NCBI RefSeq assembly: GCF_000973085.1
Contig: NZ_CP011280.1
Span: forward strand, 124,001 to 188,000
Length of the DNA stretch: 64,000 nt
Direction: 5' to 3'
Origin: Sneathia vaginalis
Lineage (GTDB): Bacteria; Fusobacteriota; Fusobacteriia; Fusobacteriales; Leptotrichiaceae
The translations under genes and the position numbers were made by a program. Below the pieces are notes generated by a model. It worked only from the letters and a program-made list of their open reading frames with translations. It did not search any database and was not told the DNA's origin. Shown here one piece after another: positions 1 through 64,000 of the stretch (positions are counted from its first letter, which is position 1; each line of letters opens with the position of its first letter).

Positions 1-105
1 TTCATATTAGATCCAACAAATCTTGTTGTGTGTGACAAAAACATAAAAGGATTCACACCATATACAATATCATTTATAGATTTCTCAAAGTTAGTTATAG
101 AATAA
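1..105 (+). CDS. C-terminal end of an unidentified protein (partial)
   Basis: An open frame enters from the left edge and stops with TAA at 103-105, giving 34 residues that end in ...FIDFSKLVIE. It is followed at once by a strong hairpin terminator, which supports a real gene end. The fragment is too short to recognise a family and I assign no function. Confidence 0.5.
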   Translation, partial: FILDPTNLVVCDKNIKGFTPYTISFIDFSKLVIE

Positions 106-106
106 G

Positions 107-143
107 AAAAAATGCAACGTGAAATTTTGCGTTGCATTTTTTT
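107..143 (+). terminator. Rho-independent terminator after the left-edge gene
   Basis: A nine-base stem AATGCAACG (111-119) pairs perfectly with CGTTGCATT (130-138) and is followed by a T-run. The A-run on the left side means it could also work in reverse. Confidence 0.8.
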
Positions 144-151
144 ATCTTTGG

Positions 152-291
152 GGACATATTTTTGGATATAATTTGGACATCTTTGGGGACATTTTTCATG
201 TGCAAGAGCTAATATTCTAATATATATTAGGCATTTTGCAATTTTTATTAGGGACATATTTTGGACATCATTGTGGACATTTTTTGGACAT
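152..291 (+). repeat. Array of seven GGACAT direct repeats upstream of the tRNA-Thr promoter
   Basis: GGACAT occurs at 152, 175, 187, 252, 263, 275 and 286, always in the same orientation and usually within a T-rich frame (tttGGACATttt). The last four are 11, 12 and 11 bases apart, about one helical turn, and the first pair is 23 apart. Between the two blocks lies a perfect 14-base palindrome CTAATATATATTAG (217-230). The array ends five bases before the -35 box of the next promoter. The stretch between the terminator and the tRNA contains no gene. A protein-binding array is the natural reading, but no factor is known to me. Confidence 0.6.
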
Positions 292-295
292 AATA

Positions 296-324
296 TTGAC
301 AAAAAAATAAACATTTTGTATACT
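296..324 (+). promoter_or_regulatory. Consensus promoter for tRNA-Thr
   Basis: TTGACA (296-301), a 17-base spacer and TATACT (319-324) form a near-perfect sigma-70 type promoter. Its predicted start lies a few bases before the mature tRNA 5' end at 338. Confidence 0.85.
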
Positions 325-337
325 TATCTTAGATGAT

Positions 338-413
<76 letters not shown>

Positions 414-483
414 TTTTTTTGTGGTTAAGTATTTAAAAATATTGTATAATATGGTCATATGAATATATAGAAAGAGGCTTGAG

Positions 484-1404
484 ATGTATTATATAAAAAA
501 AATAGTGAAGGGTATATTCAATATTTATATCATAACCACTATATCTTTCTTTTTAATATCACTAATACCAGGTAAGCCTGAAACAGTAATACTTGGTGTA
601 GATGCGTCGCAAGATAGAATAAATGCGTTTAGAAAGGCGTTTAATTTAGATTTGCCAGTATTTAAGAGATATATAATTTGGCTAAAAAAAATAGCAGTTG
701 GTGATTTTGGAGTATCCTTAAAATCACAAATACCTGTAAAAGACTTAGTTTTAGAAAAATTACCATTAACCATATTAATAACAATAATTAGTGTCATAAT
801 CATTTTTTTAATTTCTATACCACTTGCGTTTATGTTAAACAAGATAAAAAATAAGGGGAAAATGAAAAAGTATAACAAATTACTAGCACTAAGTATTTCT
901 ATACCATCTTTTTGGCTAGCAATACTTGTAATATATGTATTTAGTGTTTTACTTAAATTAGGTGGTTTAAGTTATGATGATAATATATTTTCTTTAATAA
1001 TACCATGTTGTATTATTGCAGTTCCTAAGATTGGGCAAATAACATACAACCTAAAAAAGAACCTATACCACGAAATAAGACAGGAATATATAAAGTACTT
1101 GTACTCTAATGGTATGAATATGAAATATTTAAATTTTTATGTATTAAAAAATGCCATATTACCAGTCTTACCTTTAATAGGTTTAATGGTTATAGACATA
1201 CTAACGGGGGTTGTAATAATAGAACAGATATTTTCTATACCAGGTATAGGAAGACTATTATTAATCTCAGTATATACAAGAGATATTCCTCTACTTCAGG
1301 CATTAATAATATACACATCATCTGCTGTTGTAGTGATAAATATTGTTGTAGACATCCTATATGGAGTCTTGGATAAAAGAATTTCTATGGAGGATAAAAA
1401 ATGA
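484..1404 (+). CDS. ABC transporter permease, peptide/nickel (DppB/NikB) family
   Basis: Inner-membrane subunit of a peptide- or nickel-type ABC importer, 306 residues. It shows the DppB pattern: a first membrane helix, the segment LGVDASQDRINAFRKAFNLD, a region with GDFGVSL, and five further hydrophobic helices; IEQIFSIPGIGRLL is the conserved motif near the C-terminus. AAAGAGG at 471-477 precedes the ATG, and a TATAAT at 445-450 may be the promoter. The gene overlaps the DppC-like gene by four bases (ATGA), so translation is coupled. The substrate cannot be told from the permease; the binding protein is not in this cluster. Confidence 0.85.
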   Translation: MYYIKKIVKGIFNIYIITTISFFLISLIPGKPETVILGVDASQDRINAFRKAFNLDLPVFKRYIIWLKKIAVGDFGVSLKSQIPVKDLVLEKLPLTILITIISVIIIFLISIPLAFMLNKIKNKGKMKKYNKLLALSISIPSFWLAILVIYVFSVLLKLGGLSYDDNIFSLIIPCCIIAVPKIGQITYNLKKNLYHEIRQEYIKYLYSNGMNMKYLNFYVLKNAILPVLPLIGLMVIDILTGVVIIEQIFSIPGIGRLLLISVYTRDIPLLQALIIYTSSAVVVINIVVDILYGVLDKRISMEDKK

Positions 1405-2162
1405 AAAAGATAAAATACATAATACCATTAATTCTTTTATTCTTTATTAGAAATCCTTTTAAGATAGATAATTTACACATATTAGCAAGACCTAGTCTAT
1501 TACATCTATTAGGTACAGATAATCTTGGTAGAGATATATTTACAAGGTTACTAATAGGGACAGTTAATACTATTATGATAGTACTAATAGCCGTAGTACT
1601 ATCTAGTATAATAGGGAACTTATTAGGCTTTTTATCAGGGTATTTTGGAGGCGTAGTTGATAATGTTGTAGAAATGGCAATAGATATTCTTTTATCAATA
1701 CCCTCTATATTGGTGGTAATAACAATAGTAGTATTACTTGGAGCAGGCTTTAAGTCATTAATATTTGCAATACTAGTAATATACTTACCCTCAATTACCA
1801 ATTATGCACGTGGGCTGATAATAAAAGAAAAGGACAAGGAATATATATTGGCTGCTAAAACATATGGAGTTAAGAGTTTTAGAATAATAGTGCGACATAT
1901 ATTTCCGAATATAAAAAAATATATACTACTTAATTTTGAGATTAATTTTTCAAAAGCAATACTAACAGAAGCAAGTTTAGGCTTTTTAGGTATAGGTATA
2001 GATCCTACAATACCCACATTAGGTAATATGCTTAATAGTTCACAGTCATACTTCTTAGTTGCACCTTGGTTTACAATATTCCCAGGTTTAATGATAGTGT
2101 ATATAGTGTATAAGGTTAATAATATAACATTGAGGAAGAAGAATGGAAGAATTAAAAATTAA
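1401..2162 (+). CDS. ABC transporter permease, peptide/nickel (DppC/NikC) family
   Basis: Partner permease of the preceding DppB-like protein, 253 residues. The family signature GTDNLGRDIFTRLLIG follows the first membrane helix, and the EAA-like loop includes AAKTYGVKSFRIIVRHIFPN, which contacts the ATPase. The C-terminal part has EASLGFLGIGIDPTIPTLGNML, typical of DppC. Its 3' end overlaps the ATPase gene by 20 bases. At 253 residues it is a little shorter than usual (about 270-300), mostly at the N-terminus. Confidence 0.85.
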   Translation: MKKIKYIIPLILLFFIRNPFKIDNLHILARPSLLHLLGTDNLGRDIFTRLLIGTVNTIMIVLIAVVLSSIIGNLLGFLSGYFGGVVDNVVEMAIDILLSIPSILVVITIVVLLGAGFKSLIFAILVIYLPSITNYARGLIIKEKDKEYILAAKTYGVKSFRIIVRHIFPNIKKYILLNFEINFSKAILTEASLGFLGIGIDPTIPTLGNMLNSSQSYFLVAPWFTIFPGLMIVYIVYKVNNITLRKKNGRIKN

Positions 2163-2856
2163 AAATCTAAATGTCACTATAGATGGTGAACATTTATTAA
2201 AAGATATAAGTATTAGCGTAGGGAAAAATGAAGTCATAGGAATATTAGGAGAATCAGGTAGCGGTAAGACATTAACTACTAAGTTCATACTTAATATTTT
2301 ACCAGAAAAAGCTATAGTAACTTATGATGAGTATGTAAAAAAAGTTAGTGTAGGTGCAATATTTCAGAATGCATTTATAGTTTTTAATCCAACAGTTAGA
2401 CTTGGTAGGCAATTAAAACATTTATACAAGTCACATTATAATACTATAGATGGATTTGATGCTAAAATATCAGAGATATTTAAAAAAGTAGGATTAGATA
2501 AAAAAGATTTTTTAAAAAAGTATTCTTTTGAGTGTAGTGGTGGAGAAAGACAAAGGTTAGCAATAGCTGGAGCATTAATAGGAGATCCTAGTATATTAAT
2601 AGCTGACGAGGTAACAACAGCACTAGATACAGATACTAAAAATGAAGTCTTAAGCTTATTAAATAAGATAAGAGGTAAAACCTCAATAATATATATATCA
2701 CATGAGGTAAATACTATGAGAAACTTTGTTGATAGAATTTATGTGATGTATAAGGGAGAAATTATAGAAAAAAATACGACAAAAGAACTTTTTGAAAATC
2801 CTAAGCAAGAGTATACAAAAAGATTAGTTGAATTAGCAAATAAATATATTGATTAA
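2143..2856 (+). CDS. ABC transporter ATP-binding protein, DppD/NikD-like
   Basis: ATPase of the same transporter, 237 residues. Walker A GESGSGKT lies at about 36-43, Q-loop IFQNAFIVFNP follows, the signature CSGGERQ is at about 131, Walker B is SILIADE and the H-loop IYISHE. It ends without the long C-terminal oligopeptide-transporter extension (and its Cys motif) of many DppD/OppD proteins. Peptide importers normally have two different ATPases (DppD and DppF) and a binding protein. Only this one is present here, so either it works as a homodimer or a second ATPase is encoded elsewhere. Confidence 0.85.
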   Translation: MEELKIKNLNVTIDGEHLLKDISISVGKNEVIGILGESGSGKTLTTKFILNILPEKAIVTYDEYVKKVSVGAIFQNAFIVFNPTVRLGRQLKHLYKSHYNTIDGFDAKISEIFKKVGLDKKDFLKKYSFECSGGERQRLAIAGALIGDPSILIADEVTTALDTDTKNEVLSLLNKIRGKTSIIYISHEVNTMRNFVDRIYVMYKGEIIEKNTTKELFENPKQEYTKRLVELANKYID

Positions 2857-2879
2857 TAATATTAGAAAAGAGGAAATAA

Positions 2880-3656
2880 ATGTTTGGACAAATAATGAAA
2901 GTAATAGTATTAAGCTTTATAGAAGGATTAACTGAGTTTATACCAGTTAGTAGTACAGGACACATGATACTAGTAGAACATTTTTTGCAATTATCAAGTA
3001 ATAAGAACTTTGTAAATTCATTTGAAATAATAATACAATTGGGTGCAATTTTATCTGTTATAATCTACTTTAGAAAGAAAATATTCCCCATAAGTATACC
3101 TCTATGGTCTAAGATAATAGTAGCTATGATACCAGCCGTTGTAATAGGTCTAGCATTAGATGACTTTATAGAACAAAAGTTATTTAATCCATATGTAGTA
3201 GTTGCCATGCTTATTATCTACGGGATAATATTGATATTCCTAGAACAAATAGGAAAGAAAAAAGATATAAGAAGATTAAGAGATATTAGCTATAAAAAAG
3301 CACTATACATAGGCTTATTCCAATGTTTAGCAATGATACCAGGTACATCAAGATCAGCTGCCACTATAATGGGTGGTATGTTAATAGGTGTATCAAGAAT
3401 AGCAGCTACTGAATTTTCATTTTTCTTAGCAATACCAACTATGTTAGGGGCAACAGTATTAAAGCTACTTAAAATAAAGGCATTAAGTTATGGAGAAATA
3501 GGTCTAATAGTTCTAGGTTTCATACTTTCATTTGTGTTTGCATATATATTTATTGCAATATTTATGGAATATATAAAGAAGCATAACTTTAAAATATTTG
3601 GATATTACAGAATAATACTAGGTATAGTTGTTGCTATAATCCTAATATTTAGATAG
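2880..3656 (+). CDS. uppP: Undecaprenyl-diphosphatase UppP (BacA)
   Basis: Integral membrane phosphatase that converts undecaprenyl diphosphate to the monophosphate, recycling the lipid carrier for peptidoglycan. The 258 residues contain both hallmark blocks: EGLTEFIPVSSTGH near the N-terminus and PGTSRSAATIMGGMLIGVSR in the middle, with several hydrophobic helices. It lies 23 bases after the ABC ATPase with ribosome site GAGGAAAT and is followed after six bases by the radical SAM gene. Its function links this operon to the cell-wall cluster a few kilobases downstream. Confidence 0.95.
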   Translation: MFGQIMKVIVLSFIEGLTEFIPVSSTGHMILVEHFLQLSSNKNFVNSFEIIIQLGAILSVIIYFRKKIFPISIPLWSKIIVAMIPAVVIGLALDDFIEQKLFNPYVVVAMLIIYGIILIFLEQIGKKKDIRRLRDISYKKALYIGLFQCLAMIPGTSRSAATIMGGMLIGVSRIAATEFSFFLAIPTMLGATVLKLLKIKALSYGEIGLIVLGFILSFVFAYIFIAIFMEYIKKHNFKIFGYYRIILGIVVAIILIFR

Positions 3657-3662
3657 GAATAT

Positions 3663-5054
3663 ATGGAAATAATAAGTAATAAAGAAATAGACAATAAAAG
3701 ATTCATAGAGTTTATTTACACAAATTTTAAAGATAATACTGACAAGGTATATATTGATGAAAAAAGTACAAAAGATAGCATATCTTTAAAAACAGGGGAA
3801 CTTGAATTTAAGCTACCAATTCTTTTTGACTATGATAGGCAAAGATATGCTATGTATAAAGCTCTATTATTAAAAAAATATAATAAGAAACTTAATTGGG
3901 GTGTTTTAGTTGGTGTTAGACCTACAAAGCTAGTGAATAAAATGCTAGAAGAAGGTCATAGTGAAGAAAAGATAAGAAATATACTAAGTTTAGTGTATCT
4001 TGTAAAAAAAGAAAAAATAGATTTAGTGTTTGATATAATAAAAAATGATAGGGGATACATAGATAAGTCTACAATTTCTCTATATGTTGGTCTTGCATTT
4101 TGCCCTACAAAGTGCACTTATTGTTCATTTCCAGCATACCTAAAAAAAGGAAAGTATGAAAAAAAGTATGATGAATATTTTTTAACAATAATAGATGAAG
4201 TAAAGGAAATGACTAGTTTAATAAAGGAACTTAGGCTAAAAGTTGGTGAAATATATATAGGTGGTGGTACACCTAGTTTTTTAAATTATAGTGAATTAGA
4301 AACCCTATTATCTACATTACATAATAATGTAGATTTTAGTACCATTAAAGAGTTTACATTTGAAGCTGGTAGAATTGATACACTAGATGAGAAAAAGTTA
4401 GATATATTAAAAAAATATTGTGTTGATAGAATAAGCATTAATCCTCAAAGTTTCAAGGAAGAAACTTTAAAAAAAGTAAATAGATATCATAGTCAGGAAA
4501 AGTTAGATGAGATATATAATCTGGCATACAATAAAGGCTTTTGCATAAATATGGACTATATCATGGGCCTACCTAATGAAAGTACAGAAGATATGTTGAA
4601 TACAATAGAAAAGATGAAGTCATATAAGGCACAAAATATTACTATACATTCACTAGCACTAAAAAAGACAAGTTATCTTTCAAAAAGCAAGTTTTTTAGT
4701 GAAAATGTCGATATGGATAGGGTATACAAGAATATATATTCATTTGCTAAAGAATACAATTATCTCCCCTACTATATCTACCGTCAAAAGCAAAGCTATA
4801 GGGAGGAAGAGAATATAGGTTTTTGTAAGAAAGGTTATCAGTCAAGATATAACATAGATATAATAGAGGAGAATAAGAATATCTTTTCTGTTGGAGCAGG
4901 ATCATATACCAAATTAATAGATAAAAATAACATAACAAGGATAACAGCACCAAAAGATCCATTGGTGTATGTTATTGAATATAGGGAAAGAATAAAAAAG
5001 AAAAAAGAGGAGATAAAGAAATTTTATGAAAAAAATTTTACTAGCAGTATTTAG
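3663..5054 (+). CDS. HemZ-like radical SAM protein (coproporphyrinogen dehydrogenase family)
   Basis: A 463-residue radical SAM enzyme of the HemN/HemZ superfamily. The iron-sulfur motif CPTKCTYC places cysteines at 147, 151 and 154 (C-x3-C-x2-C), and GEIYIGGGTPSFL is the next conserved block. The roughly 140-residue N-terminal extension with GVRPTKLVNKM is typical of HemZ rather than HemN or HemW. HemZ proteins are annotated as oxygen-independent coproporphyrinogen oxidases, but no other haem gene is in the window and many fusobacteria do not make haem, so the true substrate is uncertain. The 3' end overlaps the next gene by 29 bases. Confidence 0.8.
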   Translation: MEIISNKEIDNKRFIEFIYTNFKDNTDKVYIDEKSTKDSISLKTGELEFKLPILFDYDRQRYAMYKALLLKKYNKKLNWGVLVGVRPTKLVNKMLEEGHSEEKIRNILSLVYLVKKEKIDLVFDIIKNDRGYIDKSTISLYVGLAFCPTKCTYCSFPAYLKKGKYEKKYDEYFLTIIDEVKEMTSLIKELRLKVGEIYIGGGTPSFLNYSELETLLSTLHNNVDFSTIKEFTFEAGRIDTLDEKKLDILKKYCVDRISINPQSFKEETLKKVNRYHSQEKLDEIYNLAYNKGFCINMDYIMGLPNESTEDMLNTIEKMKSYKAQNITIHSLALKKTSYLSKSKFFSENVDMDRVYKNIYSFAKEYNYLPYYIYRQKQSYREEENIGFCKKGYQSRYNIDIIEENKNIFSVGAGSYTKLIDKNNITRITAPKDPLVYVIEYRERIKKKKEEIKKFYEKNFTSSI

Positions 5055-5535
5055 TATAATTTTAGTGATATTGGTATCTGAATATTTACCTAGAATAAAT
5101 AGGGATATTGATGAGCCACATGTTGAAATAAATGAGGATGTGACGTATAAGACATATGGAAAAAAGGATGTAAAAAAAGAGATAAATGATATTTCATATG
5201 AGGATATAAAGGACATTGATATATCTAAAAAAAAGATGGACAAGATAATGGAATATAAGGAATATATGGGAGGTATAAAAAAAGTTTGTGATTTAAAAGC
5301 TATACCAAGATTTACAGATTCTGATATAAAAAAATTAGAAAGTGTATTTAAAGATTCAAATATTTCATATAAAGTACATAATATTAATAAAGCATCTGAG
5401 TTAGAGTTAAGATATTTAGGACTAAATAAACAAAGTATAAAAAAAATAGCTAATAAAACTTTAAATAATATGATAGAATTAAAAGAAGTTATAGGAAAAG
5501 ATGTAGAAAATATAAAAGGTGCAATCACTTTTTAA
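5026..5535 (+). CDS. Membrane-anchored ComEA-like helix-hairpin-helix protein
   Basis: 169 residues with a single N-terminal membrane segment (about 4-20) and two degenerate helix-hairpin-helix units. The first spans roughly 60-110 (DKIMEYKEYMGGIKKVCDLK then IPRF-SDIKKLESVF), closely following the ComEA pattern of Ixx-R-x3-G-x-F-ks-x-DL-x-v-pgi. The second begins NINKASELELRYLGLNKQSI. ComEA-type proteins bind incoming DNA on the outer face of the cytoplasmic membrane during transformation. That role is inferred from fold and topology only; the usual GIG hairpins are eroded. It overlaps the hemZ-like gene by 29 bases. Confidence 0.6.
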   Translation: MKKILLAVFSIILVILVSEYLPRINRDIDEPHVEINEDVTYKTYGKKDVKKEINDISYEDIKDIDISKKKMDKIMEYKEYMGGIKKVCDLKAIPRFTDSDIKKLESVFKDSNISYKVHNINKASELELRYLGLNKQSIKKIANKTLNNMIELKEVIGKDVENIKGAITF

Positions 5536-5585
5536 AATTTGATACTTATGATATAATATACAATGGTAATTTGTGGAGTGATAAT

Positions 5586-6521
5586 ATGAAAACAATTTTT
5601 GAATATATTTCATCAAATAAAGAAAAATTGACTGAAGATAATTTTAATCCTGTAGATAGTTTAGTATTAGCAAGATTATCATATCTACCTATGCATAAGA
5701 TAATAAATACAAATGAAAAAATGAAACTAAAAAAATTACTAAATATATTAAAATGTTTTAGAGATGAATTTTTTGTTGATGTGGCAAACGACAAGAAATT
5801 TGTCAATTTTCTGTCTAAAAGCAATAGATTTTTAGACTTAGAACTTTCTGACTGTGTGGAGAGTGTAAGTAAGGATGAATCAAAGCAATTTGGAGCTTTA
5901 GTAATAGATTTAGGGTTTTCAAAATATATTTCATTTAAAGGTACAGATAGAAGTTTTGTTGGAATAAAGGAAGACTTAGATATGTCGTATAAAAATATTC
6001 CAGCACAAAAAGAAGCACTAAAGTATTTTAATAATATTGCAAAAAAGTATGATAATTCTCTATTTATACTAGGTGGGCACTCAAAGGGTGGAAATATTGC
6101 AATTTATGCAGGTATATATACTGATGATAAAAATAGAAATAGGATAAAAAGTATATATAACTTTGATGGACCAGGATTTTTAGATGAAGTCTTAGAAGAA
6201 GAAGGATATAATAAAATTTTAAATAAAATATATACAATACTCCCAACATCATCATTTATAGGCTTACTTTTAAAAAGAAAAGAAAAAGTTAAGTTTGTAA
6301 ATAGTGATAATTTCTTTGTGATGCAACATGATGTATTTTCATGGCATGTATCAGGTAAAGATTTTTCATATACTACTAATCAAACTAAGATTAGTAAGAC
6401 TGCGAGCAAGTCTATAAAAAAATTACAAGAAAGTATAAGCTCAAAAGAAAAAGAAGCTTTAATAGAAAGTATAAATGAAATACCTTCTATTATTTCAAAA
6501 ATAAAGAATAGAAAGAGATAG
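5586..6521 (+). CDS. Mbeg1-like (DUF2974) putative lipase
   Basis: About 311 residues with the alpha/beta-hydrolase nucleophile elbow GGHSKGGNIAIYAG, the hallmark of the Mbeg1/DUF2974 family, followed by a probable acid residue region (NFDGPGF). No signal peptide is visible, so the protein should be cytoplasmic. The start was set at ATG 5586, behind GGAG at 5575-5578; an upstream TTG at 5571 overlaps that ribosome site and is less likely. TATAAT at 5552-5557 suggests its own promoter. It ends two bases before murF. The natural substrate is not known. Confidence 0.75.
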   Translation: MKTIFEYISSNKEKLTEDNFNPVDSLVLARLSYLPMHKIINTNEKMKLKKLLNILKCFRDEFFVDVANDKKFVNFLSKSNRFLDLELSDCVESVSKDESKQFGALVIDLGFSKYISFKGTDRSFVGIKEDLDMSYKNIPAQKEALKYFNNIAKKYDNSLFILGGHSKGGNIAIYAGIYTDDKNRNRIKSIYNFDGPGFLDEVLEEEGYNKILNKIYTILPTSSFIGLLLKRKEKVKFVNSDNFFVMQHDVFSWHVSGKDFSYTTNQTKISKTASKSIKKLQESISSKEKEALIESINEIPSIISKIKNRKR

Positions 6522-6523
6522 AC

Positions 6524-7741
6524 ATGACGAAGACTGAGATTTTTAAAAAGATTATTAAGACAGACTTTAATTTTAGTGGGAGAGTTTGCATAGACTCAAG
6601 AATGTTAGAAAAAGGCGATATATTTATTGCAATAAGAAATGGAAATAATTTTGTTAATACAGCCATACAAAAAGGATGTTTTCCTATATATGATAATGGA
6701 AAATATGAAGTAGGTTTAAAAGTAGACGATAGTTCAGAGTTTATAAAACAATTTGCAAGAGAATATAGAGAATATTTAGATGCTACTGTTATAGGTATAA
6801 CAGGTAGTAATGGTAAGACAACTGTTAAAGATGTTTTGGCACATTTATTAGATAATTCATATAAAACAGAAGGTAATCATAATAATTTAATAGGTGAGCC
6901 TCTAACTATACTAAATTGCCCTATAACTTCAAAGTATTTGGTACTTGAAATGGGTATGAGTAAATTAGGTGAAATAGATGAATTAGCAAGTATTGCTAAG
7001 CCTGATTATAGTATAATAACAAATATAGGGGATTCACATTTAGAATTTTTAAAAACAAGAGAGAATGTATTTCATGCAAAGTGTGAAATAATAAAGCACA
7101 CAAAATATATGACCATAGTAAATGGTGAAGATGAGTTTTTATCTACACTAGATAAACCTAATGTTATAAAAGTTAAATTAGATAAGTATACACCAAATGA
7201 TACTTATACACATTTTGTATTTAAAGGTAAAACTTATGAAACAAATTTACATGGTAAACACAATGCACAAGATATATGCTTAACATTAGAAGTCTTAGAA
7301 CAAATGAAAGTAAAGCTTGATGAAGATAAGCTAAAAGATATAAAAATAACTGATATGAGATTTCAAATAATAAAAAAGAATGGAAATATATATATTAATG
7401 ACGCATATAATGCAGCACCAAAATCTGTTGAAAGTTCACTTTTAACACTTAATGAACTATTTAAAAATAAGAAGAAATACTTAGTTTTAGGGGATATGTT
7501 AGAATTAGGTGAAAATGAAATAAAATATCATGAAGATTTAAAGTATGTATTAGATAAAATTGATTATGAAAAAGTTTATCTATATGGTAAACTAATGAGT
7601 CATTTGAATGCAGATAGATGCATACATACAATGGATAAAGAAGAAATAAAAAAAGATTTAGACAAACTTTGTGATGTTGTAATATTTTTAAAAGGTTCAA
7701 GAGGTATGAAACTAGAAGAAATTATAGGAAGTGATAAGTAG
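6524..7741 (+). CDS. murF: UDP-MurNAc-tripeptide--D-alanyl-D-alanine ligase MurF
   Basis: Last cytoplasmic Mur ligase: adds D-Ala-D-Ala to the UDP-MurNAc-tripeptide with ATP. 405 residues, slightly short for the family (about 450). The P-loop is GITGSNGKTTVKD, followed by the Mur-ligase blocks EGNHNNLIGEPLT and EMGMSKLGEI; the C-terminal domain contains INDAYNAAPKSVESSL. It opens the main mur/fts cluster and its stop shares one base with the GTG start of mraY. murE, which supplies its substrate, is not in the window. Confidence 0.95.
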   Translation: MTKTEIFKKIIKTDFNFSGRVCIDSRMLEKGDIFIAIRNGNNFVNTAIQKGCFPIYDNGKYEVGLKVDDSSEFIKQFAREYREYLDATVIGITGSNGKTTVKDVLAHLLDNSYKTEGNHNNLIGEPLTILNCPITSKYLVLEMGMSKLGEIDELASIAKPDYSIITNIGDSHLEFLKTRENVFHAKCEIIKHTKYMTIVNGEDEFLSTLDKPNVIKVKLDKYTPNDTYTHFVFKGKTYETNLHGKHNAQDICLTLEVLEQMKVKLDEDKLKDIKITDMRFQIIKKNGNIYINDAYNAAPKSVESSLLTLNELFKNKKKYLVLGDMLELGENEIKYHEDLKYVLDKIDYEKVYLYGKLMSHLNADRCIHTMDKEEIKKDLDKLCDVVIFLKGSRGMKLEEIIGSDK

Positions 7742-8829
7742 TGCTGTATTTTATTCAATTATTTTTCATAAATAACTTAAGTATATTAAGAGTTTTTAAA
7801 TCAATTGCTATAAGAGGCTCAATAGCTTTCTTTATTTCTCTATTTATAATCTTAATATTCGGACAAAGATTCATTGATTTTTTACGTAAAAAGAAAATGG
7901 GCGATAAGATAAGAGAAGATGGACCAAGTACACATCTTAGTAAAGCTGGTACACCTACAATGGGTGGAATAATGATAATATTTTCAATAGTAATATCAAT
8001 GCTAATAACAGGTAATTTTACAAATAAATTTAATAATTTTTTAATAGTTATGACTGTACTATTTACAACAATAGGTGGTTATGATGATTATTTAAAATTA
8101 ACTAGAAGTAAAAAAGGGTTGTCAGCAAAGAAAAAATTAGCAGGGCAAATAATAATGACTATAATCTCATTTGTGTTCATATTCACTTTTGGATTAGTTA
8201 ATAAGACTATAGATTTTTCTATAATCAATCCATTTATTAAATGCTCATATATTTATATAACACCTGTAGTGTTTTTCGTATTTATGATTTTAGTTATAGT
8301 AGGATCATCTAATGCAGTTAATTTAACTGATGGATTAGATGGACTAGTTAGTGGGCCTATTATGATAGTTAGTATCATATTTTTAATGGTTGCATATTTC
8401 TCAGGTCATAAAGAAATGGCACAATACTTAAATATTTACTATATCGAAGGAGCTGGAGAAATAGCTGTTTACCTATCATCAGTAATAGGGGCAGTAATAG
8501 GATTTTTATGGTTTAATTTCTATCCAGCACAAGTCTTTATGGGAGATACAGGTTCATTAACCTTAGGTGGTATATTAGGAATAATAGCGATATTTTTAAA
8601 GCAAGAATTATTATTACCTATAGCAGGATTCATATTCATAGTAGAAGCTTTATCAGTAATGATACAAGTTACATATTACAGAAAGTATAAGAAAAGAATA
8701 TTTAGAATGGCTCCTATACATCATCACTTTGAAATGGGAGGTTTAGCCGAAACAAAGGTAACAATAAGATTTTGGATAGTCACTATAATCACATGTATTA
8801 TAGCGTTTATGATACTTAAGATAAGATAG
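7741..8829 (+). CDS. mraY: Phospho-N-acetylmuramoyl-pentapeptide-transferase MraY
   Basis: Ten-helix membrane enzyme that transfers phospho-MurNAc-pentapeptide to undecaprenyl phosphate, making lipid I. The 362 residues match the usual length. Landmarks: GTPTMGGIMI, the Asp pair in GGYDDYLKL, NLTDGLDGL, MGDTGSLTLGG and the histidine motif HHHFEMGG near the C-terminus. The start is GTG at 7741, which aligns the N-terminus with other MraY proteins (start followed by LYFIQLFF). Product feeds MurG encoded downstream. Confidence 0.96.
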   Translation: MLYFIQLFFINNLSILRVFKSIAIRGSIAFFISLFIILIFGQRFIDFLRKKKMGDKIREDGPSTHLSKAGTPTMGGIMIIFSIVISMLITGNFTNKFNNFLIVMTVLFTTIGGYDDYLKLTRSKKGLSAKKKLAGQIIMTIISFVFIFTFGLVNKTIDFSIINPFIKCSYIYITPVVFFVFMILVIVGSSNAVNLTDGLDGLVSGPIMIVSIIFLMVAYFSGHKEMAQYLNIYYIEGAGEIAVYLSSVIGAVIGFLWFNFYPAQVFMGDTGSLTLGGILGIIAIFLKQELLLPIAGFIFIVEALSVMIQVTYYRKYKKRIFRMAPIHHHFEMGGLAETKVTIRFWIVTIITCIIAFMILKIR

Positions 8830-8840
8830 GAAGTAGTAAA

Positions 8841-10091
8841 ATGAAATACGTGGTATTTGGTTTAGGAATTAGTGGAAAAGGTGCACGAGAATTATTAGAA
8901 AAAAAAGGACTAGAACATATAGTTGTAGACGATAAGTATGGTATTAAAAGTGTTGATGCTATGAAGATGACAAATAAGGATGATGTAGTTGTTAAAAGTC
9001 CTGGAATATCATGGAATAATGAATACTTAAAATACTGTATAAAAAATGGAATAAAGATAATTTCTGAAATAGATTTAGCACTAAAATATATAAACAAAAA
9101 AAGCAAAATAATTGCAATAACAGGTACTAATGGTAAGACCACAACTGTTACAAAATTGTATGAACTTTTAGTTTATGCAGGGTACAAGGCAAGTGTTGGT
9201 GGTAATGAGGGACACTCATTAGCAAAAATTGCTGTAGAACACAATGATAATGACTATATTGTTCTAGAAATGAGCAGTTATCAATTAGAAAATAATCCTC
9301 AAATAAAGCCATATATAGCATTAATAACTAATTTAACACCAGATCATTTATTGAGATATAATAGTGTTGATGAATACTATATGACAAAAATGAATATATT
9401 TAAAAATCAAGATGAAAATGATTTTGCTGTTATAAACAAAGAAGATAAAGAATTTAAAAGATTATTTAAAGGCACAAAAGCTAAAATAGTCTACATGAAT
9501 GATTATCGTGATTTATTAGATTTTAAAACAAATTTACATGGTGAACATAACGTGCAAAATATGTTAAACATTATTGCTTGTAGCAAGATAATAGGAATAA
9601 GCGATAAGGTTATTAAAGATTTCTTGTCTACAACAAAACCATTAGAACATAGAATGGAACAATTCTTCAAAAAAGAAGATACGTATTTTATAAACGACTC
9701 AAAAGGAACTAATGTAGAATCAAGTCTTGTAGCAATAGATACATATATGGGTAAAGACCTGTATCTAATCTGTGGTGGACAAGACAAGAAAATAGATAAT
9801 ACAAAGTTATTTGAAGCAATATATAAGGCGAATGCATTTGTATATTTAATAGGTGAGAACGCTCATCTATATATAGAAGAATTTAAGAAAACTTCATATA
9901 ATAGATATATAGACTTAAAAGATTTAGAAAGTGTAGTTAAGTATATTAAAGAAAATCTTCCTTTAAAGGGAGAAAAGTATATATTATTATCTCCTGCAAC
10001 AGCAAGTTTTGATCAATACACAAGTTTTGAAAAAAGAGGAGAACATTTTAAAAACTTAGTACATAAGTATTTCGGAGGAGAAAATGTTTAA
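8841..10091 (+). CDS. murD: UDP-MurNAc-L-alanine--D-glutamate ligase MurD
   Basis: Cytoplasmic ligase adding D-glutamate to UDP-MurNAc-L-Ala. 416 residues with an N-terminal Rossmann-like domain (VFGLGISGKGARELL), the P-loop ITGTNGKTTTV, the EMSSYQLE motif characteristic of MurD, NLTPDHL, and the C-terminal segment FINDSKGTN. It overlaps ftsW by eight bases. Confidence 0.95.
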   Translation: MKYVVFGLGISGKGARELLEKKGLEHIVVDDKYGIKSVDAMKMTNKDDVVVKSPGISWNNEYLKYCIKNGIKIISEIDLALKYINKKSKIIAITGTNGKTTTVTKLYELLVYAGYKASVGGNEGHSLAKIAVEHNDNDYIVLEMSSYQLENNPQIKPYIALITNLTPDHLLRYNSVDEYYMTKMNIFKNQDENDFAVINKEDKEFKRLFKGTKAKIVYMNDYRDLLDFKTNLHGEHNVQNMLNIIACSKIIGISDKVIKDFLSTTKPLEHRMEQFFKKEDTYFINDSKGTNVESSLVAIDTYMGKDLYLICGGQDKKIDNTKLFEAIYKANAFVYLIGENAHLYIEEFKKTSYNRYIDLKDLESVVKYIKENLPLKGEKYILLSPATASFDQYTSFEKRGEHFKNLVHKYFGGENV

Positions 10092-11193
10092 TAGAAAGCA
10101 GGTATTGACTACAATTCTAGTATGTTTAGGTATTATATCAATAATAGGTATAATATTTATAGGAAGTGTAACACAACCAGAAGCAGAATATTCTACAGGA
10201 AATAAGTTTGCGTATTTACAAACATATATCAAGTATATAATTGTAGGGCTAATTTTAGCAGGTATTACATACAAGGCATATAGTTATGAAAGTATTAGAA
10301 AATTCTTGTATATTAGACAAGTTGAAATTATTATGGCTTTATTAATAATGGTATTCTTAATCTTACCAATATTTCTAGGAGTTTCAGTAAATGGAGCTAG
10401 AAGATGGATAAGAATAGGGTCATTTCAAATGCAGCCTTCTGAATTAGTTAAGCCAATTTTAATATTGTTAGTATCACAGATAATGTATGGTTTTAAAAGA
10501 AAAAGAGATGAAGAGTTTACTTTTTATTATTGGGCAGGTATAACAATAATTTCAGTTTTTATAGTAATATTACAAAAGTCTAAGACATCAGCAATACAAT
10601 TAGCAGCAATTTGTTATTTAATATTTGCTGTTTCAAAATTTAGAGAAAACGTCAAAGTTACTATAGGCTTTTCGGGATTTTTTGTAGGAGTAATTGTTCT
10701 AATTTTTAAAAGAGACTACAGTACGACACGTTTAACTAATTTTGCAGGTAAAGGTATGCCTCTACAAGTAAAAGCAGCAATAGATGCTGTAAAAGCAGGA
10801 GGTATTTTAGGTAGAGGTATAGGTAATGGATATCAAAAATATTTCTATCTACCTGAAGCACATAATGACTATATCTTCGCTTCCATATGCGAAGAAGGAG
10901 GATTAATCTTTGCTTTGTTAATAATTATCCTGTTTATCGTCTTATGTGCAACAATGTTTTATGTCGCTAGTAAAATGAAAGAATCAATTAATAGATATGT
11001 AGTATATGGAGTTGCATTTTCAATAGCTAATCAAGCTTTATTGAATATAGCAATCAATTTAAATTGTGCACCATCAACAGGTATAACTTTGCCATTTATA
11101 AGCTATGGAGGAAGTTCATATATTAGTAATGCAATTTGTATGGGACTTCTATTCTCGGCGATAAATATAGAATATACTAAGAGAGGACAGTAA
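10084..11193 (+). CDS. ftsW: FtsW/RodA/SpoVE-family lipid II polymerase, probable FtsW
   Basis: SEDS-family membrane glycosyltransferase that polymerises lipid II during septal wall synthesis. 369 residues with about ten hydrophobic helices. SEDS motifs: VNGARRWIRIGSFQMQPSEL, then PEAHNDYIFASICEEGG and the C-terminal LPFISYGGSSYI. Its place between murD and murG is the classical position of ftsW, which favours FtsW over RodA, although sequence alone does not fully separate the two. Confidence 0.9.
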   Translation: MFNRKQVLTTILVCLGIISIIGIIFIGSVTQPEAEYSTGNKFAYLQTYIKYIIVGLILAGITYKAYSYESIRKFLYIRQVEIIMALLIMVFLILPIFLGVSVNGARRWIRIGSFQMQPSELVKPILILLVSQIMYGFKRKRDEEFTFYYWAGITIISVFIVILQKSKTSAIQLAAICYLIFAVSKFRENVKVTIGFSGFFVGVIVLIFKRDYSTTRLTNFAGKGMPLQVKAAIDAVKAGGILGRGIGNGYQKYFYLPEAHNDYIFASICEEGGLIFALLIIILFIVLCATMFYVASKMKESINRYVVYGVAFSIANQALLNIAINLNCAPSTGITLPFISYGGSSYISNAICMGLLFSAINIEYTKRGQ

Positions 11194-11194
11194 A

Positions 11195-12250
11195 ATGAAG
11201 AAGATAGCATTTACAACTGGAGGGACTGGAGGTCATATATATCCAGCATTATCTCTAGCAAATGAAATGAAAAAAAGAGGCTATGAAGTAATATTCATAG
11301 GTACTTGTCATAGAATGGAAAAAGAAATAGTTCCTAAAGCAGGGTATAAGTTTTATGGTTTAGATATACTACCATTTAATAGTATTAAATCTGTTTTAAA
11401 AGGTATTAAAGCAGTATTTGAAATAAAGAAAATATTAAAACAAGAAAATGTTGATACTCTAATAGGTTTTGGAAACTATATCTCTATACCAAGTATCACA
11501 GCAGCAAAGTTATTGAAAATAAATATATACTTACAGGAACAAAATATAGTAATGGGTAAGGCAAATAAGTATGGAATGTTTTTTGCAAAGAAGGTATTTT
11601 TAGCATTTGGCAATAGTCTTGATTTAATAAAGAGATTCAAGTCTAAGTGCGTAGTTACAGGGAATCCTTTAAGACATGAGTTCTATAACATAACAAAAGA
11701 AGATGCAAGAAATATTCTAAGTATACCTAAGGAAAATAGAGTAATACTAGTTATGGGTGGAAGTCTAGGAGCTAAGAGCATAAATGAGGCGATATTATCT
11801 AATATAGATAAGATAAATGAAAAGGAACACTTTACCCTATATTGGTCTACTGGTGAGAAGCTATATAAAGAAGTACAAGTTAGAATAAAGAATTTTAATA
11901 ATATAATAGTTATGCCATATTTTGAAAATGTTTATGAAATAATGGCAGCATCTGATCTTGTAATATGTAGATCAGGAGCATCTACAATATCTGAATTATT
12001 ACAATTAGAAAAGCCTTCTATACTAATACCGTATGATTATGTAGGACAAAAGGAAAATGCTGAAATGTTAGAATATGTGGATGCAGCAAAGGCATATACA
12101 AATGAGAGTGCAAAAAGTGCAATACTAGAAGCATTATCATTATGTGAACAAGATTCAATGTTAAACTTTATGAGAGAAAATATTAAAACACTTAATACAG
12201 GGAATGCAGTAAATAATATATTAAAAGAAATGGAAGATGACAATAAATGA
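11195..12250 (+). CDS. murG: UDP-GlcNAc--lipid I N-acetylglucosaminyltransferase MurG
   Basis: Peripheral membrane glycosyltransferase that turns lipid I into lipid II. 351 residues. The N-terminal acceptor-site loop is TTGGTGGHIYPALSLA; a second glycine-rich loop reads VMGGSLGAKSINEA; the donor site has CRSGASTISELL and a QKENAEML block. Starts one base after ftsW and overlaps murC by four bases. Confidence 0.96.
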   Translation: MKKIAFTTGGTGGHIYPALSLANEMKKRGYEVIFIGTCHRMEKEIVPKAGYKFYGLDILPFNSIKSVLKGIKAVFEIKKILKQENVDTLIGFGNYISIPSITAAKLLKINIYLQEQNIVMGKANKYGMFFAKKVFLAFGNSLDLIKRFKSKCVVTGNPLRHEFYNITKEDARNILSIPKENRVILVMGGSLGAKSINEAILSNIDKINEKEHFTLYWSTGEKLYKEVQVRIKNFNNIIVMPYFENVYEIMAASDLVICRSGASTISELLQLEKPSILIPYDYVGQKENAEMLEYVDAAKAYTNESAKSAILEALSLCEQDSMLNFMRENIKTLNTGNAVNNILKEMEDDNK

Positions 12251-13602
12251 GAAGAATATATTTTAGTGGGATAAATGGAATAGGAATGAGTGGTATAGCT
12301 AAAATCTTAAAAGAACAAGGTGAAATAGTAGAAGGTTCTGATTTAGAATATAAAGATATTACTAAATCATTGGAAGATTTAGGTATAAAGGTACATATAG
12401 GACAAACAGTAGAAAATATAGAAGACTTTAATCCAGACCTATATGTATACTCAACAGCAATAAAAACAACAAATCCAGAATATATTTATGCTAAAAGCAA
12501 GGGTATAAAGATGGAAAGAAGAGGTCAAGTTTTAGCAGATATTGCAAATAAATTTGAAAACAGTATAGCAGTTGCAGGGACTCACGGTAAGACAACTACA
12601 TCATCAATGATGTCTTTATGCTTTATGTGTAAAGATCCATATGTAGTAGTTGGGGGAATAATTCCTACTTTAAATAGTAATAGTCATTTAGGAAAAAGTT
12701 CATACTTTGTAATGGAAGCAGATGAAAGTGATAATTCATTCCTTTATTTGTATCCAAAATATTCAGTAATAACAAACATTGAACCAGACCATTTAGAACA
12801 TCATGGTAACTTTAATAATTTAGAACATTCATTTATAAAATTCATAGAACAAACAAAGGAAAAGGTGATATTATCTAAAGATTGTCCTAATATAAAGAGC
12901 CTTGATTTAAGTGAATATAAGGATAAACTAATATACTATAGTGTTGAAGAAAGTGCTGATATTTATGCTAAGAATATAAGAGTAAATAATGGAATTACTA
13001 AATATGAAGTAATAATGAATGGAGAATCATTAGGTGAATTTGCATTAAAAGTACCAGGTTTACATAATGTAAAAAACTCTTTGCCAGTAATATATCTATC
13101 AGAAATTAATGGTGTAGATTTAGAATATGTTAGAAAAACATTAGCAAGTTTTACAGGTGCTAAAAGAAGATATCAAGTGATATATAATGATGAAATAAAA
13201 GTTATAGATGATTATGCACATCATCCAACAGAAATTAAGGCGACAATAACAGCAGCAAGAACTAATGAAAAAGGTAAATTAACTGTAATATTTGAACCAC
13301 ATAGATATACAAGAACAAAGTTTTTCATGAATGATTTTGCTAAATCATTGTCTCTAGCTGATAAGATAATCTTATTGCCTATATACGCAGCAAGCGAAGA
13401 AAACACTACAGGTATAAGTTCAGAAGACTTATGCAATAAGATAAAAGAAATTGATAGTAAAAAAGATGTTTCTGTTATGTTACCTAACGAAGTTATGGAA
13501 TATATATATTTAAACTATGAACCAGGAGATGTATATATATTCATGGGAGCAGGTACAGTTTCTAAGTTTGCATATAGACTAGTAAACAAAATTAAGGAGT
13601 AA
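12247..13602 (+). CDS. murC: UDP-N-acetylmuramate--L-alanine ligase MurC
   Basis: First Mur ligase: joins L-alanine to UDP-MurNAc. 451 residues, typical length. The N-terminal domain begins RIYFSGINGIGMSGIAKIL; the P-loop is VAGTHGKTTTSSM; family blocks EADESDNSFL, TNIEPDHLEHHG and VIDDYAHHPTEI are intact. Overlap with murG (ATGA) and four-base spacing to murB show tight coupling. Confidence 0.96.
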   Translation: MRRIYFSGINGIGMSGIAKILKEQGEIVEGSDLEYKDITKSLEDLGIKVHIGQTVENIEDFNPDLYVYSTAIKTTNPEYIYAKSKGIKMERRGQVLADIANKFENSIAVAGTHGKTTTSSMMSLCFMCKDPYVVVGGIIPTLNSNSHLGKSSYFVMEADESDNSFLYLYPKYSVITNIEPDHLEHHGNFNNLEHSFIKFIEQTKEKVILSKDCPNIKSLDLSEYKDKLIYYSVEESADIYAKNIRVNNGITKYEVIMNGESLGEFALKVPGLHNVKNSLPVIYLSEINGVDLEYVRKTLASFTGAKRRYQVIYNDEIKVIDDYAHHPTEIKATITAARTNEKGKLTVIFEPHRYTRTKFFMNDFAKSLSLADKIILLPIYAASEENTTGISSEDLCNKIKEIDSKKDVSVMLPNEVMEYIYLNYEPGDVYIFMGAGTVSKFAYRLVNKIKE

Positions 13603-13606
13603 AATA

Positions 13607-14446
13607 ATGATAGTACAAGAAAATGTATCAATGAGAGAATATTCCAATATGAAAATAGGTGGTATAGCAAAGAGTTTAATACATATAGAAAAAGAAGATG
13701 AATTAAAAAATCTATTTAAACCTAATGAAAGATACTATCTAATTGGTAACGGGACTAATACATTAATTTATGATGGATATTTAGATATAAATTTTGTTAG
13801 TCTTGAAAAATTAAATAAAATAGAAGATTTAGGAAATAATAGGGTATATGTAGAAGCTGGAGTAGATTTAACTACTTTTACACAATATATGAGAGACCAT
13901 AATCTTGGTGGATTAGAAAATATATCTGGTATTCCAGGTAGCATAGGAGGTCTTGTAAATATGAATGCAGGGGCCTATGGTACTACAATATTTGATAAGA
14001 TAGAGTCTGTAAGAGTTTTAGTGGGTAATAAGGAAATTAAGACTCTTAGTAAGGAAGAACTAGGATATAGATATAGAGGAACAAAGATAAAGGATAATAA
14101 GTGGATAGTAATAGGAGCCACTTTCAAATTAGATGATGGCTTTGATGTAGCATCTTGTGAAGATAAATTAAGTAAAAGACAACATAATCATCCATTAGAT
14201 TACCCTAATTTAGGATCAACATTTAAAAATCCTGAAGGACAATTTGCAGCACAGTTAATTTCAGATTGTGGATTAAAGAAATATAGAGTAGGAGATATGG
14301 AAGTCTCTGAAAAACATCCTAATTTTTTAATAAATCATGGTAACGCAAAGTTTTCTGATGTAATAGATTTAATAAAACACATTAAAGAAGTTGTATATAG
14401 CAAGACAGGATATATGCTAGATACTGAAATAATAATTCTTAAATAG
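13607..14446 (+). CDS. murB: UDP-N-acetylenolpyruvoylglucosamine reductase MurB
   Basis: Flavoenzyme that reduces the enolpyruvyl group to form UDP-MurNAc. 279 residues, the short (type II) form. FAD-binding region: LIGNGTNTLI and ENISGIPGSIGGLVNMNAGA; substrate loop GYRYRGTKI; GSTFKNPEG carries the catalytic serine; SEKHPNFLINHGNA is the C-terminal block. Its product is the substrate of MurC, encoded just before it. Confidence 0.95.
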   Translation: MIVQENVSMREYSNMKIGGIAKSLIHIEKEDELKNLFKPNERYYLIGNGTNTLIYDGYLDINFVSLEKLNKIEDLGNNRVYVEAGVDLTTFTQYMRDHNLGGLENISGIPGSIGGLVNMNAGAYGTTIFDKIESVRVLVGNKEIKTLSKEELGYRYRGTKIKDNKWIVIGATFKLDDGFDVASCEDKLSKRQHNHPLDYPNLGSTFKNPEGQFAAQLISDCGLKKYRVGDMEVSEKHPNFLINHGNAKFSDVIDLIKHIKEVVYSKTGYMLDTEIIILK

Positions 14447-14454
14447 AGGTTGAT

Positions 14455-14919
14455 ATGATAACAATATTATTTATGTTAATGTTTATAGGACTAATAGCTA
14501 TAATATTATTCTTAGCACTACCATTTTGGATATATTTTTTAATAGCATTATTAATCTATATATCAAAGAGAAATTTTATAGATTACAGAATAATATTTTT
14601 AGTTATTTTGGGGATATATAAGCTGATAAAAAGAGATAGGGGCTTTAAATTTTACTATAAACAAGACTTTTCCCATGACTATAATCAAAAATACGAATAC
14701 TATAACCCCAATACTACTAGTGATAGCGAGTATGAAAAGGCGTGTAGTTACTTTGGTATAACTTCTGATATGTCAGAAGAAGAAAAGAAAAGAAAATATA
14801 AAGAATTCGCTAAAAAGTATCATCCAGACGTTAATAAAAGTCCAGATGCATCAGAAAAGATGAAAGAAATAAATAAATATTGGAACATAATAAAAGAACA
14901 TGATACTTTACGACACTAA
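14455..14919 (+). CDS. Small membrane protein with a C-terminal DnaJ domain
   Basis: 154 residues: two hydrophobic helices at about 1-60, a basic linker, then a J domain at about 90-150 with the essential HPD in KKYHPDVNKS. J domains stimulate Hsp70 (DnaK) ATPase; the anchor would place this one at the cytoplasmic face of the membrane. It sits between murB and ftsQ with RBS AGAGGT, so it is an extra gene inside the division cluster. A link to division or wall assembly is an inference from position. Confidence 0.75.
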   Translation: MITILFMLMFIGLIAIILFLALPFWIYFLIALLIYISKRNFIDYRIIFLVILGIYKLIKRDRGFKFYYKQDFSHDYNQKYEYYNPNTTSDSEYEKACSYFGITSDMSEEEKKRKYKEFAKKYHPDVNKSPDASEKMKEINKYWNIIKEHDTLRH

Positions 14920-14962
14920 AAATATATGTTAAAATATATAAAATGTTCAAAAAAGAGGAAAA

Positions 14963-15631
14963 ATGAAAGAAAGAATAAAAAAAGATGTATTGTTACTCAT
15001 ACTTTTTTTAATAATTATAGGAATATTACAGATGGTACAATCAGATTTTTTCTATGTAGATGAAATACAGGTAGAAGGAAACAACGAAATATTAAAAAAA
15101 GATATAATAAGTAAATTAGATGAATTTAAGAATAAACCGATAGTTTATGTAAATACTAACTTATTGGTTTCTAATATATCTAGTGATGCAAGAGTTAAAG
15201 AAGTGATTATAAAAAAAAGTTATCCTAATAAGTTGAAGGTATATATAGAAGAAAGAAAACCTCTTGCATATGTAATGAATAACGATAAGTTATTCGCAGT
15301 AGATGAAAATTTAAATATTTTTACAAGCTATGATGAATTAGATAATAAGGGTTTACCTATTGTATACTATAACAATAAAGATGAAGAAAACGATATATCA
15401 ATGATAGTTAAAAGCTTATCTAAGAGTAGTCTATATCCTCTTTCATCAGAAATATATAAACAAGATGATAAGTATGTCATAGTTTTATCTGATGGAGTTA
15501 AAGTGTATGTAAAAAAAGATGTAAGTATAAAAAAATTAAATCAAGGATATATAGTATATAACAAAGAAAAAGAACAAAATAACAGCATGGAATATATTGA
15601 TTTAAGATTTGAATTAATAAGTGTTAGGTAG
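14963..15631 (+). CDS. ftsQ: Cell division protein FtsQ (DivIB-like)
   Basis: 222-residue bitopic division protein: a short basic cytoplasmic N-terminus, one membrane helix (about 8-27), then a POTRA domain starting FYVDEIQVEGNNEILKKD and a beta domain with VKEVIIKKSYPNKLKVYIEE and RKPLAYV. FtsQ links early and late divisome proteins. It lies eight bases before ftsZ; the gene that usually separates them, ftsA, is missing. Confidence 0.88.
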   Translation: MKERIKKDVLLLILFLIIIGILQMVQSDFFYVDEIQVEGNNEILKKDIISKLDEFKNKPIVYVNTNLLVSNISSDARVKEVIIKKSYPNKLKVYIEERKPLAYVMNNDKLFAVDENLNIFTSYDELDNKGLPIVYYNNKDEENDISMIVKSLSKSSLYPLSSEIYKQDDKYVIVLSDGVKVYVKKDVSIKKLNQGYIVYNKEKEQNNSMEYIDLRFELISVR

Positions 15632-15639
15632 GAGGAACC

Positions 15640-16689
15640 ATGAACGAAGAAAATGAAGTTTATGAAACAAAAGGAACAAAAATTAGAATTATAGGTGTCG
15701 GTGGAGCAGGTGGAAATGCTATAAACGACATGATAGACTCAAAAATTGTTGGTGTTGAATATGTTGCAATAAATACTGATGAACAAGATTTGAGAAAGTC
15801 TAATGCTAAGATTAAGATATCACTAGGACACCTTGGAGCAGGTGCTAATCCTGAAGTAGCAAGATTAGCAGCTGAAGATAATGCACAAGACATTAGAAAA
15901 GCCATAAAAGGTCAAGATATGATATTCATAACAGCAGGTATGGGTGGTGGAACAGGTACAGGTACAGCACCAGTAGTAGCAAAGATTGCTAAAGAAGAAG
16001 GAATACTAACTGTTGCAATAGTTACAAAACCATTCAAATTTGAAGGTAAGAAGAGAAACTTAAATGCTGAAAAAGGATTAGATGAATTAAAGAAATATGT
16101 TGATACACTTATCGTAATACCTAATCAAAAATTATTAGAATTAGATGGAGCTAAAAATTTAGGTTTCCAACAACATTTAAAAGCTTCAAATGTTATACTA
16201 CGTTATGGAGTTAAAGGTATTGCAGAATTAATTACAAAAGAAGGAACAATAAATCTAGACTTCTCAGATGTTAAGTCTGTAATGGAAAATTCAGGTGTTG
16301 CATTATTTGGTTTCGTAGAATCAAACGAAGGAGAATCTGTTGAAGATATAGTAGAAAGAACTATAACAAACCCATTATTAGAAAAAGACATAAAGGGTGC
16401 AACAAAGATACTAGTAAATGTAACTTCTGGAGACAATGTAACAATGGAAGATGTTATAAAGATGCAAGAATTAATATCTCAAAAAGCAAGTGGATCAGAT
16501 TCAGGTGTTGACAACTTAATCTTTGGAACTATATATGAACCAGAAAGACAAAATATGATACTATCAGTAATAGCAACAGGATTTGAAGATAATGAAAGTG
16601 AAGAAGTAAAACCTGAAGAAGGTCAATCAGATAGCTTATTCACAACTGATGAAAATCAAGACTTTATAGTCCCATCATTTAATATATAG
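15640..16689 (+). CDS. ftsZ: Cell division GTPase FtsZ
   Basis: Tubulin-like GTPase that forms the Z-ring. 349 residues. GTP-binding T-loops IGVGGAGGNAIN and GMGGGTGTGTAPV are intact, as is the T7 synergy loop region NLDFSDVKSVM. A short acidic linker of about 20 residues leads to the C-terminal tail DFIVPSFNI. The usual tail (DIPxF followed by Leu and basic residues), which binds FtsA and ZipA, is altered here and carries no basic residue. RBS GGAGGAAC is strong. Seventeen bases separate it from adk. Confidence 0.97.
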   Translation: MNEENEVYETKGTKIRIIGVGGAGGNAINDMIDSKIVGVEYVAINTDEQDLRKSNAKIKISLGHLGAGANPEVARLAAEDNAQDIRKAIKGQDMIFITAGMGGGTGTGTAPVVAKIAKEEGILTVAIVTKPFKFEGKKRNLNAEKGLDELKKYVDTLIVIPNQKLLELDGAKNLGFQQHLKASNVILRYGVKGIAELITKEGTINLDFSDVKSVMENSGVALFGFVESNEGESVEDIVERTITNPLLEKDIKGATKILVNVTSGDNVTMEDVIKMQELISQKASGSDSGVDNLIFGTIYEPERQNMILSVIATGFEDNESEEVKPEEGQSDSLFTTDENQDFIVPSFNI

Positions 16690-16706
16690 AAAGAAGGAAA
16701 AACAAA

Positions 16707-17336
16707 ATGAATATTGCATTATTCGGACCACCAGGTGCTGGTAAAGGAACACAAGCTAAAGAATTAATAGAAAAGTACAATATACCACAAATTTCAACTG
16801 GTGATATATTAAGAAACGCCATAAGTCAAGGTACTAAGTTAGGACTTGAAGCTAGAAGCTATATGGATAAGGGAAATTTAGTTCCAGATGAAGTAGTTAA
16901 TGGATTAGTAAAAGAAAGATTACAACAAGAAGATTGCCAAAAAGGATTTATCTTAGATGGTTATCCAAGAACTACAAAACAAGCAGAAAAATTAGACGAA
17001 ATTTTAAGTGATTTAGGTAAAAAAATTGACAAGGTACTTGCATTAGATGTACCTAATGAAGATATAATAGAAAGAATAACTGGAAGAAGAACTTCAAAAA
17101 AGACTGGTAAAATTTATCATATTAAATTTAATCCACCTACAGATGAAAAAATGGAAGATTTAGTTCAAAGAGCAGATGATACAGAAGAAGTTGTAAAGAA
17201 AAGATTAGAAAATTATGAATTACAAACAGCTCCAGTATTAGACTACTATAAGGCACAAGGAAAAGTTGTAATAGTAGATGGAACAAAGAAACCAGAAGAA
17301 ATAACAAAGGATTTAATTAGAATACTAGGTGAATAA
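16707..17336 (+). CDS. adk: Adenylate kinase
   Basis: Interconverts ATP, ADP and AMP in the cytoplasm. 209 residues with P-loop GPPGAGKGTQA, the AMP-site DILRNAI and DGYPRTTKQAE, and a long LID (RITGRRTSKKTGKIYHIKFN). The LID has no zinc-binding cysteines, unlike many Firmicutes enzymes. It forms a unit with map (three bases apart). Elsewhere adk-map usually sits in the ribosomal-protein operon; here it is attached to ftsZ. Confidence 0.96.
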   Translation: MNIALFGPPGAGKGTQAKELIEKYNIPQISTGDILRNAISQGTKLGLEARSYMDKGNLVPDEVVNGLVKERLQQEDCQKGFILDGYPRTTKQAEKLDEILSDLGKKIDKVLALDVPNEDIIERITGRRTSKKTGKIYHIKFNPPTDEKMEDLVQRADDTEEVVKKRLENYELQTAPVLDYYKAQGKVVIVDGTKKPEEITKDLIRILGE

Positions 17337-17339
17337 TAA

Positions 17340-18110
17340 ATGGTTAAGTTAAAGACATTAGATGATATTAAGAAAATAAAGAAAGCTAATGAAATATTAG
17401 CAAGAATCTTCTCTGATGTAATACCTAAGTACATAAAACCAGGAATAAGCACTTGGGAAATAGATAAAATTTGTGAAGACTATATGCTATCACAAGGTGC
17501 TGTGTGTGCAACAAAAGGGTATGATATAGGGTGGCCATATCCACCATATCCAGCAGCAACTTGTATATCTGTAAATGAAGAAGTCGTACATGGAATACCT
17601 AAAAAAACAAAGATTTTACAAGAAGGAGATATAGTAAGTCTTGATATAGTTGCAAAATTAGACGGATATTACGGAGATGCAGCTTGTACTTTTCCAGTGG
17701 GAAAAATAGAACAAAAATATCAAGATTTAATAGATACAACTAGAAAAGCAAGAGATTTAGGAATACAACAAGCTATAAAAGGAAATAGACTAGGTGACAT
17801 AGGACACGCTATACAAAGTTTTTGTGAACCAAAAGGTTACTCAATAGTAAGGGATTTTTGTGGACATGGTGTAGGCTTTGAGCTACATGAAGATCCGTAT
17901 GTAATGAACTATGGTAGAAAAGGTGAAGGACTTGTCATAGAAGAAGGCCTTGTTATAGCAATAGAACCTATGGTTAATATGGGAACACATAAAGTTAAAA
18001 TACAAAAAGATGGATGGACAGTAAAGACAATAGATAAAAAAAGATCTGCACACTTTGAACATAGCGTAGCTATAGTTGATGGTAAGCCTTTAATATTGTC
18101 TGAACTATAG
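17340..18110 (+). CDS. map: Methionine aminopeptidase, type I
   Basis: Removes the N-terminal methionine from new proteins. 256 residues, single-domain type Ia. Metal ligands appear in the expected order: Asp in VSLDIVAKLDGYYGDAA, His in CGHGVGFELHEDP, Glu in IAIEPMVNMG, and Glu in HFEHSVAIV. Adjacent to adk as in many bacteria. Confidence 0.95.
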   Translation: MVKLKTLDDIKKIKKANEILARIFSDVIPKYIKPGISTWEIDKICEDYMLSQGAVCATKGYDIGWPYPPYPAATCISVNEEVVHGIPKKTKILQEGDIVSLDIVAKLDGYYGDAACTFPVGKIEQKYQDLIDTTRKARDLGIQQAIKGNRLGDIGHAIQSFCEPKGYSIVRDFCGHGVGFELHEDPYVMNYGRKGEGLVIEEGLVIAIEPMVNMGTHKVKIQKDGWTVKTIDKKRSAHFEHSVAIVDGKPLILSEL

Positions 18111-18121
18111 AAAGGAATAAT

Positions 18122-19516
18122 ATGTGTACAACAGTAATAGTTGGTAAAAAAGCAAGTTTAAATGGGAAGAATATAATAGCTAGAAATGAAGATTCTCATG
18201 AAACAACTAATCCTAAAAGATTTGAATTTGTAAAAAAGGCTTTAGCTAAGGATGGAATATATGAATCATATCTAACTAAAGTTAAAATAGAATTACCAAA
18301 AGAAAGTATGTCATATACAGCTATGCCAGATGTAGTTTCAGATACTTTCAATAGAGGAAGATTTGGTGAAGCAAGTATAAATGAAAAAAATGTGGCTATC
18401 AGTTCTACTGAAAGTCTATATGGAAATGAAAGAGTACTTGCATATGATCCATTAGTAAAAGATGGTATAGCAGAAGATGCAATAAATGATATCTTAGCAC
18501 CATATGTAAAGACTGCACGTGAAGCTGTAGAAATGTTAGGAAGATTAATAGAAAAGTATGGTTCAGCTGAAGGTAATGGAATACTATTTGCTGATGAAGA
18601 AGAAATTTGGTATATGGAAATACCAACAGGACATCATTATGTAGCTGTAAAATTACCAAGTGATATGTATGGAGTTGCACCTAATTGTGTATGCATAGAA
18701 AAGATAGACTTTAATGATAGTGAAAACTACATTTGGTCAAATGGAATACAAGAATTTGTAGAAAAACATAAATTAAATCCAGATAAGGATACATTTAACT
18801 TTAGACATATATTTGGGACATATTCAGAATTAGATAGAGTTTACAATACATCAAGAGCATGGTATGCACATAGATATTTAGATAAGAACTTCAATTTAGG
18901 GCCTACTGCTAAAGATATACCATTTTTAAATAAGGCAGACAGACTAATATCTGTAGAAGATGTTCAATTTATTCTAAGTTCACACTACAATGAAACAGAA
19001 TTTGACCCTATAGGTAAAGGTACTGAAGAACAAAAAACAAGATTTAGAGCAATATCATTATCAAGAACTCAACAATCACATGTTTTAGAAATGGATGAAT
19101 ATTCTATACAATGGGTTGCATTTGCAACAACTGCGTTTACACCTTATGTGCCATTTTTTGTTGATGTAAATGATACACCCGTAGAGTATAGAGATACAAC
19201 ATTTGAGTTAGATATGAAGTATGCTTATTGGCTATTTAAGGTATTTTCATACTATGTTGAAACACATTATGGAGCATTCTCTAAAGAAAATACACAATAT
19301 TTAGAAGACTTAAGAGCATATGGAAGAAGAAGAGTATATGAAGTAAAAGAAGCTCTAAAGGATTACAATAAGCAAAATTGTAGAGAATTTCTAACTGAAC
19401 AAAATGAAATTACAGCAAAGTATGTTTTAGATAAGACAAGAAAATTATTAAATAGTTTTATGACAAGAGCATTATCTGCTTCAAAGATGTCATTTACTAT
19501 GGATGAAAATTTATAA
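18122..19516 (+). CDS. Peptidase family C69 dipeptidase (PepD-like)
   Basis: N-terminal nucleophile dipeptidase, 464 residues. Translation starts MCTTVIVGKKAS, so Cys2 becomes the nucleophile after methionine removal, as in Lactobacillus PepD; this supports the start at 18122. Family blocks IIARNEDSHETTNPKRF, EMLGRLIEKYGSAEGNGI and a DEEEIWYME segment are present. No signal peptide is seen, so it acts inside the cell, probably in peptide nutrition. It ends the ftsZ-adk-map run and is followed by a strong terminator. Confidence 0.88.
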   Translation: MCTTVIVGKKASLNGKNIIARNEDSHETTNPKRFEFVKKALAKDGIYESYLTKVKIELPKESMSYTAMPDVVSDTFNRGRFGEASINEKNVAISSTESLYGNERVLAYDPLVKDGIAEDAINDILAPYVKTAREAVEMLGRLIEKYGSAEGNGILFADEEEIWYMEIPTGHHYVAVKLPSDMYGVAPNCVCIEKIDFNDSENYIWSNGIQEFVEKHKLNPDKDTFNFRHIFGTYSELDRVYNTSRAWYAHRYLDKNFNLGPTAKDIPFLNKADRLISVEDVQFILSSHYNETEFDPIGKGTEEQKTRFRAISLSRTQQSHVLEMDEYSIQWVAFATTAFTPYVPFFVDVNDTPVEYRDTTFELDMKYAYWLFKVFSYYVETHYGAFSKENTQYLEDLRAYGRRRVYEVKEALKDYNKQNCREFLTEQNEITAKYVLDKTRKLLNSFMTRALSASKMSFTMDENL

Positions 19517-19520
19517 TACT

Positions 19521-19553
19521 AAAAAATGCAGTCAACAACAACTGCATTTTTTT
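19521..19553. terminator. Bidirectional terminator between convergent genes
   Basis: Stem AAATGCAGT (19524-19532) pairs with ACTGCATTT (19541-19549), loop CAACAACA, with A- and T-runs on either side. It serves the C69 peptidase on + and the PTS IIA gene on -. Confidence 0.85.
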
Positions 19554-19989
19554 ATTTACATAAAATATCTAATATTTCTTCACGACTGTTTGATTTTCTT
19601 AAAACATCAAGAACCTTAGGATCTAGAACTTTTTTAGAAACAGCCATTAACATATCAATATGCTTGTCAACATCATTTTCTTTTGCTAATATTGCAAATA
19701 TGAATTTAGCGTTATCTTCATCAGACCATTTTATACTATTTTTAACTCTAACGAAAAATATTACATTTTTAAGAATTCTGCTACTTCTTGCATGAGGAAT
19801 TGCACATTCTGTTCCAAGATAAGTTTCTGTATTTTGTTCTTTTGCATAAAAGTCTTCTATAACACCTTGTTCATCTGAAATATATCCTTTTTCCTTAGAG
19901 ATTTTAGTGATTTTTGTGAATAAATCAATTTTATCCTTAATATCAATATCAATAAGTGTAGTGTCATCAAATAATACATCCTTTAGCAT
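19552..19989 (-). CDS. PTS EIIA domain protein, fructose/mannitol (PtsN) family
   Basis: 145-residue stand-alone EIIA-2 domain. The phosphorylated histidine is His66 in ECAIPHARSS; the preceding EQNTETYLGTE and the following FVRVKNSIKW are typical of the family. No EIIB or EIIC partner is nearby and no transcription-regulator domain is attached, so a regulatory PtsN-like role or service to a distant transporter are both possible. RBS AGGAGTGAT precedes the ATG, and a -10 TATAAT lies at 20022-20027. Confidence 0.85.
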   Translation of the reverse strand: MLKDVLFDDTTLIDIDIKDKIDLFTKITKISKEKGYISDEQGVIEDFYAKEQNTETYLGTECAIPHARSSRILKNVIFFVRVKNSIKWSDEDNAKFIFAILAKENDVDKHIDMLMAVSKKVLDPKVLDVLRKSNSREEILDILCK

Positions 19990-20021
19990 ATTATCACTCC
20001 TATATATTTTTTCTATACCAA

Positions 20022-20027
20022 ATTATA
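20022..20027 (-). promoter_or_regulatory. -10 box of the PTS EIIA gene
   Basis: TATAAT on the - strand, 33 bases before the EIIA start, in the 65-base gap behind the ABC permease gene. No convincing -35 was found. Confidence 0.45.
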
Positions 20028-20054
20028 CATTGATTTTAAAAAAAAGCAATTAAA

Positions 20055-20744
20055 CTATGCATCTAAATATTTTTCTAATAGAATACCAGAAATACCTGTT
20101 AGTATTATTGATGTTATAGTATACACTAATGTTAATATTATATAGGCTAGTCTGTATACTTCTAGATTATATGGTCTATCGAATAGTAAATTTGTTACGA
20201 TATTTATAATAATTGAAATAATTATTATTGATAATGCAACTGCGAAAGCTTTAGCTATTTTTTCATTTTTTAATAGTATTTTTCCTGTTACTAAAAGAAC
20301 GTAGTATACTGAATACAATAGAATAAAGAATGTGATAAATGTAAGTGATGGAATAATAATATGATTTTTAATATCAACATGTGATGCCATCATTCTATTG
20401 TATGAAGTAAGGAATATAATAATCAATATAGATATTTGCATTACTATTATATACAAAAGTGCATAAAGATATTTTCCAAATGCTATACCTACTTTTGATA
20501 TAGGTAGTGTAAATGTAAAGTATTTTTCATTAGAATACAAGTCTTTTGTTAGTAAAGCAATACAACGATATGCTATGAAAAATACATAACCCATTGAAAA
20601 TATTATTAAGCTAGCAAAAATAGGTTTATTATTGTGTTCTTTATTTAAAAAACAAGTAAAAAGTATTAAAAATATTAGTAACAAAGCAGAAGAGAATAGT
20701 GTTTTATAATCTTTCTTTAGTATATATTTAAAGTATTTAATCAT
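20055..20744 (-). CDS. ABC-2 type exporter permease
   Basis: 229 residues with six hydrophobic helices in the ABC-2 arrangement and no recognisable substrate motif. It overlaps the ATPase gene by a few bases and forms a three-gene GntR-ATPase-permease operon, the usual layout for YtrA-regulated ABC systems, which often respond to cell-wall antibiotics or peptides in Firmicutes. That role is inference by context only. Confidence 0.8.
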   Translation of the reverse strand: MIKYFKYILKKDYKTLFSSALLLIFLILFTCFLNKEHNNKPIFASLIIFSMGYVFFIAYRCIALLTKDLYSNEKYFTFTLPISKVGIAFGKYLYALLYIIVMQISILIIIFLTSYNRMMASHVDIKNHIIIPSLTFITFFILLYSVYYVLLVTGKILLKNEKIAKAFAVALSIIIISIIINIVTNLLFDRPYNLEVYRLAYIILTLVYTITSIILTGISGILLEKYLDA

Positions 20745-21438
20745 TTATATTACCTCCAAAACATTCTATGTAAAGTTGTTCAACAGACTTTTTAGTTTCA
20801 TAACGAATAGTTTCTACATCATGTATTTTATCTATCTTCCCATCTTTTAAGAAAGCAACTTTATCAAAAAGTTGTTCAATATCACTTATTAAATGTGTAG
20901 TAATTATTACAGAAGAATCTTGATTAATGTTTTCTGTAATTAATTTCATTATTTCTTTTCTTGTAACAATATCAACACCTGCTATAGGTTCATCTAGTAT
21001 ATATAGCTTAGCATTTCTAGAAAGTATCAATATTAATTGTAGCTTTTCAACCATACCTTTAGATAATGTTGAAATTTTTTGATTTTTATTTAAATTTAGT
21101 TTTTGTAGCAATATATCTGCTTTTGTATTGTCAAAGTCATCAAAAAAATATGAATATTCATCAATTGCATTTTTAATTGTGTCACTTTTATCGACAAAAG
21201 GAGTATCAGGTAAAAATGCAACATATTTATTTGTGATATATCCTAATTTTTCACCATTAATTACTATTTCACCAGAGTTATAGCTGTTAGTTGTAGAAAG
21301 TATTTTCATTAAAGTTGTTTTTCCACAACCGTTAGGTCCTAAAAGGCCTAATATTTCACCAGAATTCAACTCTAAATTTAGATTTTTTAAAACAGATTTA
21401 TTTTTGTATTTCTTTATTAAATTTTTAATTGATAGCAT
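20737..21438 (-). CDS. ABC transporter ATP-binding protein of the GntR-controlled exporter
   Basis: About 233 residues. Walker A is GPNGCGKTT, signature LSKGMVEK (a variant of LSGGQ common in this exporter class), Walker B LYILDEP, and H-loop ITTHLIS. The start was placed at ATG 21438 (MLSIKNLI) behind a consensus AAGGAGGT; a TTG one codon upstream is possible. The gene overlaps the regulator's 3' end by 14 bases. Confidence 0.85.
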   Translation of the reverse strand: MLSIKNLIKKYKNKSVLKNLNLELNSGEILGLLGPNGCGKTTLMKILSTTNSYNSGEIVINGEKLGYITNKYVAFLPDTPFVDKSDTIKNAIDEYSYFFDDFDNTKADILLQKLNLNKNQKISTLSKGMVEKLQLILILSRNAKLYILDEPIAGVDIVTRKEIMKLITENINQDSSVIITTHLISDIEQLFDKVAFLKDGKIDKIHDVETIRYETKKSVEQLYIECFGGNIND

Positions 21439-21790
21439 CAAAATCTACCTCCTTGATGTATTCTATAAGTTCTTCCTTACTTATATTGAATTGCTTTATT
21501 GAAATTAAAAAGTCGTTTATAGCTTGATTAATTTTCTCCTTAGAAAAACTTTTTACTAGATGTTTGTCATCTACTATAAAGTATCCTAAGCCCCTTTGTG
21601 AGACTATAATACCCATATTTTCAAGTTCTTTATATGCATGTATAACAGTATTTTGATTTACAATATATTTTTTAGCGAACTCTTTAATAGAAGGTATTTT
21701 TTCATTTGCCTTGTATTTACCGTTAATTATATCTTGAATTAAAATATCACATAGTTGAAGGTATACAGGCTTAGTATTATCAAAATCCAT
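21425..21790 (-). CDS. GntR-family regulator, YtrA subfamily
   Basis: 121 residues: an N-terminal winged helix (about 10-75; KPVYLQLCDILIQDIINGKY and VNQNTVIHAYKELENMGIIVSQRGLGYFI) and a short C-terminal helical tail without a ligand-binding domain, the definition of the YtrA group. It is the first gene of the - strand ABC operon. A perfect inverted repeat overlapping its promoter suggests that it represses itself and the exporter. Confidence 0.88.
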   Translation of the reverse strand: MDFDNTKPVYLQLCDILIQDIINGKYKANEKIPSIKEFAKKYIVNQNTVIHAYKELENMGIIVSQRGLGYFIVDDKHLVKSFSKEKINQAINDFLISIKQFNISKEELIEYIKEVDFDAIN

Positions 21791-21803
21791 ACATTCCCTC
21801 CTT

Positions 21804-21842
21804 GTATACTTATATAGTATACTATAACACGCAAAGTGTCAA
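21804..21842 (-). promoter_or_regulatory. Promoter of the GntR-ABC operon with a perfect operator
   Basis: On the - strand, TTGACA (21842-21837) and TACTAT (21819-21814) are 17 bases apart. A perfect inverted repeat GTATACT-N5-AGTATAC spans 21804-21822 and covers the -10 box. This is the expected position for autorepression by the YtrA-type regulator. Confidence 0.75.
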
Positions 21843-21850
21843 GAGAAAGT

Positions 21851-21879
21851 TTGTATTTTTTTTAAAAAAGTGCTATTCT
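21851..21879 (+). promoter_or_regulatory. Promoter of the divergent ABC-2 operon
   Basis: TTGTAT (21851-21856), a 17-base spacer and TATTCT (21874-21879) preceded by TGC, an extended -10. The two divergent -35 boxes are only nine bases apart, so the GntR operator could affect both directions. Confidence 0.5.
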
Positions 21880-21902
21880 GTACCAAGAAAGAGGTGATAA
21901 AA

Positions 21903-21926
21903 ATGATGATAGAATTGAAAAAATAA
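21903..21926 (+). CDS. Possible seven-residue leader peptide
   Basis: ATGATGATAGAATTG... encodes MMIELKK and stops with TAA. It follows a good ribosome site (AAAGAGGTGAT) and ends 21 bases before the ABC ATPase start, which has its own site. Such a tiny frame can arise by chance; the strong ribosome site is the only support. Confidence 0.25.
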   Translation: MMIELKK

Positions 21927-21947
21927 GAAAATAGAAAGAGGGAGTGT

Positions 21948-22856
21948 ATGATAAGCGTAAAAGATTTAGAATTTTATTATACTATATACGAACAAAAAGA
22001 GGGATTTCTAGAAAATATTAAAGGATTATTTAATAGAAAATACCAAAAGGTTAGAGCGTTAAATATAGATAATATAGAGATTAATGATGGAGAAGTTGTA
22101 GGTATATTAGGTCCTAATGGAGCTGGTAAAACTACGTTAATAAAAATATTAACAGGGATTTTGAATTATGATAAGGGAACTGTTAAATGTAATGGCTATA
22201 CACCATATACTAAAGATAAGAGATATTTAAAAGATATAGGTGTAGTAATGGGACAAAAAAGTCAGTTAATATGGGATTTACCTAGTAGTGAAACCTTATC
22301 CATGTTAAAAGATATTTATGAGATATCTGATGAAGATTATACCGAAAGACTAGAATATCTCTTGAAGTTATTGAATTTAGAAAAGAAAATTAATATTCCT
22401 GTTAGAAAATTATCTTTAGGTGAGAGATTAAAATTTGAGTTAATTTGTTCTTTAATTCATAAACCTAAGATCCTATTTTTAGATGAACCAACTATAGGAG
22501 TAGACATCGTAAGTCAAAAAGCTATATATGAGTTTTTGAATGAGATTAACAAGAAAGAAAAGAATATAATATTACTTACAAGCCACTATATGAAAGATAT
22601 TGAGGCAGTATGTAAGAGAATAATAGTTATAATAGAAGGACAAAAGCATTTAGATATTCCTTTAGATAAGTTAAAAGAAAAATACAAAGCCGAGTATAAG
22701 TACTATATCGATACAAAAGATGGTGTTTTTCCAGCGTATAAAAAAATAAATGAAAAAAGATTTGAACTTTCTTTAGATAACGTAGAGAATATTGAGAATG
22801 GTTCAAAGGAATTGGATGAGATAATTTATGAAATATTTAAAAATAAGCAAAAATAG
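21948..22856 (+). CDS. ABC-2 exporter ATP-binding protein (COG4586 type)
   Basis: 302 residues. The N-terminal extension (LEFYYTIYEQKEGFLENIKGLFNRKYQKVRAL, in part) is typical of the COG4586 ATPase group. Walker A GPNGAGKTT, signature LSLGERLK, Walker B ILFLDEP, and H-loop LLTSHYM are intact. With the next two genes it forms the usual ATPase plus two-permease set. It overlaps the first permease by 29 bases. Exported substrate unknown. Confidence 0.88.
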   Translation: MISVKDLEFYYTIYEQKEGFLENIKGLFNRKYQKVRALNIDNIEINDGEVVGILGPNGAGKTTLIKILTGILNYDKGTVKCNGYTPYTKDKRYLKDIGVVMGQKSQLIWDLPSSETLSMLKDIYEISDEDYTERLEYLLKLLNLEKKINIPVRKLSLGERLKFELICSLIHKPKILFLDEPTIGVDIVSQKAIYEFLNEINKKEKNIILLTSHYMKDIEAVCKRIIVIIEGQKHLDIPLDKLKEKYKAEYKYYIDTKDGVFPAYKKINEKRFELSLDNVENIENGSKELDEIIYEIFKNKQK

Positions 22857-23595
22857 GATATTGATTAATTTTCAATATAGATTCAATATGTTAGCTCAAA
22901 TATTTATGTACATTTTTTCATTTTTAGCAATATTGTATATGTGGTTAAGCATTTATCAAAATAATACAGATATAGGGGCATATACAAAAAAAGAAATGAT
23001 AGTGTATATATTTATTATAAATATGCTACATTATTTATTTGATTTTAGAAATGTAACAAGAATAGGAGAGTTAGTCCATAGTGGACAACTATCAACATAT
23101 ATAATACGACCAATAAGTATTGAGAGTGAGTCATTATTTTTCTACTTGGGAGAAAATGCATTAAAAAATTTTCTTATGCTCTTAATATTTTTGGGTTCAG
23201 GTATAGTGTATAAGAATAATAATATATTGTTAACTTTAATGTTGTTTATAATAATATATTTCGTGTACTTCTATATCGAACAAACATTAGCCTGTTTAGG
23301 ATTTTGGATGTTAGAAACATGGCCCTTGATAGGTTTAGTTAATGGAATATACTATATTCTATCAGGTACTACATTTCCATTAGATATACTGCCAAAGCCA
23401 ATATATAGTGTAGTTAAATATAATCCTTTTTCAATGATAGGATTTTCTTTAACAAAGAGTTTACAAAATTCACTAAGTGTTAGTGAAAATGTGAAGTATA
23501 TAATTGCAGGGTTAATTTGGCTTGTAATATTTAAAATGGCATATAATTTTATGATGAAAAAAGGTCTAGAAAAATATGAAGGGATGGGTGCATAA
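22828..23595 (+). CDS. ABC-2 family permease (COG4587-like)
   Basis: 255 residues with six predicted membrane helices. Segments IYMWLSI near the N-terminus, IRPISIESESLFFYLGENALKN and SGTTFPLDILPKPI in the centre, and FNPF-like KYNPFSMIGFSLTKSL match the first permease of the COG4586/4587/3694 exporters. It shares its last base with the next gene start. Forms a heterodimer with that permease by inference. Confidence 0.8.
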   Translation: MKYLKISKNRILINFQYRFNMLAQIFMYIFSFLAILYMWLSIYQNNTDIGAYTKKEMIVYIFIINMLHYLFDFRNVTRIGELVHSGQLSTYIIRPISIESESLFFYLGENALKNFLMLLIFLGSGIVYKNNNILLTLMLFIIIYFVYFYIEQTLACLGFWMLETWPLIGLVNGIYYILSGTTFPLDILPKPIYSVVKYNPFSMIGFSLTKSLQNSLSVSENVKYIIAGLIWLVIFKMAYNFMMKKGLEKYEGMGA

Positions 23596-24368
23596 TGAAT
23601 ATTAAAATATTTAAACGGTTAGTAAAGTTAAGCATATTACAAACAATAAACTTTAGAATTACCAGCTTTATAATGCTCATAGTATCTATCTTATTCTTCT
23701 TACTTGAAATATTTACAGGGTTTATCCTATTTAAATATACAAAAACTATAGCAGGATTTACAAGATATGACTATTTTAATCTAATTATTACTGGTCATGT
23801 CATAACCAGCCTATACTATATGATCTTTTCATATGGGAATAATAAGATAATAACAGATATTTTGTATGGAAGAATGGACTATATCTTCATTAGACCTGTA
23901 AACTCATTTTTTTACTATGTTTTTTATGGGATAGATTTAGAAAGTCTTGTAACCTTTATACTATACACAGTATTGCAAGTAATTTTGCTTTGTCATCAAA
24001 CATTAGGATTGAGTAAAATAATAATGTATGTACTATCTATTTTAATTGGAGTAGTATATATGGCAATAATTAATACGTTAATAGCTATGATAGCATTTTA
24101 TACTGATAGAGCTACAGCACTATTTGGTGTTACGGAAATATTAGAAGATTTAGGTAAAAATCCTAAAAATATATATCCTAGTAGTATAAAAGTAGTATTA
24201 ACATACATAATTGCCTATGCATATGTATATAATTTACCAGTAAATATCTTGCAATCTAAGGTAGATTTATTTAATACAGTGGTATACTTACTAACTTGTA
24301 TTATTTTATCTAATGTAGTGTATAGATTGTGGTTTAAGTCGATAGAACGATATCAATCAGCAAATTAA
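23595..24368 (+). CDS. ABC-2 family permease (COG3694-like)
   Basis: 257 residues with six membrane helices; contains GRMDYIFIRPVNSFFYYVF and the C-terminal NIYPSSIKVVLTYIIAYAYV segments that characterise the second permease of this exporter family. Ends the operon in front of a strong terminator. Confidence 0.8.
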   Translation: MNIKIFKRLVKLSILQTINFRITSFIMLIVSILFFLLEIFTGFILFKYTKTIAGFTRYDYFNLIITGHVITSLYYMIFSYGNNKIITDILYGRMDYIFIRPVNSFFYYVFYGIDLESLVTFILYTVLQVILLCHQTLGLSKIIMYVLSILIGVVYMAIINTLIAMIAFYTDRATALFGVTEILEDLGKNPKNIYPSSIKVVLTYIIAYAYVYNLPVNILQSKVDLFNTVVYLLTCIILSNVVYRLWFKSIERYQSAN

Positions 24369-24372
24369 ACAC

Positions 24373-24405
24373 AAATGTCAAGCAAAAAAGCTTGACATTT
24401 TTTTT
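24373..24405 (+). terminator. Rho-independent terminator of the ABC-2 operon
   Basis: Perfect 11-base stem AAATGTCAAGC / GCTTGACATTT with loop AAAAAA and a T-run to 24405. Confidence 0.9.
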
Positions 24406-24429
24406 GAATTAATGTAGAATTACTTTGTT

Positions 24430-24759
24430 ATGAAAGAGATAGAAGAATTTGTTAAATATTCAAATCTATTTGAGACATATAAGCCACTATTTTCTGGGAA
24501 ACAAAGATTGTATCTAGAAGCATTTTTAGAGGAAGATAATTCGTTTACAGAAATAGCAAATGCTATGAATGTTTCAAGACAGGCTGTCTTTGATAATATT
24601 AGAAGAGCTTGTAAGAAATTAGATTTTTATGAAAAGAATTTAAAAATATTAGAAAATAGAGAAAAGACTCTGGATATTTTAAAAAAAATATATTTTAATT
24701 TTGATAAGAAATATTTAAAAGAACTCATACAAGAGTTAGAAGGAAATAGTGATGTTTGA
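24430..24759 (+). CDS. ylxM: YlxM/p13-like DNA-binding protein
   Basis: 109-residue helix-turn-helix protein. The N-terminal FSGKQRLYLEAFLEEDNSFTEIANAMNVSRQAVFDNIRRAC (sigma-4-like HTH) is the YlxM signature. YlxM is found next to ffh in many bacteria and is thought to influence the signal recognition particle pathway. It overlaps ffh by eight bases, which agrees. Confidence 0.9.
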   Translation: MKEIEEFVKYSNLFETYKPLFSGKQRLYLEAFLEEDNSFTEIANAMNVSRQAVFDNIRRACKKLDFYEKNLKILENREKTLDILKKIYFNFDKKYLKELIQELEGNSDV

Positions 24760-26056
24760 AGGTTTAAGCGATAAATTAAGACAAGCCATGAAAACAATTA
24801 GTGGTCAAAGTAAAATGACAGAATCTAATATTAAAGAGGCAATTAAAGAAGTTAAAATGGCATTACTTGAAGCAGATGTTAACTATACTGTAGTTAAGAA
24901 TTTTGTTTCAAGAATAAAAGAAAAAGCTATGGGTTCTAGCGTTCTTGTAGGTGTAAATCCTGGGCAACAATTTATTAAAATAATAAATGATGAATTGACA
25001 GAAACTTTAGGTGGGACTAATGTAGAGCTAAACGAAAAGAAAGGCTCTATAAGAGTAATAATGCTTGTAGGATTGCAAGGAGCAGGTAAGACAACATTTG
25101 CAGCAAAATTAGCTAAATACTTAAAAAATGAAAAAACACTTCTAATAGGGGCAGATGTATATAGACCTGCAGCAAAACAACAATTAAAAGTATTGGCAGA
25201 TAAAATAGGAGCATTGAACTTTACAATTGATGATAGCAAAGATGCTATCAACATAGTTAGCCAAGGTATGGATTTTGCTAGAGAGAATAAGGTAAATAAC
25301 GTAATAATAGATACTGCAGGGAGACTACATATAGATGAAGTCTTGATGGAAGAATTGAAAAATATTAAAAATAATTTTAAACCAGATGAAATTCTTTTGA
25401 CAGTTGATGGAATGACAGGACAAGATGCAGTTAATGTTTCAAAGAGCTTTAATGAAGCATTAGGCATTACAGGTGTTGTATTAACAAAAATGGATGGTGA
25501 TACAAGAGGTGGTGCTGCATTATCAATAAAAGAAGTTTGTGGTAAACCTATCAAATTCATAAGTGAAGGTGAAAAATTATCAGATATAGCTAAATTCCAT
25601 CCTGATAGATTAGCTGGAAGAATCTTAGGTATGGGAGATGTAGTGTCTTTAGTAGAAAAAGCAAAAGATGTTATAGACGAAAAAGAAGCTAAGTTAATGG
25701 AAGCCAAATTTAGAAAGAATCAATTTGATTTTGAAGATTTTCTAAAGCAGTTTAAAATGATAAAAAGATTAGGATCTTTGGGTGGTATTATGAAAATGCT
25801 ACCTGGTGTAAACCTTGGCGGAATAGATATGAATTTAGCAGAAAAAGAAATGAAAAAAGTTGAGGCTATAATCTACTCAATGACTGTACAAGAAAGACGT
25901 AATCCACAACTATTAAAAGTTTTTTCTAGAAAAGAAAGAATAGCTAAAGGTAGTGGAACAAATGTTAGTGATGTTAATAAGCTATTAAAACAATATGAAC
26001 AAATGAAACAAATGGTTAAGATGTTAAATAGCGGAAGATTTGGAAAAATGTTTTAA
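24752..26056 (+). CDS. ffh: Signal recognition particle protein Ffh
   Basis: SRP GTPase that binds 4.5S RNA and signal peptides and docks with FtsY. 434 residues. N domain at 1-90; G domain with GLQGAGKTTFAAKLA, DTAGRLHIDE, and TKMDGDTRGGAA; methionine-rich M domain from about 300 (GGIMKMLPGV and the C-terminal MKQMVKMLNSGRFGKMF). Start set at ATG 24752 (MFEGLSDKL) with AGAAGGA; a GTG one codon earlier is the alternative. Confidence 0.97.
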   Translation: MFEGLSDKLRQAMKTISGQSKMTESNIKEAIKEVKMALLEADVNYTVVKNFVSRIKEKAMGSSVLVGVNPGQQFIKIINDELTETLGGTNVELNEKKGSIRVIMLVGLQGAGKTTFAAKLAKYLKNEKTLLIGADVYRPAAKQQLKVLADKIGALNFTIDDSKDAINIVSQGMDFARENKVNNVIIDTAGRLHIDEVLMEELKNIKNNFKPDEILLTVDGMTGQDAVNVSKSFNEALGITGVVLTKMDGDTRGGAALSIKEVCGKPIKFISEGEKLSDIAKFHPDRLAGRILGMGDVVSLVEKAKDVIDEKEAKLMEAKFRKNQFDFEDFLKQFKMIKRLGSLGGIMKMLPGVNLGGIDMNLAEKEMKKVEAIIYSMTVQERRNPQLLKVFSRKERIAKGSGTNVSDVNKLLKQYEQMKQMVKMLNSGRFGKMF

Positions 26057-26075
26057 AAAATATGGAGGTATATAA

Positions 26076-26342
26076 ATGTTAAAATTAAGATTAACTAGAT
26101 TAGGAAGAAAGAAACAACCAGTTTACAGAATTGTTGCAATGGAAGCATTAGGAAAAAGAGATGGAAAGGCAGTAGCATATCTTGGAACATTTAATCCTTT
26201 ATTTGCTGAAAACCAAGTAAAGGTTAATGAAGAAGAAGTTTTAAAATTCTTATCTAATGGTGCACAACCAACACAAACTGTTAAATCTTTATTAGTTAAG
26301 ACAGGAACATGGGCAAAATTTGAAGAATCAAAGAGAAAATAA
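26076..26342 (+). CDS. rpsP: 30S ribosomal protein bS16
   Basis: 88 residues, normal length. Begins MLKLRLTRLGRKKQPVYRIV, the bS16 signature, and continues with YLGTFNPLF. It follows ffh as in many bacteria. The rimM-trmD genes that usually follow rpsP are 30 kb downstream in this window. Confidence 0.97.
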   Translation: MLKLRLTRLGRKKQPVYRIVAMEALGKRDGKAVAYLGTFNPLFAENQVKVNEEEVLKFLSNGAQPTQTVKSLLVKTGTWAKFEESKRK

Positions 26343-26355
26343 GGTAAATAGAAAT

Positions 26356-26386
26356 TGATTCCTACAATGTGGGGGTCATTTTTTTT
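26356..26386 (+). terminator. Terminator after rpsP
   Basis: TGATTCC (26356-26362) pairs, with two G-U pairs, with GGGGTCA (26372-26378), followed by eight T residues. Confidence 0.7.
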
Positions 26387-26387
26387 A

Positions 26388-26416
26388 CAAAAAAATCGGC
26401 TGATTATAGCCGATTT
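26388..26416 (-). terminator. Terminator after bcp (minus strand)
   Basis: Stem AAATCGGCT (26393-26401) / AGCCGATTT (26408-26416), with an A-run on its left that reads as a U-run on the minus strand transcript. Confidence 0.8.
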
Positions 26417-26419
26417 ATA

Positions 26420-26878
26420 CTACTTTTTCAAATATTTCAATACCATTTCGGCATCTTCTCTTGGATTAACTTTTTCATAAACTTTTTCTACTAATCCATT
26501 TTCGTCGATTATATAGGTAGTTCTAACTACGCCAATATATTTCTTACCGAACATTTGTTTTTCTTTTAGTACATCATAATGTTCACATACTTCTTTTGTT
26601 GAATCAGATAGAAGCAAGAAAGGTAAGTCGAAATTATTTCTAAATTTCGCATGTGATTCGGTAGAATCTATAGAAATACCTATCAGGACTACATCGAGCT
26701 CTAAAAACTCTTTGTAAAACTTCTTATAACAACACGCTTGTTGTGTGCATCCTATAGTGTCATCTTTAGGATAAAAATAAAGAATAACTCTTTTTCCTCT
26801 AAATTGTTTTAAAGTATACATTGTATTTGTATAATCAGGTAAACTGAAATTATACGCTACATCGCCTACATTAATCAT
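26420..26878 (-). CDS. bcp: Bcp-type peroxiredoxin (thioredoxin-dependent thiol peroxidase)
   Basis: Reduces peroxides in the cytoplasm. 152 residues with a thioredoxin fold. The active-site loop reads FYPKDDTIGCTQQACCYK: the first Cys is the peroxidatic one and the second, five residues on, the resolving position of atypical 2-Cys Bcp proteins; an additional Cys follows directly. The gene overlaps the 3' end of fhs by four bases, so both share the fhs promoter. Confidence 0.93.
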   Translation of the reverse strand: MINVGDVAYNFSLPDYTNTMYTLKQFRGKRVILYFYPKDDTIGCTQQACCYKKFYKEFLELDVVLIGISIDSTESHAKFRNNFDLPFLLLSDSTKEVCEHYDVLKEKQMFGKKYIGVVRTTYIIDENGLVEKVYEKVNPREDAEMVLKYLKK

Positions 26879-28509
26879 GACAATCCCTCTATTTCTCCTT
26901 TTTTATTAATATCTATATTATATGCATTAGGTATCTTAGGTAAACCAGGCATATCAATAATATTTCCAGACATAATAACTACAAATCCTGCTCCAAATGC
27001 TGGTCTAATATCTGTTACATTGAAAGTATAATTATTAGGTATCTTAATTTTAGGGTCATCTGTAATAGACATAGGTGTCTTTGAAACACAGATAGGTAGT
27101 TTGTCTATACCTTTATCTTTGAAGAATTTTAGTTTTTCAAGTGCTAAATCAGAGTATTTAATGTTTGTTGCACGGTATATAGATTTTACTAATGTATCAA
27201 TTTTTTCTTCTATAGGTATATCTATCGGATAAAGGTAGTTAAATGTTTCTATATTATTATTTTCCACTTCTTTATTAGATAAATCTTCTGTCTTATTAAT
27301 CTCATTAACAATTAATTTAGCAAGATTAACAGCACCAATACTTCCTTTAGAATAGGCATCAACTACACAGCAAGAAATATTTTCAGATTTAGAAAATTCC
27401 TTAATCTTATCTATTTGTTCTACAGTATCATCGTTAAACTTATTAATCCCAATTACAATAGGGATATTAAATTTACGAAGATTTTCAATATGAATTTTTA
27501 AATTTTCAAGACCATTTTCTTCTATTGCTCTACATGTAACAACTAAAACTGCAACATCAGGAGTTATAGATGACAATCTACATTTTATGTCGAAAAACTT
27601 TTCAGCTCCTAAATCTGCTGCAAATCCAGCCTCTGTTATTGTATAATCGCAAAGCTTTAATGCTAGTTTTGTTGCAATTACTGAACTGCAACCATGAGCA
27701 ATATTTGCAAAAGGTCCACCATGAATTAAAACAGGGGTATTTTCTGTTGTTTGCACCAAGTTAGGTAAAATTGCATCTTTAAGTATTACAGCACAAGCAC
27801 CATCTACACCCAAATCTTTTACAGTTACTAAGGAATTATTTAGTGATTTTGCGACCACAATATTTCCTATTCTTTCTTTAAGTTCTTCTAAATTTTCACT
27901 AAGACAAAGTATCGCCATTAACTCGCTTGCTGCCGTTATTTGAAATGAAGAACTTCTTTCATATTTTTTATCTTTAATAAGTATATTTCTTAATGCTCTA
28001 TCATTAGTATCTGTAACTCTTTTGAAATATACATTATCCTTATCAATTTTAAGTTCATTTCCCCAATAGATATGATTATCTATTGTTGCAGCAATCAAAT
28101 TATGAGCGGCTGTTATTGCATGAAAATCACCTGTAAAATTCAAATTAATATCTTCCATTGGTAAAACTTGTGAGTAACCCCCACCTGTTGCACCACCTTT
28201 TAGACCAAATACAGGTCCCATTGAAGGTTGCCTTATACTTGCTATTGAAGAATAATTTAGTAAATTAAATGCTTGTGTAAGACCTATAGTTACAGTAGAT
28301 TTACCTTCTCCATATTTTGTAGGTGTAATGCTAGTAACTAATACCAATTTACCGTTTGATCTGGTTTCTAGTCTATCAAAAATATTAAGTTTAATTTTAG
28401 CTTTGTAGTCTCCATAAACATAAACTTCGTCATCATGTATGTGAATATTTCGATATATCTCTCGTATGTTTTTTAATTTTGTATTTCTAGATATTTCAAT
28501 ATCGTTCAT
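26875..28509 (-). CDS. fhs: Formate--tetrahydrofolate ligase
   Basis: ATP-dependent synthesis of 10-formyl-tetrahydrofolate from formate, supplying one-carbon units. 544 residues, normal length. The P-loop region ITPTKYGEGKSTVTIGL, the ATP/folate-site block RQPSMGPVFGLKGGA, GDFHAITAAHNLIAA and the C-terminal RPAFGAGFVVIMSG are the family landmarks. RBS GAGGTGATT. A formate/nitrite channel gene at 61.1 kb could supply or remove formate. Confidence 0.96.
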   Translation of the reverse strand: MNDIEISRNTKLKNIREIYRNIHIHDDEVYVYGDYKAKIKLNIFDRLETRSNGKLVLVTSITPTKYGEGKSTVTIGLTQAFNLLNYSSIASIRQPSMGPVFGLKGGATGGGYSQVLPMEDINLNFTGDFHAITAAHNLIAATIDNHIYWGNELKIDKDNVYFKRVTDTNDRALRNILIKDKKYERSSSFQITAASELMAILCLSENLEELKERIGNIVVAKSLNNSLVTVKDLGVDGACAVILKDAILPNLVQTTENTPVLIHGGPFANIAHGCSSVIATKLALKLCDYTITEAGFAADLGAEKFFDIKCRLSSITPDVAVLVVTCRAIEENGLENLKIHIENLRKFNIPIVIGINKFNDDTVEQIDKIKEFSKSENISCCVVDAYSKGSIGAVNLAKLIVNEINKTEDLSNKEVENNNIETFNYLYPIDIPIEEKIDTLVKSIYRATNIKYSDLALEKLKFFKDKGIDKLPICVSKTPMSITDDPKIKIPNNYTFNVTDIRPAFGAGFVVIMSGNIIDMPGLPKIPNAYNIDINKKGEIEGLS

Positions 28510-28525
28510 TTAATCACCTCAAGAT

Positions 28526-28534
28526 ATTATACCA
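28526..28534 (-). promoter_or_regulatory. Extended -10 promoter of fhs-bcp
   Basis: TGGTATAAT read on the - strand, 17 bases before the fhs start. No good -35 is needed with an extended -10. Confidence 0.6.
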
Positions 28535-28589
28535 TATATTTAAAATTAATAAAATATATGTTTATATTATAGTTCAAATGTAAAAAATG

Positions 28590-28598
28590 TGGTATAAT
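28590..28598 (+). promoter_or_regulatory. Extended -10 promoter of the transaldolase gene
   Basis: TGGTATAAT, identical to the divergent fhs box, placed 28 bases before the start codon; RBS TAGGAGGT follows. Confidence 0.6.
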
Positions 28599-28626
28599 TT
28601 ATCATGACAAGTAGGAGGTAAAAGAT

Positions 28627-29334
28627 ATGGCGATAAAAATATTTGCAGATGGAGCAAACTTAGAAGAAATGCTAAAAATATATGAAAGTGGATTAGTAGA
28701 TGGGTTTACAACAAATCCTTCATTAATGAAAAAAGGTGGAGTTAAAAGTTATAGAGAATTTTCTAAAAAAGTTTTAGAAAATATTAAGAATGTGCCTGTT
28801 TCATTTGAAGTGTTTACTAATAGCTTTGAAACAATGTATAAGGAAGCAAAAGAAATAGCTAGTTGGGCAGATAATGTATACGTAAAAATCCCTATAATGA
28901 CTACAGATAGAAAAAGTACAAAAGAATTAATAAAGAAATTATCAGACGAAGGTGTTAAAGTAAATGTAACAGCTGTCTTTACATTAGAACAAGTAAGAGA
29001 AGCAGTAGATGCTATAAACGAAAAATCTAAAGGATATGTATCAGTGTTTGCAGGTAGAATTTCAGATGCAGGACATGATCATATGCCGATAATAGAAAAG
29101 GCAAGAAGAATCTGCGATGAAAAGAAGGGTTCAGTTGAACTTCTATGGGCAAGTACAAGAGAAGTGTATAATATATTCCAAGCTGAATCATTGAAAGTTG
29201 ATATTATAACATGTCCTAATGAAATAATATATAAATATGGTAAAAGAGGAGAAAGTTTATTAGACTTATCTTATGATACAGTTAAAACTTTTGCAAAAGA
29301 TATATCTAATTTAGGATTTAGTGTTTTTGAATAA
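28627..29334 (+). CDS. Transaldolase / fructose-6-phosphate aldolase family protein
   Basis: 235-residue class I aldolase. The Schiff-base lysine is in NVYVKIPIMTT, preceded by DGFTTNPSLMKK and followed by NVTAVFTLEQV and SVFAGRISDAGHD, the standard order of the short transaldolase family. The C-terminal part (ELLWASTREVYNIFQAE, TCPNEII) is longer than in TalC. It is more likely a transaldolase-like enzyme of the pentose phosphate pathway than a fructose-6-phosphate aldolase, but the two are not separable by eye. rpe lies in the next transcription unit. Confidence 0.85.
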   Translation: MAIKIFADGANLEEMLKIYESGLVDGFTTNPSLMKKGGVKSYREFSKKVLENIKNVPVSFEVFTNSFETMYKEAKEIASWADNVYVKIPIMTTDRKSTKELIKKLSDEGVKVNVTAVFTLEQVREAVDAINEKSKGYVSVFAGRISDAGHDHMPIIEKARRICDEKKGSVELLWASTREVYNIFQAESLKVDIITCPNEIIYKYGKRGESLLDLSYDTVKTFAKDISNLGFSVFE

Positions 29335-29337
29335 GAT

Positions 29338-29357
29338 AGGGCTTCTAGCCCTTTTTT
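29338..29357 (+). terminator. Short terminator after the transaldolase gene
   Basis: Six-base stem AGGGCT/AGCCCT with a three-base loop TCT and six T residues. It ends exactly where the ribosome site of the PASTA gene begins (AGGAGG, 29358-29363). Confidence 0.6.
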
Positions 29358-29370
29358 AGGAGGTAGTATT

Positions 29371-30198
29371 GTGAGAAGTATAATGAGAAAAAGGATAATG
29401 ATATTAAATATATTTTTGGTTTTAATCCTAATATTTTTATCAAAAAATATAATTATCGATAATTTCTTTAATGAGACTATGGTTGTTGTACCTGATGTAA
29501 CTAATATGGATAAGGATGATGCGATAAAGAAATTAAAGAAATCAAAACTTTATGCTAATGTAATAAGTACAAGATCAAGCGATGTACCCATTAACTATAT
29601 CTACTCACAATTACCAATTGCAGGAGAAGTAGTAAAGAAAAATAGGGTTATAAAAATATTTGTTAATGATAACAAGAGTAATGAAGTGCCAGATTTAGTA
29701 GGTAAAACACTTACAGAAGCTATGAGCTATTTAGAAAACAATAATATAGAGATAAAGCGTGTAGACTATATCCATACAGATGCAGAAGACAATACAGTTT
29801 TAGCAATTTATCCTAATACAAGAAAAATAGCTTATGGAGAAAAAATATGTCTTTTAGTTTCAACTAAAGAAACAATGGATAAAAATGTAATGCCAGATAT
29901 AGTAGGGTTAGATGTTAATGAAGCAAATAGAGTTTTAGCACAAATAGGATTAAAGATTAGTGACATAACTAAAGTAGATAATACAACTTATCCTTCAAAT
30001 GTGATAGTTTCTTGTAGCCCAGCACCAGATATGTCAGTAAGTAAAGGTACAAAAGTTAGTGTAGTAATTAGTGCACCTAATGATACAACAAGTGCAGATA
30101 GAGAAAAAATAAAGCAAGATAATATAGATGAGATAATAAAGAAGGCTGTAGATAGTAATAATACAGAAGATAATAAAGAAGGAAGTGAAGGAAATTAA
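29371..30198 (+). CDS. Membrane-anchored protein with three PASTA domains, no kinase
   Basis: 275 residues, GTG start behind AGGAGG. A short basic N-terminus and one membrane helix (about 8-28) are followed by three PASTA repeats (roughly 38-102, 103-168 and 169-236), each opening with the typical P-D-V/L/I-x-G-x-D/T pattern (VPDVTNMDKDDA, VPDLVGKTLTEA, MPDIVGLDVNEA), and a charged tail. PASTA domains bind muropeptides or lipid II outside the cell. In Firmicutes the gene before rsgA-rpe is the PASTA Ser/Thr kinase prkC; here the position is kept but the kinase domain is absent. Confidence 0.88.
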   Translation: MRSIMRKRIMILNIFLVLILIFLSKNIIIDNFFNETMVVVPDVTNMDKDDAIKKLKKSKLYANVISTRSSDVPINYIYSQLPIAGEVVKKNRVIKIFVNDNKSNEVPDLVGKTLTEAMSYLENNNIEIKRVDYIHTDAEDNTVLAIYPNTRKIAYGEKICLLVSTKETMDKNVMPDIVGLDVNEANRVLAQIGLKISDITKVDNTTYPSNVIVSCSPAPDMSVSKGTKVSVVISAPNDTTSADREKIKQDNIDEIIKKAVDSNNTEDNKEGSEGN

Positions 30199-31048
30199 GG
30201 GCTATGTAGTAGGTAAAACACAAGGTTTTTATGAAGTAAAATCAAATGATAAAGTGTATATGTTAAAATTAAAAGGGTCACTTAAGAAAAAAAATGATAA
30301 ATTAAATTGTATTATAGGAGATAATGTAGAATTTAATGATGATGTTATAGAAAAAATATACGATAGAAAAAACTATTTAACAAGGCCATTAATAGCAAAT
30401 ATAGACGATGTTGCTTTAGTTTATGCAATAAAAGATCCAAAATTTGATTTAACATCTTTTCAAAAAAATTTACTATGGATAGATAGTAAAGGTGTTAATA
30501 GAGTATTGATATTAAGTAAGATAGACTTAGTAAAAAAAGAGGAATTGGAAGAGTTTTTAAAGAATTTATCTAATATTTTTAAAGACTTACAAATCTTTCC
30601 TATTAGTCTAAAAGAAAACATAGGTACAAATCAATTAAAAGAGTTTTTAGTAGGTAAAAATATAGTTTTATCAGGATTAAGTGGTGTTGGTAAATCAAGT
30701 CTTGTAAATTATTTAATGGATACAAGAGTAATGAGTGTTGATACAATAAGTAAGAAGACAAAAAAAGGAAAAAATACTACAATAATTACAAAGTATTTTG
30801 AAAATAAGGGAATTTGTATTTTTGATACTCCAGGATATTCAAGTATTGAAATTCCACCTTTTAAAGATAAAAGAGAACCCATGCATTGGTTTAATGAGTT
30901 TAGTGAATATATAGGAAAGTGCAGATTTAGAGATTGTTTGCATATAAATGAACCTTGTTGTAGTATAAAAAAGGCAGTAGAAGATGGATGTATAAGTAAA
31001 ACTAGATATTTAATGTATACTAGTATAATAACTAAGGAGGATAGATGA
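30185..31048 (+). CDS. rsgA: Ribosome small subunit-dependent GTPase A (RsgA)
   Basis: Circularly permuted GTPase that checks late 30S assembly. 287 residues: N-terminal OB-fold (1-70), G4-like LSKIDLV, then P-loop GLSGVGKSSLVNYL, G3 DTPG in FDTPGYSSIE, and the C-terminal zinc site CRFRDCLHINEPCCSIKKA. The GTG start overlaps the PASTA gene by 14 bases, and the stop overlaps the rpe ATG. Confidence 0.95.
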   Translation: MKEIKGYVVGKTQGFYEVKSNDKVYMLKLKGSLKKKNDKLNCIIGDNVEFNDDVIEKIYDRKNYLTRPLIANIDDVALVYAIKDPKFDLTSFQKNLLWIDSKGVNRVLILSKIDLVKKEELEEFLKNLSNIFKDLQIFPISLKENIGTNQLKEFLVGKNIVLSGLSGVGKSSLVNYLMDTRVMSVDTISKKTKKGKNTTIITKYFENKGICIFDTPGYSSIEIPPFKDKREPMHWFNEFSEYIGKCRFRDCLHINEPCCSIKKAVEDGCISKTRYLMYTSIITKEDR

Positions 31049-31674
31049 ATATACACATAGCACCATCACTATTATCAGCAGATTTTAGTGATTTAAAAAA
31101 TGAAGTTATAAACATAGAAAAAGCGGGAGCAACACATTTACATTTAGATGTTATGGATGGAGCTTTTGTTCCTAATATTACCTTTGGTAAAGATGTAATA
31201 TCTGCGATAAGAAAACATACAAAGCTAATATTTGACATACATATGATGGTGGAAAATCCAGAAAGATATATCAAAGATATGGTAGATGCAGGTGCAAATA
31301 GTATTACTATACATGCTGAGTCTACAAAACATTTAGATAGGGCAATAAATTTAATAAAATCATATGGCGTAAAAGCTTGTGTGGCATTAAATCCAGCAAC
31401 GCCTATTTCTGTTGTAGAAAATGTTGCATATTTATTAGATATGATACTAGTTATGTCAGTCAATCCAGGGTTTGGTGGGCAAAAATTCATACCACAAGCT
31501 TTAGATAAAATACAAAAATTAAGAGAACTTTATCCTGATATAGACATAGAAGTAGATGGAGGGATAAATGATAAAACAGCAAAATTAGCTAAAACAGCAG
31601 GAGCTAATGTACTAGTTGCTGGTTCATATGTATTTGGTGGAGACTACAAACAGAGAATAGAAAGTTTAAAATAG
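31045..31674 (+). CDS. rpe: Ribulose-phosphate 3-epimerase
   Basis: Interconverts ribulose 5-phosphate and xylulose 5-phosphate. 209 residues, TIM barrel with PSLLSADFSDLKNEV, HLDVMDGAFVPNITFG (metal ligands His and Asp), DIHMMVENPERYI, MSVNPGFGGQKFI and EVDGGINDKT (second catalytic Asp). Strong RBS AAGGAGG. Confidence 0.97.
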   Translation: MNIHIAPSLLSADFSDLKNEVINIEKAGATHLHLDVMDGAFVPNITFGKDVISAIRKHTKLIFDIHMMVENPERYIKDMVDAGANSITIHAESTKHLDRAINLIKSYGVKACVALNPATPISVVENVAYLLDMILVMSVNPGFGGQKFIPQALDKIQKLRELYPDIDIEVDGGINDKTAKLAKTAGANVLVAGSYVFGGDYKQRIESLK

Positions 31675-31682
31675 GTAGACGT

Positions 31683-32342
31683 ATGAGAAAAATAGAAGAG
31701 ACTTTAGATGATTTCTATAGTATTTATTATAAAGTAGAAAAAGTTAATGTAGATAATACTATAAGATGTATGACTGCAAATGAAATGAAGATAATTGATA
31801 GTATAGGTAATAAGAAAACAACAGTAAAAATATTAGCAGATAGAATGGATGTAAAAGTATGTACTATTTCATTGGCTCTTGACAAGTTAGAAAAAAAGCA
31901 ATTCATAGCCAAGGTAAAAGATGAAGTAGATAAGCGTATAGTGTATATTAAACTTACAAAAAAAGGCCAGCTAGCATTAAAGTATCACGGGAATTTTAAT
32001 ACAACATTATTTAAACAAATAACTGAGAATGTTGATAAGAAAGATCTACAAGTTTTTTCTGATGTTTTAAGAAAAATAACTTCTAATTTGTATAACATAA
32101 AAAAAAGTATTGAACCTGTAGATATATTTAATTTTAGAGTAGATGATAGATTAGTTATTATAGACATAAAGATAAATGACGATAATAAATTAAAGTATTT
32201 AGTAGCTGATGGACTTAATATTGGGAAAAAAGTTAAGATACTTGAGAAAGATAAAGATAGTATTTTATTGAAAATAGATAATAAGAAGAGAAAAATAAAT
32301 AGAGATGACGATGTATTAATACTATGCAAAAAAGGAAGATAA
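31683..32342 (+). CDS. MarR-type winged-helix regulator with a C-terminal FeoA-like domain
   Basis: 219 residues. Residues 1-115 form a MarR-like winged helix (TTVKILADRMDVKVCTISLALDKLEKKQFI and the wing DEVDKRIVYIKLTKKG). Residues about 142-218 look like the small SH3/FeoA beta-barrel found at the end of DtxR/MntR-type metal regulators (ADGLNIGKKVKILEKDKDSILLKI). That combination suggests a metal-responsive regulator; targets are unknown and no iron or manganese transporter is next to it. It ends one base before rqcH. Confidence 0.7.
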   Translation: MRKIEETLDDFYSIYYKVEKVNVDNTIRCMTANEMKIIDSIGNKKTTVKILADRMDVKVCTISLALDKLEKKQFIAKVKDEVDKRIVYIKLTKKGQLALKYHGNFNTTLFKQITENVDKKDLQVFSDVLRKITSNLYNIKKSIEPVDIFNFRVDDRLVIIDIKINDDNKLKYLVADGLNIGKKVKILEKDKDSILLKIDNKKRKINRDDDVLILCKKGR

Positions 32343-32343
32343 C

Positions 32344-33801
32344 ATGATATATTTAGACACAGTAGGGATAAAATTTTTATCAAGAGAATTAAATGAAATA
32401 TTTAAGGGAAATAAAATTGGTAAAATTGTAGCATATGACAAAAATTCCTTTTCAATTTTTTGTGGTAAGAAGGACTTGTATTTTGAAAATAAAGAGGTAG
32501 CTATAGTATTTAGCAAAGATGAAAAATTGAGAAATACAGAGTATACCAGTTCCTTTATACTACAATTAAAAAAATATATACAAGGAGGATTAATAAAGGA
32601 CATATATTCTAGACCTTCTGATAGAATAATAATAGTAGATATTGAAAAGATGGATATAACTGGAGATATTTTAAACTACAGGTTAATATATGAATTATTA
32701 GGTAAAGAAGTTAATGTGCTTTTAGTAAATGAAGATAGTGTGATAATAACTAATATGTTTACTAATATGAATGCTAAAAGAAAGCAAATAAAAAACTCGA
32801 ATTATGTATTTCCACAAACCGTTAATAAATACGGTAAATATATGGTGAAATTGGAAAAGAGTAAGCAAGAAGAGTTTGAAAGAAGCTATAAGGCACTGAT
32901 ATATGAAAATAATATGTTGACATATAATGAGTTTTTAGATATTCCATATACTAAATATGATAGTTTAAATGATAGCCTTAATGCCTACTTTAAAACTAAT
33001 TCTGAATTAAGTTTAATAGAGAACAAGAAAAGACCATTGCTTAAGTATATAAATAAGAATATATTAAGACTTGAACTTATACAAAATAAGATTCCTATAG
33101 ACCTAGAAAAAAATAAAGACTATGAAGAGTATAAAAGAAAAGCAGATATATTAGTTTCTAATCTATATAAATTAAAGGGTAAAGAAGAAAAAATAGAATT
33201 ATTTGATTACTATAACAATAAACAAATAGAGATACAATTAGATTCTAGTCTTAGTCCAAGTAAGAATGTTGAAAAACTCTATCAAAAATATGCAAAATGT
33301 AAGAGAAGACAAGAAAGTTTACTTAAAAGAGAAGAAGATATAAAAGAAGAACTAGAGTACTATAAGGAACAGTTACATTATACTGAGAATGAAACAGATA
33401 TATTAGGTTTAGAAGAAATTGAAAAAGAGTTAGGAATACAAGGCAAGGACAAATTAAAGTCAACTAAACAAAGTAAAAGAAATTTATGCAAAAAAGAGTA
33501 TAATGGAGCAATTATATTCATCGGAAGAAATAGCACGGAAAATGAAAAAATAACATTTGAGATAGCAAAGCCAAATGATTATTGGTTTCATATAAAAGAT
33601 GTTCCAGGGTCGCATATATTAGTCAAAAGCGATAATATCACAGATGATATAATACAGTATGCTGCAAAATTAGCAGTAGAAAATTCAAAAAATAAAATTT
33701 CTGGAACAGTTGACTATTGTATGAAAAAATTTGTAAAAAAAATACCTGGTGCAAAAAAAGGACAGGTAATATATAAGAATTATAAGAGTATTAATGTGTA
33801 G
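32344..33801 (+). CDS. rqcH: NFACT-family ribosome quality control protein RqcH
   Basis: Homologue of eukaryotic Rqc2/NEMF: binds stalled 50S-peptidyl-tRNA complexes and directs alanine tailing. 485 residues, shorter than B. subtilis RqcH (about 570). NFACT-N at 1-130 retains the Asp-Arg pair in RPSDRIIIVDIE; a helix-hairpin and coiled-coil middle (about 220-370) follows; NFACT-R covers about 385-485 with KPNDYWFHIKDVPGSHILVK. These proteins are often annotated as fibronectin-binding protein A. No partner genes are adjacent. Confidence 0.88.
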   Translation: MIYLDTVGIKFLSRELNEIFKGNKIGKIVAYDKNSFSIFCGKKDLYFENKEVAIVFSKDEKLRNTEYTSSFILQLKKYIQGGLIKDIYSRPSDRIIIVDIEKMDITGDILNYRLIYELLGKEVNVLLVNEDSVIITNMFTNMNAKRKQIKNSNYVFPQTVNKYGKYMVKLEKSKQEEFERSYKALIYENNMLTYNEFLDIPYTKYDSLNDSLNAYFKTNSELSLIENKKRPLLKYINKNILRLELIQNKIPIDLEKNKDYEEYKRKADILVSNLYKLKGKEEKIELFDYYNNKQIEIQLDSSLSPSKNVEKLYQKYAKCKRRQESLLKREEDIKEELEYYKEQLHYTENETDILGLEEIEKELGIQGKDKLKSTKQSKRNLCKKEYNGAIIFIGRNSTENEKITFEIAKPNDYWFHIKDVPGSHILVKSDNITDDIIQYAAKLAVENSKNKISGTVDYCMKKFVKKIPGAKKGQVIYKNYKSINV

Positions 33802-33830
33802 ATTACATAAAGTGATTTACACATTTTATT
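33793..33830 (+). terminator. Weak terminator-like hairpin at the end of rqcH
   Basis: AATGTGTA (33793-33800) pairs with TACACATT (33818-33825), loop of 17 bases, followed by a poor T-run. The stem includes the last codons of rqcH. Confidence 0.4.
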
Positions 33831-34118
33831 ATACACTCCCTTTTTATTTATTAACTCTATTTATAGGTGTAGATTTAAATGATATAGTTTTAATAAATAT
33901 AGCAGATTAAAGAAGAGATATATTAATAGTTTTATGTGTGAATAAGTAAGCTCTATTAGCTGGTTTAATGCTTCTACTATAAGCATATTGGGCTGTAATC
34001 CAAATAACAGCAGTATAAGTTTATTTGCATGTTGAAATATAGAATATTAAAACAATACAGTTAAAGCCAGTAAAATCAATATCTAAAGAACAAAAATAAA
34101 AAAAAAGAAAAAAAGTTG
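33831..34118. other. AT-rich leader region before the rRNA promoter
   Basis: No open frame of credible length is seen. Around 33955-34045 the base composition is less skewed and two hairpins lie close together: ATGCTT-N7-AAGCAT (33968-33986) and TTGG-N8-CCAA (33988-34003). They resemble parts of a decayed tRNA or a small RNA, but no complete fold could be drawn. The rest is A/T-rich, ending in an A-tract just before the promoter, a placement common for rRNA upstream elements. Confidence 0.4.
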
Positions 34119-34147
34119 TTGACAAAGGGGTTTAAATTTGGTAATAT
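34119..34147 (+). promoter_or_regulatory. rRNA operon promoter
   Basis: TTGACA (34119-34124), a 17-base spacer and TAATAT (34142-34147), preceded by an A-tract at about 34095-34114 that could act as an UP element. It lies about 100 bases before the mature 16S. Confidence 0.8.
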
Positions 34148-34187
34148 AGTGATTGTCAATAAAGACAAGGACAATGGAAGAAAAAAA

Positions 34188-34204
34188 TAGCAAACAAGAT
34201 GTTA
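34188..34204 (+). other. Left arm of the 16S precursor processing stem
   Basis: TAGCAAACAAGATGTTA is complementary (one bulge) to TAACACTTGTTTGCTA at 35778-35793, just after 16S. Such stems are cut by RNase III. Confidence 0.7.
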
Positions 34205-34245
34205 AGAAAAAGACAAAAGGTGAATACAAGAAGAAAAAAAGATAA

Positions 34246-35758
<1,513 letters not shown>

Positions 35759-35777
35759 CTAAGGAGAAAAAGACAAG

Positions 35778-35793
35778 TAACACTTGTTTGCTA
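35778..35793 (+). other. Right arm of the 16S precursor processing stem
   Basis: TAACACTTGTTTGCTA pairs with 34188-34204. It lies 19 bases after the mature 16S end. The whole 16S-23S spacer is only about 115 bases and has no tRNA. Confidence 0.7.
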
Positions 35794-35809
35794 ACTTTCA
35801 TGTTAGAAA

Positions 35810-35848
35810 TTAGGACAATGAGAAATGAATAGTAGGTAAAAAAGAATT
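35810..35848 (+). other. Left arm of the 23S precursor processing stem
   Basis: Begins TTAGGACAATGAGAAATGAA and ends AAAAAAGAATT; it is complementary over nearly 40 bases, with a few mismatches, to 38790-38829 after 23S. Expected RNase III substrate. Confidence 0.8.
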
Positions 35849-35874
35849 ACAACTTAAAAAGAAGAGTTAGAATG

Positions 35875-38784
<2,910 letters not shown>

Positions 38785-38789
38785 GAAAA

Positions 38790-38829
38790 AATTCTTTTTT
38801 ACTACTACTATTTATTTCTAATTGTCCTA
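38790..38829 (+). other. Right arm of the 23S precursor processing stem
   Basis: Begins AATTCTTTTTTACTACTACT and ends TTGTCCTA, complementary to 35810-35848. It separates 23S from 5S. Confidence 0.8.
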
Positions 38830-38834
38830 AGAAA

Positions 38835-38942
38835 GCTTGGTGGTAAGCTACAGAGGTACACCTAGAAACATACCGAACCTAGAAGTTAAGCCTGTAAACG
38901 CCTACAATACTCAGTAATGGGGAAGATTGGTAACTGCCAAGT
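38835..38942 (+). rRNA. rrf: 5S ribosomal RNA
   Basis: About 108 bases. Terminal stem CTTGGTGG (38836-38843) pairs with CTGCCAAG (38934-38941); internal ACCGAACCTAGAAGTTAAGCC and AGTAATGGGGAAGATTGG are typical of 5S. It completes a 16S-23S-5S operon without tRNA genes. Confidence 0.95.
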
Positions 38943-38951
38943 TTGTTTTGA

Positions 38952-38977
38952 CAGGAGTTTTATGACTCCTTTTTTTT
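38952..38977 (+). terminator. Terminator of the rRNA operon
   Basis: AGGAGT (38953-38958) and ACTCCT (38965-38970) with eight T residues following, eleven bases after 5S. Confidence 0.85.
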
Positions 38978-39004
38978 CGCCAATTTTCAATAAATATATA
39001 TAGT

Positions 39005-39029
39005 AAAGACACATTGTGTCTTTTTTTTT
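39005..39029. terminator. Second terminator-like hairpin behind the rRNA operon
   Basis: AAAGACA-CATTG-TGTCTTT followed by a long T-run; a backup terminator for the rRNA operon. Confidence 0.65.
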
Positions 39030-39069
39030 ACCTTTCATCCTTAAAAATGATGCGTATATCGCAAATCTA

Positions 39070-39098
39070 TTGTTAATACTTAATTTATTTGATATATT
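39070..39098 (+). promoter_or_regulatory. Possible promoter of the LytTR operon
   Basis: TTGTTA (39070-39075), a 17-base spacer and TATATT (39093-39098). The predicted start would lie directly at the ribosome site AAGGAGG (39105-39111), so the leader would be very short; another start is possible. Confidence 0.4.
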
Positions 39099-39115
39099 AA
39101 TATCAAGGAGGTAAG

Positions 39116-39556
39116 ATGAAAGTAGAAATTTCAATTGACAAAAAATATTCTAATCCTAAAGTTGTAATTTATTGTGATGAGTATACAAGTGATATACAAA
39201 ATGTATATGAGAAAATATTATCATCAACTACTAAGAAAATATTAGCAATTAAAGATGATAAGACGTATTTATTAGATTTTGATGAGATAGTTAGAGCATA
39301 TTCTCTAGATAAAAAAGTGTTTGTAAGCACAATGAAAGATACATATGAAATTCGTGAGAGAATCTATGAGCTAGAGGAAAAATTATCCTTGGAAAAGTTT
39401 ATTAGAATTTCAAGAAGCGAAATTATTAATTTAGATTATATAGAAAAATTAGATTTATCGTTTATAGGGACAATTTCTGTAGAATTAAAAAATGGTGAAT
39501 ATTCATATGTTTCTAGAAGAAAAATAAAGACTTTTAAAACATTACTTGGATTGTAA
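39116..39556 (+). CDS. LytTR-domain transcriptional regulator
   Basis: 146 residues. The C-terminal hundred form a LytTR DNA-binding domain: KTYLLDFDEIVRAYSLDKKVFV, YEIRERIYELEEKL, FIRISRSEIINLDYIEKLD and YVSRRKIKTFKTLLG. The N-terminal 45 residues are a small beta segment, not a response-regulator receiver, so it is a one-component regulator of the kind paired with DUF3021 membrane proteins. The partner follows nine bases later. In streptococci comparable pairs repress their own operon until the membrane partner relieves them; for this one that is inference. Confidence 0.85.
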   Translation: MKVEISIDKKYSNPKVVIYCDEYTSDIQNVYEKILSSTTKKILAIKDDKTYLLDFDEIVRAYSLDKKVFVSTMKDTYEIRERIYELEEKLSLEKFIRISRSEIINLDYIEKLDLSFIGTISVELKNGEYSYVSRRKIKTFKTLLGL

Positions 39557-39565
39557 GGAGGTATT

Positions 39566-39997
39566 ATGAAAAAGTATAGAGATAGTTTTTTAATTGGTGT
39601 TGGTATAGGGAGTTTAGTAGAAGCAATAATATCAATATTTTTACATATTAATATTGTTGGTGTTTCTTCATTTGTTGAAAGTGTACCTTCAGGGTATGCA
39701 AAAATTATTCAATGTATATTGTATGGAGGTTTTGGGATTGTTGGACTTTTAACTAGTAAAATTTACAAACTGAAAATACATTTAGCATTAAAAACAATTT
39801 TACAATTTATGTGTTTAATAATATATTTTTTGATTGTAGGAACATATTTAAGATGGACAAGTACAAGAAATTTATTGTTTTCATTGATTATATTTGTTGT
39901 TATATACTTAGTAATTTGGACTTTAATATATATTGAAAGAAAAAAAGAAGTAGATATGATAAATATGAACTTAAAGAAAAATAGGGAAGGTAAATAG
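39566..39997 (+). CDS. DUF3021 four-helix membrane protein
   Basis: 143 residues with four hydrophobic helices (about 9-30, 45-65, 75-95 and 105-127) and a basic C-terminus, matching DUF3021 in size, layout and its partnership with LytTR. Probably the membrane inhibitor of the upstream regulator. Its stop codon lies in the loop of a terminator hairpin. Confidence 0.75.
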   Translation: MKKYRDSFLIGVGIGSLVEAIISIFLHINIVGVSSFVESVPSGYAKIIQCILYGGFGIVGLLTSKIYKLKIHLALKTILQFMCLIIYFLIVGTYLRWTSTRNLLFSLIIFVVIYLVIWTLIYIERKKEVDMINMNLKKNREGK

Positions 39998-40009
39998 CCT
40001 TTCCTATTT
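39979..40009. terminator. Bidirectional terminator overlapping both convergent gene ends
   Basis: Stem AAATAGGGAAGG (39979-39990) / CCTTTCCTATTT (39998-40009), one G-U pair, loop of seven. The DUF3021 stop (39995-39997) is in the loop and the DUF2147 stop (40004-40006) in the right arm. Confidence 0.75.
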
Positions 40010-40429
40010 TCTTTTCCATATAACAGTTCTACCTAATAGTTTAATACCACCTACATAACCATGTACTTTTAAAGTATTGTGATTTTGTAATTTTAAAGAA
40101 CAGTGATATGTATTACCTGTTTCAGGATCGTAAATTGCTCCATTTTCAAAACTGTCATTGTTTTTATCATATGTAAAACTGCTTATTATTGTTATACCAA
40201 CAATATCTCTATTTCTTTTAGACTTATCAGGATTATTGTCATCCTTTTTAGGGTGTGTCATTCCAATGATTCTTCCATATACTTTGTTGTTTGCTTCATA
40301 AATTTTAATAGTGGCAACATTACCGTTTTTAGCCGCTTGTGATTGCCATGTTCCAAAATAGTCGCTTTTAGCTGCAAATGCAAAGACTGATGATGCGATT
40401 ATTGAAAGAATTAAAATACTTTTTTTCAT
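40004..40429 (-). CDS. Secreted DUF2147 protein
   Basis: 141 residues with a clear signal peptide (MKKSILILSIIASSVFAFA, cleavage after AFA) and a beta-rich DUF2147 domain: FGTWQSQ at the start, KIYEANNKVYGRIIGM, GAIYDPETGNTYHCSLKL and LKVHGYVGGIKLLGRTVIW. Expected in the periplasm. The family is widespread in fusobacteria and proteobacteria; its function is not known. RBS AAGGAGG. Confidence 0.85.
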   Translation of the reverse strand: MKKSILILSIIASSVFAFAAKSDYFGTWQSQAAKNGNVATIKIYEANNKVYGRIIGMTHPKKDDNNPDKSKRNRDIVGITIISSFTYDKNNDSFENGAIYDPETGNTYHCSLKLQNHNTLKVHGYVGGIKLLGRTVIWKRK

Positions 40430-40452
40430 TTTTGCCTCCTTATGATAGGTGT

Positions 40453-40470
40453 ATTATAACACGTGTTATA
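40453..40470 (-). promoter_or_regulatory. -10 box and perfect palindrome upstream of the DUF2147 gene
   Basis: TATAAT on the - strand (40458-40453) overlaps a perfect 16-base palindrome TATAACACGTGTTATA (40455-40470). The overlap with the -10 box is what a repressor site would look like. Confidence 0.55.
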
Positions 40471-40483
40471 TTCAAAAATCAAC

Positions 40484-40653
40484 TATATATTTTTAAAAAA
40501 TATTTAATTAAATATATATTGTTAACAAGAAATATATGATTATTTATTATGAATGTAAATAAATATGTGAGATAGTGCTAGAAAAGTATATTTTTTTGTT
40601 TGAGTGATGTAAAATAAAGGGAAGGGGAGAATAAATATTTCTGTAAAGCTTGT
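40484..40653. other. AT-rich spacer without recognised features
   Basis: Between the DUF2147 promoter and the dehydrogenase promoter. It contains a purine-rich patch (AAAGGGAAGGGGAGAA, about 40616-40631) but no credible gene or hairpin. Confidence 0.4.
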
Positions 40654-40697
40654 TTGACAAAATGTAAATTTTATATTACAATTAAAGTAATATAAAA
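40654..40697 (+). promoter_or_regulatory. Promoter and inverted repeat of the dehydrogenase operon
   Basis: TTGACA (40654-40659), a 17-base spacer and TACAAT (40677-40682). An 11-base perfect inverted repeat, TTTTATATTAC (40669-40679) and GTAATATAAAA (40687-40697) with a seven-base spacer, covers the -10 box and the predicted start site, so it could be an operator. RBS AAGGAGG follows. Confidence 0.75.
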
Positions 40698-40707
40698 GGA
40701 GGCTAAT

Positions 40708-41673
40708 ATGGAATTAGGTAAAGAGAAATTATTAAAAATGTATGAATTGATGCAAGATGCTAGAAACTTTGATATGAAGATAAACCAACTTGTTAGAAGG
40801 GGGTTTGTTCAAGGTATGACGCACTTTTCTGTTGGTGAAGAAGCTGCAGGGATAGCTGTTACATCTTCTATGACGGATAAAGACATTCTTTTTACTACGC
40901 ATAGAGGGCATTCACAATGTATAGGTAAGGGAATGGATATTAATAAGATGATGGCAGAATTGGCAGGAAAAGTTACAGGTGTATCAAAAGGTAAAGGTGG
41001 TTCAATGCACCTTGCTGATATACAAAAGGGTAATTATGGTACTAACGGTATAGTTGGTGGAGGATTTGCACTAGCTGTTGGAGCTGCTTTTACACAAAAG
41101 AAGAAGAAAACAGGGAATTTTGTAGTAGCAATCTGTGGAGATGGATCAACAAATGAAGGTTCATTCCATGAATCAGTAAATATGGCAGCAACATGGAAAC
41201 TACCAGTAATATTCTTTATTATCAATAACAAATATGGAATAAGTATGGATATACACCGTGCAACTAATACAGAACACTTATACACTAGAGCACAAGCTTA
41301 TGGCATACTAGGCTTATACGAAAAAGATGGTAATGATGTTATTAAAGTGTATAACGAATTTCAAAAAGCAATAGAACACGTAAAAAATGGTAATGGACCT
41401 GTAATAATGGAAGTTGAATCATATAGATGGTTTGGACATTCAACAGCAGATGCTGGGGTTTATAGAACAAAAGAAGAAGTAGATGCATGGAAGAAAAAAG
41501 ACCCACTAATTAAGTTTGCAGACTATTTAATAGAAAAAGGTGTTGCAATAAAAGAAGAATTAGAAAAAATGGAAGAAGATTCAAAACAAAAGATACTAGA
41601 TGCAGTAGAATATGCTAAAAATAGTCCAGATCCAACATTAGATGTTGCGTTTGAAGATGTATATTCAGATTAG
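40708..41673 (+). CDS. pdhA: 2-oxoacid dehydrogenase E1 alpha (probably pyruvate dehydrogenase)
   Basis: Thiamine-diphosphate subunit of the complex that decarboxylates pyruvate. 321 residues. The ThDP/Mg motif starts GDGSTNEGSFHES and ends FFIINNKYGIS; THRGHSQCIGKG and GVSKGKGGSMH precede it, and YRWFGHSTAD is near the C-terminus. The length also suits acetoin dehydrogenase (AcoA); the absence of aco regulators and the adjacent lipoate ligase favour a pyruvate enzyme, which remains an inference. First gene of a tight five- or six-gene operon. Confidence 0.9.
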   Translation: MELGKEKLLKMYELMQDARNFDMKINQLVRRGFVQGMTHFSVGEEAAGIAVTSSMTDKDILFTTHRGHSQCIGKGMDINKMMAELAGKVTGVSKGKGGSMHLADIQKGNYGTNGIVGGGFALAVGAAFTQKKKKTGNFVVAICGDGSTNEGSFHESVNMAATWKLPVIFFIINNKYGISMDIHRATNTEHLYTRAQAYGILGLYEKDGNDVIKVYNEFQKAIEHVKNGNGPVIMEVESYRWFGHSTADAGVYRTKEEVDAWKKKDPLIKFADYLIEKGVAIKEELEKMEEDSKQKILDAVEYAKNSPDPTLDVAFEDVYSD

Positions 41674-41682
41674 GGGGTAAAA

Positions 41683-42678
41683 ATGGAAACAAAATTAATG
41701 TCATATAGAGAAGCGATTAATCTTGCTATGAGCGAAGAGATGAGAAGAGATGAAGATATATATTTAATGGGAGAAGATGTAGGAATCTATGGTGGAGACT
41801 TTGGTACATCAGTTGGTATGTTTAAGGAATTTGGTCCTGATAGAGTAATAGATACACCAATTTCTGAAGCTGCTATTGCAGGGTGTGCTATAGGGTCTAG
41901 TATTACAGGATTAAGACCGATAGTAGACTTAACATTTATGGATTTCATAACAATAGCAATGGATGCCATTGTTAACCAAGGTGCAAAATTAAGATATATG
42001 TTTGGTGGACAAGGTATACACGTTCCAGTAACATTTAGATGTGCTTCTGGTTCAGGTATAGGTTCAGCAGCACAACATTCACAAGCGTTAGAAAGTTGGG
42101 TATGTCATATACCAGGATTAAAAGTTGTAGCACCAGGAACAGTTTCAGATGCAAAAGGGTTGTTAAAATCAGCTATTAGGGATAATAATATAGTGATATT
42201 TATAGAACCAAAGGCTGAATATGGTAAAAAAGGAGAAGTACCTTTAGATCCAGAATACACTATTCCTTTAGGAAAAGGAGAAATTAAAAGAGAAGGTAAG
42301 GATATAACAATCGTATCATATGGTAGAATGTTAGAAAGAGTCTTACAAGCAGCAGATGAAGTTAAAAAAGAAGGTATTAGTGTTGAAGTTGTAGATCCAA
42401 GAACTTTAGTGCCATTAGATAAAGAATTAATAATAGAATCAGTTAAAAAAACAGGTAGAGTATTACTTGTAAATGATGCACATAAGACAGGAGGATTTAT
42501 AGGGGAAATTTCAGCAATGATATCAGAATCAGATGCGTTTGATTATTTAGATGCACCTATTGCAAGACTTGCTGGACAAGATGTACCAATTCCTTATGCA
42601 AGAGTATTAGAAACACAAATGATACCAAGCGTAGAAGATATTAAGAAAAAAATTCATGATATTATGAACAAACAGTAG
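41683..42678 (+). CDS. pdhB: 2-oxoacid dehydrogenase E1 beta
   Basis: Partner of E1 alpha; together they bind ThDP. 331 residues, usual length. Conserved blocks: MGEDVGIYGGDFGTS with the ThDP-site Glu region, DTPISEAAIAGCAIG, FRCASGSGIGSAAQHSQ, PKAEYG and VVDPRTLVPLD. RBS GGGGGT, eight bases before E2 RBS context. Confidence 0.93.
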   Translation: METKLMSYREAINLAMSEEMRRDEDIYLMGEDVGIYGGDFGTSVGMFKEFGPDRVIDTPISEAAIAGCAIGSSITGLRPIVDLTFMDFITIAMDAIVNQGAKLRYMFGGQGIHVPVTFRCASGSGIGSAAQHSQALESWVCHIPGLKVVAPGTVSDAKGLLKSAIRDNNIVIFIEPKAEYGKKGEVPLDPEYTIPLGKGEIKREGKDITIVSYGRMLERVLQAADEVKKEGISVEVVDPRTLVPLDKELIIESVKKTGRVLLVNDAHKTGGFIGEISAMISESDAFDYLDAPIARLAGQDVPIPYARVLETQMIPSVEDIKKKIHDIMNKQ

Positions 42679-42686
42679 GAGGAAAA

Positions 42687-43712
42687 ATGGAAGAAAAATT
42701 AAGAGCTACTCCTGCAGCTAGAAGTATGGCAAAAAAAATGCAAGTAGATTTATCAATGATATCAGGAACAGGAGCAAAGGGGAGAATACATAAAGAAGAT
42801 GTATTAGTATTTATGGAAAATGAAAGACCAAGAATAACACCACTAGCAAAAAAGATTGCAGAAATTAATAATTTGGATTATAGTACAATAAAGGGTAGTG
42901 GATTTAGAGGAAAGATAATGAAAGAAGATGTCTTAGCTTTAATGAAGGTAGAAAAACCAGTTGAAGTTAAGAAAGAAAAAGAAGAAGTAAATATAGCTAA
43001 ACCTGTGGAAAATAGTAATATTATTCCTATGTCAGCTATGAGAAAAGTTATAGCCAAAAGAATGTCAGAAAGCTATTTCCTAGCACCAACATTTACATTA
43101 AATTATGAAATAGATATGACAGAACTAAAGGCATTAAGAGCTAAATTAATAGAACCAATAAAGGAAAAGACAGGCTTAAAATTAACATATACAGATTTAA
43201 TTTCTATGGCTGTTATTAAAACACTTAAGAAGCCAGAACACAAATTTGTTAATGCATCATTAACACCAGATGTAAAAAATATTGAATTACATGATTATGT
43301 AAATCTATCAATGGCAGTTGGATATGATGAAGGTCTATTAACTCCAGTATTAAAAAATGCTGATAAAATGAGCTTAACAGAAATAGTTGTAGGACTAAAA
43401 GATTTAGCTAAAAGAGCTTTAGATATGAAACTAAAACCTGATGAAATGAGTGGAAGTACATTTACTATTAGTAATATAGGAATGTATGGTGTAGATAGTT
43501 TTAATCCAATAATTAATCAACCAAATTCAGCAATTTTAGGGGTTTGTGCAACAGTGGATAAACCTGTTGTAAGAGATGGACAAATAGTTATACGACCTAT
43601 GATGAATTTATGTTTAACTATAGATCATAGATTAGTAGATGGGTTAGCTGGTGCTAAATTCATGCAAGATTTGAAGAAATTATTAGAAAATCCAATGATG
43701 ATGTTAGTGTAA
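42687..43712 (+). CDS. pdhC: 2-oxoacid dehydrogenase E2 acyltransferase without a lipoyl domain, with two subunit-binding domains
   Basis: 341 residues. The protein starts directly with a peripheral subunit-binding domain (about 5-40: ATPAARSMAKKMQVDLSMI, GTGAKGRIHKEDV), has a second one (about 49-85: ITPLAKKIAEINNLDYSTI, GSGFRGKIMKEDV), a charged linker, and then the catalytic domain (about 108-341) with the active-site DHRLVDG (His314, Asp318). E2 normally begins with one to three lipoyl domains. None is present, and the eight-base gap to pdhB leaves no room for a lost one. The lipoyl domain is found on E3 instead. Confidence 0.92.
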   Translation: MEEKLRATPAARSMAKKMQVDLSMISGTGAKGRIHKEDVLVFMENERPRITPLAKKIAEINNLDYSTIKGSGFRGKIMKEDVLALMKVEKPVEVKKEKEEVNIAKPVENSNIIPMSAMRKVIAKRMSESYFLAPTFTLNYEIDMTELKALRAKLIEPIKEKTGLKLTYTDLISMAVIKTLKKPEHKFVNASLTPDVKNIELHDYVNLSMAVGYDEGLLTPVLKNADKMSLTEIVVGLKDLAKRALDMKLKPDEMSGSTFTISNIGMYGVDSFNPIINQPNSAILGVCATVDKPVVRDGQIVIRPMMNLCLTIDHRLVDGLAGAKFMQDLKKLLENPMMMLV

Positions 43713-43724
43713 AGGAGAAAAAAT

Positions 43725-45419
43725 ATGGCAACAGAAATAATTATGCCAAAACTTGGTGTTGATATGCAAGAAGGGCAAATAATAGAATGGAAGAAAAAGG
43801 AAGGCGATGAAGTTAAAGAAGGAGAAATTCTTCTTGAAATCATGTCTGATAAAACAAATATGGAATTGGAAGCAGAAGCAACAGGTACATTGATAAAGAT
43901 ATTAAGAAAAGATGGAGAAACAGTTCCAGTAACAGAGGTTATAGGGTACATAGGTAAAAAAGGTGAAGTTGTTGGAGAAGAAACTAAACCTGCAGAAGTA
44001 AAAGAAGACAAAAAAGAAGAAAAAACAGAAAAAAATGCTAAAGATTATGATATAATAGTAATAGGTGGAGGACCAGCAGGATACTATTGTGCAATTAGAG
44101 CAGCTCAATTAGGAGCTAGGGCATTGGTTATAGAAAAAATAGAAGTTGGGGGAACATGTCTAAATAGAGGATGTATTCCTACAAAGACATACCTAAAGAA
44201 TGCAGAAATAATAGAAAATATACAACATGCTAAAAAAAGAGGTATAATTCTAAAAGATGAAAAGTATACTGTAGATATGGACAAGACTGTAGATGTTAAG
44301 AATAACGTTGTAAAGACATTGACTAATGGAATAAAGGGACTATTTAGAAGTTATGGAATAGACTGCATACATGGTGTAGGAAAAGTATTAAAAGATAAGA
44401 CAGTAGTAGTTGATGATAAGAAGTTTACAGCTGATAAGATAGTTATAGCAACAGGATCTAAAGTAAGTAAAATCAATATTCCAGGTATAGAAAGTAAGTT
44501 AGTATTAACAAGTGACGATATACTTGAATTAAGACAAGTTCCAGAATCACTAGGAATTATAGGTGGAGGAGTTGTAGGAGTTGAATTAGCACAAGCCTTT
44601 AATTCATTTGGTTCAAATGTAACAATAATAGAAATGTCTGATAGAGTAGTTCCATCATGTGATGAAGAAGTATCACAAGTATTGAGAAAATCTCTTGAAA
44701 GCAAAGGAATAAAGATATTAACATCAAGCAAGTTAAATTCTATTGAAGAAAAAGAAGGAAGATTAACATTAAAATTAGAAGGAAAAGAAGATGTTATTGT
44801 TGATAAAGCTCTATTATCAATAGGAAGAGTTCCTGAATTAGAAGGTACAGAAGATTTAGGACTTACTCTTGAAAGAGGAAGAATAAAAGTAGATGAATAT
44901 ATGCAAACTAATATAGAAGGTGTATATGCACCAGGAGATGTTAATGGTATTAAAATGTTAGCTCATGCAGCATTTAGAATGGGAGAATTAGTTGCAGAAA
45001 ATGCAATAAAAGGAAATCATAGAAAAGTTAAGTTAGCATCTACACCAGCAGCTGTATATACAATGCCTGAAATAGGTATGGTTGGTTTAACAGAAACTAA
45101 AGCAAGAGAAAAATATGATATTTCAGTAGGTAAATTTAACTTTGCAGGTAATGGTAGAGCAATAGCATCAGATGAAACAGCAGGATTTGTTAAAGTTATT
45201 GCAGATAAAAAATATGGTGAAATATTAGGAGTTCATATTATAGGGCCAGCAGCAGCTGAAATAATAAATGAAGCAGCTACATTAATGGAAATGGAAATTA
45301 CGGTAGATGAAGTAGCAAAAACTATTCATGGTCATCCAACTTTCTCAGAAGCTTTATACGAAGCATGCCTTGATGTTTTAGGTGAAGCAATACATTTACC
45401 AAAGAAAATTAATAAATAA
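43725..45419 (+). CDS. pdhD: Dihydrolipoyl dehydrogenase E3 with an N-terminal lipoyl domain
   Basis: 564 residues. A lipoyl domain at 1-80 carries the lipoylation lysine Lys43 in IMSDKTNMELEA; a Lys/Glu-rich linker of about 25 residues follows; the flavoprotein disulfide reductase starts with VIGGGPAGYYCA, has the redox pair in GGTCLNRGCIPTK, the NAD site IGGGVVGVELA, and the C-terminal active-site block HGHPTFSEAL. Lipoyl-E3 fusions are known (for example in neisseriae and pneumococci). Here this is the only lipoyl domain encoded in the operon. Confidence 0.95.
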   Translation: MATEIIMPKLGVDMQEGQIIEWKKKEGDEVKEGEILLEIMSDKTNMELEAEATGTLIKILRKDGETVPVTEVIGYIGKKGEVVGEETKPAEVKEDKKEEKTEKNAKDYDIIVIGGGPAGYYCAIRAAQLGARALVIEKIEVGGTCLNRGCIPTKTYLKNAEIIENIQHAKKRGIILKDEKYTVDMDKTVDVKNNVVKTLTNGIKGLFRSYGIDCIHGVGKVLKDKTVVVDDKKFTADKIVIATGSKVSKINIPGIESKLVLTSDDILELRQVPESLGIIGGGVVGVELAQAFNSFGSNVTIIEMSDRVVPSCDEEVSQVLRKSLESKGIKILTSSKLNSIEEKEGRLTLKLEGKEDVIVDKALLSIGRVPELEGTEDLGLTLERGRIKVDEYMQTNIEGVYAPGDVNGIKMLAHAAFRMGELVAENAIKGNHRKVKLASTPAAVYTMPEIGMVGLTETKAREKYDISVGKFNFAGNGRAIASDETAGFVKVIADKKYGEILGVHIIGPAAAEIINEAATLMEMEITVDEVAKTIHGHPTFSEALYEACLDVLGEAIHLPKKINK

Positions 45420-45433
45420 AAGAGGTTATATCA

Positions 45434-46426
45434 ATGAAATATATAGTTAGTAAGACAAATGATACACATTTTAATATGGCAATGGAAGAATATTGCTTTA
45501 AAAAATTAACTGATGAAGAAGAAATATTTATACTTTGGATTAATCAACCATCAATAATTATAGGTAAACATCAAAATGCAATTGAAGAAATTAATGCTGA
45601 ATATGTAAGAGAAAATAATATATGTGTTGCAAGAAGAGTTTCAGGTGGTGGAGCAGTCTATCATGATTTAAATAATTTAAATTATACTATTATTTCATCA
45701 AAAGTAGGAAATGAAGCATTTGATTTTAAAACATTCTCACAACCAGTAATAAACGTACTAAAAAAATTAGGTGTAAATGCAGAATTTACAGGAAGAAATG
45801 ATATACAAATAGATAGTAAAAAGATTTGTGGTAATGCTCAAGCATATTTTAATGGAAGAATGATGCATCATGGTTGTCTTTTATTCAATGTTGATTTAAC
45901 TGTTTTAACAAAAGCACTTAAAGTATCAAAAGATAAGATAGAATCTAAGGGTATAAAGTCAGTTAGAAGTAGAGTGACTAACATATTAGATGAGTTACCT
46001 AAAAAAATTACAATAAAGCAATTTATGAATATGATACTAGATGAAATGAAGAGTACTAATAAAGATTTTACTGAATATGTATTTACAGATAAACAATTAG
46101 AAGAAATAAAGCACGCAAGAGATACTAAACAAGCTACATGGGACTGGGTATATGGTAAGGCACCAGACTATAATATAAAAAGAGGAGTTAAGTACCCATC
46201 TGGTAAAATTACTACATATGCAGATGTGCAAGGTTCAGTTATTAAAAATATTAAAATATATGGAGATTTCTTTGGTATTAATGATGTTGATGATATTGAA
46301 AAGGTCCTAATAGGTAGAAAATATACTTATGAAGATGTACTAGATGCCTTAAAAGACATTGATATATCAAAATACTTCTTGGGAATGACAAAAGAAGAAG
46401 TCGCAAAAGCAATATGTGAAATATAG
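45434..46426 (+). CDS. lplA: Lipoate--protein ligase A
   Basis: Activates lipoate with ATP and attaches it to lipoyl domains, here presumably Lys43 of E3. 330 residues with the two-domain LplA layout: RRVSGGGAVYHDLNNLNYTI, the lipoate-binding loop GRNDIQIDSKKICGNAQ and the C-terminal accessory domain from about 245. No lipoate synthase (lipA) or lipB is nearby, which suggests scavenging. RBS AGAGGT, 14 bases after E3. Confidence 0.93.
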   Translation: MKYIVSKTNDTHFNMAMEEYCFKKLTDEEEIFILWINQPSIIIGKHQNAIEEINAEYVRENNICVARRVSGGGAVYHDLNNLNYTIISSKVGNEAFDFKTFSQPVINVLKKLGVNAEFTGRNDIQIDSKKICGNAQAYFNGRMMHHGCLLFNVDLTVLTKALKVSKDKIESKGIKSVRSRVTNILDELPKKITIKQFMNMILDEMKSTNKDFTEYVFTDKQLEEIKHARDTKQATWDWVYGKAPDYNIKRGVKYPSGKITTYADVQGSVIKNIKIYGDFFGINDVDDIEKVLIGRKYTYEDVLDALKDIDISKYFLGMTKEEVAKAICEI

Positions 46427-46439
46427 GAAGGGGATATCT

Positions 46440-46832
46440 ATGAAATTAACAGAAGAAATGAAGAAAATGTTTTCTGAACAGTTACCAATAATAGCAACTG
46501 TAAATGAAGATTTAACAGCCAATGTAGGTCCTAAAAGATCAGGAAGAGTTTATGATGATGAAACTATAATATTTAATGAAAATACAGCAGGTAGAACAGA
46601 AAGAAATATTGAAAGAACAGGAAATGCTACAATAATAATAGTTGATCGTGAAAAACTAGATGGTTACAGATTTGTTGGTAAAGCAAAAGTATACAAAGAA
46701 GGAAAATACTACGAAGAAGCAAAAAAATGGGCAGAAGGTAAAATGGGAGTACCAAAAGCTGTAACAGTCATAAAGATTGAAAGAATAGACACATTAAAAT
46801 CAGGTCCTACTGCTGGGCAAGAAATTAAATAA
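46440..46832 (+). CDS. Pyridoxamine 5'-phosphate oxidase-like flavin split-barrel protein
   Basis: 130 residues with the small split-barrel pattern: LPIIATVNEDLTANVGPKRS, then a TAGRTERNIERTGNATIIIVD segment typical of FMN-binding members, and FVGKAKVYKEGKYYEEA. Start set at ATG 46440 behind AGGAAGGGGA; an in-frame GTG at 46416 would overlap lplA and ignore that site. Substrate unknown; its place behind lplA suggests a redox role, unproven. Confidence 0.75.
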   Translation: MKLTEEMKKMFSEQLPIIATVNEDLTANVGPKRSGRVYDDETIIFNENTAGRTERNIERTGNATIIIVDREKLDGYRFVGKAKVYKEGKYYEEAKKWAEGKMGVPKAVTVIKIERIDTLKSGPTAGQEIK

Positions 46833-46841
46833 TTGTATGAC

Positions 46842-46872
46842 AAAATAGCTAGCTAGAAACTAGCTATTTTTT
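46842..46872 (+). terminator. Terminator of the dehydrogenase operon
   Basis: Perfect stem AAAATAGCTAG (46842-46852) / CTAGCTATTTT (46860-46870), loop CTAGAAA, followed by T residues. Confidence 0.9.
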
Positions 46873-46873
46873 G

Positions 46874-46882
46874 TGATATAAT
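46874..46882 (+). promoter_or_regulatory. Extended -10 promoter
   Basis: TGATATAAT directly behind the terminator. It could drive the small frame at 46906 and glpX. Confidence 0.55.
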
Positions 46883-46905
46883 AAAAAAAAGAATGAAGGT
46901 AATAC

Positions 46906-47045
46906 ATGTTTAATGAAGTTATGTATAAACTAAATGAATTGGGTATAAAAGTTCATAGAAGGTGTGAGAACTAAGACTATGTTTTTGACTATCTCTATTT
47001 GGCTTATTAAATAATATAGGATATGAATTAAAAATAATAGAACTT
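46906..47045 (+). pseudogene. Possible gene remnant or small peptide before glpX
   Basis: ATG 46906 behind a GAAGG site opens a 22-residue frame (MFNEVMYKLNELGIKVHRRC..) that stops at 46974. A different frame continues with ...LLNNIGYELKIIEL and ends just before the glpX ribosome site. The two pieces look like a gene interrupted by frameshifts or a deletion, but no family is recognisable. A real 22-residue peptide is the alternative. The stretch otherwise holds nothing. Confidence 0.3.
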
Positions 47046-47061
47046 TAAATGTGGAGGAAAG

Positions 47062-48084
47062 ATGAAAAGAGAATTAGCATTGGAATTTGCTAGAGTTACT
47101 GAAGCTGCAGCATTAGCAGCATACAAGTGGATAGGTAGAGGTAATAAAGAGGCTGCAGATCAAGCTGGTGTTGATGCAATGAGAACAATTTTTAATAGAA
47201 TTAAGATTGATGGAGAAATAGTTATAGGTGAAGGAGAAATAGATGAAGCACCTATGCTATACATAGGCGAAAAAGTAGGGCTAAAAGATAAAGATGTTAG
47301 CTATGAAAAAGTTGATATAGCAGTAGATCCAATAGAAGGTACAAGAATGACAGCACTAGCTCAATCAAATGCTTTAGCTGTATTAGCAGTTGCTAAGGGA
47401 GGAACATTCTTAAAAGCTCCTGATATGTATATGGAAAAATTAATAGTAGGTCCAGAAGCTAAAGGGCTAATAGATTTATCAAAACCCCTTATAGAAAACA
47501 TTGAAATAGTAGCTAAGGCTAAGAATAAGAAGGTAACAGATTTAATGATAGTAGTGCTAGATAAACCAAGACATAAAAAGATTATACAAGATTTACAAGA
47601 AAGAGGTATAAAGGTGTATGCACTTCCTGATGGTGATGTTGCAGGATCAATATTAACTTGTATGCCAGATTCAGAAGCAGATATGCTATATGGTATAGGT
47701 GGAGCTCCAGAAGGAGTAATATCTGCTGCTGTAATTAAAGTTATGGGTGGAGATATGCAAGCAAGACTTAAATTAAGATCAGAAGTTAAAGGAATATCAC
47801 TTGAAAATGATAAGATTTCTAACTTTGAAAAAGCGAGATGCGAAAAAAGAGGATTGCATGTAGGAGATGTTTTAACATTAAAAGACTTAGTTAATACAGA
47901 TGAAATAATATTTTCAGCAACTGGAGTAACTAGTGGAGATTTATTAGAAGGTGTTAAAAGAAAAGGCGATATAGCTAGAACCCAAACCTTATTAGTCAGA
48001 GGTTCATCTAAAACAATTAGATATATTAATTCAATACATAATTTGAATTACAAAGATCCAAATATTAGTCACTTAGTTAAGTAG
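47062..48084 (+). CDS. glpX: Fructose-1,6-bisphosphatase class II (GlpX)
   Basis: Hydrolyses fructose 1,6-bisphosphate in gluconeogenesis. 340 residues. Metal and substrate motifs: GEGEIDEAPMLYIGE, VDPIEGTRMTA, LPDGDVAGSI, YGIGGAPEGVI. RBS GGAGGAAAG. Single gene between two terminators. Confidence 0.95.
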   Translation: MKRELALEFARVTEAAALAAYKWIGRGNKEAADQAGVDAMRTIFNRIKIDGEIVIGEGEIDEAPMLYIGEKVGLKDKDVSYEKVDIAVDPIEGTRMTALAQSNALAVLAVAKGGTFLKAPDMYMEKLIVGPEAKGLIDLSKPLIENIEIVAKAKNKKVTDLMIVVLDKPRHKKIIQDLQERGIKVYALPDGDVAGSILTCMPDSEADMLYGIGGAPEGVISAAVIKVMGGDMQARLKLRSEVKGISLENDKISNFEKARCEKRGLHVGDVLTLKDLVNTDEIIFSATGVTSGDLLEGVKRKGDIARTQTLLVRGSSKTIRYINSIHNLNYKDPNISHLVK

Positions 48085-48085
48085 T

Positions 48086-48114
48086 GGGGAAAGTTATAAA
48101 GCTTTTCCCTTTTT
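48086..48114 (+). terminator. Terminator after glpX
   Basis: GGGGAAAG (48086-48093) / CTTTTCCC (48102-48109), one G-U pair, loop of eight, then a T-run. Confidence 0.85.
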
Positions 48115-48116
48115 AA

Positions 48117-48145
48117 TTGTAAGAAATGTCTAAATAGTGTATAAT
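48117..48145 (+). promoter_or_regulatory. Promoter of the mnmA operon
   Basis: TTGTAA (48117-48122), a 17-base spacer and TATAAT (48140-48145). It is the only clear promoter before a run of closely spaced genes that reaches to about 58.8 kb. Confidence 0.75.
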
Positions 48146-48170
48146 AAAAATAAAAACGGAGTAATTATTT

Positions 48171-49253
48171 ATGAATAAAAAAGTTGTTGTAGGTATGTCT
48201 GGAGGAGTAGATTCTTCTGTAACAGCCTTACTTTTGAAACAACAAGGTTATGATGTAATAGGTGTTTTTATGAAAAACTGGGAAGAAAAAGACGATAATG
48301 GAGTTTGTACCAGTGAAAATGACTATTTAGACGCACAAAAGGTAGCAGAAAGCATAGGTATTCCTTGTTATTCAGTAAATTTTGTTAAAGAATACTGGGA
48401 TAGAGTCTTTCAATATTTCTTAGATGAGTATAAAAAAGGGAGAACACCTAATCCAGATGTTATGTGTAATAAGGAAATAAAGTTTAAGGCATTTCTTGAT
48501 TATGCAATGAGCTTGGGTGCTGATTATGTTGCAACAGGTCATTATGCAAAGGTTATACACAGTGATAAAGGAGCTATACTTTTACGTGGTATAGATGATA
48601 ATAAAGATCAATCATATTTTTTATCAGAATTATCAAAAGAACAATTAGAAAAAGTATTATTTCCATTAGGAGATTATATTAAACCTGAAATAAGGGAAAT
48701 TGCAAAGAAGTATAATTTAGCAACAGCAAACAAGAAAGACAGTACAGGTATTTGCTTTATAGGTGAAAGAGACTTTAATAAGTTTTTAAGTCAATACTTA
48801 CCTTCAAAAGCAGGTAACATTGTTGATAACAAAGGTAAAATATTAGGAAGACATAGTGGACTTATGTACTATACTATAGGTCAAAGAAAAGGTATAGGTA
48901 TAGGGAATAGCAAAGAAGGAAATGGACAACCATATTTTGTTGCAGATAAGAATTTAAAGACAAATGAATTAATAGTCTCACAAGGGGATACAAGTATACT
49001 TTATTCCAAAGGATTGATTACAAATGAGTTCAATATTATTAACACTGAACTAGTAAGTTTTCCACTAAGATGTACTGTTAAATTTAGATATAGACAAAAG
49101 GACGTATCAGCAACTATGTATAAACTAGATGATGGAAGAATAAAAGTTTTATTCGATGAAAAACAAAGAGCAGTAACACTAGGTCAAGTGGTTGTTGGAT
49201 ATTTAGGAAATATTTGCATCGGTGGAGGAGCAATAGATGAGATTATAAAATAG
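48171..49253 (+). CDS. mnmA: tRNA-specific 2-thiouridylase MnmA
   Basis: Adds sulfur to U34 of tRNA-Lys, -Glu and -Gln. 360 residues, usual length. PP-loop [10 protein letters not shown]; first catalytic Cys in [10 protein letters not shown], second in [22 protein letters not shown]-like block ([14 protein letters not shown]) present. Confidence 0.96.
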
Positions 49254-49264
49254 GAGATGAGCTT

Positions 49265-51061
49265 ATGTTTTGGGATATTTTCTTTAAAAAGAGTAGTGAT
49301 AAGGATGACGAACAAAAAGAATATATAGACATAATCGATGATAAAGGGAAAAAAGTAAGTGTAGATAAAAAAATATGGCTAAAAAGAATGAAAGAAAAAT
49401 TAGATGAGAATAAGAATAATATTACAAAAGAATGTGATATTTTAGAAACAGCTATAGGATATGGATTATCACTTGATGTTGTTGAATATTGTATGAAATT
49501 ATACAATGAGAATAAGAGCAATCAAAGATGTGTTGATTTAATTTTTCAATGCTATATGAATAACAATATGTATAAAGAAGCAGTAGAAGTATATGAAACA
49601 TACTTAAATGCAGGATATCCATTTAATTATGCAATGTATTATGATTTAGCTATAGCACAAGAAAAAAATAGAGATTATAAGTCAATGGAAAAAAACTTAT
49701 TTATGTCATTTACAAATAATAATAACTACATAAAGGCTATAGATAAATTAAAAGACTATATGAAAGGTCAAGGAGACGACTTCTACTATGAATGGTTGAG
49801 TAATTTAGCACAAAATTCTAAGTCATGGTATCTTTATATGGAATTAGCAAAAGTAGAATATGATAGAGGTAATTTAGACGAAGGTATAAAGAATTTATTG
49901 AAGAGTTTAGATTTACATACTAGCGATAAGCATATTTTGAAAGTAGCAAATATACTTTTATCAAATAAGAGATATACTGAATTTGAAAACTACATTATTC
50001 CAAAATATGATGTTAATTCAGATAATATTAATTTGCACCAAGCAGTGCTTAATTTCTACTTTAAAGACAACCAATGTGATAAGGGATTAGAATTATTACA
50101 CAAGCTATATTTAAATAATATACAAAATGAATTTTTTGCAGATTACGAAAAGCAATTTTTAAAGAAAAAATTAAAAATAGAAAACCCATCTAAGTATGAT
50201 AGCATGATAAATGAAAAAGGTTGGGGTAAACTAAAAAGTATAGGAATAAAAGGACCATTAAATACACTTTTATTTAAAACAACACAAGTAAATAGAACAG
50301 GTAAGAGTGTTTTATTACTACCATTTGAATTAAATTCGAGTATAAGAGTTCCAGAAAAGGTTAAAGATTTTTCTAAAAATATACATATATTCTTAAATGA
50401 AAGAATAAGTCTTTTAACTAATTTAAGAAATATGGCTTTATTTATGTATGATGATTTAGGTACATATGTGTGTAGAAAACCATATTCTGATGAATATTTT
50501 GCGAAAATAAAGGAAAGCAACCCTAAACTTGACATGGTATTAACAGGACAAGTAAAAGTCTTAGATGAAAATGGTACATTTGAGTTTAAAATTTTTACTT
50601 ACGACTTAAATGAAAAACAAAAGGTTGATAGATTTATTATAAAGACAAGTAGTGAGGTTTACAACCAAGTTATAAGTAAATTCTTTAATACAACACTTAA
50701 GGTATTATCTGAAACAAATGGTGAAAGTGTTGAAATAACTGATAAGAGATTTATGGAATATTATACAGATTATATTGACATTGTATTAAATGTAAATAAA
50801 TATAATGAATATAGAATATATGAAACAGATAGAGTGTTGAAGTATTGCTTGAATTATTGTACTGAAAATAAGATAAGCATGGCACTATCTCTTATATATA
50901 AACAATCAAAAGTCTTACCAGAAGTAAAAGAAAAATACAAACAAATAATTTATAATGAAATAGCCAAGGGAACTTATAAAGAAGAAATAGTTAAACAATT
51001 TAATCTTGTTTATGGAGAAAATAAAGATGAAAACAATATTGAAACAAATGAAGAAAATTAA
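49265..51061 (+). CDS. Large TPR-like protein with a FlgO/TolB-N-like segment
   Basis: 598 residues, no signal peptide or membrane helix. Residues about 60-330 are helical with repeat units such as YKEAVEVYETYLNAGYPFNYAMYYDLA, in part TPR-like (AKVEYDRGNLDEGIKNLLKSL). Residues about 345-460 are beta-rich: SVLLLPFEL, then LDMVLTGQVKVLDENGTFEF and KIFTYDLNEKQK, a pattern like the TolB-N/FlgO-type alpha/beta domain. The C-terminus is again helical and ends in an acidic tail. I do not recognise the family; the domain proposals are by eye. It follows mnmA by 11 bases and overlaps the next gene. Confidence 0.6.
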   Translation: MFWDIFFKKSSDKDDEQKEYIDIIDDKGKKVSVDKKIWLKRMKEKLDENKNNITKECDILETAIGYGLSLDVVEYCMKLYNENKSNQRCVDLIFQCYMNNNMYKEAVEVYETYLNAGYPFNYAMYYDLAIAQEKNRDYKSMEKNLFMSFTNNNNYIKAIDKLKDYMKGQGDDFYYEWLSNLAQNSKSWYLYMELAKVEYDRGNLDEGIKNLLKSLDLHTSDKHILKVANILLSNKRYTEFENYIIPKYDVNSDNINLHQAVLNFYFKDNQCDKGLELLHKLYLNNIQNEFFADYEKQFLKKKLKIENPSKYDSMINEKGWGKLKSIGIKGPLNTLLFKTTQVNRTGKSVLLLPFELNSSIRVPEKVKDFSKNIHIFLNERISLLTNLRNMALFMYDDLGTYVCRKPYSDEYFAKIKESNPKLDMVLTGQVKVLDENGTFEFKIFTYDLNEKQKVDRFIIKTSSEVYNQVISKFFNTTLKVLSETNGESVEITDKRFMEYYTDYIDIVLNVNKYNEYRIYETDRVLKYCLNYCTENKISMALSLIYKQSKVLPEVKEKYKQIIYNEIAKGTYKEEIVKQFNLVYGENKDENNIETNEEN

Positions 51062-51575
51062 TAATATATTAATTTTAATATTCTTTTTGATACTCCTATT
51101 TTTAAAATATTATTACATAGAAAAACCTGTAGGTAATATATATATAACAGTAGGAGGTTTGCTTTTAACAGTAGTAAGTTACTTATATTTTAACAACATA
51201 TTAAATGAACTTAATATTGAAAAAAAGTATAAATATATCTATTTAGTTATATTAGTATATGCAAATATAATATCAACTATTATAAATGCATCATCATATA
51301 TAAGTGATATGGTTTACATTAGTGACACTTTTAGATATATTGTTATATTTTCAAAAATAACATATGTGCTTATTAGTCTATATCTTGTTAATGAAGCATT
51401 TACAAAAAAGAAATATAGAACGTTATCAGTTTTATTCTTCTTTGTTTCATATTTAAATGTTTGGGAAATATTTGTAAAGTATGAAGCAGTATTAGCGATT
51501 ATAGCAATATTATTAAATTATGGACTAGAAAGATATGGCAGAATTATTAATAAGAAAAAAGAGAATAATAAGTAA
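51027..51575 (+). CDS. Unrecognised polytopic membrane protein
   Basis: About 182 residues with five hydrophobic helices and a basic C-terminus (RIINKKKENNK). No known motif. Start chosen at ATG 51027 behind GGAG at 51014-51017; ATG 51012 and ATG 51048 are alternatives. It overlaps the TPR gene by 35 bases and the racemase gene by 41 bases, an unusually tight nesting that implies coupled expression. Confidence 0.6.
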   Translation: MKTILKQMKKINNILILIFFLILLFLKYYYIEKPVGNIYITVGGLLLTVVSYLYFNNILNELNIEKKYKYIYLVILVYANIISTIINASSYISDMVYISDTFRYIVIFSKITYVLISLYLVNEAFTKKKYRTLSVLFFFVSYLNVWEIFVKYEAVLAIIAILLNYGLERYGRIINKKKENNK

Positions 51576-52401
51576 TTTAAATAAATTAAAAGAATATTCA
51601 CCTAATAATATATACGTTTTAAAGGCAAATGCTTATGGCTTAGGTATAGAAAATATTGTAAGTATATTAAAAGAGCAAAATGAAGATTTTTTTGCAGTTA
51701 GCAATATAGAAGAAGCTATGAGAGTAAGAAAAATAGACAGTGAATGTAGGGTGTTGATACTAGGAGATGTTGATAAAAAAGATATAGATTTAGTGAAGAC
51801 ATATAATTTTGAGCCAACTCTATTTTCCCAAAAACAAATGGAAAAATACAGGGGACTTAGAGTACACGTTTCATTTAATACAGGACTTAATAGATTAGGA
51901 TTTGATGAGTATGTTGATTATCCTAATATATTAAGTGTTTATTCACATATATCTGATGCGTTTAATAAGAAAAGAGTAATGGATCAAGTGAATAGATTTG
52001 ATGAAATTTGTAAAAATTATACCAACGTAAAAAAACATCTTTTTTCAACAGAAGCAATGCTATTATACCCGAACAAATATGATTATTGTCGTATAGGAAT
52101 GGGACTTTACGGATTTAATGAAGGCTTTTTAAAGGCAAGTGTTTTAAAAGTTAAAGTTTTGCAAAAAAGAAGTATAAAAAAAGGTGAATATATTTTTTAT
52201 GGAAGTAAGAATATAGCTAAAAAAGATATGGATATAGCTATATTAGAATTGGGGTATAAGGACATAAATATACAAAATGCTTGTATGGATATGATGTATA
52301 TGCCTATTACAGAAGACATAGGTGATTATGTATATATAGACATAGATTCAGAAAAACAACTTGCAAGTTTGTCACCATATATAAAAAGAACATTAATATA
52401 G
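51535..52401 (+). CDS. alr: Miniature alanine racemase
   Basis: 288 residues against about 360-390 in the family. PLP lysine is Lys30 in VLKANAYGLG; TGLNRLGF (Arg136 equivalent), SHISDA, YCRIGMGLYGF (Arg219 equivalent), the catalytic tyrosine in LELGYKDI (Tyr241) and CMDMMYMPI are all retained. Missing are most of the residues between the Tyr and CMDM motifs, a few N-terminal ones, and part of the C-terminal beta domain, which ends SPYIKRTLI where SYRVPRI is usual. It would supply D-alanine to the wall cluster. The key residues suggest it is active. Confidence 0.8.
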   Translation: MAELLIRKKRIISNLNKLKEYSPNNIYVLKANAYGLGIENIVSILKEQNEDFFAVSNIEEAMRVRKIDSECRVLILGDVDKKDIDLVKTYNFEPTLFSQKQMEKYRGLRVHVSFNTGLNRLGFDEYVDYPNILSVYSHISDAFNKKRVMDQVNRFDEICKNYTNVKKHLFSTEAMLLYPNKYDYCRIGMGLYGFNEGFLKASVLKVKVLQKRSIKKGEYIFYGSKNIAKKDMDIAILELGYKDINIQNACMDMMYMPITEDIGDYVYIDIDSEKQLASLSPYIKRTLI

Positions 52402-52412
52402 AAAGAGGATAA

Positions 52413-53699
52413 ATGATAAAAGAAGATATAGTGAATATTTTAGATTCTATAATATTTAAAAATAAATTTAGTAATATAGAATTAAATTACTATTTTACAA
52501 TAAAGAATTATACATATGAGCAAAAATCTTTTGTAAAAAATATTATAACTGATGTTTTAAAAAATCTCATATACATAGACTATGTTATAAACCAATATGC
52601 TAGTAATGTAAGTAAAAGAAAAATAAAGCATCTTTTAAGACTATCTGTTGCACAGATTGCCTTTTCTTCTAAAGATTCAAAAGGTATCATATACGAAGCA
52701 AATGAGATAGCAAAAAAAGAGAGCATACATCAGGCTAAATTTGTAAATTCAGTTTTAAATAAGATAGTTTCTAATATTGATAAGATTAATAAGAAAATTG
52801 ATGATGAGAAGTTATTTCATATAAAATATTCATATCCTAAGTGGTTAGAAGAAAAGATAAAAATAGATTTTCCAGATGACTACATCAATATTATGGAAAA
52901 TTTAAAAAATAGATCTTATCTATCTATAAGAGTTAATAGAAAAGCCATTGATATAGATAAATTTTATAACCTTATTAAAAACGATGTGGTATACAGATTA
53001 GAAGATGTATTCTATTTAAAAAATGGTAAGGTATTAGAAAAGCTAGAAGAAAATACATATTTTATACAAGACGGGGCCTCATATATAGTATGCAAAAATA
53101 TAGATGTAAAAGATGGAGATACAGTCTTAGATGCATGTAGTAGTCCTGGTGGTAAAACACTTGGTATATTAAGTTTATTCAATCCTAAAGTTGTATACGC
53201 ACAAGATATATACAATCATAAGATAGAAATTTTGGAAGGTCTAAAAAAGAGATATAACTTTTCTAATATGATAGTAGAGAAAAAAGATGCAACTAATGAA
53301 GAGGACTATCCTTTAGAATACTTTGATAAGATATTACTAGATGTTCCTTGTTCAGGTTTAGGTGTAATAAAAAGAAAGCCAGAGAAGATATATAGTTTAA
53401 GCTTATCTGATATTAAAGCATTAAAGAAGTTGCAAAAGAAAATAATAGAAAATAATCTTAGATTTTTAAAAAAAGGTGGAGAATTAGTATATAGTACTTG
53501 TACTATAACTAAAAATGAAAATACAAATAACATTAAATATATATTAGAAAAATACCCTAACTTAGAGGTTATAGAACCTAAAGTTCCAGAAGGTATAGAG
53601 TATATAAAAGACGAAATAGGGGGTATATATTTAAGCTATAAAAATAAGTATTTAGATAATTTTTACATCATAAAATTAAGAAAGAAAAATGAAGATTAA
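52413..53699 (+). CDS. rsmB: 16S rRNA m5C967 methyltransferase RsmB
   Basis: 428 residues. An N-terminal NusB-like helical domain (1-130) precedes a Rossmann SAM domain with DACSSPGGKTLGILS, the motif IV Cys in LDVPCSGLGVIKRKPE and the catalytic Cys in YSTCTITKNEN. Its stop overlaps the ATG of the next gene by one base. Confidence 0.94.
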   Translation: MIKEDIVNILDSIIFKNKFSNIELNYYFTIKNYTYEQKSFVKNIITDVLKNLIYIDYVINQYASNVSKRKIKHLLRLSVAQIAFSSKDSKGIIYEANEIAKKESIHQAKFVNSVLNKIVSNIDKINKKIDDEKLFHIKYSYPKWLEEKIKIDFPDDYINIMENLKNRSYLSIRVNRKAIDIDKFYNLIKNDVVYRLEDVFYLKNGKVLEKLEENTYFIQDGASYIVCKNIDVKDGDTVLDACSSPGGKTLGILSLFNPKVVYAQDIYNHKIEILEGLKKRYNFSNMIVEKKDATNEEDYPLEYFDKILLDVPCSGLGVIKRKPEKIYSLSLSDIKALKKLQKKIIENNLRFLKKGGELVYSTCTITKNENTNNIKYILEKYPNLEVIEPKVPEGIEYIKDEIGGIYLSYKNKYLDNFYIIKLRKKNED

Positions 53700-55405
53700 T
53701 GGAAGTTTTAATAGACGATGATACACGAGATATCTTATACAAACTAAATGAAAAAGGCAGTGCATATATAGTTGGTGGTTATGTAAGAGATACATTGCTT
53801 GGTATAAAAAGTAGTGATATAGATATAGTAACAAACTTAGATAAAATTGATATTATAGAAGCTTTAAGAGGATATAATCCAGTTTTATCAAATGATAAAT
53901 ATCAAATTATTACCATAAAATTAAAAGATAAAAAATATGAGATTGCAAGATTAAGAGAAGATATAGGTATATCTGATGGAAGAAATCCCCAATACATTAA
54001 ATTTATTGATGATATAAATAAAGATTCAGTAAGACGTGATTTTACAATAAATGCTTTTTACTATAACAAAGAATTAATCGATACTCAAAATGGTAGTTAT
54101 GATTTAGAGAATAGATTGATAAGAAGTATAGGTGATGCAAGTATAAGGTTTAGTGAAGATAGACTAAGAATATTGAGAGCATTTAGATTTATGTCACACT
54201 TAGGTTTTGAACTTGAAGAAAATACAATGCTAGTTATAAAAAACATGGCAAAGGATACAAGTCTTTTTTCTTCATTTTCAAAGGAGCGATTAATATCTGA
54301 ATTTAATAAGATTTTACTAGGAAGATATGCATATAAAGCGATAGAAGCTATGTTTAACTTAAATGTATTAAGACATTTTATAGACATTTTCAATAAAAAT
54401 ACATTTGATAATATATTGTTTCTAGAGATTTGTAAGAAGTATAAAAAAATGCAAGAAAGCTATAGAGAAATTGATATAGACATGAGTTATGCTCTAATAT
54501 TTTCTTTTTCAGGTAAGAAGAACATTCATACAGAAAGGCTCTATGAAAATGATAGTATAGAGCAGTATGAAAAATTTAGAACAAAATTTACATTAAATGT
54601 ATCAAAGAAAAGTATAGTAAAAAACCTAATATATTATCATAATTTGGTCAATAAAAAGCCGAGTTTAATTATGTTAAAACGTATGTTATTAGACCTTGTA
54701 AATAATCAAAATGTATGTAAGTTATTTAATCTAATAATGATCTTATTTGATTTAAATATAAAAGACATACAAAAACTTTTATACAACATACAAATATTGT
54801 ATATGGCACAAGAACCAGTATTTTTATCAAGCCTTGATTTAGATAATGTTGATTTATTTAATTTAGGCATAGAAGGAAAAAAGATTCTAGGAATAAAAAT
54901 GGATGTATTTAGTAAAGTTTTAAATGGAGATTTACCTAATTCTAAATTTGAACTACTAAGCTATATTACAAAAAAATATTTAAATAATGCACAACTTAAG
55001 TATGAGAAAAGTGCTGGAGCTATTGTGTATAAGAAAATTAATGGAAAATATATGTTTTTAATAATCAGAGGAAGTAATGGCGGAAGTTTTGGATTTGCCA
55101 AAGGTCATATGGAATCAGATGAATGTGAAGAACAAACTGCTATAAGAGAAACAAAGGAGGAAACAAATATAGATATTGCTATAAGAAATTCTAAGGCTTT
55201 TAGAAGGACGTTAAAGTATGTAATATATCCTAATATATATAAGGAAGTTACATTGTTCATGGCAGAAGCATTAAGTGCAGATATTAAAATAGATGAACAT
55301 GAGTTATCAAAAGCACAGTGGTTAACATATAAGCAAGCAAAAGAAGCATTAACGTTTTTAGGTCAAAGAAATATACTTAAAGAAGCAATGATATATTTAT
55401 ACTAG
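53699..55405 (+). CDS. cca: CCA-adding tRNA nucleotidyltransferase fused to a Nudix hydrolase
   Basis: 568 residues. Residues 1-430 form a class II CCA-adding/poly(A) polymerase: VGGYVRDTLLG with SSDIDIV (metal aspartates), RRDFTINAFYY, EDRLRILRAFRFMSHLGFE and the helical tail. Residues from about 440 form a Nudix domain: SAGAIVYKK, then the Nudix box from Gly469 (GHMESDE, seven residues, RETKEE). The Nudix part resembles Ap4A/diadenosine-tetraphosphate hydrolases. Both active sites appear intact. No frameshift or internal start separates the halves. Confidence 0.88.
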   Translation: MEVLIDDDTRDILYKLNEKGSAYIVGGYVRDTLLGIKSSDIDIVTNLDKIDIIEALRGYNPVLSNDKYQIITIKLKDKKYEIARLREDIGISDGRNPQYIKFIDDINKDSVRRDFTINAFYYNKELIDTQNGSYDLENRLIRSIGDASIRFSEDRLRILRAFRFMSHLGFELEENTMLVIKNMAKDTSLFSSFSKERLISEFNKILLGRYAYKAIEAMFNLNVLRHFIDIFNKNTFDNILFLEICKKYKKMQESYREIDIDMSYALIFSFSGKKNIHTERLYENDSIEQYEKFRTKFTLNVSKKSIVKNLIYYHNLVNKKPSLIMLKRMLLDLVNNQNVCKLFNLIMILFDLNIKDIQKLLYNIQILYMAQEPVFLSSLDLDNVDLFNLGIEGKKILGIKMDVFSKVLNGDLPNSKFELLSYITKKYLNNAQLKYEKSAGAIVYKKINGKYMFLIIRGSNGGSFGFAKGHMESDECEEQTAIRETKEETNIDIAIRNSKAFRRTLKYVIYPNIYKEVTLFMAEALSADIKIDEHELSKAQWLTYKQAKEALTFLGQRNILKEAMIYLY

Positions 55406-55406
55406 T

Positions 55407-55970
55407 ATGAGAGAAAATATATTTGTTGGGTTAGTTCATTACCCAGTATACAACAAAAATAAAGAGATTGTTGCAACATCTGTAACAAATTTTGATATAC
55501 ATGATATTTCAAGAACAAGTAGAACCTATGACATTAACAAGTATTTTATCATAACACCTGTAAAATCTCAGATAGAATTAACTAAGAGAATAATGGGTTA
55601 TTGGCAAGAAGGTGATGGAATAGGATTTAATAAGGACAGAAATGAAGCATTCGAAAATACAAGAGTAGTTTCTAGTATACAAGAAGCAATGGATAGTATA
55701 GAAAAACTAACAGGTAAGAAACCAAAGATAGTTACAACATCTGCAAAAATACATGATAATAGTATAACATTTGCTGATATGAGTAAGCTTTTATTCACAA
55801 TGGAAGATCCTGTATTACTCTTATTTGGTACTGGATTTGGATTAACAGATGAGGTAATGTCTATGTCGTATAAGATAATAGAACCTATAAGGGGTAAAAC
55901 AAAGTATAATCACTTATCAGTAAGAGCAGCAGTTAGTATAATATTAGATAGATTATTGGGGGAAGATTAA
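55407..55970 (+). CDS. SPOUT-family RNA methyltransferase (COG4752 type)
   Basis: 187 residues. Opens with IFVGLVHYPVYNKNKEIVATSVTNFDIHDI and later VLLLFGTGFGLTDEV and NHLSVRAAVSIILDRLLG, the SAM-knot region of COG4752 proteins (formerly DUF2168). In Thermotoga a member lies beside trmD and has the SPOUT fold; trmD is 1.5 kb downstream here. Its RNA target is not known. Overlaps dhaM by one base. Confidence 0.8.
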   Translation: MRENIFVGLVHYPVYNKNKEIVATSVTNFDIHDISRTSRTYDINKYFIITPVKSQIELTKRIMGYWQEGDGIGFNKDRNEAFENTRVVSSIQEAMDSIEKLTGKKPKIVTTSAKIHDNSITFADMSKLLFTMEDPVLLLFGTGFGLTDEVMSMSYKIIEPIRGKTKYNHLSVRAAVSIILDRLLGED

Positions 55971-56356
55971 TGGTAGGAATAGTAATAATAAGTCACTGTA
56001 GTAATATAGGTGACGATTTAATAGATTTTTTAAATGTATTTAAAACTAGTGATTTTGAAATAGTAAATGGGTCAGATAAGAATATACAATTTGGTACAAC
56101 TACTGAATATGTAGTTGAAGCTATTAAAAAAGCAGATAAAGGAGAAGGTGTTTTAGTAATACTTGATCTAGGAAGTTCAATAGACTGTGCAATTCATGCA
56201 AAGAAATTACTAGAAGGTAAGATAAAAGTCGAAATAGCTGATGCACCTATGATAGAAGGGGCAATTTCAGCTGTTGCAGGTAATGATGAAACAATAGATT
56301 TAAAGACTTTAAAGAAAATTGCAGAAGATAGTAAAGAATTCAGAAAGGTTAAATAA
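55970..56356 (+). CDS. dhaM: DhaM-like PTS phosphotransfer protein
   Basis: 128 residues, EIIA-Man fold as in the phosphotransfer subunit of dihydroxyacetone kinase. His9 in IVIISHCSN is the phosphorylation site; QFGTTTEYVVEAI, VLVILDLGSSIDCA and DAPMIEGAISAVAG (PLVEGA in typical DhaM) are the other landmarks. The kinase subunits DhaK and DhaL are not nearby. It would receive phosphate from HPr; ptsI is 2.9 kb downstream in the same run. Confidence 0.82.
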   Translation: MVGIVIISHCSNIGDDLIDFLNVFKTSDFEIVNGSDKNIQFGTTTEYVVEAIKKADKGEGVLVILDLGSSIDCAIHAKKLLEGKIKVEIADAPMIEGAISAVAGNDETIDLKTLKKIAEDSKEFRKVK

Positions 56357-56982
56357 TGATAAAAGATAAAATTATTGGTAAAAAAATGGGAGTTATAACC
56401 AACATATACTTAACATATATTTTGGCGTTAATATTTTTAATTCCAAGTCTTGTGATACTTTATCCATATGCTATAGTAGTAAAAAAAATTCCTATTTTAT
56501 CACTAATATTTTTACCGTTAATATATTTAGTAATATATTTAATATTGAATTTTGCATTGTTTAAAAAGAAAATAAAGGTAAAAAATATATTAATTTCATA
56601 TGTACTACTTTTTGTTCTGATAAGAATACCAATATTGTCATATGTATTTTTGCCTGTAGCACTAATGATACTTTTATTGGGATTAAAAATTAGTGACAAG
56701 GTATTTCTGTCTGTGAAACTTATAAAAAACAATATATTTAGACTACTTTTTGACTATATAATAAATATTTTAGTCTTTTCAGTTGTGTTTTCAGTAATTT
56801 TAATACTAAAGGCACAATATTATTCAGTTAGTTTTGCGAATAGTGATGAAATATTGGCGTATGTTCATAAACATGCATTGATTTTGAACTATTTTAATTC
56901 AATAATTTTTTCAATTAGTTCATATTTACTATACAAAAATTTTGAACAAAATGATATAATTAAGGGTGGTATGAGTGAGTGA
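56356..56982 (+). CDS. Unrecognised multi-helix membrane protein
   Basis: 208 residues with about six hydrophobic helices rich in Ile, Leu and Val, and a charged C-terminus. No motif links it to a known family. It overlaps dhaM by one base and rimM by eight bases. Confidence 0.6.
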   Translation: MIKDKIIGKKMGVITNIYLTYILALIFLIPSLVILYPYAIVVKKIPILSLIFLPLIYLVIYLILNFALFKKKIKVKNILISYVLLFVLIRIPILSYVFLPVALMILLLGLKISDKVFLSVKLIKNNIFRLLFDYIINILVFSVVFSVILILKAQYYSVSFANSDEILAYVHKHALILNYFNSIIFSISSYLLYKNFEQNDIIKGGMSE

Positions 56983-57460
56983 TGTATATTATGTTGGACA
57001 TATAACAACAACACATAAGCTAATGGGAGCTGTAAAAATAAGCACTAGTTTTCCAATTTTGGAAGATATAGTAGGCAAAAGAGTAATAGCTTCTAAAAAT
57101 GATAATATTAAAATACTTTTTGTAAAAAAGGTAGAAGGTTTTAATGGAAAAAGGGCTATAATCTCTTTTAATGAAATAAATGGTATAGATGATGCTAAGG
57201 AAATAATCGATGCTGATATTAGCATTAGAAAAGATTTAGTACCAGAATATGAAGAAGAAAAATCTATTATAGGCTATAAGGTCTTAAACTTTAATAAAAG
57301 TATAGGACAAGTAGTAGATGTGATGGAAAACAAGGCACAAGATATACTGGTTGTAAAAGGTGAAAAAGAAATACTAATCCCTTTTATAGACGTATTTGTG
57401 AAAGAAATTGATGATGAAAGAGAAGAAATACAAGTAGAATTGATAGAAGGTATGCTATGA
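56975..57460 (+). CDS. rimM: Ribosome maturation factor RimM
   Basis: Helps 30S head assembly by binding uS19. 161 residues: N-terminal barrel (YYVGHITTTHKLMGAVKI) and C-terminal PRC barrel (IIGYKVLNFNKSIGQVVDV, IPFIDVFV). GTG start. Overlaps trmD by four bases (ATGA). Confidence 0.92.
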   Translation: MSDVYYVGHITTTHKLMGAVKISTSFPILEDIVGKRVIASKNDNIKILFVKKVEGFNGKRAIISFNEINGIDDAKEIIDADISIRKDLVPEYEEEKSIIGYKVLNFNKSIGQVVDVMENKAQDILVVKGEKEILIPFIDVFVKEIDDEREEIQVELIEGML

Positions 57461-58179
57461 AAATAACTGTATTAACTTTGTTTAAAGAATTATTCGATAT
57501 GTATTTAAGTCAAACCATTTTAGATAGAGCAGTTAATAATGATTTGGTTGAATATGATATTGTGAATATACGAGATTATTCAACAAATTCATATCATCAA
57601 GTAGACGATACACCCTTTGGTGGTGGAGCAGGTATGCTATTAAAACCAGAACCATTCTTTAAATACTTCTTTAGTTTAAAAGAAGAAAATAGAAAACCAT
57701 ATGTAGTCTTCGTTACACCACAAGGTAATAAATTGAATCAAGAAAGAATTGATAAATTAAAAGAAAAAGAGGATCTTGTAATAATTTCAGGTAGATATGA
57801 GGGCCTTGATCAAAGGGTCATAGATAGATATGTTGATGAAGAAATTAGTATAGGTGACTTTGTACTAACTAGTGGTGATTTACCAGCCTTATGTTTAATA
57901 GATGCAATTACTAGACAAAAAGATGGTGTAATAACAAAAGAATCATATGAAACAGATTCTTTCTATAACGGACTTTTGGGTTATCCACAATATACAAAAC
58001 CTAGTAATTTAGGTAGACATAAAGTACCAGAGGTACTACTAAGTGGAGATCATAAAAGAATTAGAGAGTTTCGCTTTAAAGAAAGTGTTAAGAAGACTAT
58101 AAAAAATAGACCAGACTTAATAGCAAAAAAGCTAGAAGAAGATGAAGATTTTAGAAAGATGATAGAGGATTTATTATGA
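57457..58179 (+). CDS. trmD: tRNA (guanine-N1)-methyltransferase TrmD
   Basis: Makes m1G37 in tRNAs. 240 residues. Knot motifs DDTPFGGGAGMLLKPEP, IISGRYEGLDQRVIDRYVDEEISIGDFVLTSGDLP (in two parts) and LGYPQYTKP are intact. The downstream partner rplS is absent; an ankyrin protein follows instead. Confidence 0.96.
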   Translation: MKITVLTLFKELFDMYLSQTILDRAVNNDLVEYDIVNIRDYSTNSYHQVDDTPFGGGAGMLLKPEPFFKYFFSLKEENRKPYVVFVTPQGNKLNQERIDKLKEKEDLVIISGRYEGLDQRVIDRYVDEEISIGDFVLTSGDLPALCLIDAITRQKDGVITKESYETDSFYNGLLGYPQYTKPSNLGRHKVPEVLLSGDHKRIREFRFKESVKKTIKNRPDLIAKKLEEDEDFRKMIEDLL

Positions 58180-58826
58180 AAAAAATATTTCTATTGTTTG
58201 CTATATTTTCTACATTTACTTTTTCAAGAGGATATATTGAAGAGTATAAAAGGGGATTAGAAAGAGAAAAAACAATTTCAAGGCTATTTTCTGCCATAAA
58301 AACAAAAAATAACGTATATGCTGAAGCTTTATTAAGTCCCAAAGCAAATGTTAATAAGGCGTCATATAACATACCAAGTGAAAAAGAGGAAAATAAGGTA
58401 GAACTAGATGTAAATGTAGTGGATAAAAAAGGATTCACACCTGTTTTAATATGTGCAATGTATAATAATGTAGATATGTTGAAGGAAATAATAAAAAAAG
58501 GTGCTAATCTTGAGGCATTACATCCAATATTAGGTAAAACTTTATTAGTAACTGCAATTTTTTACGGTTCAAATGATGTTGCTAAATTTTTGATAGAAAA
58601 TAGAAAAGAATTAATCAACAAGGGAAGTAATACAGATGGTTGGTTGCCTATAGAAGAGGCTGTATTACAAGAAAATAAAGATATATTATTACTTCTACTA
58701 AGACATGGGGCTATTATTCGCAAAAAAGATAAAAATGGTTACGATGTGTATGATCTTGCAACAAGACATGGAAAAGGTACGATGGTAAAAATATTAAGAG
58801 ATTATGAATTAGGCAAATTAAAATAG
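58176..58826 (+). CDS. Secreted ankyrin-repeat protein
   Basis: 216 residues with a signal peptide (MKKIFLLFAIFSTFTFSRG) and about four ankyrin units: KGFTPVLICAMYNNVDMLKEI, KTLLVTAIFYGSNDVAKFLI, WLPIEEAVLQENKDILLLLL and YDVYDLATRHGKGTMVKIL. Probably periplasmic and a protein-binding module. The gene overlaps trmD by four bases, an odd partner for an exported protein. Confidence 0.8.
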   Translation: MKKIFLLFAIFSTFTFSRGYIEEYKRGLEREKTISRLFSAIKTKNNVYAEALLSPKANVNKASYNIPSEKEENKVELDVNVVDKKGFTPVLICAMYNNVDMLKEIIKKGANLEALHPILGKTLLVTAIFYGSNDVAKFLIENRKELINKGSNTDGWLPIEEAVLQENKDILLLLLRHGAIIRKKDKNGYDVYDLATRHGKGTMVKILRDYELGKLK

Positions 58827-58841
58827 GAGGAGATACATAAC

Positions 58842-60551
58842 ATGATAAGATTAACAGGTATTGGTGCTTCTGAGGGTATATCATTAGGTAAAGCACTTAT
58901 TTACATTGAAGATAAAATTGATTTAGAATCAATGAAAAAATCAAGTTTATCAGCTGAAGCAGAATTAGTGAAGTTAAATGATGGTGTAACTAAGACCAAA
59001 TCACAATTATTGGCAATTAGGGAAAGAGTAAGAGAAAAACTTGGTGAAGACAAAGCAGCTATCTTTGATGCACACATAGAATTATTGGAAGATGAAGATC
59101 TACAAGATGGTATAAAAGAAAGAGTAACTAAAGAAGGTATGAGTGCAGCCTATGCGATAAATGAAGGTGTAGAAGAAACTTGTAATATTTTATCACAATT
59201 AGATGACGCATACTTAAGAGAAAGAGTATCAGACTTACGTGATATTGCTAAAAGATGGATAAAAAATACTTTAGGTATTAAGATAAAGGACTTATCTATC
59301 TTAGAACCAGATACTATTGTAGTAACTGATGATTTAACACCATCAGATACAGCACAATTAGACTTAGAACATTGTGTAGCCTTTATTACTGAATTTGGTG
59401 GTAAAACAGCTCACTCAGCTATTATGGCAAGATCACTTGAAATACCAGCAATTGTAGGTGTAAAAAATATCATACAAACTGTAAAAGATGGTGAATACTT
59501 AGTATTAGATGGTGAAAAAGGTATAATATATCTATCACCTACTGAAGAAGTAATAGAAGCATACAAGCAAAAGAAGGTTAATTTCTTAAAAGAAAAAGAA
59601 GAATTAAAGAAACTTAAAGATTTACCTGCAACAACTGCTTGTGGTGAAAGAACAGTTAATGTTTGGGGTAACATAGGTAAACCAGAAGATGTAGATGCTG
59701 TAATAGCAGCTGGTGGAGAAGGTGTAGGACTATATAGAACAGAGTTTTTATTCATGAATTCTGACCATATGCCAACAGAAGAAGAACAATATGAAGCATA
59801 TAAGATTGTTGCACAAAAATTAAAAGGAAAACCTGTGACTATAAGAACTATGGATATAGGTGGAGATAAGGAATTACCATATCTTGATTTACCAAAAGAA
59901 ATGAACCCATTCTTAGGATATAGAGCAATAAGAATATCATTAACACATAAAGATATGTTCAAGACACAATTAAGAGCAATATTACGTGCAAGTGCATATG
60001 GAAAGATAAAGATAATGTATCCTATGGTTTGCTCAATAAATGAAATTAGAAAATCAAATGAAATACTAAAAGAATATATGGAAGAATTAGATAAAGAAGG
60101 TAAGGTATATGATACTAATATACAAGTAGGTATAATGGTTGAAACACCTTCAACAGCTATGATAGCGTATAAGTTTGCAAAAGAAGTAGACTTCTTCTCA
60201 ATAGGAACTAATGACTTAACACAATATTTCTTAGCAGTAGATAGAGGAAATGAAAAAGTTTCAGGACTATACAGTGCATTTAACCCAGCAGTATTAGAAG
60301 CAATACAAAGAGTAATAGATGCAGGACATGATAGAGGAATATCAGTAAGTATGTGTGGAGAATTTGCTGGTAATAAGAAGGCAACAGAAATACTTTTAGG
60401 TATGGGATTAGACTCATTCTCTATGAGTGCAAGTTCTATACTAGGAGTTAAAAAGAAAATTAGAGATACAAAATATGAAGATGCTAAGAAATATAGAGAT
60501 GTAATATTAAGTATGAATACTCCTGAAGAAGTTATAGATTCTCTTAGATAA
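58842..60551 (+). CDS. ptsI: PTS enzyme I
   Basis: Phosphoenolpyruvate-protein phosphotransferase starting the PTS chain. 569 residues. His191 in GGKTAHSAIMARS is the phosphorylated residue; the C-terminal PEP domain has LYRTEFLFM, TIRTMDIGGDKELPYLD, GIMVETPSTAMIA, SIGTNDLTQYFLAVDRGN and the Cys in SVSMCGEFAG. ptsH (HPr) is not beside it. Supplies DhaM and the EIIA protein at 19.6 kb in principle. Confidence 0.96.
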   Translation: MIRLTGIGASEGISLGKALIYIEDKIDLESMKKSSLSAEAELVKLNDGVTKTKSQLLAIRERVREKLGEDKAAIFDAHIELLEDEDLQDGIKERVTKEGMSAAYAINEGVEETCNILSQLDDAYLRERVSDLRDIAKRWIKNTLGIKIKDLSILEPDTIVVTDDLTPSDTAQLDLEHCVAFITEFGGKTAHSAIMARSLEIPAIVGVKNIIQTVKDGEYLVLDGEKGIIYLSPTEEVIEAYKQKKVNFLKEKEELKKLKDLPATTACGERTVNVWGNIGKPEDVDAVIAAGGEGVGLYRTEFLFMNSDHMPTEEEQYEAYKIVAQKLKGKPVTIRTMDIGGDKELPYLDLPKEMNPFLGYRAIRISLTHKDMFKTQLRAILRASAYGKIKIMYPMVCSINEIRKSNEILKEYMEELDKEGKVYDTNIQVGIMVETPSTAMIAYKFAKEVDFFSIGTNDLTQYFLAVDRGNEKVSGLYSAFNPAVLEAIQRVIDAGHDRGISVSMCGEFAGNKKATEILLGMGLDSFSMSASSILGVKKKIRDTKYEDAKKYRDVILSMNTPEEVIDSLR

Positions 60552-60568
60552 TAGAAAGAAGGATATAT

Positions 60569-61117
60569 ATGAAAAAAGTAGCATTAACACTAGTTAGTGA
60601 TTTTGAAATAGTTGAAGCAATGGCTCCTTTAGATATGTTAAGAAGAGCAGGAATTTATGTAGATGTAATATCAGTTGAAAACAAGGACTATGTAAAAAGT
60701 GCAATAAACATTGAAATAAAGGTAGATAAGAAGTTAAAAGATGTAGATTTATCTACATATGATTTAGTAATTTTACCAGGAGGACCAGGAACAAAGAATT
60801 ATTATGATCATCAAGACTTGCTAGATAAGGTAAAAGCAAATTATAATAACAAGAAAATGGTTTCAGCTATATGTGCAGGACCTAGTGTATTAGCTAACTT
60901 AGGAATATTAGAAGGAAGAAATGCAATATCTTTCCCTAGTTTCCAACATGTATTGGTTGAAAATAACGCTAAATTAGTTAATGAACAAGTTGTTGTATCT
61001 GATAATGTAATAACAGGTAGGGCAGCTGCAGCATCAATTGATTTTGGTTTAAAACTTGTAGAAATGTTAGAAGGAAAAGAAACAAGAGAAAAAGTTGAAA
61101 AAGCAATAGTATATTAG
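60569..61117 (+). CDS. DJ-1/PfpI family protein
   Basis: 182 residues of the DJ-1/YajL branch: LPGGPGTKNYYDH, the nucleophile Cys in SAICAGPSVLANLG, and VSDNVITGRAAAASIDFGLKLVE. Proposed roles in the family include deglycation and stress protection; none can be assigned here. RBS AGAAGGA. Confidence 0.85.
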   Translation: MKKVALTLVSDFEIVEAMAPLDMLRRAGIYVDVISVENKDYVKSAINIEIKVDKKLKDVDLSTYDLVILPGGPGTKNYYDHQDLLDKVKANYNNKKMVSAICAGPSVLANLGILEGRNAISFPSFQHVLVENNAKLVNEQVVVSDNVITGRAAAASIDFGLKLVEMLEGKETREKVEKAIVY

Positions 61118-61125
61118 GAGATGAT

Positions 61126-61878
61126 ATGAAAACAATATCGGAATTATTAGATTATGTAATAGAAGCAGGTCATCATAGAGAAGAAAAAACTTTATTACAG
61201 TTAGCAATACTTGCAATGCTATCAGGTGCGTTTATAGCCCTAGGAGCAGTAGGAAATATTTTTGTTAGTTCAGATATATTTTTTACTAATGTAAACTTAG
61301 CTAAATTTTTAGGAGCTTGCGTATTTCCAGTAGGACTTATAGCGATAATTCTATTAAAATTTGAGCTTTTTACAAGTAATTGTATGATGACAATAGCAGT
61401 GTTAGAAAAGAAAATGAAATTAAGCAAAATGTTTAAAATATTAGCTATAGTTTGGATATTTAATTTAGTAGGTGGAATAATTATAGCAGGTATTACATAC
61501 AAGACTGGGACATTTAATGAGAACTCAGTTAAGGTATTACAAGTATATGCACATCATAAAGTGACAACAAGTGCACTAGATATGGTTTTAAAAGGTATAA
61601 TGTGTAACATTTTAGTTTGTACAGCATCACTTTTAGGATACATAGCAAAGGATGGAATTTCTAAGATTTTTGGTATTTGGTTTCCTATTATGTTGTTTAT
61701 TTTACTAGGATATAGTCACGTTGTAGCAAATATGTTGTATCTGCCTTTATCATACATGTATGGATTTGAGGGTGTCACAATACCAGCAATATTATACAAT
61801 TTCTTATGTGTTACAATAGGTAATTTCATAGGTGGTGGGATATTAGTTACAATGGGCTTATGGTATGCAAATAAGTAA
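61126..61878 (+). CDS. Formate/nitrite transporter (FNT) family channel
   Basis: 250 residues with six membrane helices. FNT landmarks: LSGAFIALGA, the pore region LFTSNCMM, GIMCNILVCTAS, and the central histidine in GYSHVVANM, followed by NFIGGGILV. Probably carries formate or a related anion; whether it is FocA-like or a lactate/nitrite type cannot be told. Formate could be used by Fhs (26.9 kb). Confidence 0.88.
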   Translation: MKTISELLDYVIEAGHHREEKTLLQLAILAMLSGAFIALGAVGNIFVSSDIFFTNVNLAKFLGACVFPVGLIAIILLKFELFTSNCMMTIAVLEKKMKLSKMFKILAIVWIFNLVGGIIIAGITYKTGTFNENSVKVLQVYAHHKVTTSALDMVLKGIMCNILVCTASLLGYIAKDGISKIFGIWFPIMLFILLGYSHVVANMLYLPLSYMYGFEGVTIPAILYNFLCVTIGNFIGGGILVTMGLWYANK

Positions 61879-61881
61879 AAA

Positions 61882-61915
61882 AAAAAGTTTCGGAATTAAA
61901 AGCCCGAAACTTTTT
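61882..61915. terminator. Bidirectional terminator between convergent operons
   Basis: Stem AAAAAGTTTCGG (61882-61893) / CCGAAACTTTTT (61904-61915), perfect 12 bases, loop of ten. It overlaps the stop of the minus-strand methyltransferase gene. Confidence 0.9.
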
Positions 61916-62693
61916 CTATTTCACGCATCTTATACAAAAATACAGCAGTTGCAACACTAACATTTAGTGAATTAACTTTGTCAGATATTGGAATGATGAC
62001 AGAGTAGTCTGAATTATCTATTAAGGTTTTAGATACACCACCGCCCTCATTACCGAATATGTATGCGTTTTTATTAGTTTTTAATTTACAATCAGTATAT
62101 ACAATAGAATTGCTTGCTAAATTGGTAGCAAAGCTTGTATAGTTGTTTTCTTTTAGAAAGTTAATTATTTCTTCATAACTTGCATAGATAATATTTAACT
62201 TAAAAATACTGCCCATAGATGCTCTTACAGCCTTTGGGGTATATACATCACAGCTACCATTAGTAAGTATCAAATTAGAGTAATTTAGAGCCACTAGAGT
62301 ACGGATTATTGTACCAACATTACCTGGATCTTGAACGTCATCTAATATTACAATATCTCCTTTGATATTATTGAGGTTATATGTATTTTTAGAATGAATA
62401 AATATTATTCCTTGACTATTTTCCTGAGTTGACAATTCATTAAAAAGGTTATCAGCAAGAACTGTTATTTTTTTAAATCTTTTTAAATCATAGTTAGTGT
62501 CAAAATATTCAAAATTACTTTTTTTGATTACACAGTGAGAGAAGTTTTCTATTTCATCAATAAATTTTTCTCCTTCAGCTATGAATATGTTGTTTATATC
62601 TCTATACTTTTTTTTATTTAATTTTTTTAAGAGTTTATATCGCTTGTTTTCTTTACTTTCTAAAAATTCTATATTAGTCCATTTTTGTTCCAA
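61896..62693 (-). CDS. TrmH/SpoU-family rRNA or tRNA 2'-O-methyltransferase
   Basis: About 265 residues. Motif 1 DDVQDPGNVGTIIRT, motif 2 YIFGNEGGGVSK and motif 3 IPISDKVNSLNVSVATAV define SpoU methyltransferases; the N-terminal domain is a small RNA-binding substrate domain (FIAEGEKFIDEI). Start uncertain: TTG 62693 has a good AGGTGG site; a GTG at 62705 is the alternative. Target RNA unknown. It overlaps the HIT gene. Confidence 0.85.
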   Translation of the reverse strand: MEQKWTNIEFLESKENKRYKLLKKLNKKKYRDINNIFIAEGEKFIDEIENFSHCVIKKSNFEYFDTNYDLKRFKKITVLADNLFNELSTQENSQGIIFIHSKNTYNLNNIKGDIVILDDVQDPGNVGTIIRTLVALNYSNLILTNGSCDVYTPKAVRASMGSIFKLNIIYASYEEIINFLKENNYTSFATNLASNSIVYTDCKLKTNKNAYIFGNEGGGVSKTLIDNSDYSVIIPISDKVNSLNVSVATAVFLYKMREIEKVSGF

Positions 62694-63015
62694 GTTTTTT
62701 ACCACCTAATAAATGATAGTGCATTTGTTGAACAGTTTGTCCACCAAAATCACCTATATTTGAAACTACTCTATAACCTTCTTTGTCTATACCTAAATCT
62801 CTTGCAACTTTAGCGATAGCAAGTTGAATTTTACCTAATAGGATAAGATCATCTTCAGTAGCGTAAGCTAAGTTTTGAATTTCTTTTTTAGGGACAAATA
62901 GTATATGTATAGGTGCAGCAGGATAAATGTCTTTAAATGCTATTATATCGTCATCTTCATATACTATGTCAGCTTTAATTTCTTTGTTTATTATTTTACT
63001 AAATATTGTTTTCAT
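62674..63015 (-). CDS. HIT-family nucleotide-binding protein (HinT-like)
   Basis: 113 residues. FSKIINKEIKADIVYEDDD and APIHILFVPKKEI are HinT landmarks. The histidine triad reads QMHYHLLGG: the first His of the usual HxHxHxx is Gln, while the nucleophilic middle His and the last His are kept. Hydrolyses purine phosphoramidates in the family. Start set at ATG 63015, one base after the rpiB stop; a GTG at 63027 is possible. Confidence 0.88.
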   Translation of the reverse strand: MKTIFSKIINKEIKADIVYEDDDIIAFKDIYPAAPIHILFVPKKEIQNLAYATEDDLILLGKIQLAIAKVARDLGIDKEGYRVVSNIGDFGGQTVQQMHYHLLGGKKLGTKMD

Positions 63016-63016
63016 A

Positions 63017-63454
63017 TTAACACCCACAACTTTCTAACATATCAATTCTTCTTTGGTGTCTTCCACCTTCATATTCACTTTCCATATATGCTTTTATACA
63101 AGACAAGATTAAATCTATCCCCATAACTCTTGCACCAAATGCTATAACATTAGCGTTGTTATGTTGTTTTGTTAATCTTGCAGAATATTCATTGTATAAT
63201 AGTGCAGCTCTTATGCCTTCAACCTTATTTGCAGCAATGGATACACCTATACCAGTACCACAAAGTAAAATACCAAAATCAGCTTCTTTTTCTACAACAA
63301 CATTACATACTTTTTTTGCAAAAACTGGATAATCAACTGATTCATGTGAGTCTGTACCTAGATTAATTACTTCATGACCTTCTTTTTCTAAAAATTTAAC
63401 AATTTCATTTTTGTAATCAGTAGCAGCATGATCGTTACCTATTGCTATTTTCAT
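63017..63454 (-). CDS. rpiB: Ribose 5-phosphate isomerase B
   Basis: Interconverts ribose and ribulose 5-phosphates. 145 residues. MKIAIGNDHAATDYK, the catalytic Cys in GILLCGTGIGVSIAANK and HNNANVIAFGARV are the family blocks. Start at ATG 63454 behind AAAGGAG. Overlaps the MATE gene by 20 bases. With rpe and the transaldolase gene it belongs to the non-oxidative pentose phosphate pathway. Confidence 0.94.
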   Translation of the reverse strand: MKIAIGNDHAATDYKNEIVKFLEKEGHEVINLGTDSHESVDYPVFAKKVCNVVVEKEADFGILLCGTGIGVSIAANKVEGIRAALLYNEYSARLTKQHNNANVIAFGARVMGIDLILSCIKAYMESEYEGGRHQRRIDMLESCGC

Positions 63455-64000
63455 ATTTTTTCTTCTCCTTTGATAATAAAAATCTATTCCATAAAAATAT
63501 AAATAAAACAAAACTTACAATTCCTTTAACTACCATAGTACCACAGATAACCCACCAAATAGCAGTTATTCCAAATATTGGAGCAAGGAAATATGCTAAA
63601 GGTATTCTAGAAGCTGTTCCTACTACCCCTATAATAGTAGGTTCATTTATACGACCTATACCATTAAATGCTCCGTTTGTAATAATTTCAACGCTTTGAA
63701 GTATTTGTGCAAGTCCTACAATAGTTAGGTAGTTTATACCATGGTGTATCAAACGTTCATCATGCAAAAATGCACGATATAGAGGTTCTGCAAAAACAAT
63801 AAATACGAAGGTTATAAACACAGAAAATATAGAAATACCTTTAAGAGAGATATAGTATACTTTCTTTATCCTATCGTATTGTTTTGCACCATAATTTTGT
63901 GCTATGTATGTTGCAACCGCACTAGAAAAACCACCAGAAATATTCCATGAGAAAGATTCAAACTGTACTCCTAATCTTTGTACAGCAAGTACTTCTTCAT
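63435..64000 (-). CDS. MATE-family multidrug exporter, C-terminal part (partial)
   Basis: The frame is open from the right window edge to the stop at 63435, about 188 residues of an integral membrane protein. The segment NISGGFSSAVATYIAQNYGAK is the MATE pattern (GxxxAxxTxxGQNxGAgn), and NGAFNGIGRINEPTIIGV with PLAYFLAPIFGITAIWW is the matching C-terminal half. The N-terminal part lies outside the window. Confidence 0.88.
   Translation of the reverse strand, partial: EEVLAVQRLGVQFESFSWNISGGFSSAVATYIAQNYGAKQYDRIKKVYYISLKGISIFSVFITFVFIVFAEPLYRAFLHDERLIHHGINYLTIVGLAQILQSVEIITNGAFNGIGRINEPTIIGVVGTASRIPLAYFLAPIFGITAIWWVICGTMVVKGIVSFVLFIFLWNRFLLSKEKKKYENSNR

Follow-up and report, generated by a model that had tools for sequence, protein, structure and literature searches.

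The gene at positions 53699–55405 (plus strand) of the window, the 64,000-nucleotide stretch of the Sneathia vaginalis genome that was analysed, encodes a protein of 568 residues in which a class II (CCA-adding) tRNA nucleotidyltransferase continues into a C-terminal Nudix hydrolase domain. We read it, with a probability of roughly 0.6, as a bifunctional enzyme that would combine tRNA 3'-end repair with the hydrolysis of Ap4A/NpnN; in this reading the fusion is a single event at the root of the Leptotrichiaceae, and the HD site was lost later in one branch. Both halves come from known families, and the new element is their combination. Papers describing a CCA–Nudix fusion were not found in open-access full text, and an earlier description elsewhere is possible.

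The in-frame fusion is genuine. The reading frame runs through 568 codons without a stop or a frameshift, starting with an ATG that shares bases with the rsmB stop codon (TAATG), and it is a single open frame in 28 genomes, which rules out an assembly error or a frameshift as its source. The unbroken read-through from one enzyme into the other, claimed in the preliminary description, holds in all of these genomes. The same is true of the intact Nudix box (residues 469–491, positions 55103–55171 on the plus strand), whose catalytic Glu and Arg residues are invariant in 28 of the 28 fused proteins. The Pfam search that had been proposed alongside these claims recovered three domains on the plus strand, each match exceeding its curated cut-off: the catalytic PolyA_pol head (residues 22–142, positions 53762–54124, 3.4e-29), the PolyA_pol_RNAbd neck (residues 169–228, positions 54203–54382, 4.7e-10), which follows an ED154xxR157 motif, and an Ap4A-hydrolase-like NUDIX domain (residues 438–560, positions 55010–55378, 8.3e-12). 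The body and tail of about 200 residues between neck and Nudix (residues 229–430, positions 54383–54988, plus strand) have no Pfam match in the window protein and were assigned by homology to the HD-containing body of relatives. An AlphaFold model built from 17 relatives is confident along the entire length (mean pLDDT 89.4, pTM 0.70), and a Foldseek search with it matched the first two thirds to CCA-adding enzymes (1MIV, E 1.6e-18).

The features that define class II CCA-adding enzymes are present in the first half, i.e., a PolyA_pol head with DxD and RRDFTINA, the EDxxR motif and the RNA-binding neck. The head carries GGYVRD, D40xD42, a flexible-loop segment (R86–P97) and RRDFTINA, and its motif residues are invariant. 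The top NCBIfam model is the CCA tRNA nucleotidyltransferase (6.4e-52, vs 3e-36 for the poly(A) polymerase PcnB), with none of the models reaching its equivalog cut-off. The fused gene is the only PolyA_pol-family gene in the window genome (a single contig of 1,330,224 bases), so its product is not one half of a CC-adding/A-adding pair. In the loci analysed, all 33 distinct tRNA genes identified by ARAGORN already encode CCA, which makes the first half probably a CCA repair enzyme rather than the maker of every CCA end. The N-terminal two thirds would then be the cell's only class II tRNA nucleotidyltransferase, and would mainly mend worn 3' ends with CTP and ATP.

To establish how widely the fusion occurs, a point raised in the preliminary description, we searched the proteins of 98 genomes of the window phylum. 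The fusion is present at full length and in one frame in 28 Leptotrichiaceae genomes, and the same fusion is found on a Leptotrichia contig (L036). The Leptotrichiaceae genomes without a full-length match are 82–88% complete, and in them the gene either gives no match or is truncated where a contig stops (G067, G090). The fusion was found in no Fusobacteriaceae genome examined; these have unfused enzymes of about 400–460 residues or other types. Among the best 80 loci of a scan of genome contigs, none of the 79 from outside the Leptotrichiaceae shows a Nudix box in frame with the CCA enzyme. The matches listed for samples of 399 Bacillota, 120 Actinomycetota and 120 Spirochaetota genomes (phylum names inferred from the loci centring each search) include no in-frame Nudix domain after a CCA enzyme, and the one match that extends to profile position 530 (G626) runs through eight stops. 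These searches give no further case and argue against a fusion widespread in bacteria. The fusion is common to the whole family Leptotrichiaceae; it may also occur outside this family, phyla beyond Bacillota, Actinomycetota and Spirochaetota being hardly sampled.

A phylogeny of the CCA half, also suggested at the outset, groups the fused enzymes in a single clade (SH-aLRT 91). In 28 of the 28 fused loci the gene directly upstream is rsmB, which encodes the 16S rRNA m5C967 methyltransferase (positions 52413–53699 in the window, plus strand, NCBIfam). The shared locus and the single clade do not support a recent horizontal gain, and the fusion probably has a single origin, at the root of the family, where it would have joined the Nudix domain to an enzyme already equipped with an HD phosphohydrolase domain. 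Four genomes of the family encode a second, unfused nucleotidyltransferase beside the fusion (L159, L160, L161 and L162). Three of these (L159–L161), HD-type enzymes almost identical to one another, cluster with those of the Fusobacteriaceae, which suggests that they were acquired by transfer; L162 is more divergent. Upstream in the window, an alanine racemase (positions 51535–52401) is short, at 288 residues, and Pfam covers only the first 40 or so of the 127 positions of its C-terminal domain.

The HD domain of CCA enzymes has a known cyclic-phosphate/phosphatase activity (PMC10673834). In the window protein the HD metal site (H...HD...D) is missing, there is no PF01966 match, and the body reads FSFSGKK where relatives read FHDLGK; since the metal ligands are absent, this activity is not expected of it. 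The preliminary description had proposed that the Nudix domain replaced the HD domain. We reject this, because Leptotrichia/Sebaldella-type fusions carry both together (PF01966 and PF00293), with the HD metal site present, e.g., in L011, L016 and L021. Nor does the Nudix domain occupy the place of the HD domain: in the window branch, the tRNA-binding part is separated from the Nudix domain by a body homologous to the one that contains HD in relatives (hhalign probability 97.9%, E 3.6e-13). The HD residues are lost in 9 of the 28 fused proteins (the window protein and L003–L010), which form one clade with an SH-aLRT of 100 and a long stem, and the motif is altered in two further members (HE in L013, FN in L170). 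Because relatives carry both domains and the body of the HD-lost clade is homologous to theirs, sequence comparison indicates that an HD-type enzyme first gained the Nudix domain at its C-terminal end, and that the HD site decayed afterwards in the Sneathia–Caviibacter–Oceanivirga–Streptobacillus branch.

Many bacterial CCA enzymes, such as those of Bacillus and Aquifex, lack an HD domain. A Fusobacteriaceae CCA enzyme of 400 residues (L167) also lacks the HD motif (LFLNNQEDIGK), which suggests that the motif was lost on more than one occasion in the phylum. Genome sizes in the Leptotrichiaceae are 1.22–1.34 Mb for Caviibacter and Sneathia, 1.38–1.90 Mb for Streptobacillus and Oceanivirga, 2.31–2.47 Mb for Leptotrichia and 4.42 Mb for Sebaldella (PMC5093955); the sizes of the genomes studied here agree with these values, and the genus names used for the relatives are probable assignments from size and kinship. 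The branch in which the HD active site was lost, and the Nudix site kept, is one of small genomes. Only in this branch is the fused gene followed by a SAM-dependent RNA methyltransferase gene (PF09936; positions 55407–55970 in the window, plus strand, Pfam), which starts one base past it. Also kept in the HD-lost branch is a lone DhaM/EIIA-man-like phosphocarrier domain (PF03610; positions 55970–56356), within this cluster of RNA-processing genes.

The Nudix box of the window protein reads G469-X5-E475-X7-R483-E484-X2-E487-E488. Its catalytic residues are intact, and it deviates from the consensus (GX5EX7REUXEEXGU) at two weaker positions, with T485 in place of a hydrophobic residue and N490 in place of Gly. 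Sixteen residues past the box, Tyr507 (positions 55217–55219, plus strand) is invariant in all 28 fused proteins and corresponds in the alignment to Tyr82 of chain 3U53 (Tyr87 of the human Ap4A hydrolase in 1XSA numbering). A tyrosine downstream of the box is a published marker of ApnA specificity (PMC5389931). When PDB entries were ranked with a profile of 11 fused Nudix domains, asymmetrical Ap4A hydrolases came first (8.5e-22 to 7e-19), and the best Foldseek match to this half was the structure of CT771 containing hydrolysed Ap4A (TM of up to 0.86 when normalised to the target length). On these sequence and fold matches and the invariant Tyr507, the Nudix half resembles Ap4A hydrolases of the asymmetrical type, within the moderate reliability of Nudix substrate predictions made from sequence. 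Of the substrates first considered (pyrophosphate, damaged nucleotides and Ap4A), Ap4A is now the best supported, and free pyrophosphate is unlikely since what Nudix pyrophosphohydrolases cleave is a nucleoside diphosphate joined to another moiety, X (PMC5389931).

None of the NCBIfam equivalog cut-offs is reached by the Nudix half. The MutT (8-oxo-dGTPase) cut-off is missed by a MutT1-type match (33.1 bits vs 475), and weak family matches of this kind, to MutT1 and NudB, would fit a domain that cleans the nucleotide pool of the CCA reaction, e.g., of 8-oxo or deaminated ATP and CTP before they enter tRNA ends. We consider this quite unlikely, because Ap4A hydrolases are far ahead of MutT-type enzymes in both the PDB profile and the fold searches, and because two of the three other Nudix proteins of the window genome, which together resemble MutT- and ADP-ribose-type enzymes, already match MutT-type models. 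For RppH, the window Nudix domain gave no match at 0.001, and that of the relative L021 scored 33 bits against a cut-off of 118.

The strongest rival to our main reading, if an unlikely one, has RNA 5' ends as the target of the Nudix half. RNAs bound by the tRNA-binding half would there lose pyrophosphate or an NpnN cap, and one protein would thereby process both ends of the acceptor stem. Asymmetrical Ap4A hydrolases are capable of such a reaction: the human enzyme NUDT2 also trims 5'-triphosphate RNA (PPP-RNA), so that the residues of the window Nudix domain fit an RNA substrate as well (PMC8616924). The fused partner is moreover an RNA-binding enzyme, and the genome's three remaining Nudix proteins all stay below the RppH cut-off. 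The tRNA 5' end adjoins the 3' CCA, which also speaks for such a role, but RNase P leaves a monophosphate at the 5' end of mature tRNAs, and the ApnA tyrosine points to a dinucleotide as the preferred substrate.

Conservation is similar in the Nudix half and in the CCA head, with identities of 62% and 58%, respectively, to the sister species, and of 34–41% and 35–46% to Leptotrichia/Sebaldella. This bears on the reading that we hold to be the least probable, in which the fusion is an operon accident kept by drift, with two unlinked activities, or the Nudix domain has been only structural or binding since the HD loss. The loss of the HD residues without loss of the enzyme means that accessory domains can decay in these proteins. 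The invariance of the Nudix catalytic residues and of Tyr507 across the family, together with a conservation like that of the head, nevertheless disfavours a dead Nudix domain; it does not disfavour two independent activities. As for the source of the domain, no viral relatives were recovered when the window Nudix sequence alone served as the query, and a tree with long branches singled out no donor among stand-alone relatives. Elsewhere in the sampled genomes, a 351-residue protein (L175, G097:C43:15400-17400) opens with an Ap4A-type Nudix domain that is 39% identical to the fused one and is followed by a second domain.

Ap4A and related NpnN are by-products of aminoacyl-tRNA synthetases, and Ap4A is the alarm nucleotide of these enzymes under stress. 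In the bifunctional enzyme that we favour, the C-terminal third would cut Ap4A or NpnN to ATP and AMP, or to NTP and NMP. Such cleavage of Ap4A would be redundant, since the window genome, like nearly all of the phylum, has a gene for YqeK (TIGR00488, 116.5 bits), a family of symmetrical Ap4A hydrolases; we therefore reject the Nudix half as the cell's necessary sole Ap4A hydrolase. Domain fusions often indicate linked functions. The most likely benefit here would be co-localisation and equal dose, the fusion fixing both activities in one polypeptide at sites rich in tRNA and synthetases, rather than the passing of an intermediate. A tighter functional coupling of the Ap4A-type Nudix domain to tRNA 3'-end repair seems doubtful: it might act in cis on the 5' ends of CCA-held RNAs, or Ap4A might set CCA repair, with a Nudix site that has outlasted the former HD phosphatase.

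Throughout the Leptotrichiaceae, a single protein has continued to combine an Ap4A-type hydrolase with the repair of tRNA ends. If the halves are coupled, a by-product of the synthetases would be tied to tRNA maintenance within one assayable enzyme; if they are not, knowledge of the fusion is still of use in annotating the genomes of Sneathia, Streptobacillus and Leptotrichia. The natural series from HD plus Nudix to Nudix only also allows one to ask what purpose an accessory hydrolase serves in CCA enzymes.

Head, neck and body of the window protein align with the class II CCA-adding enzymes of Bacillus stearothermophilus (1MIV) and Thermotoga maritima (3H39) in sequence (5.3e-29) and in fold, and it shares the motifs GGxVRD, DxD, RRDFTINA and EDxxR with the bacterial members of this class, from which it differs by the additional C-terminal Nudix domain of about 135 residues. 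Compared with the HD-containing CCA enzymes, such as Escherichia coli Cca and Mycobacterium tuberculosis Rv3907c, the body is of the HD-containing kind but the metal ligands are missing, whereas the Leptotrichia/Sebaldella fusions retain the HD motif as these enzymes do. The Nudix half has in common with human NUDT2, the Caenorhabditis elegans Ap4A hydrolase and Chlamydia CT771 the KGHxE...E box, the ApnA tyrosine and a downstream Glu (E535 in the window protein); these enzymes are stand-alone proteins of about 150 residues, whereas the window Nudix domain is the tail of a tRNA nucleotidyltransferase. A parallel in architecture comes from a relative in the same class (L030:877-2757, minus strand; about 13 kb from L175), in which QueH, an epoxyqueuosine reductase (PF02677, 1.9e-62), is fused to an HD-containing CCA-adding enzyme. 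There too, in the same phylum, a class II CCA enzyme is joined to a tRNA-related enzyme, but QueH is N-terminal, the HD domain is kept, and there is no Nudix domain.
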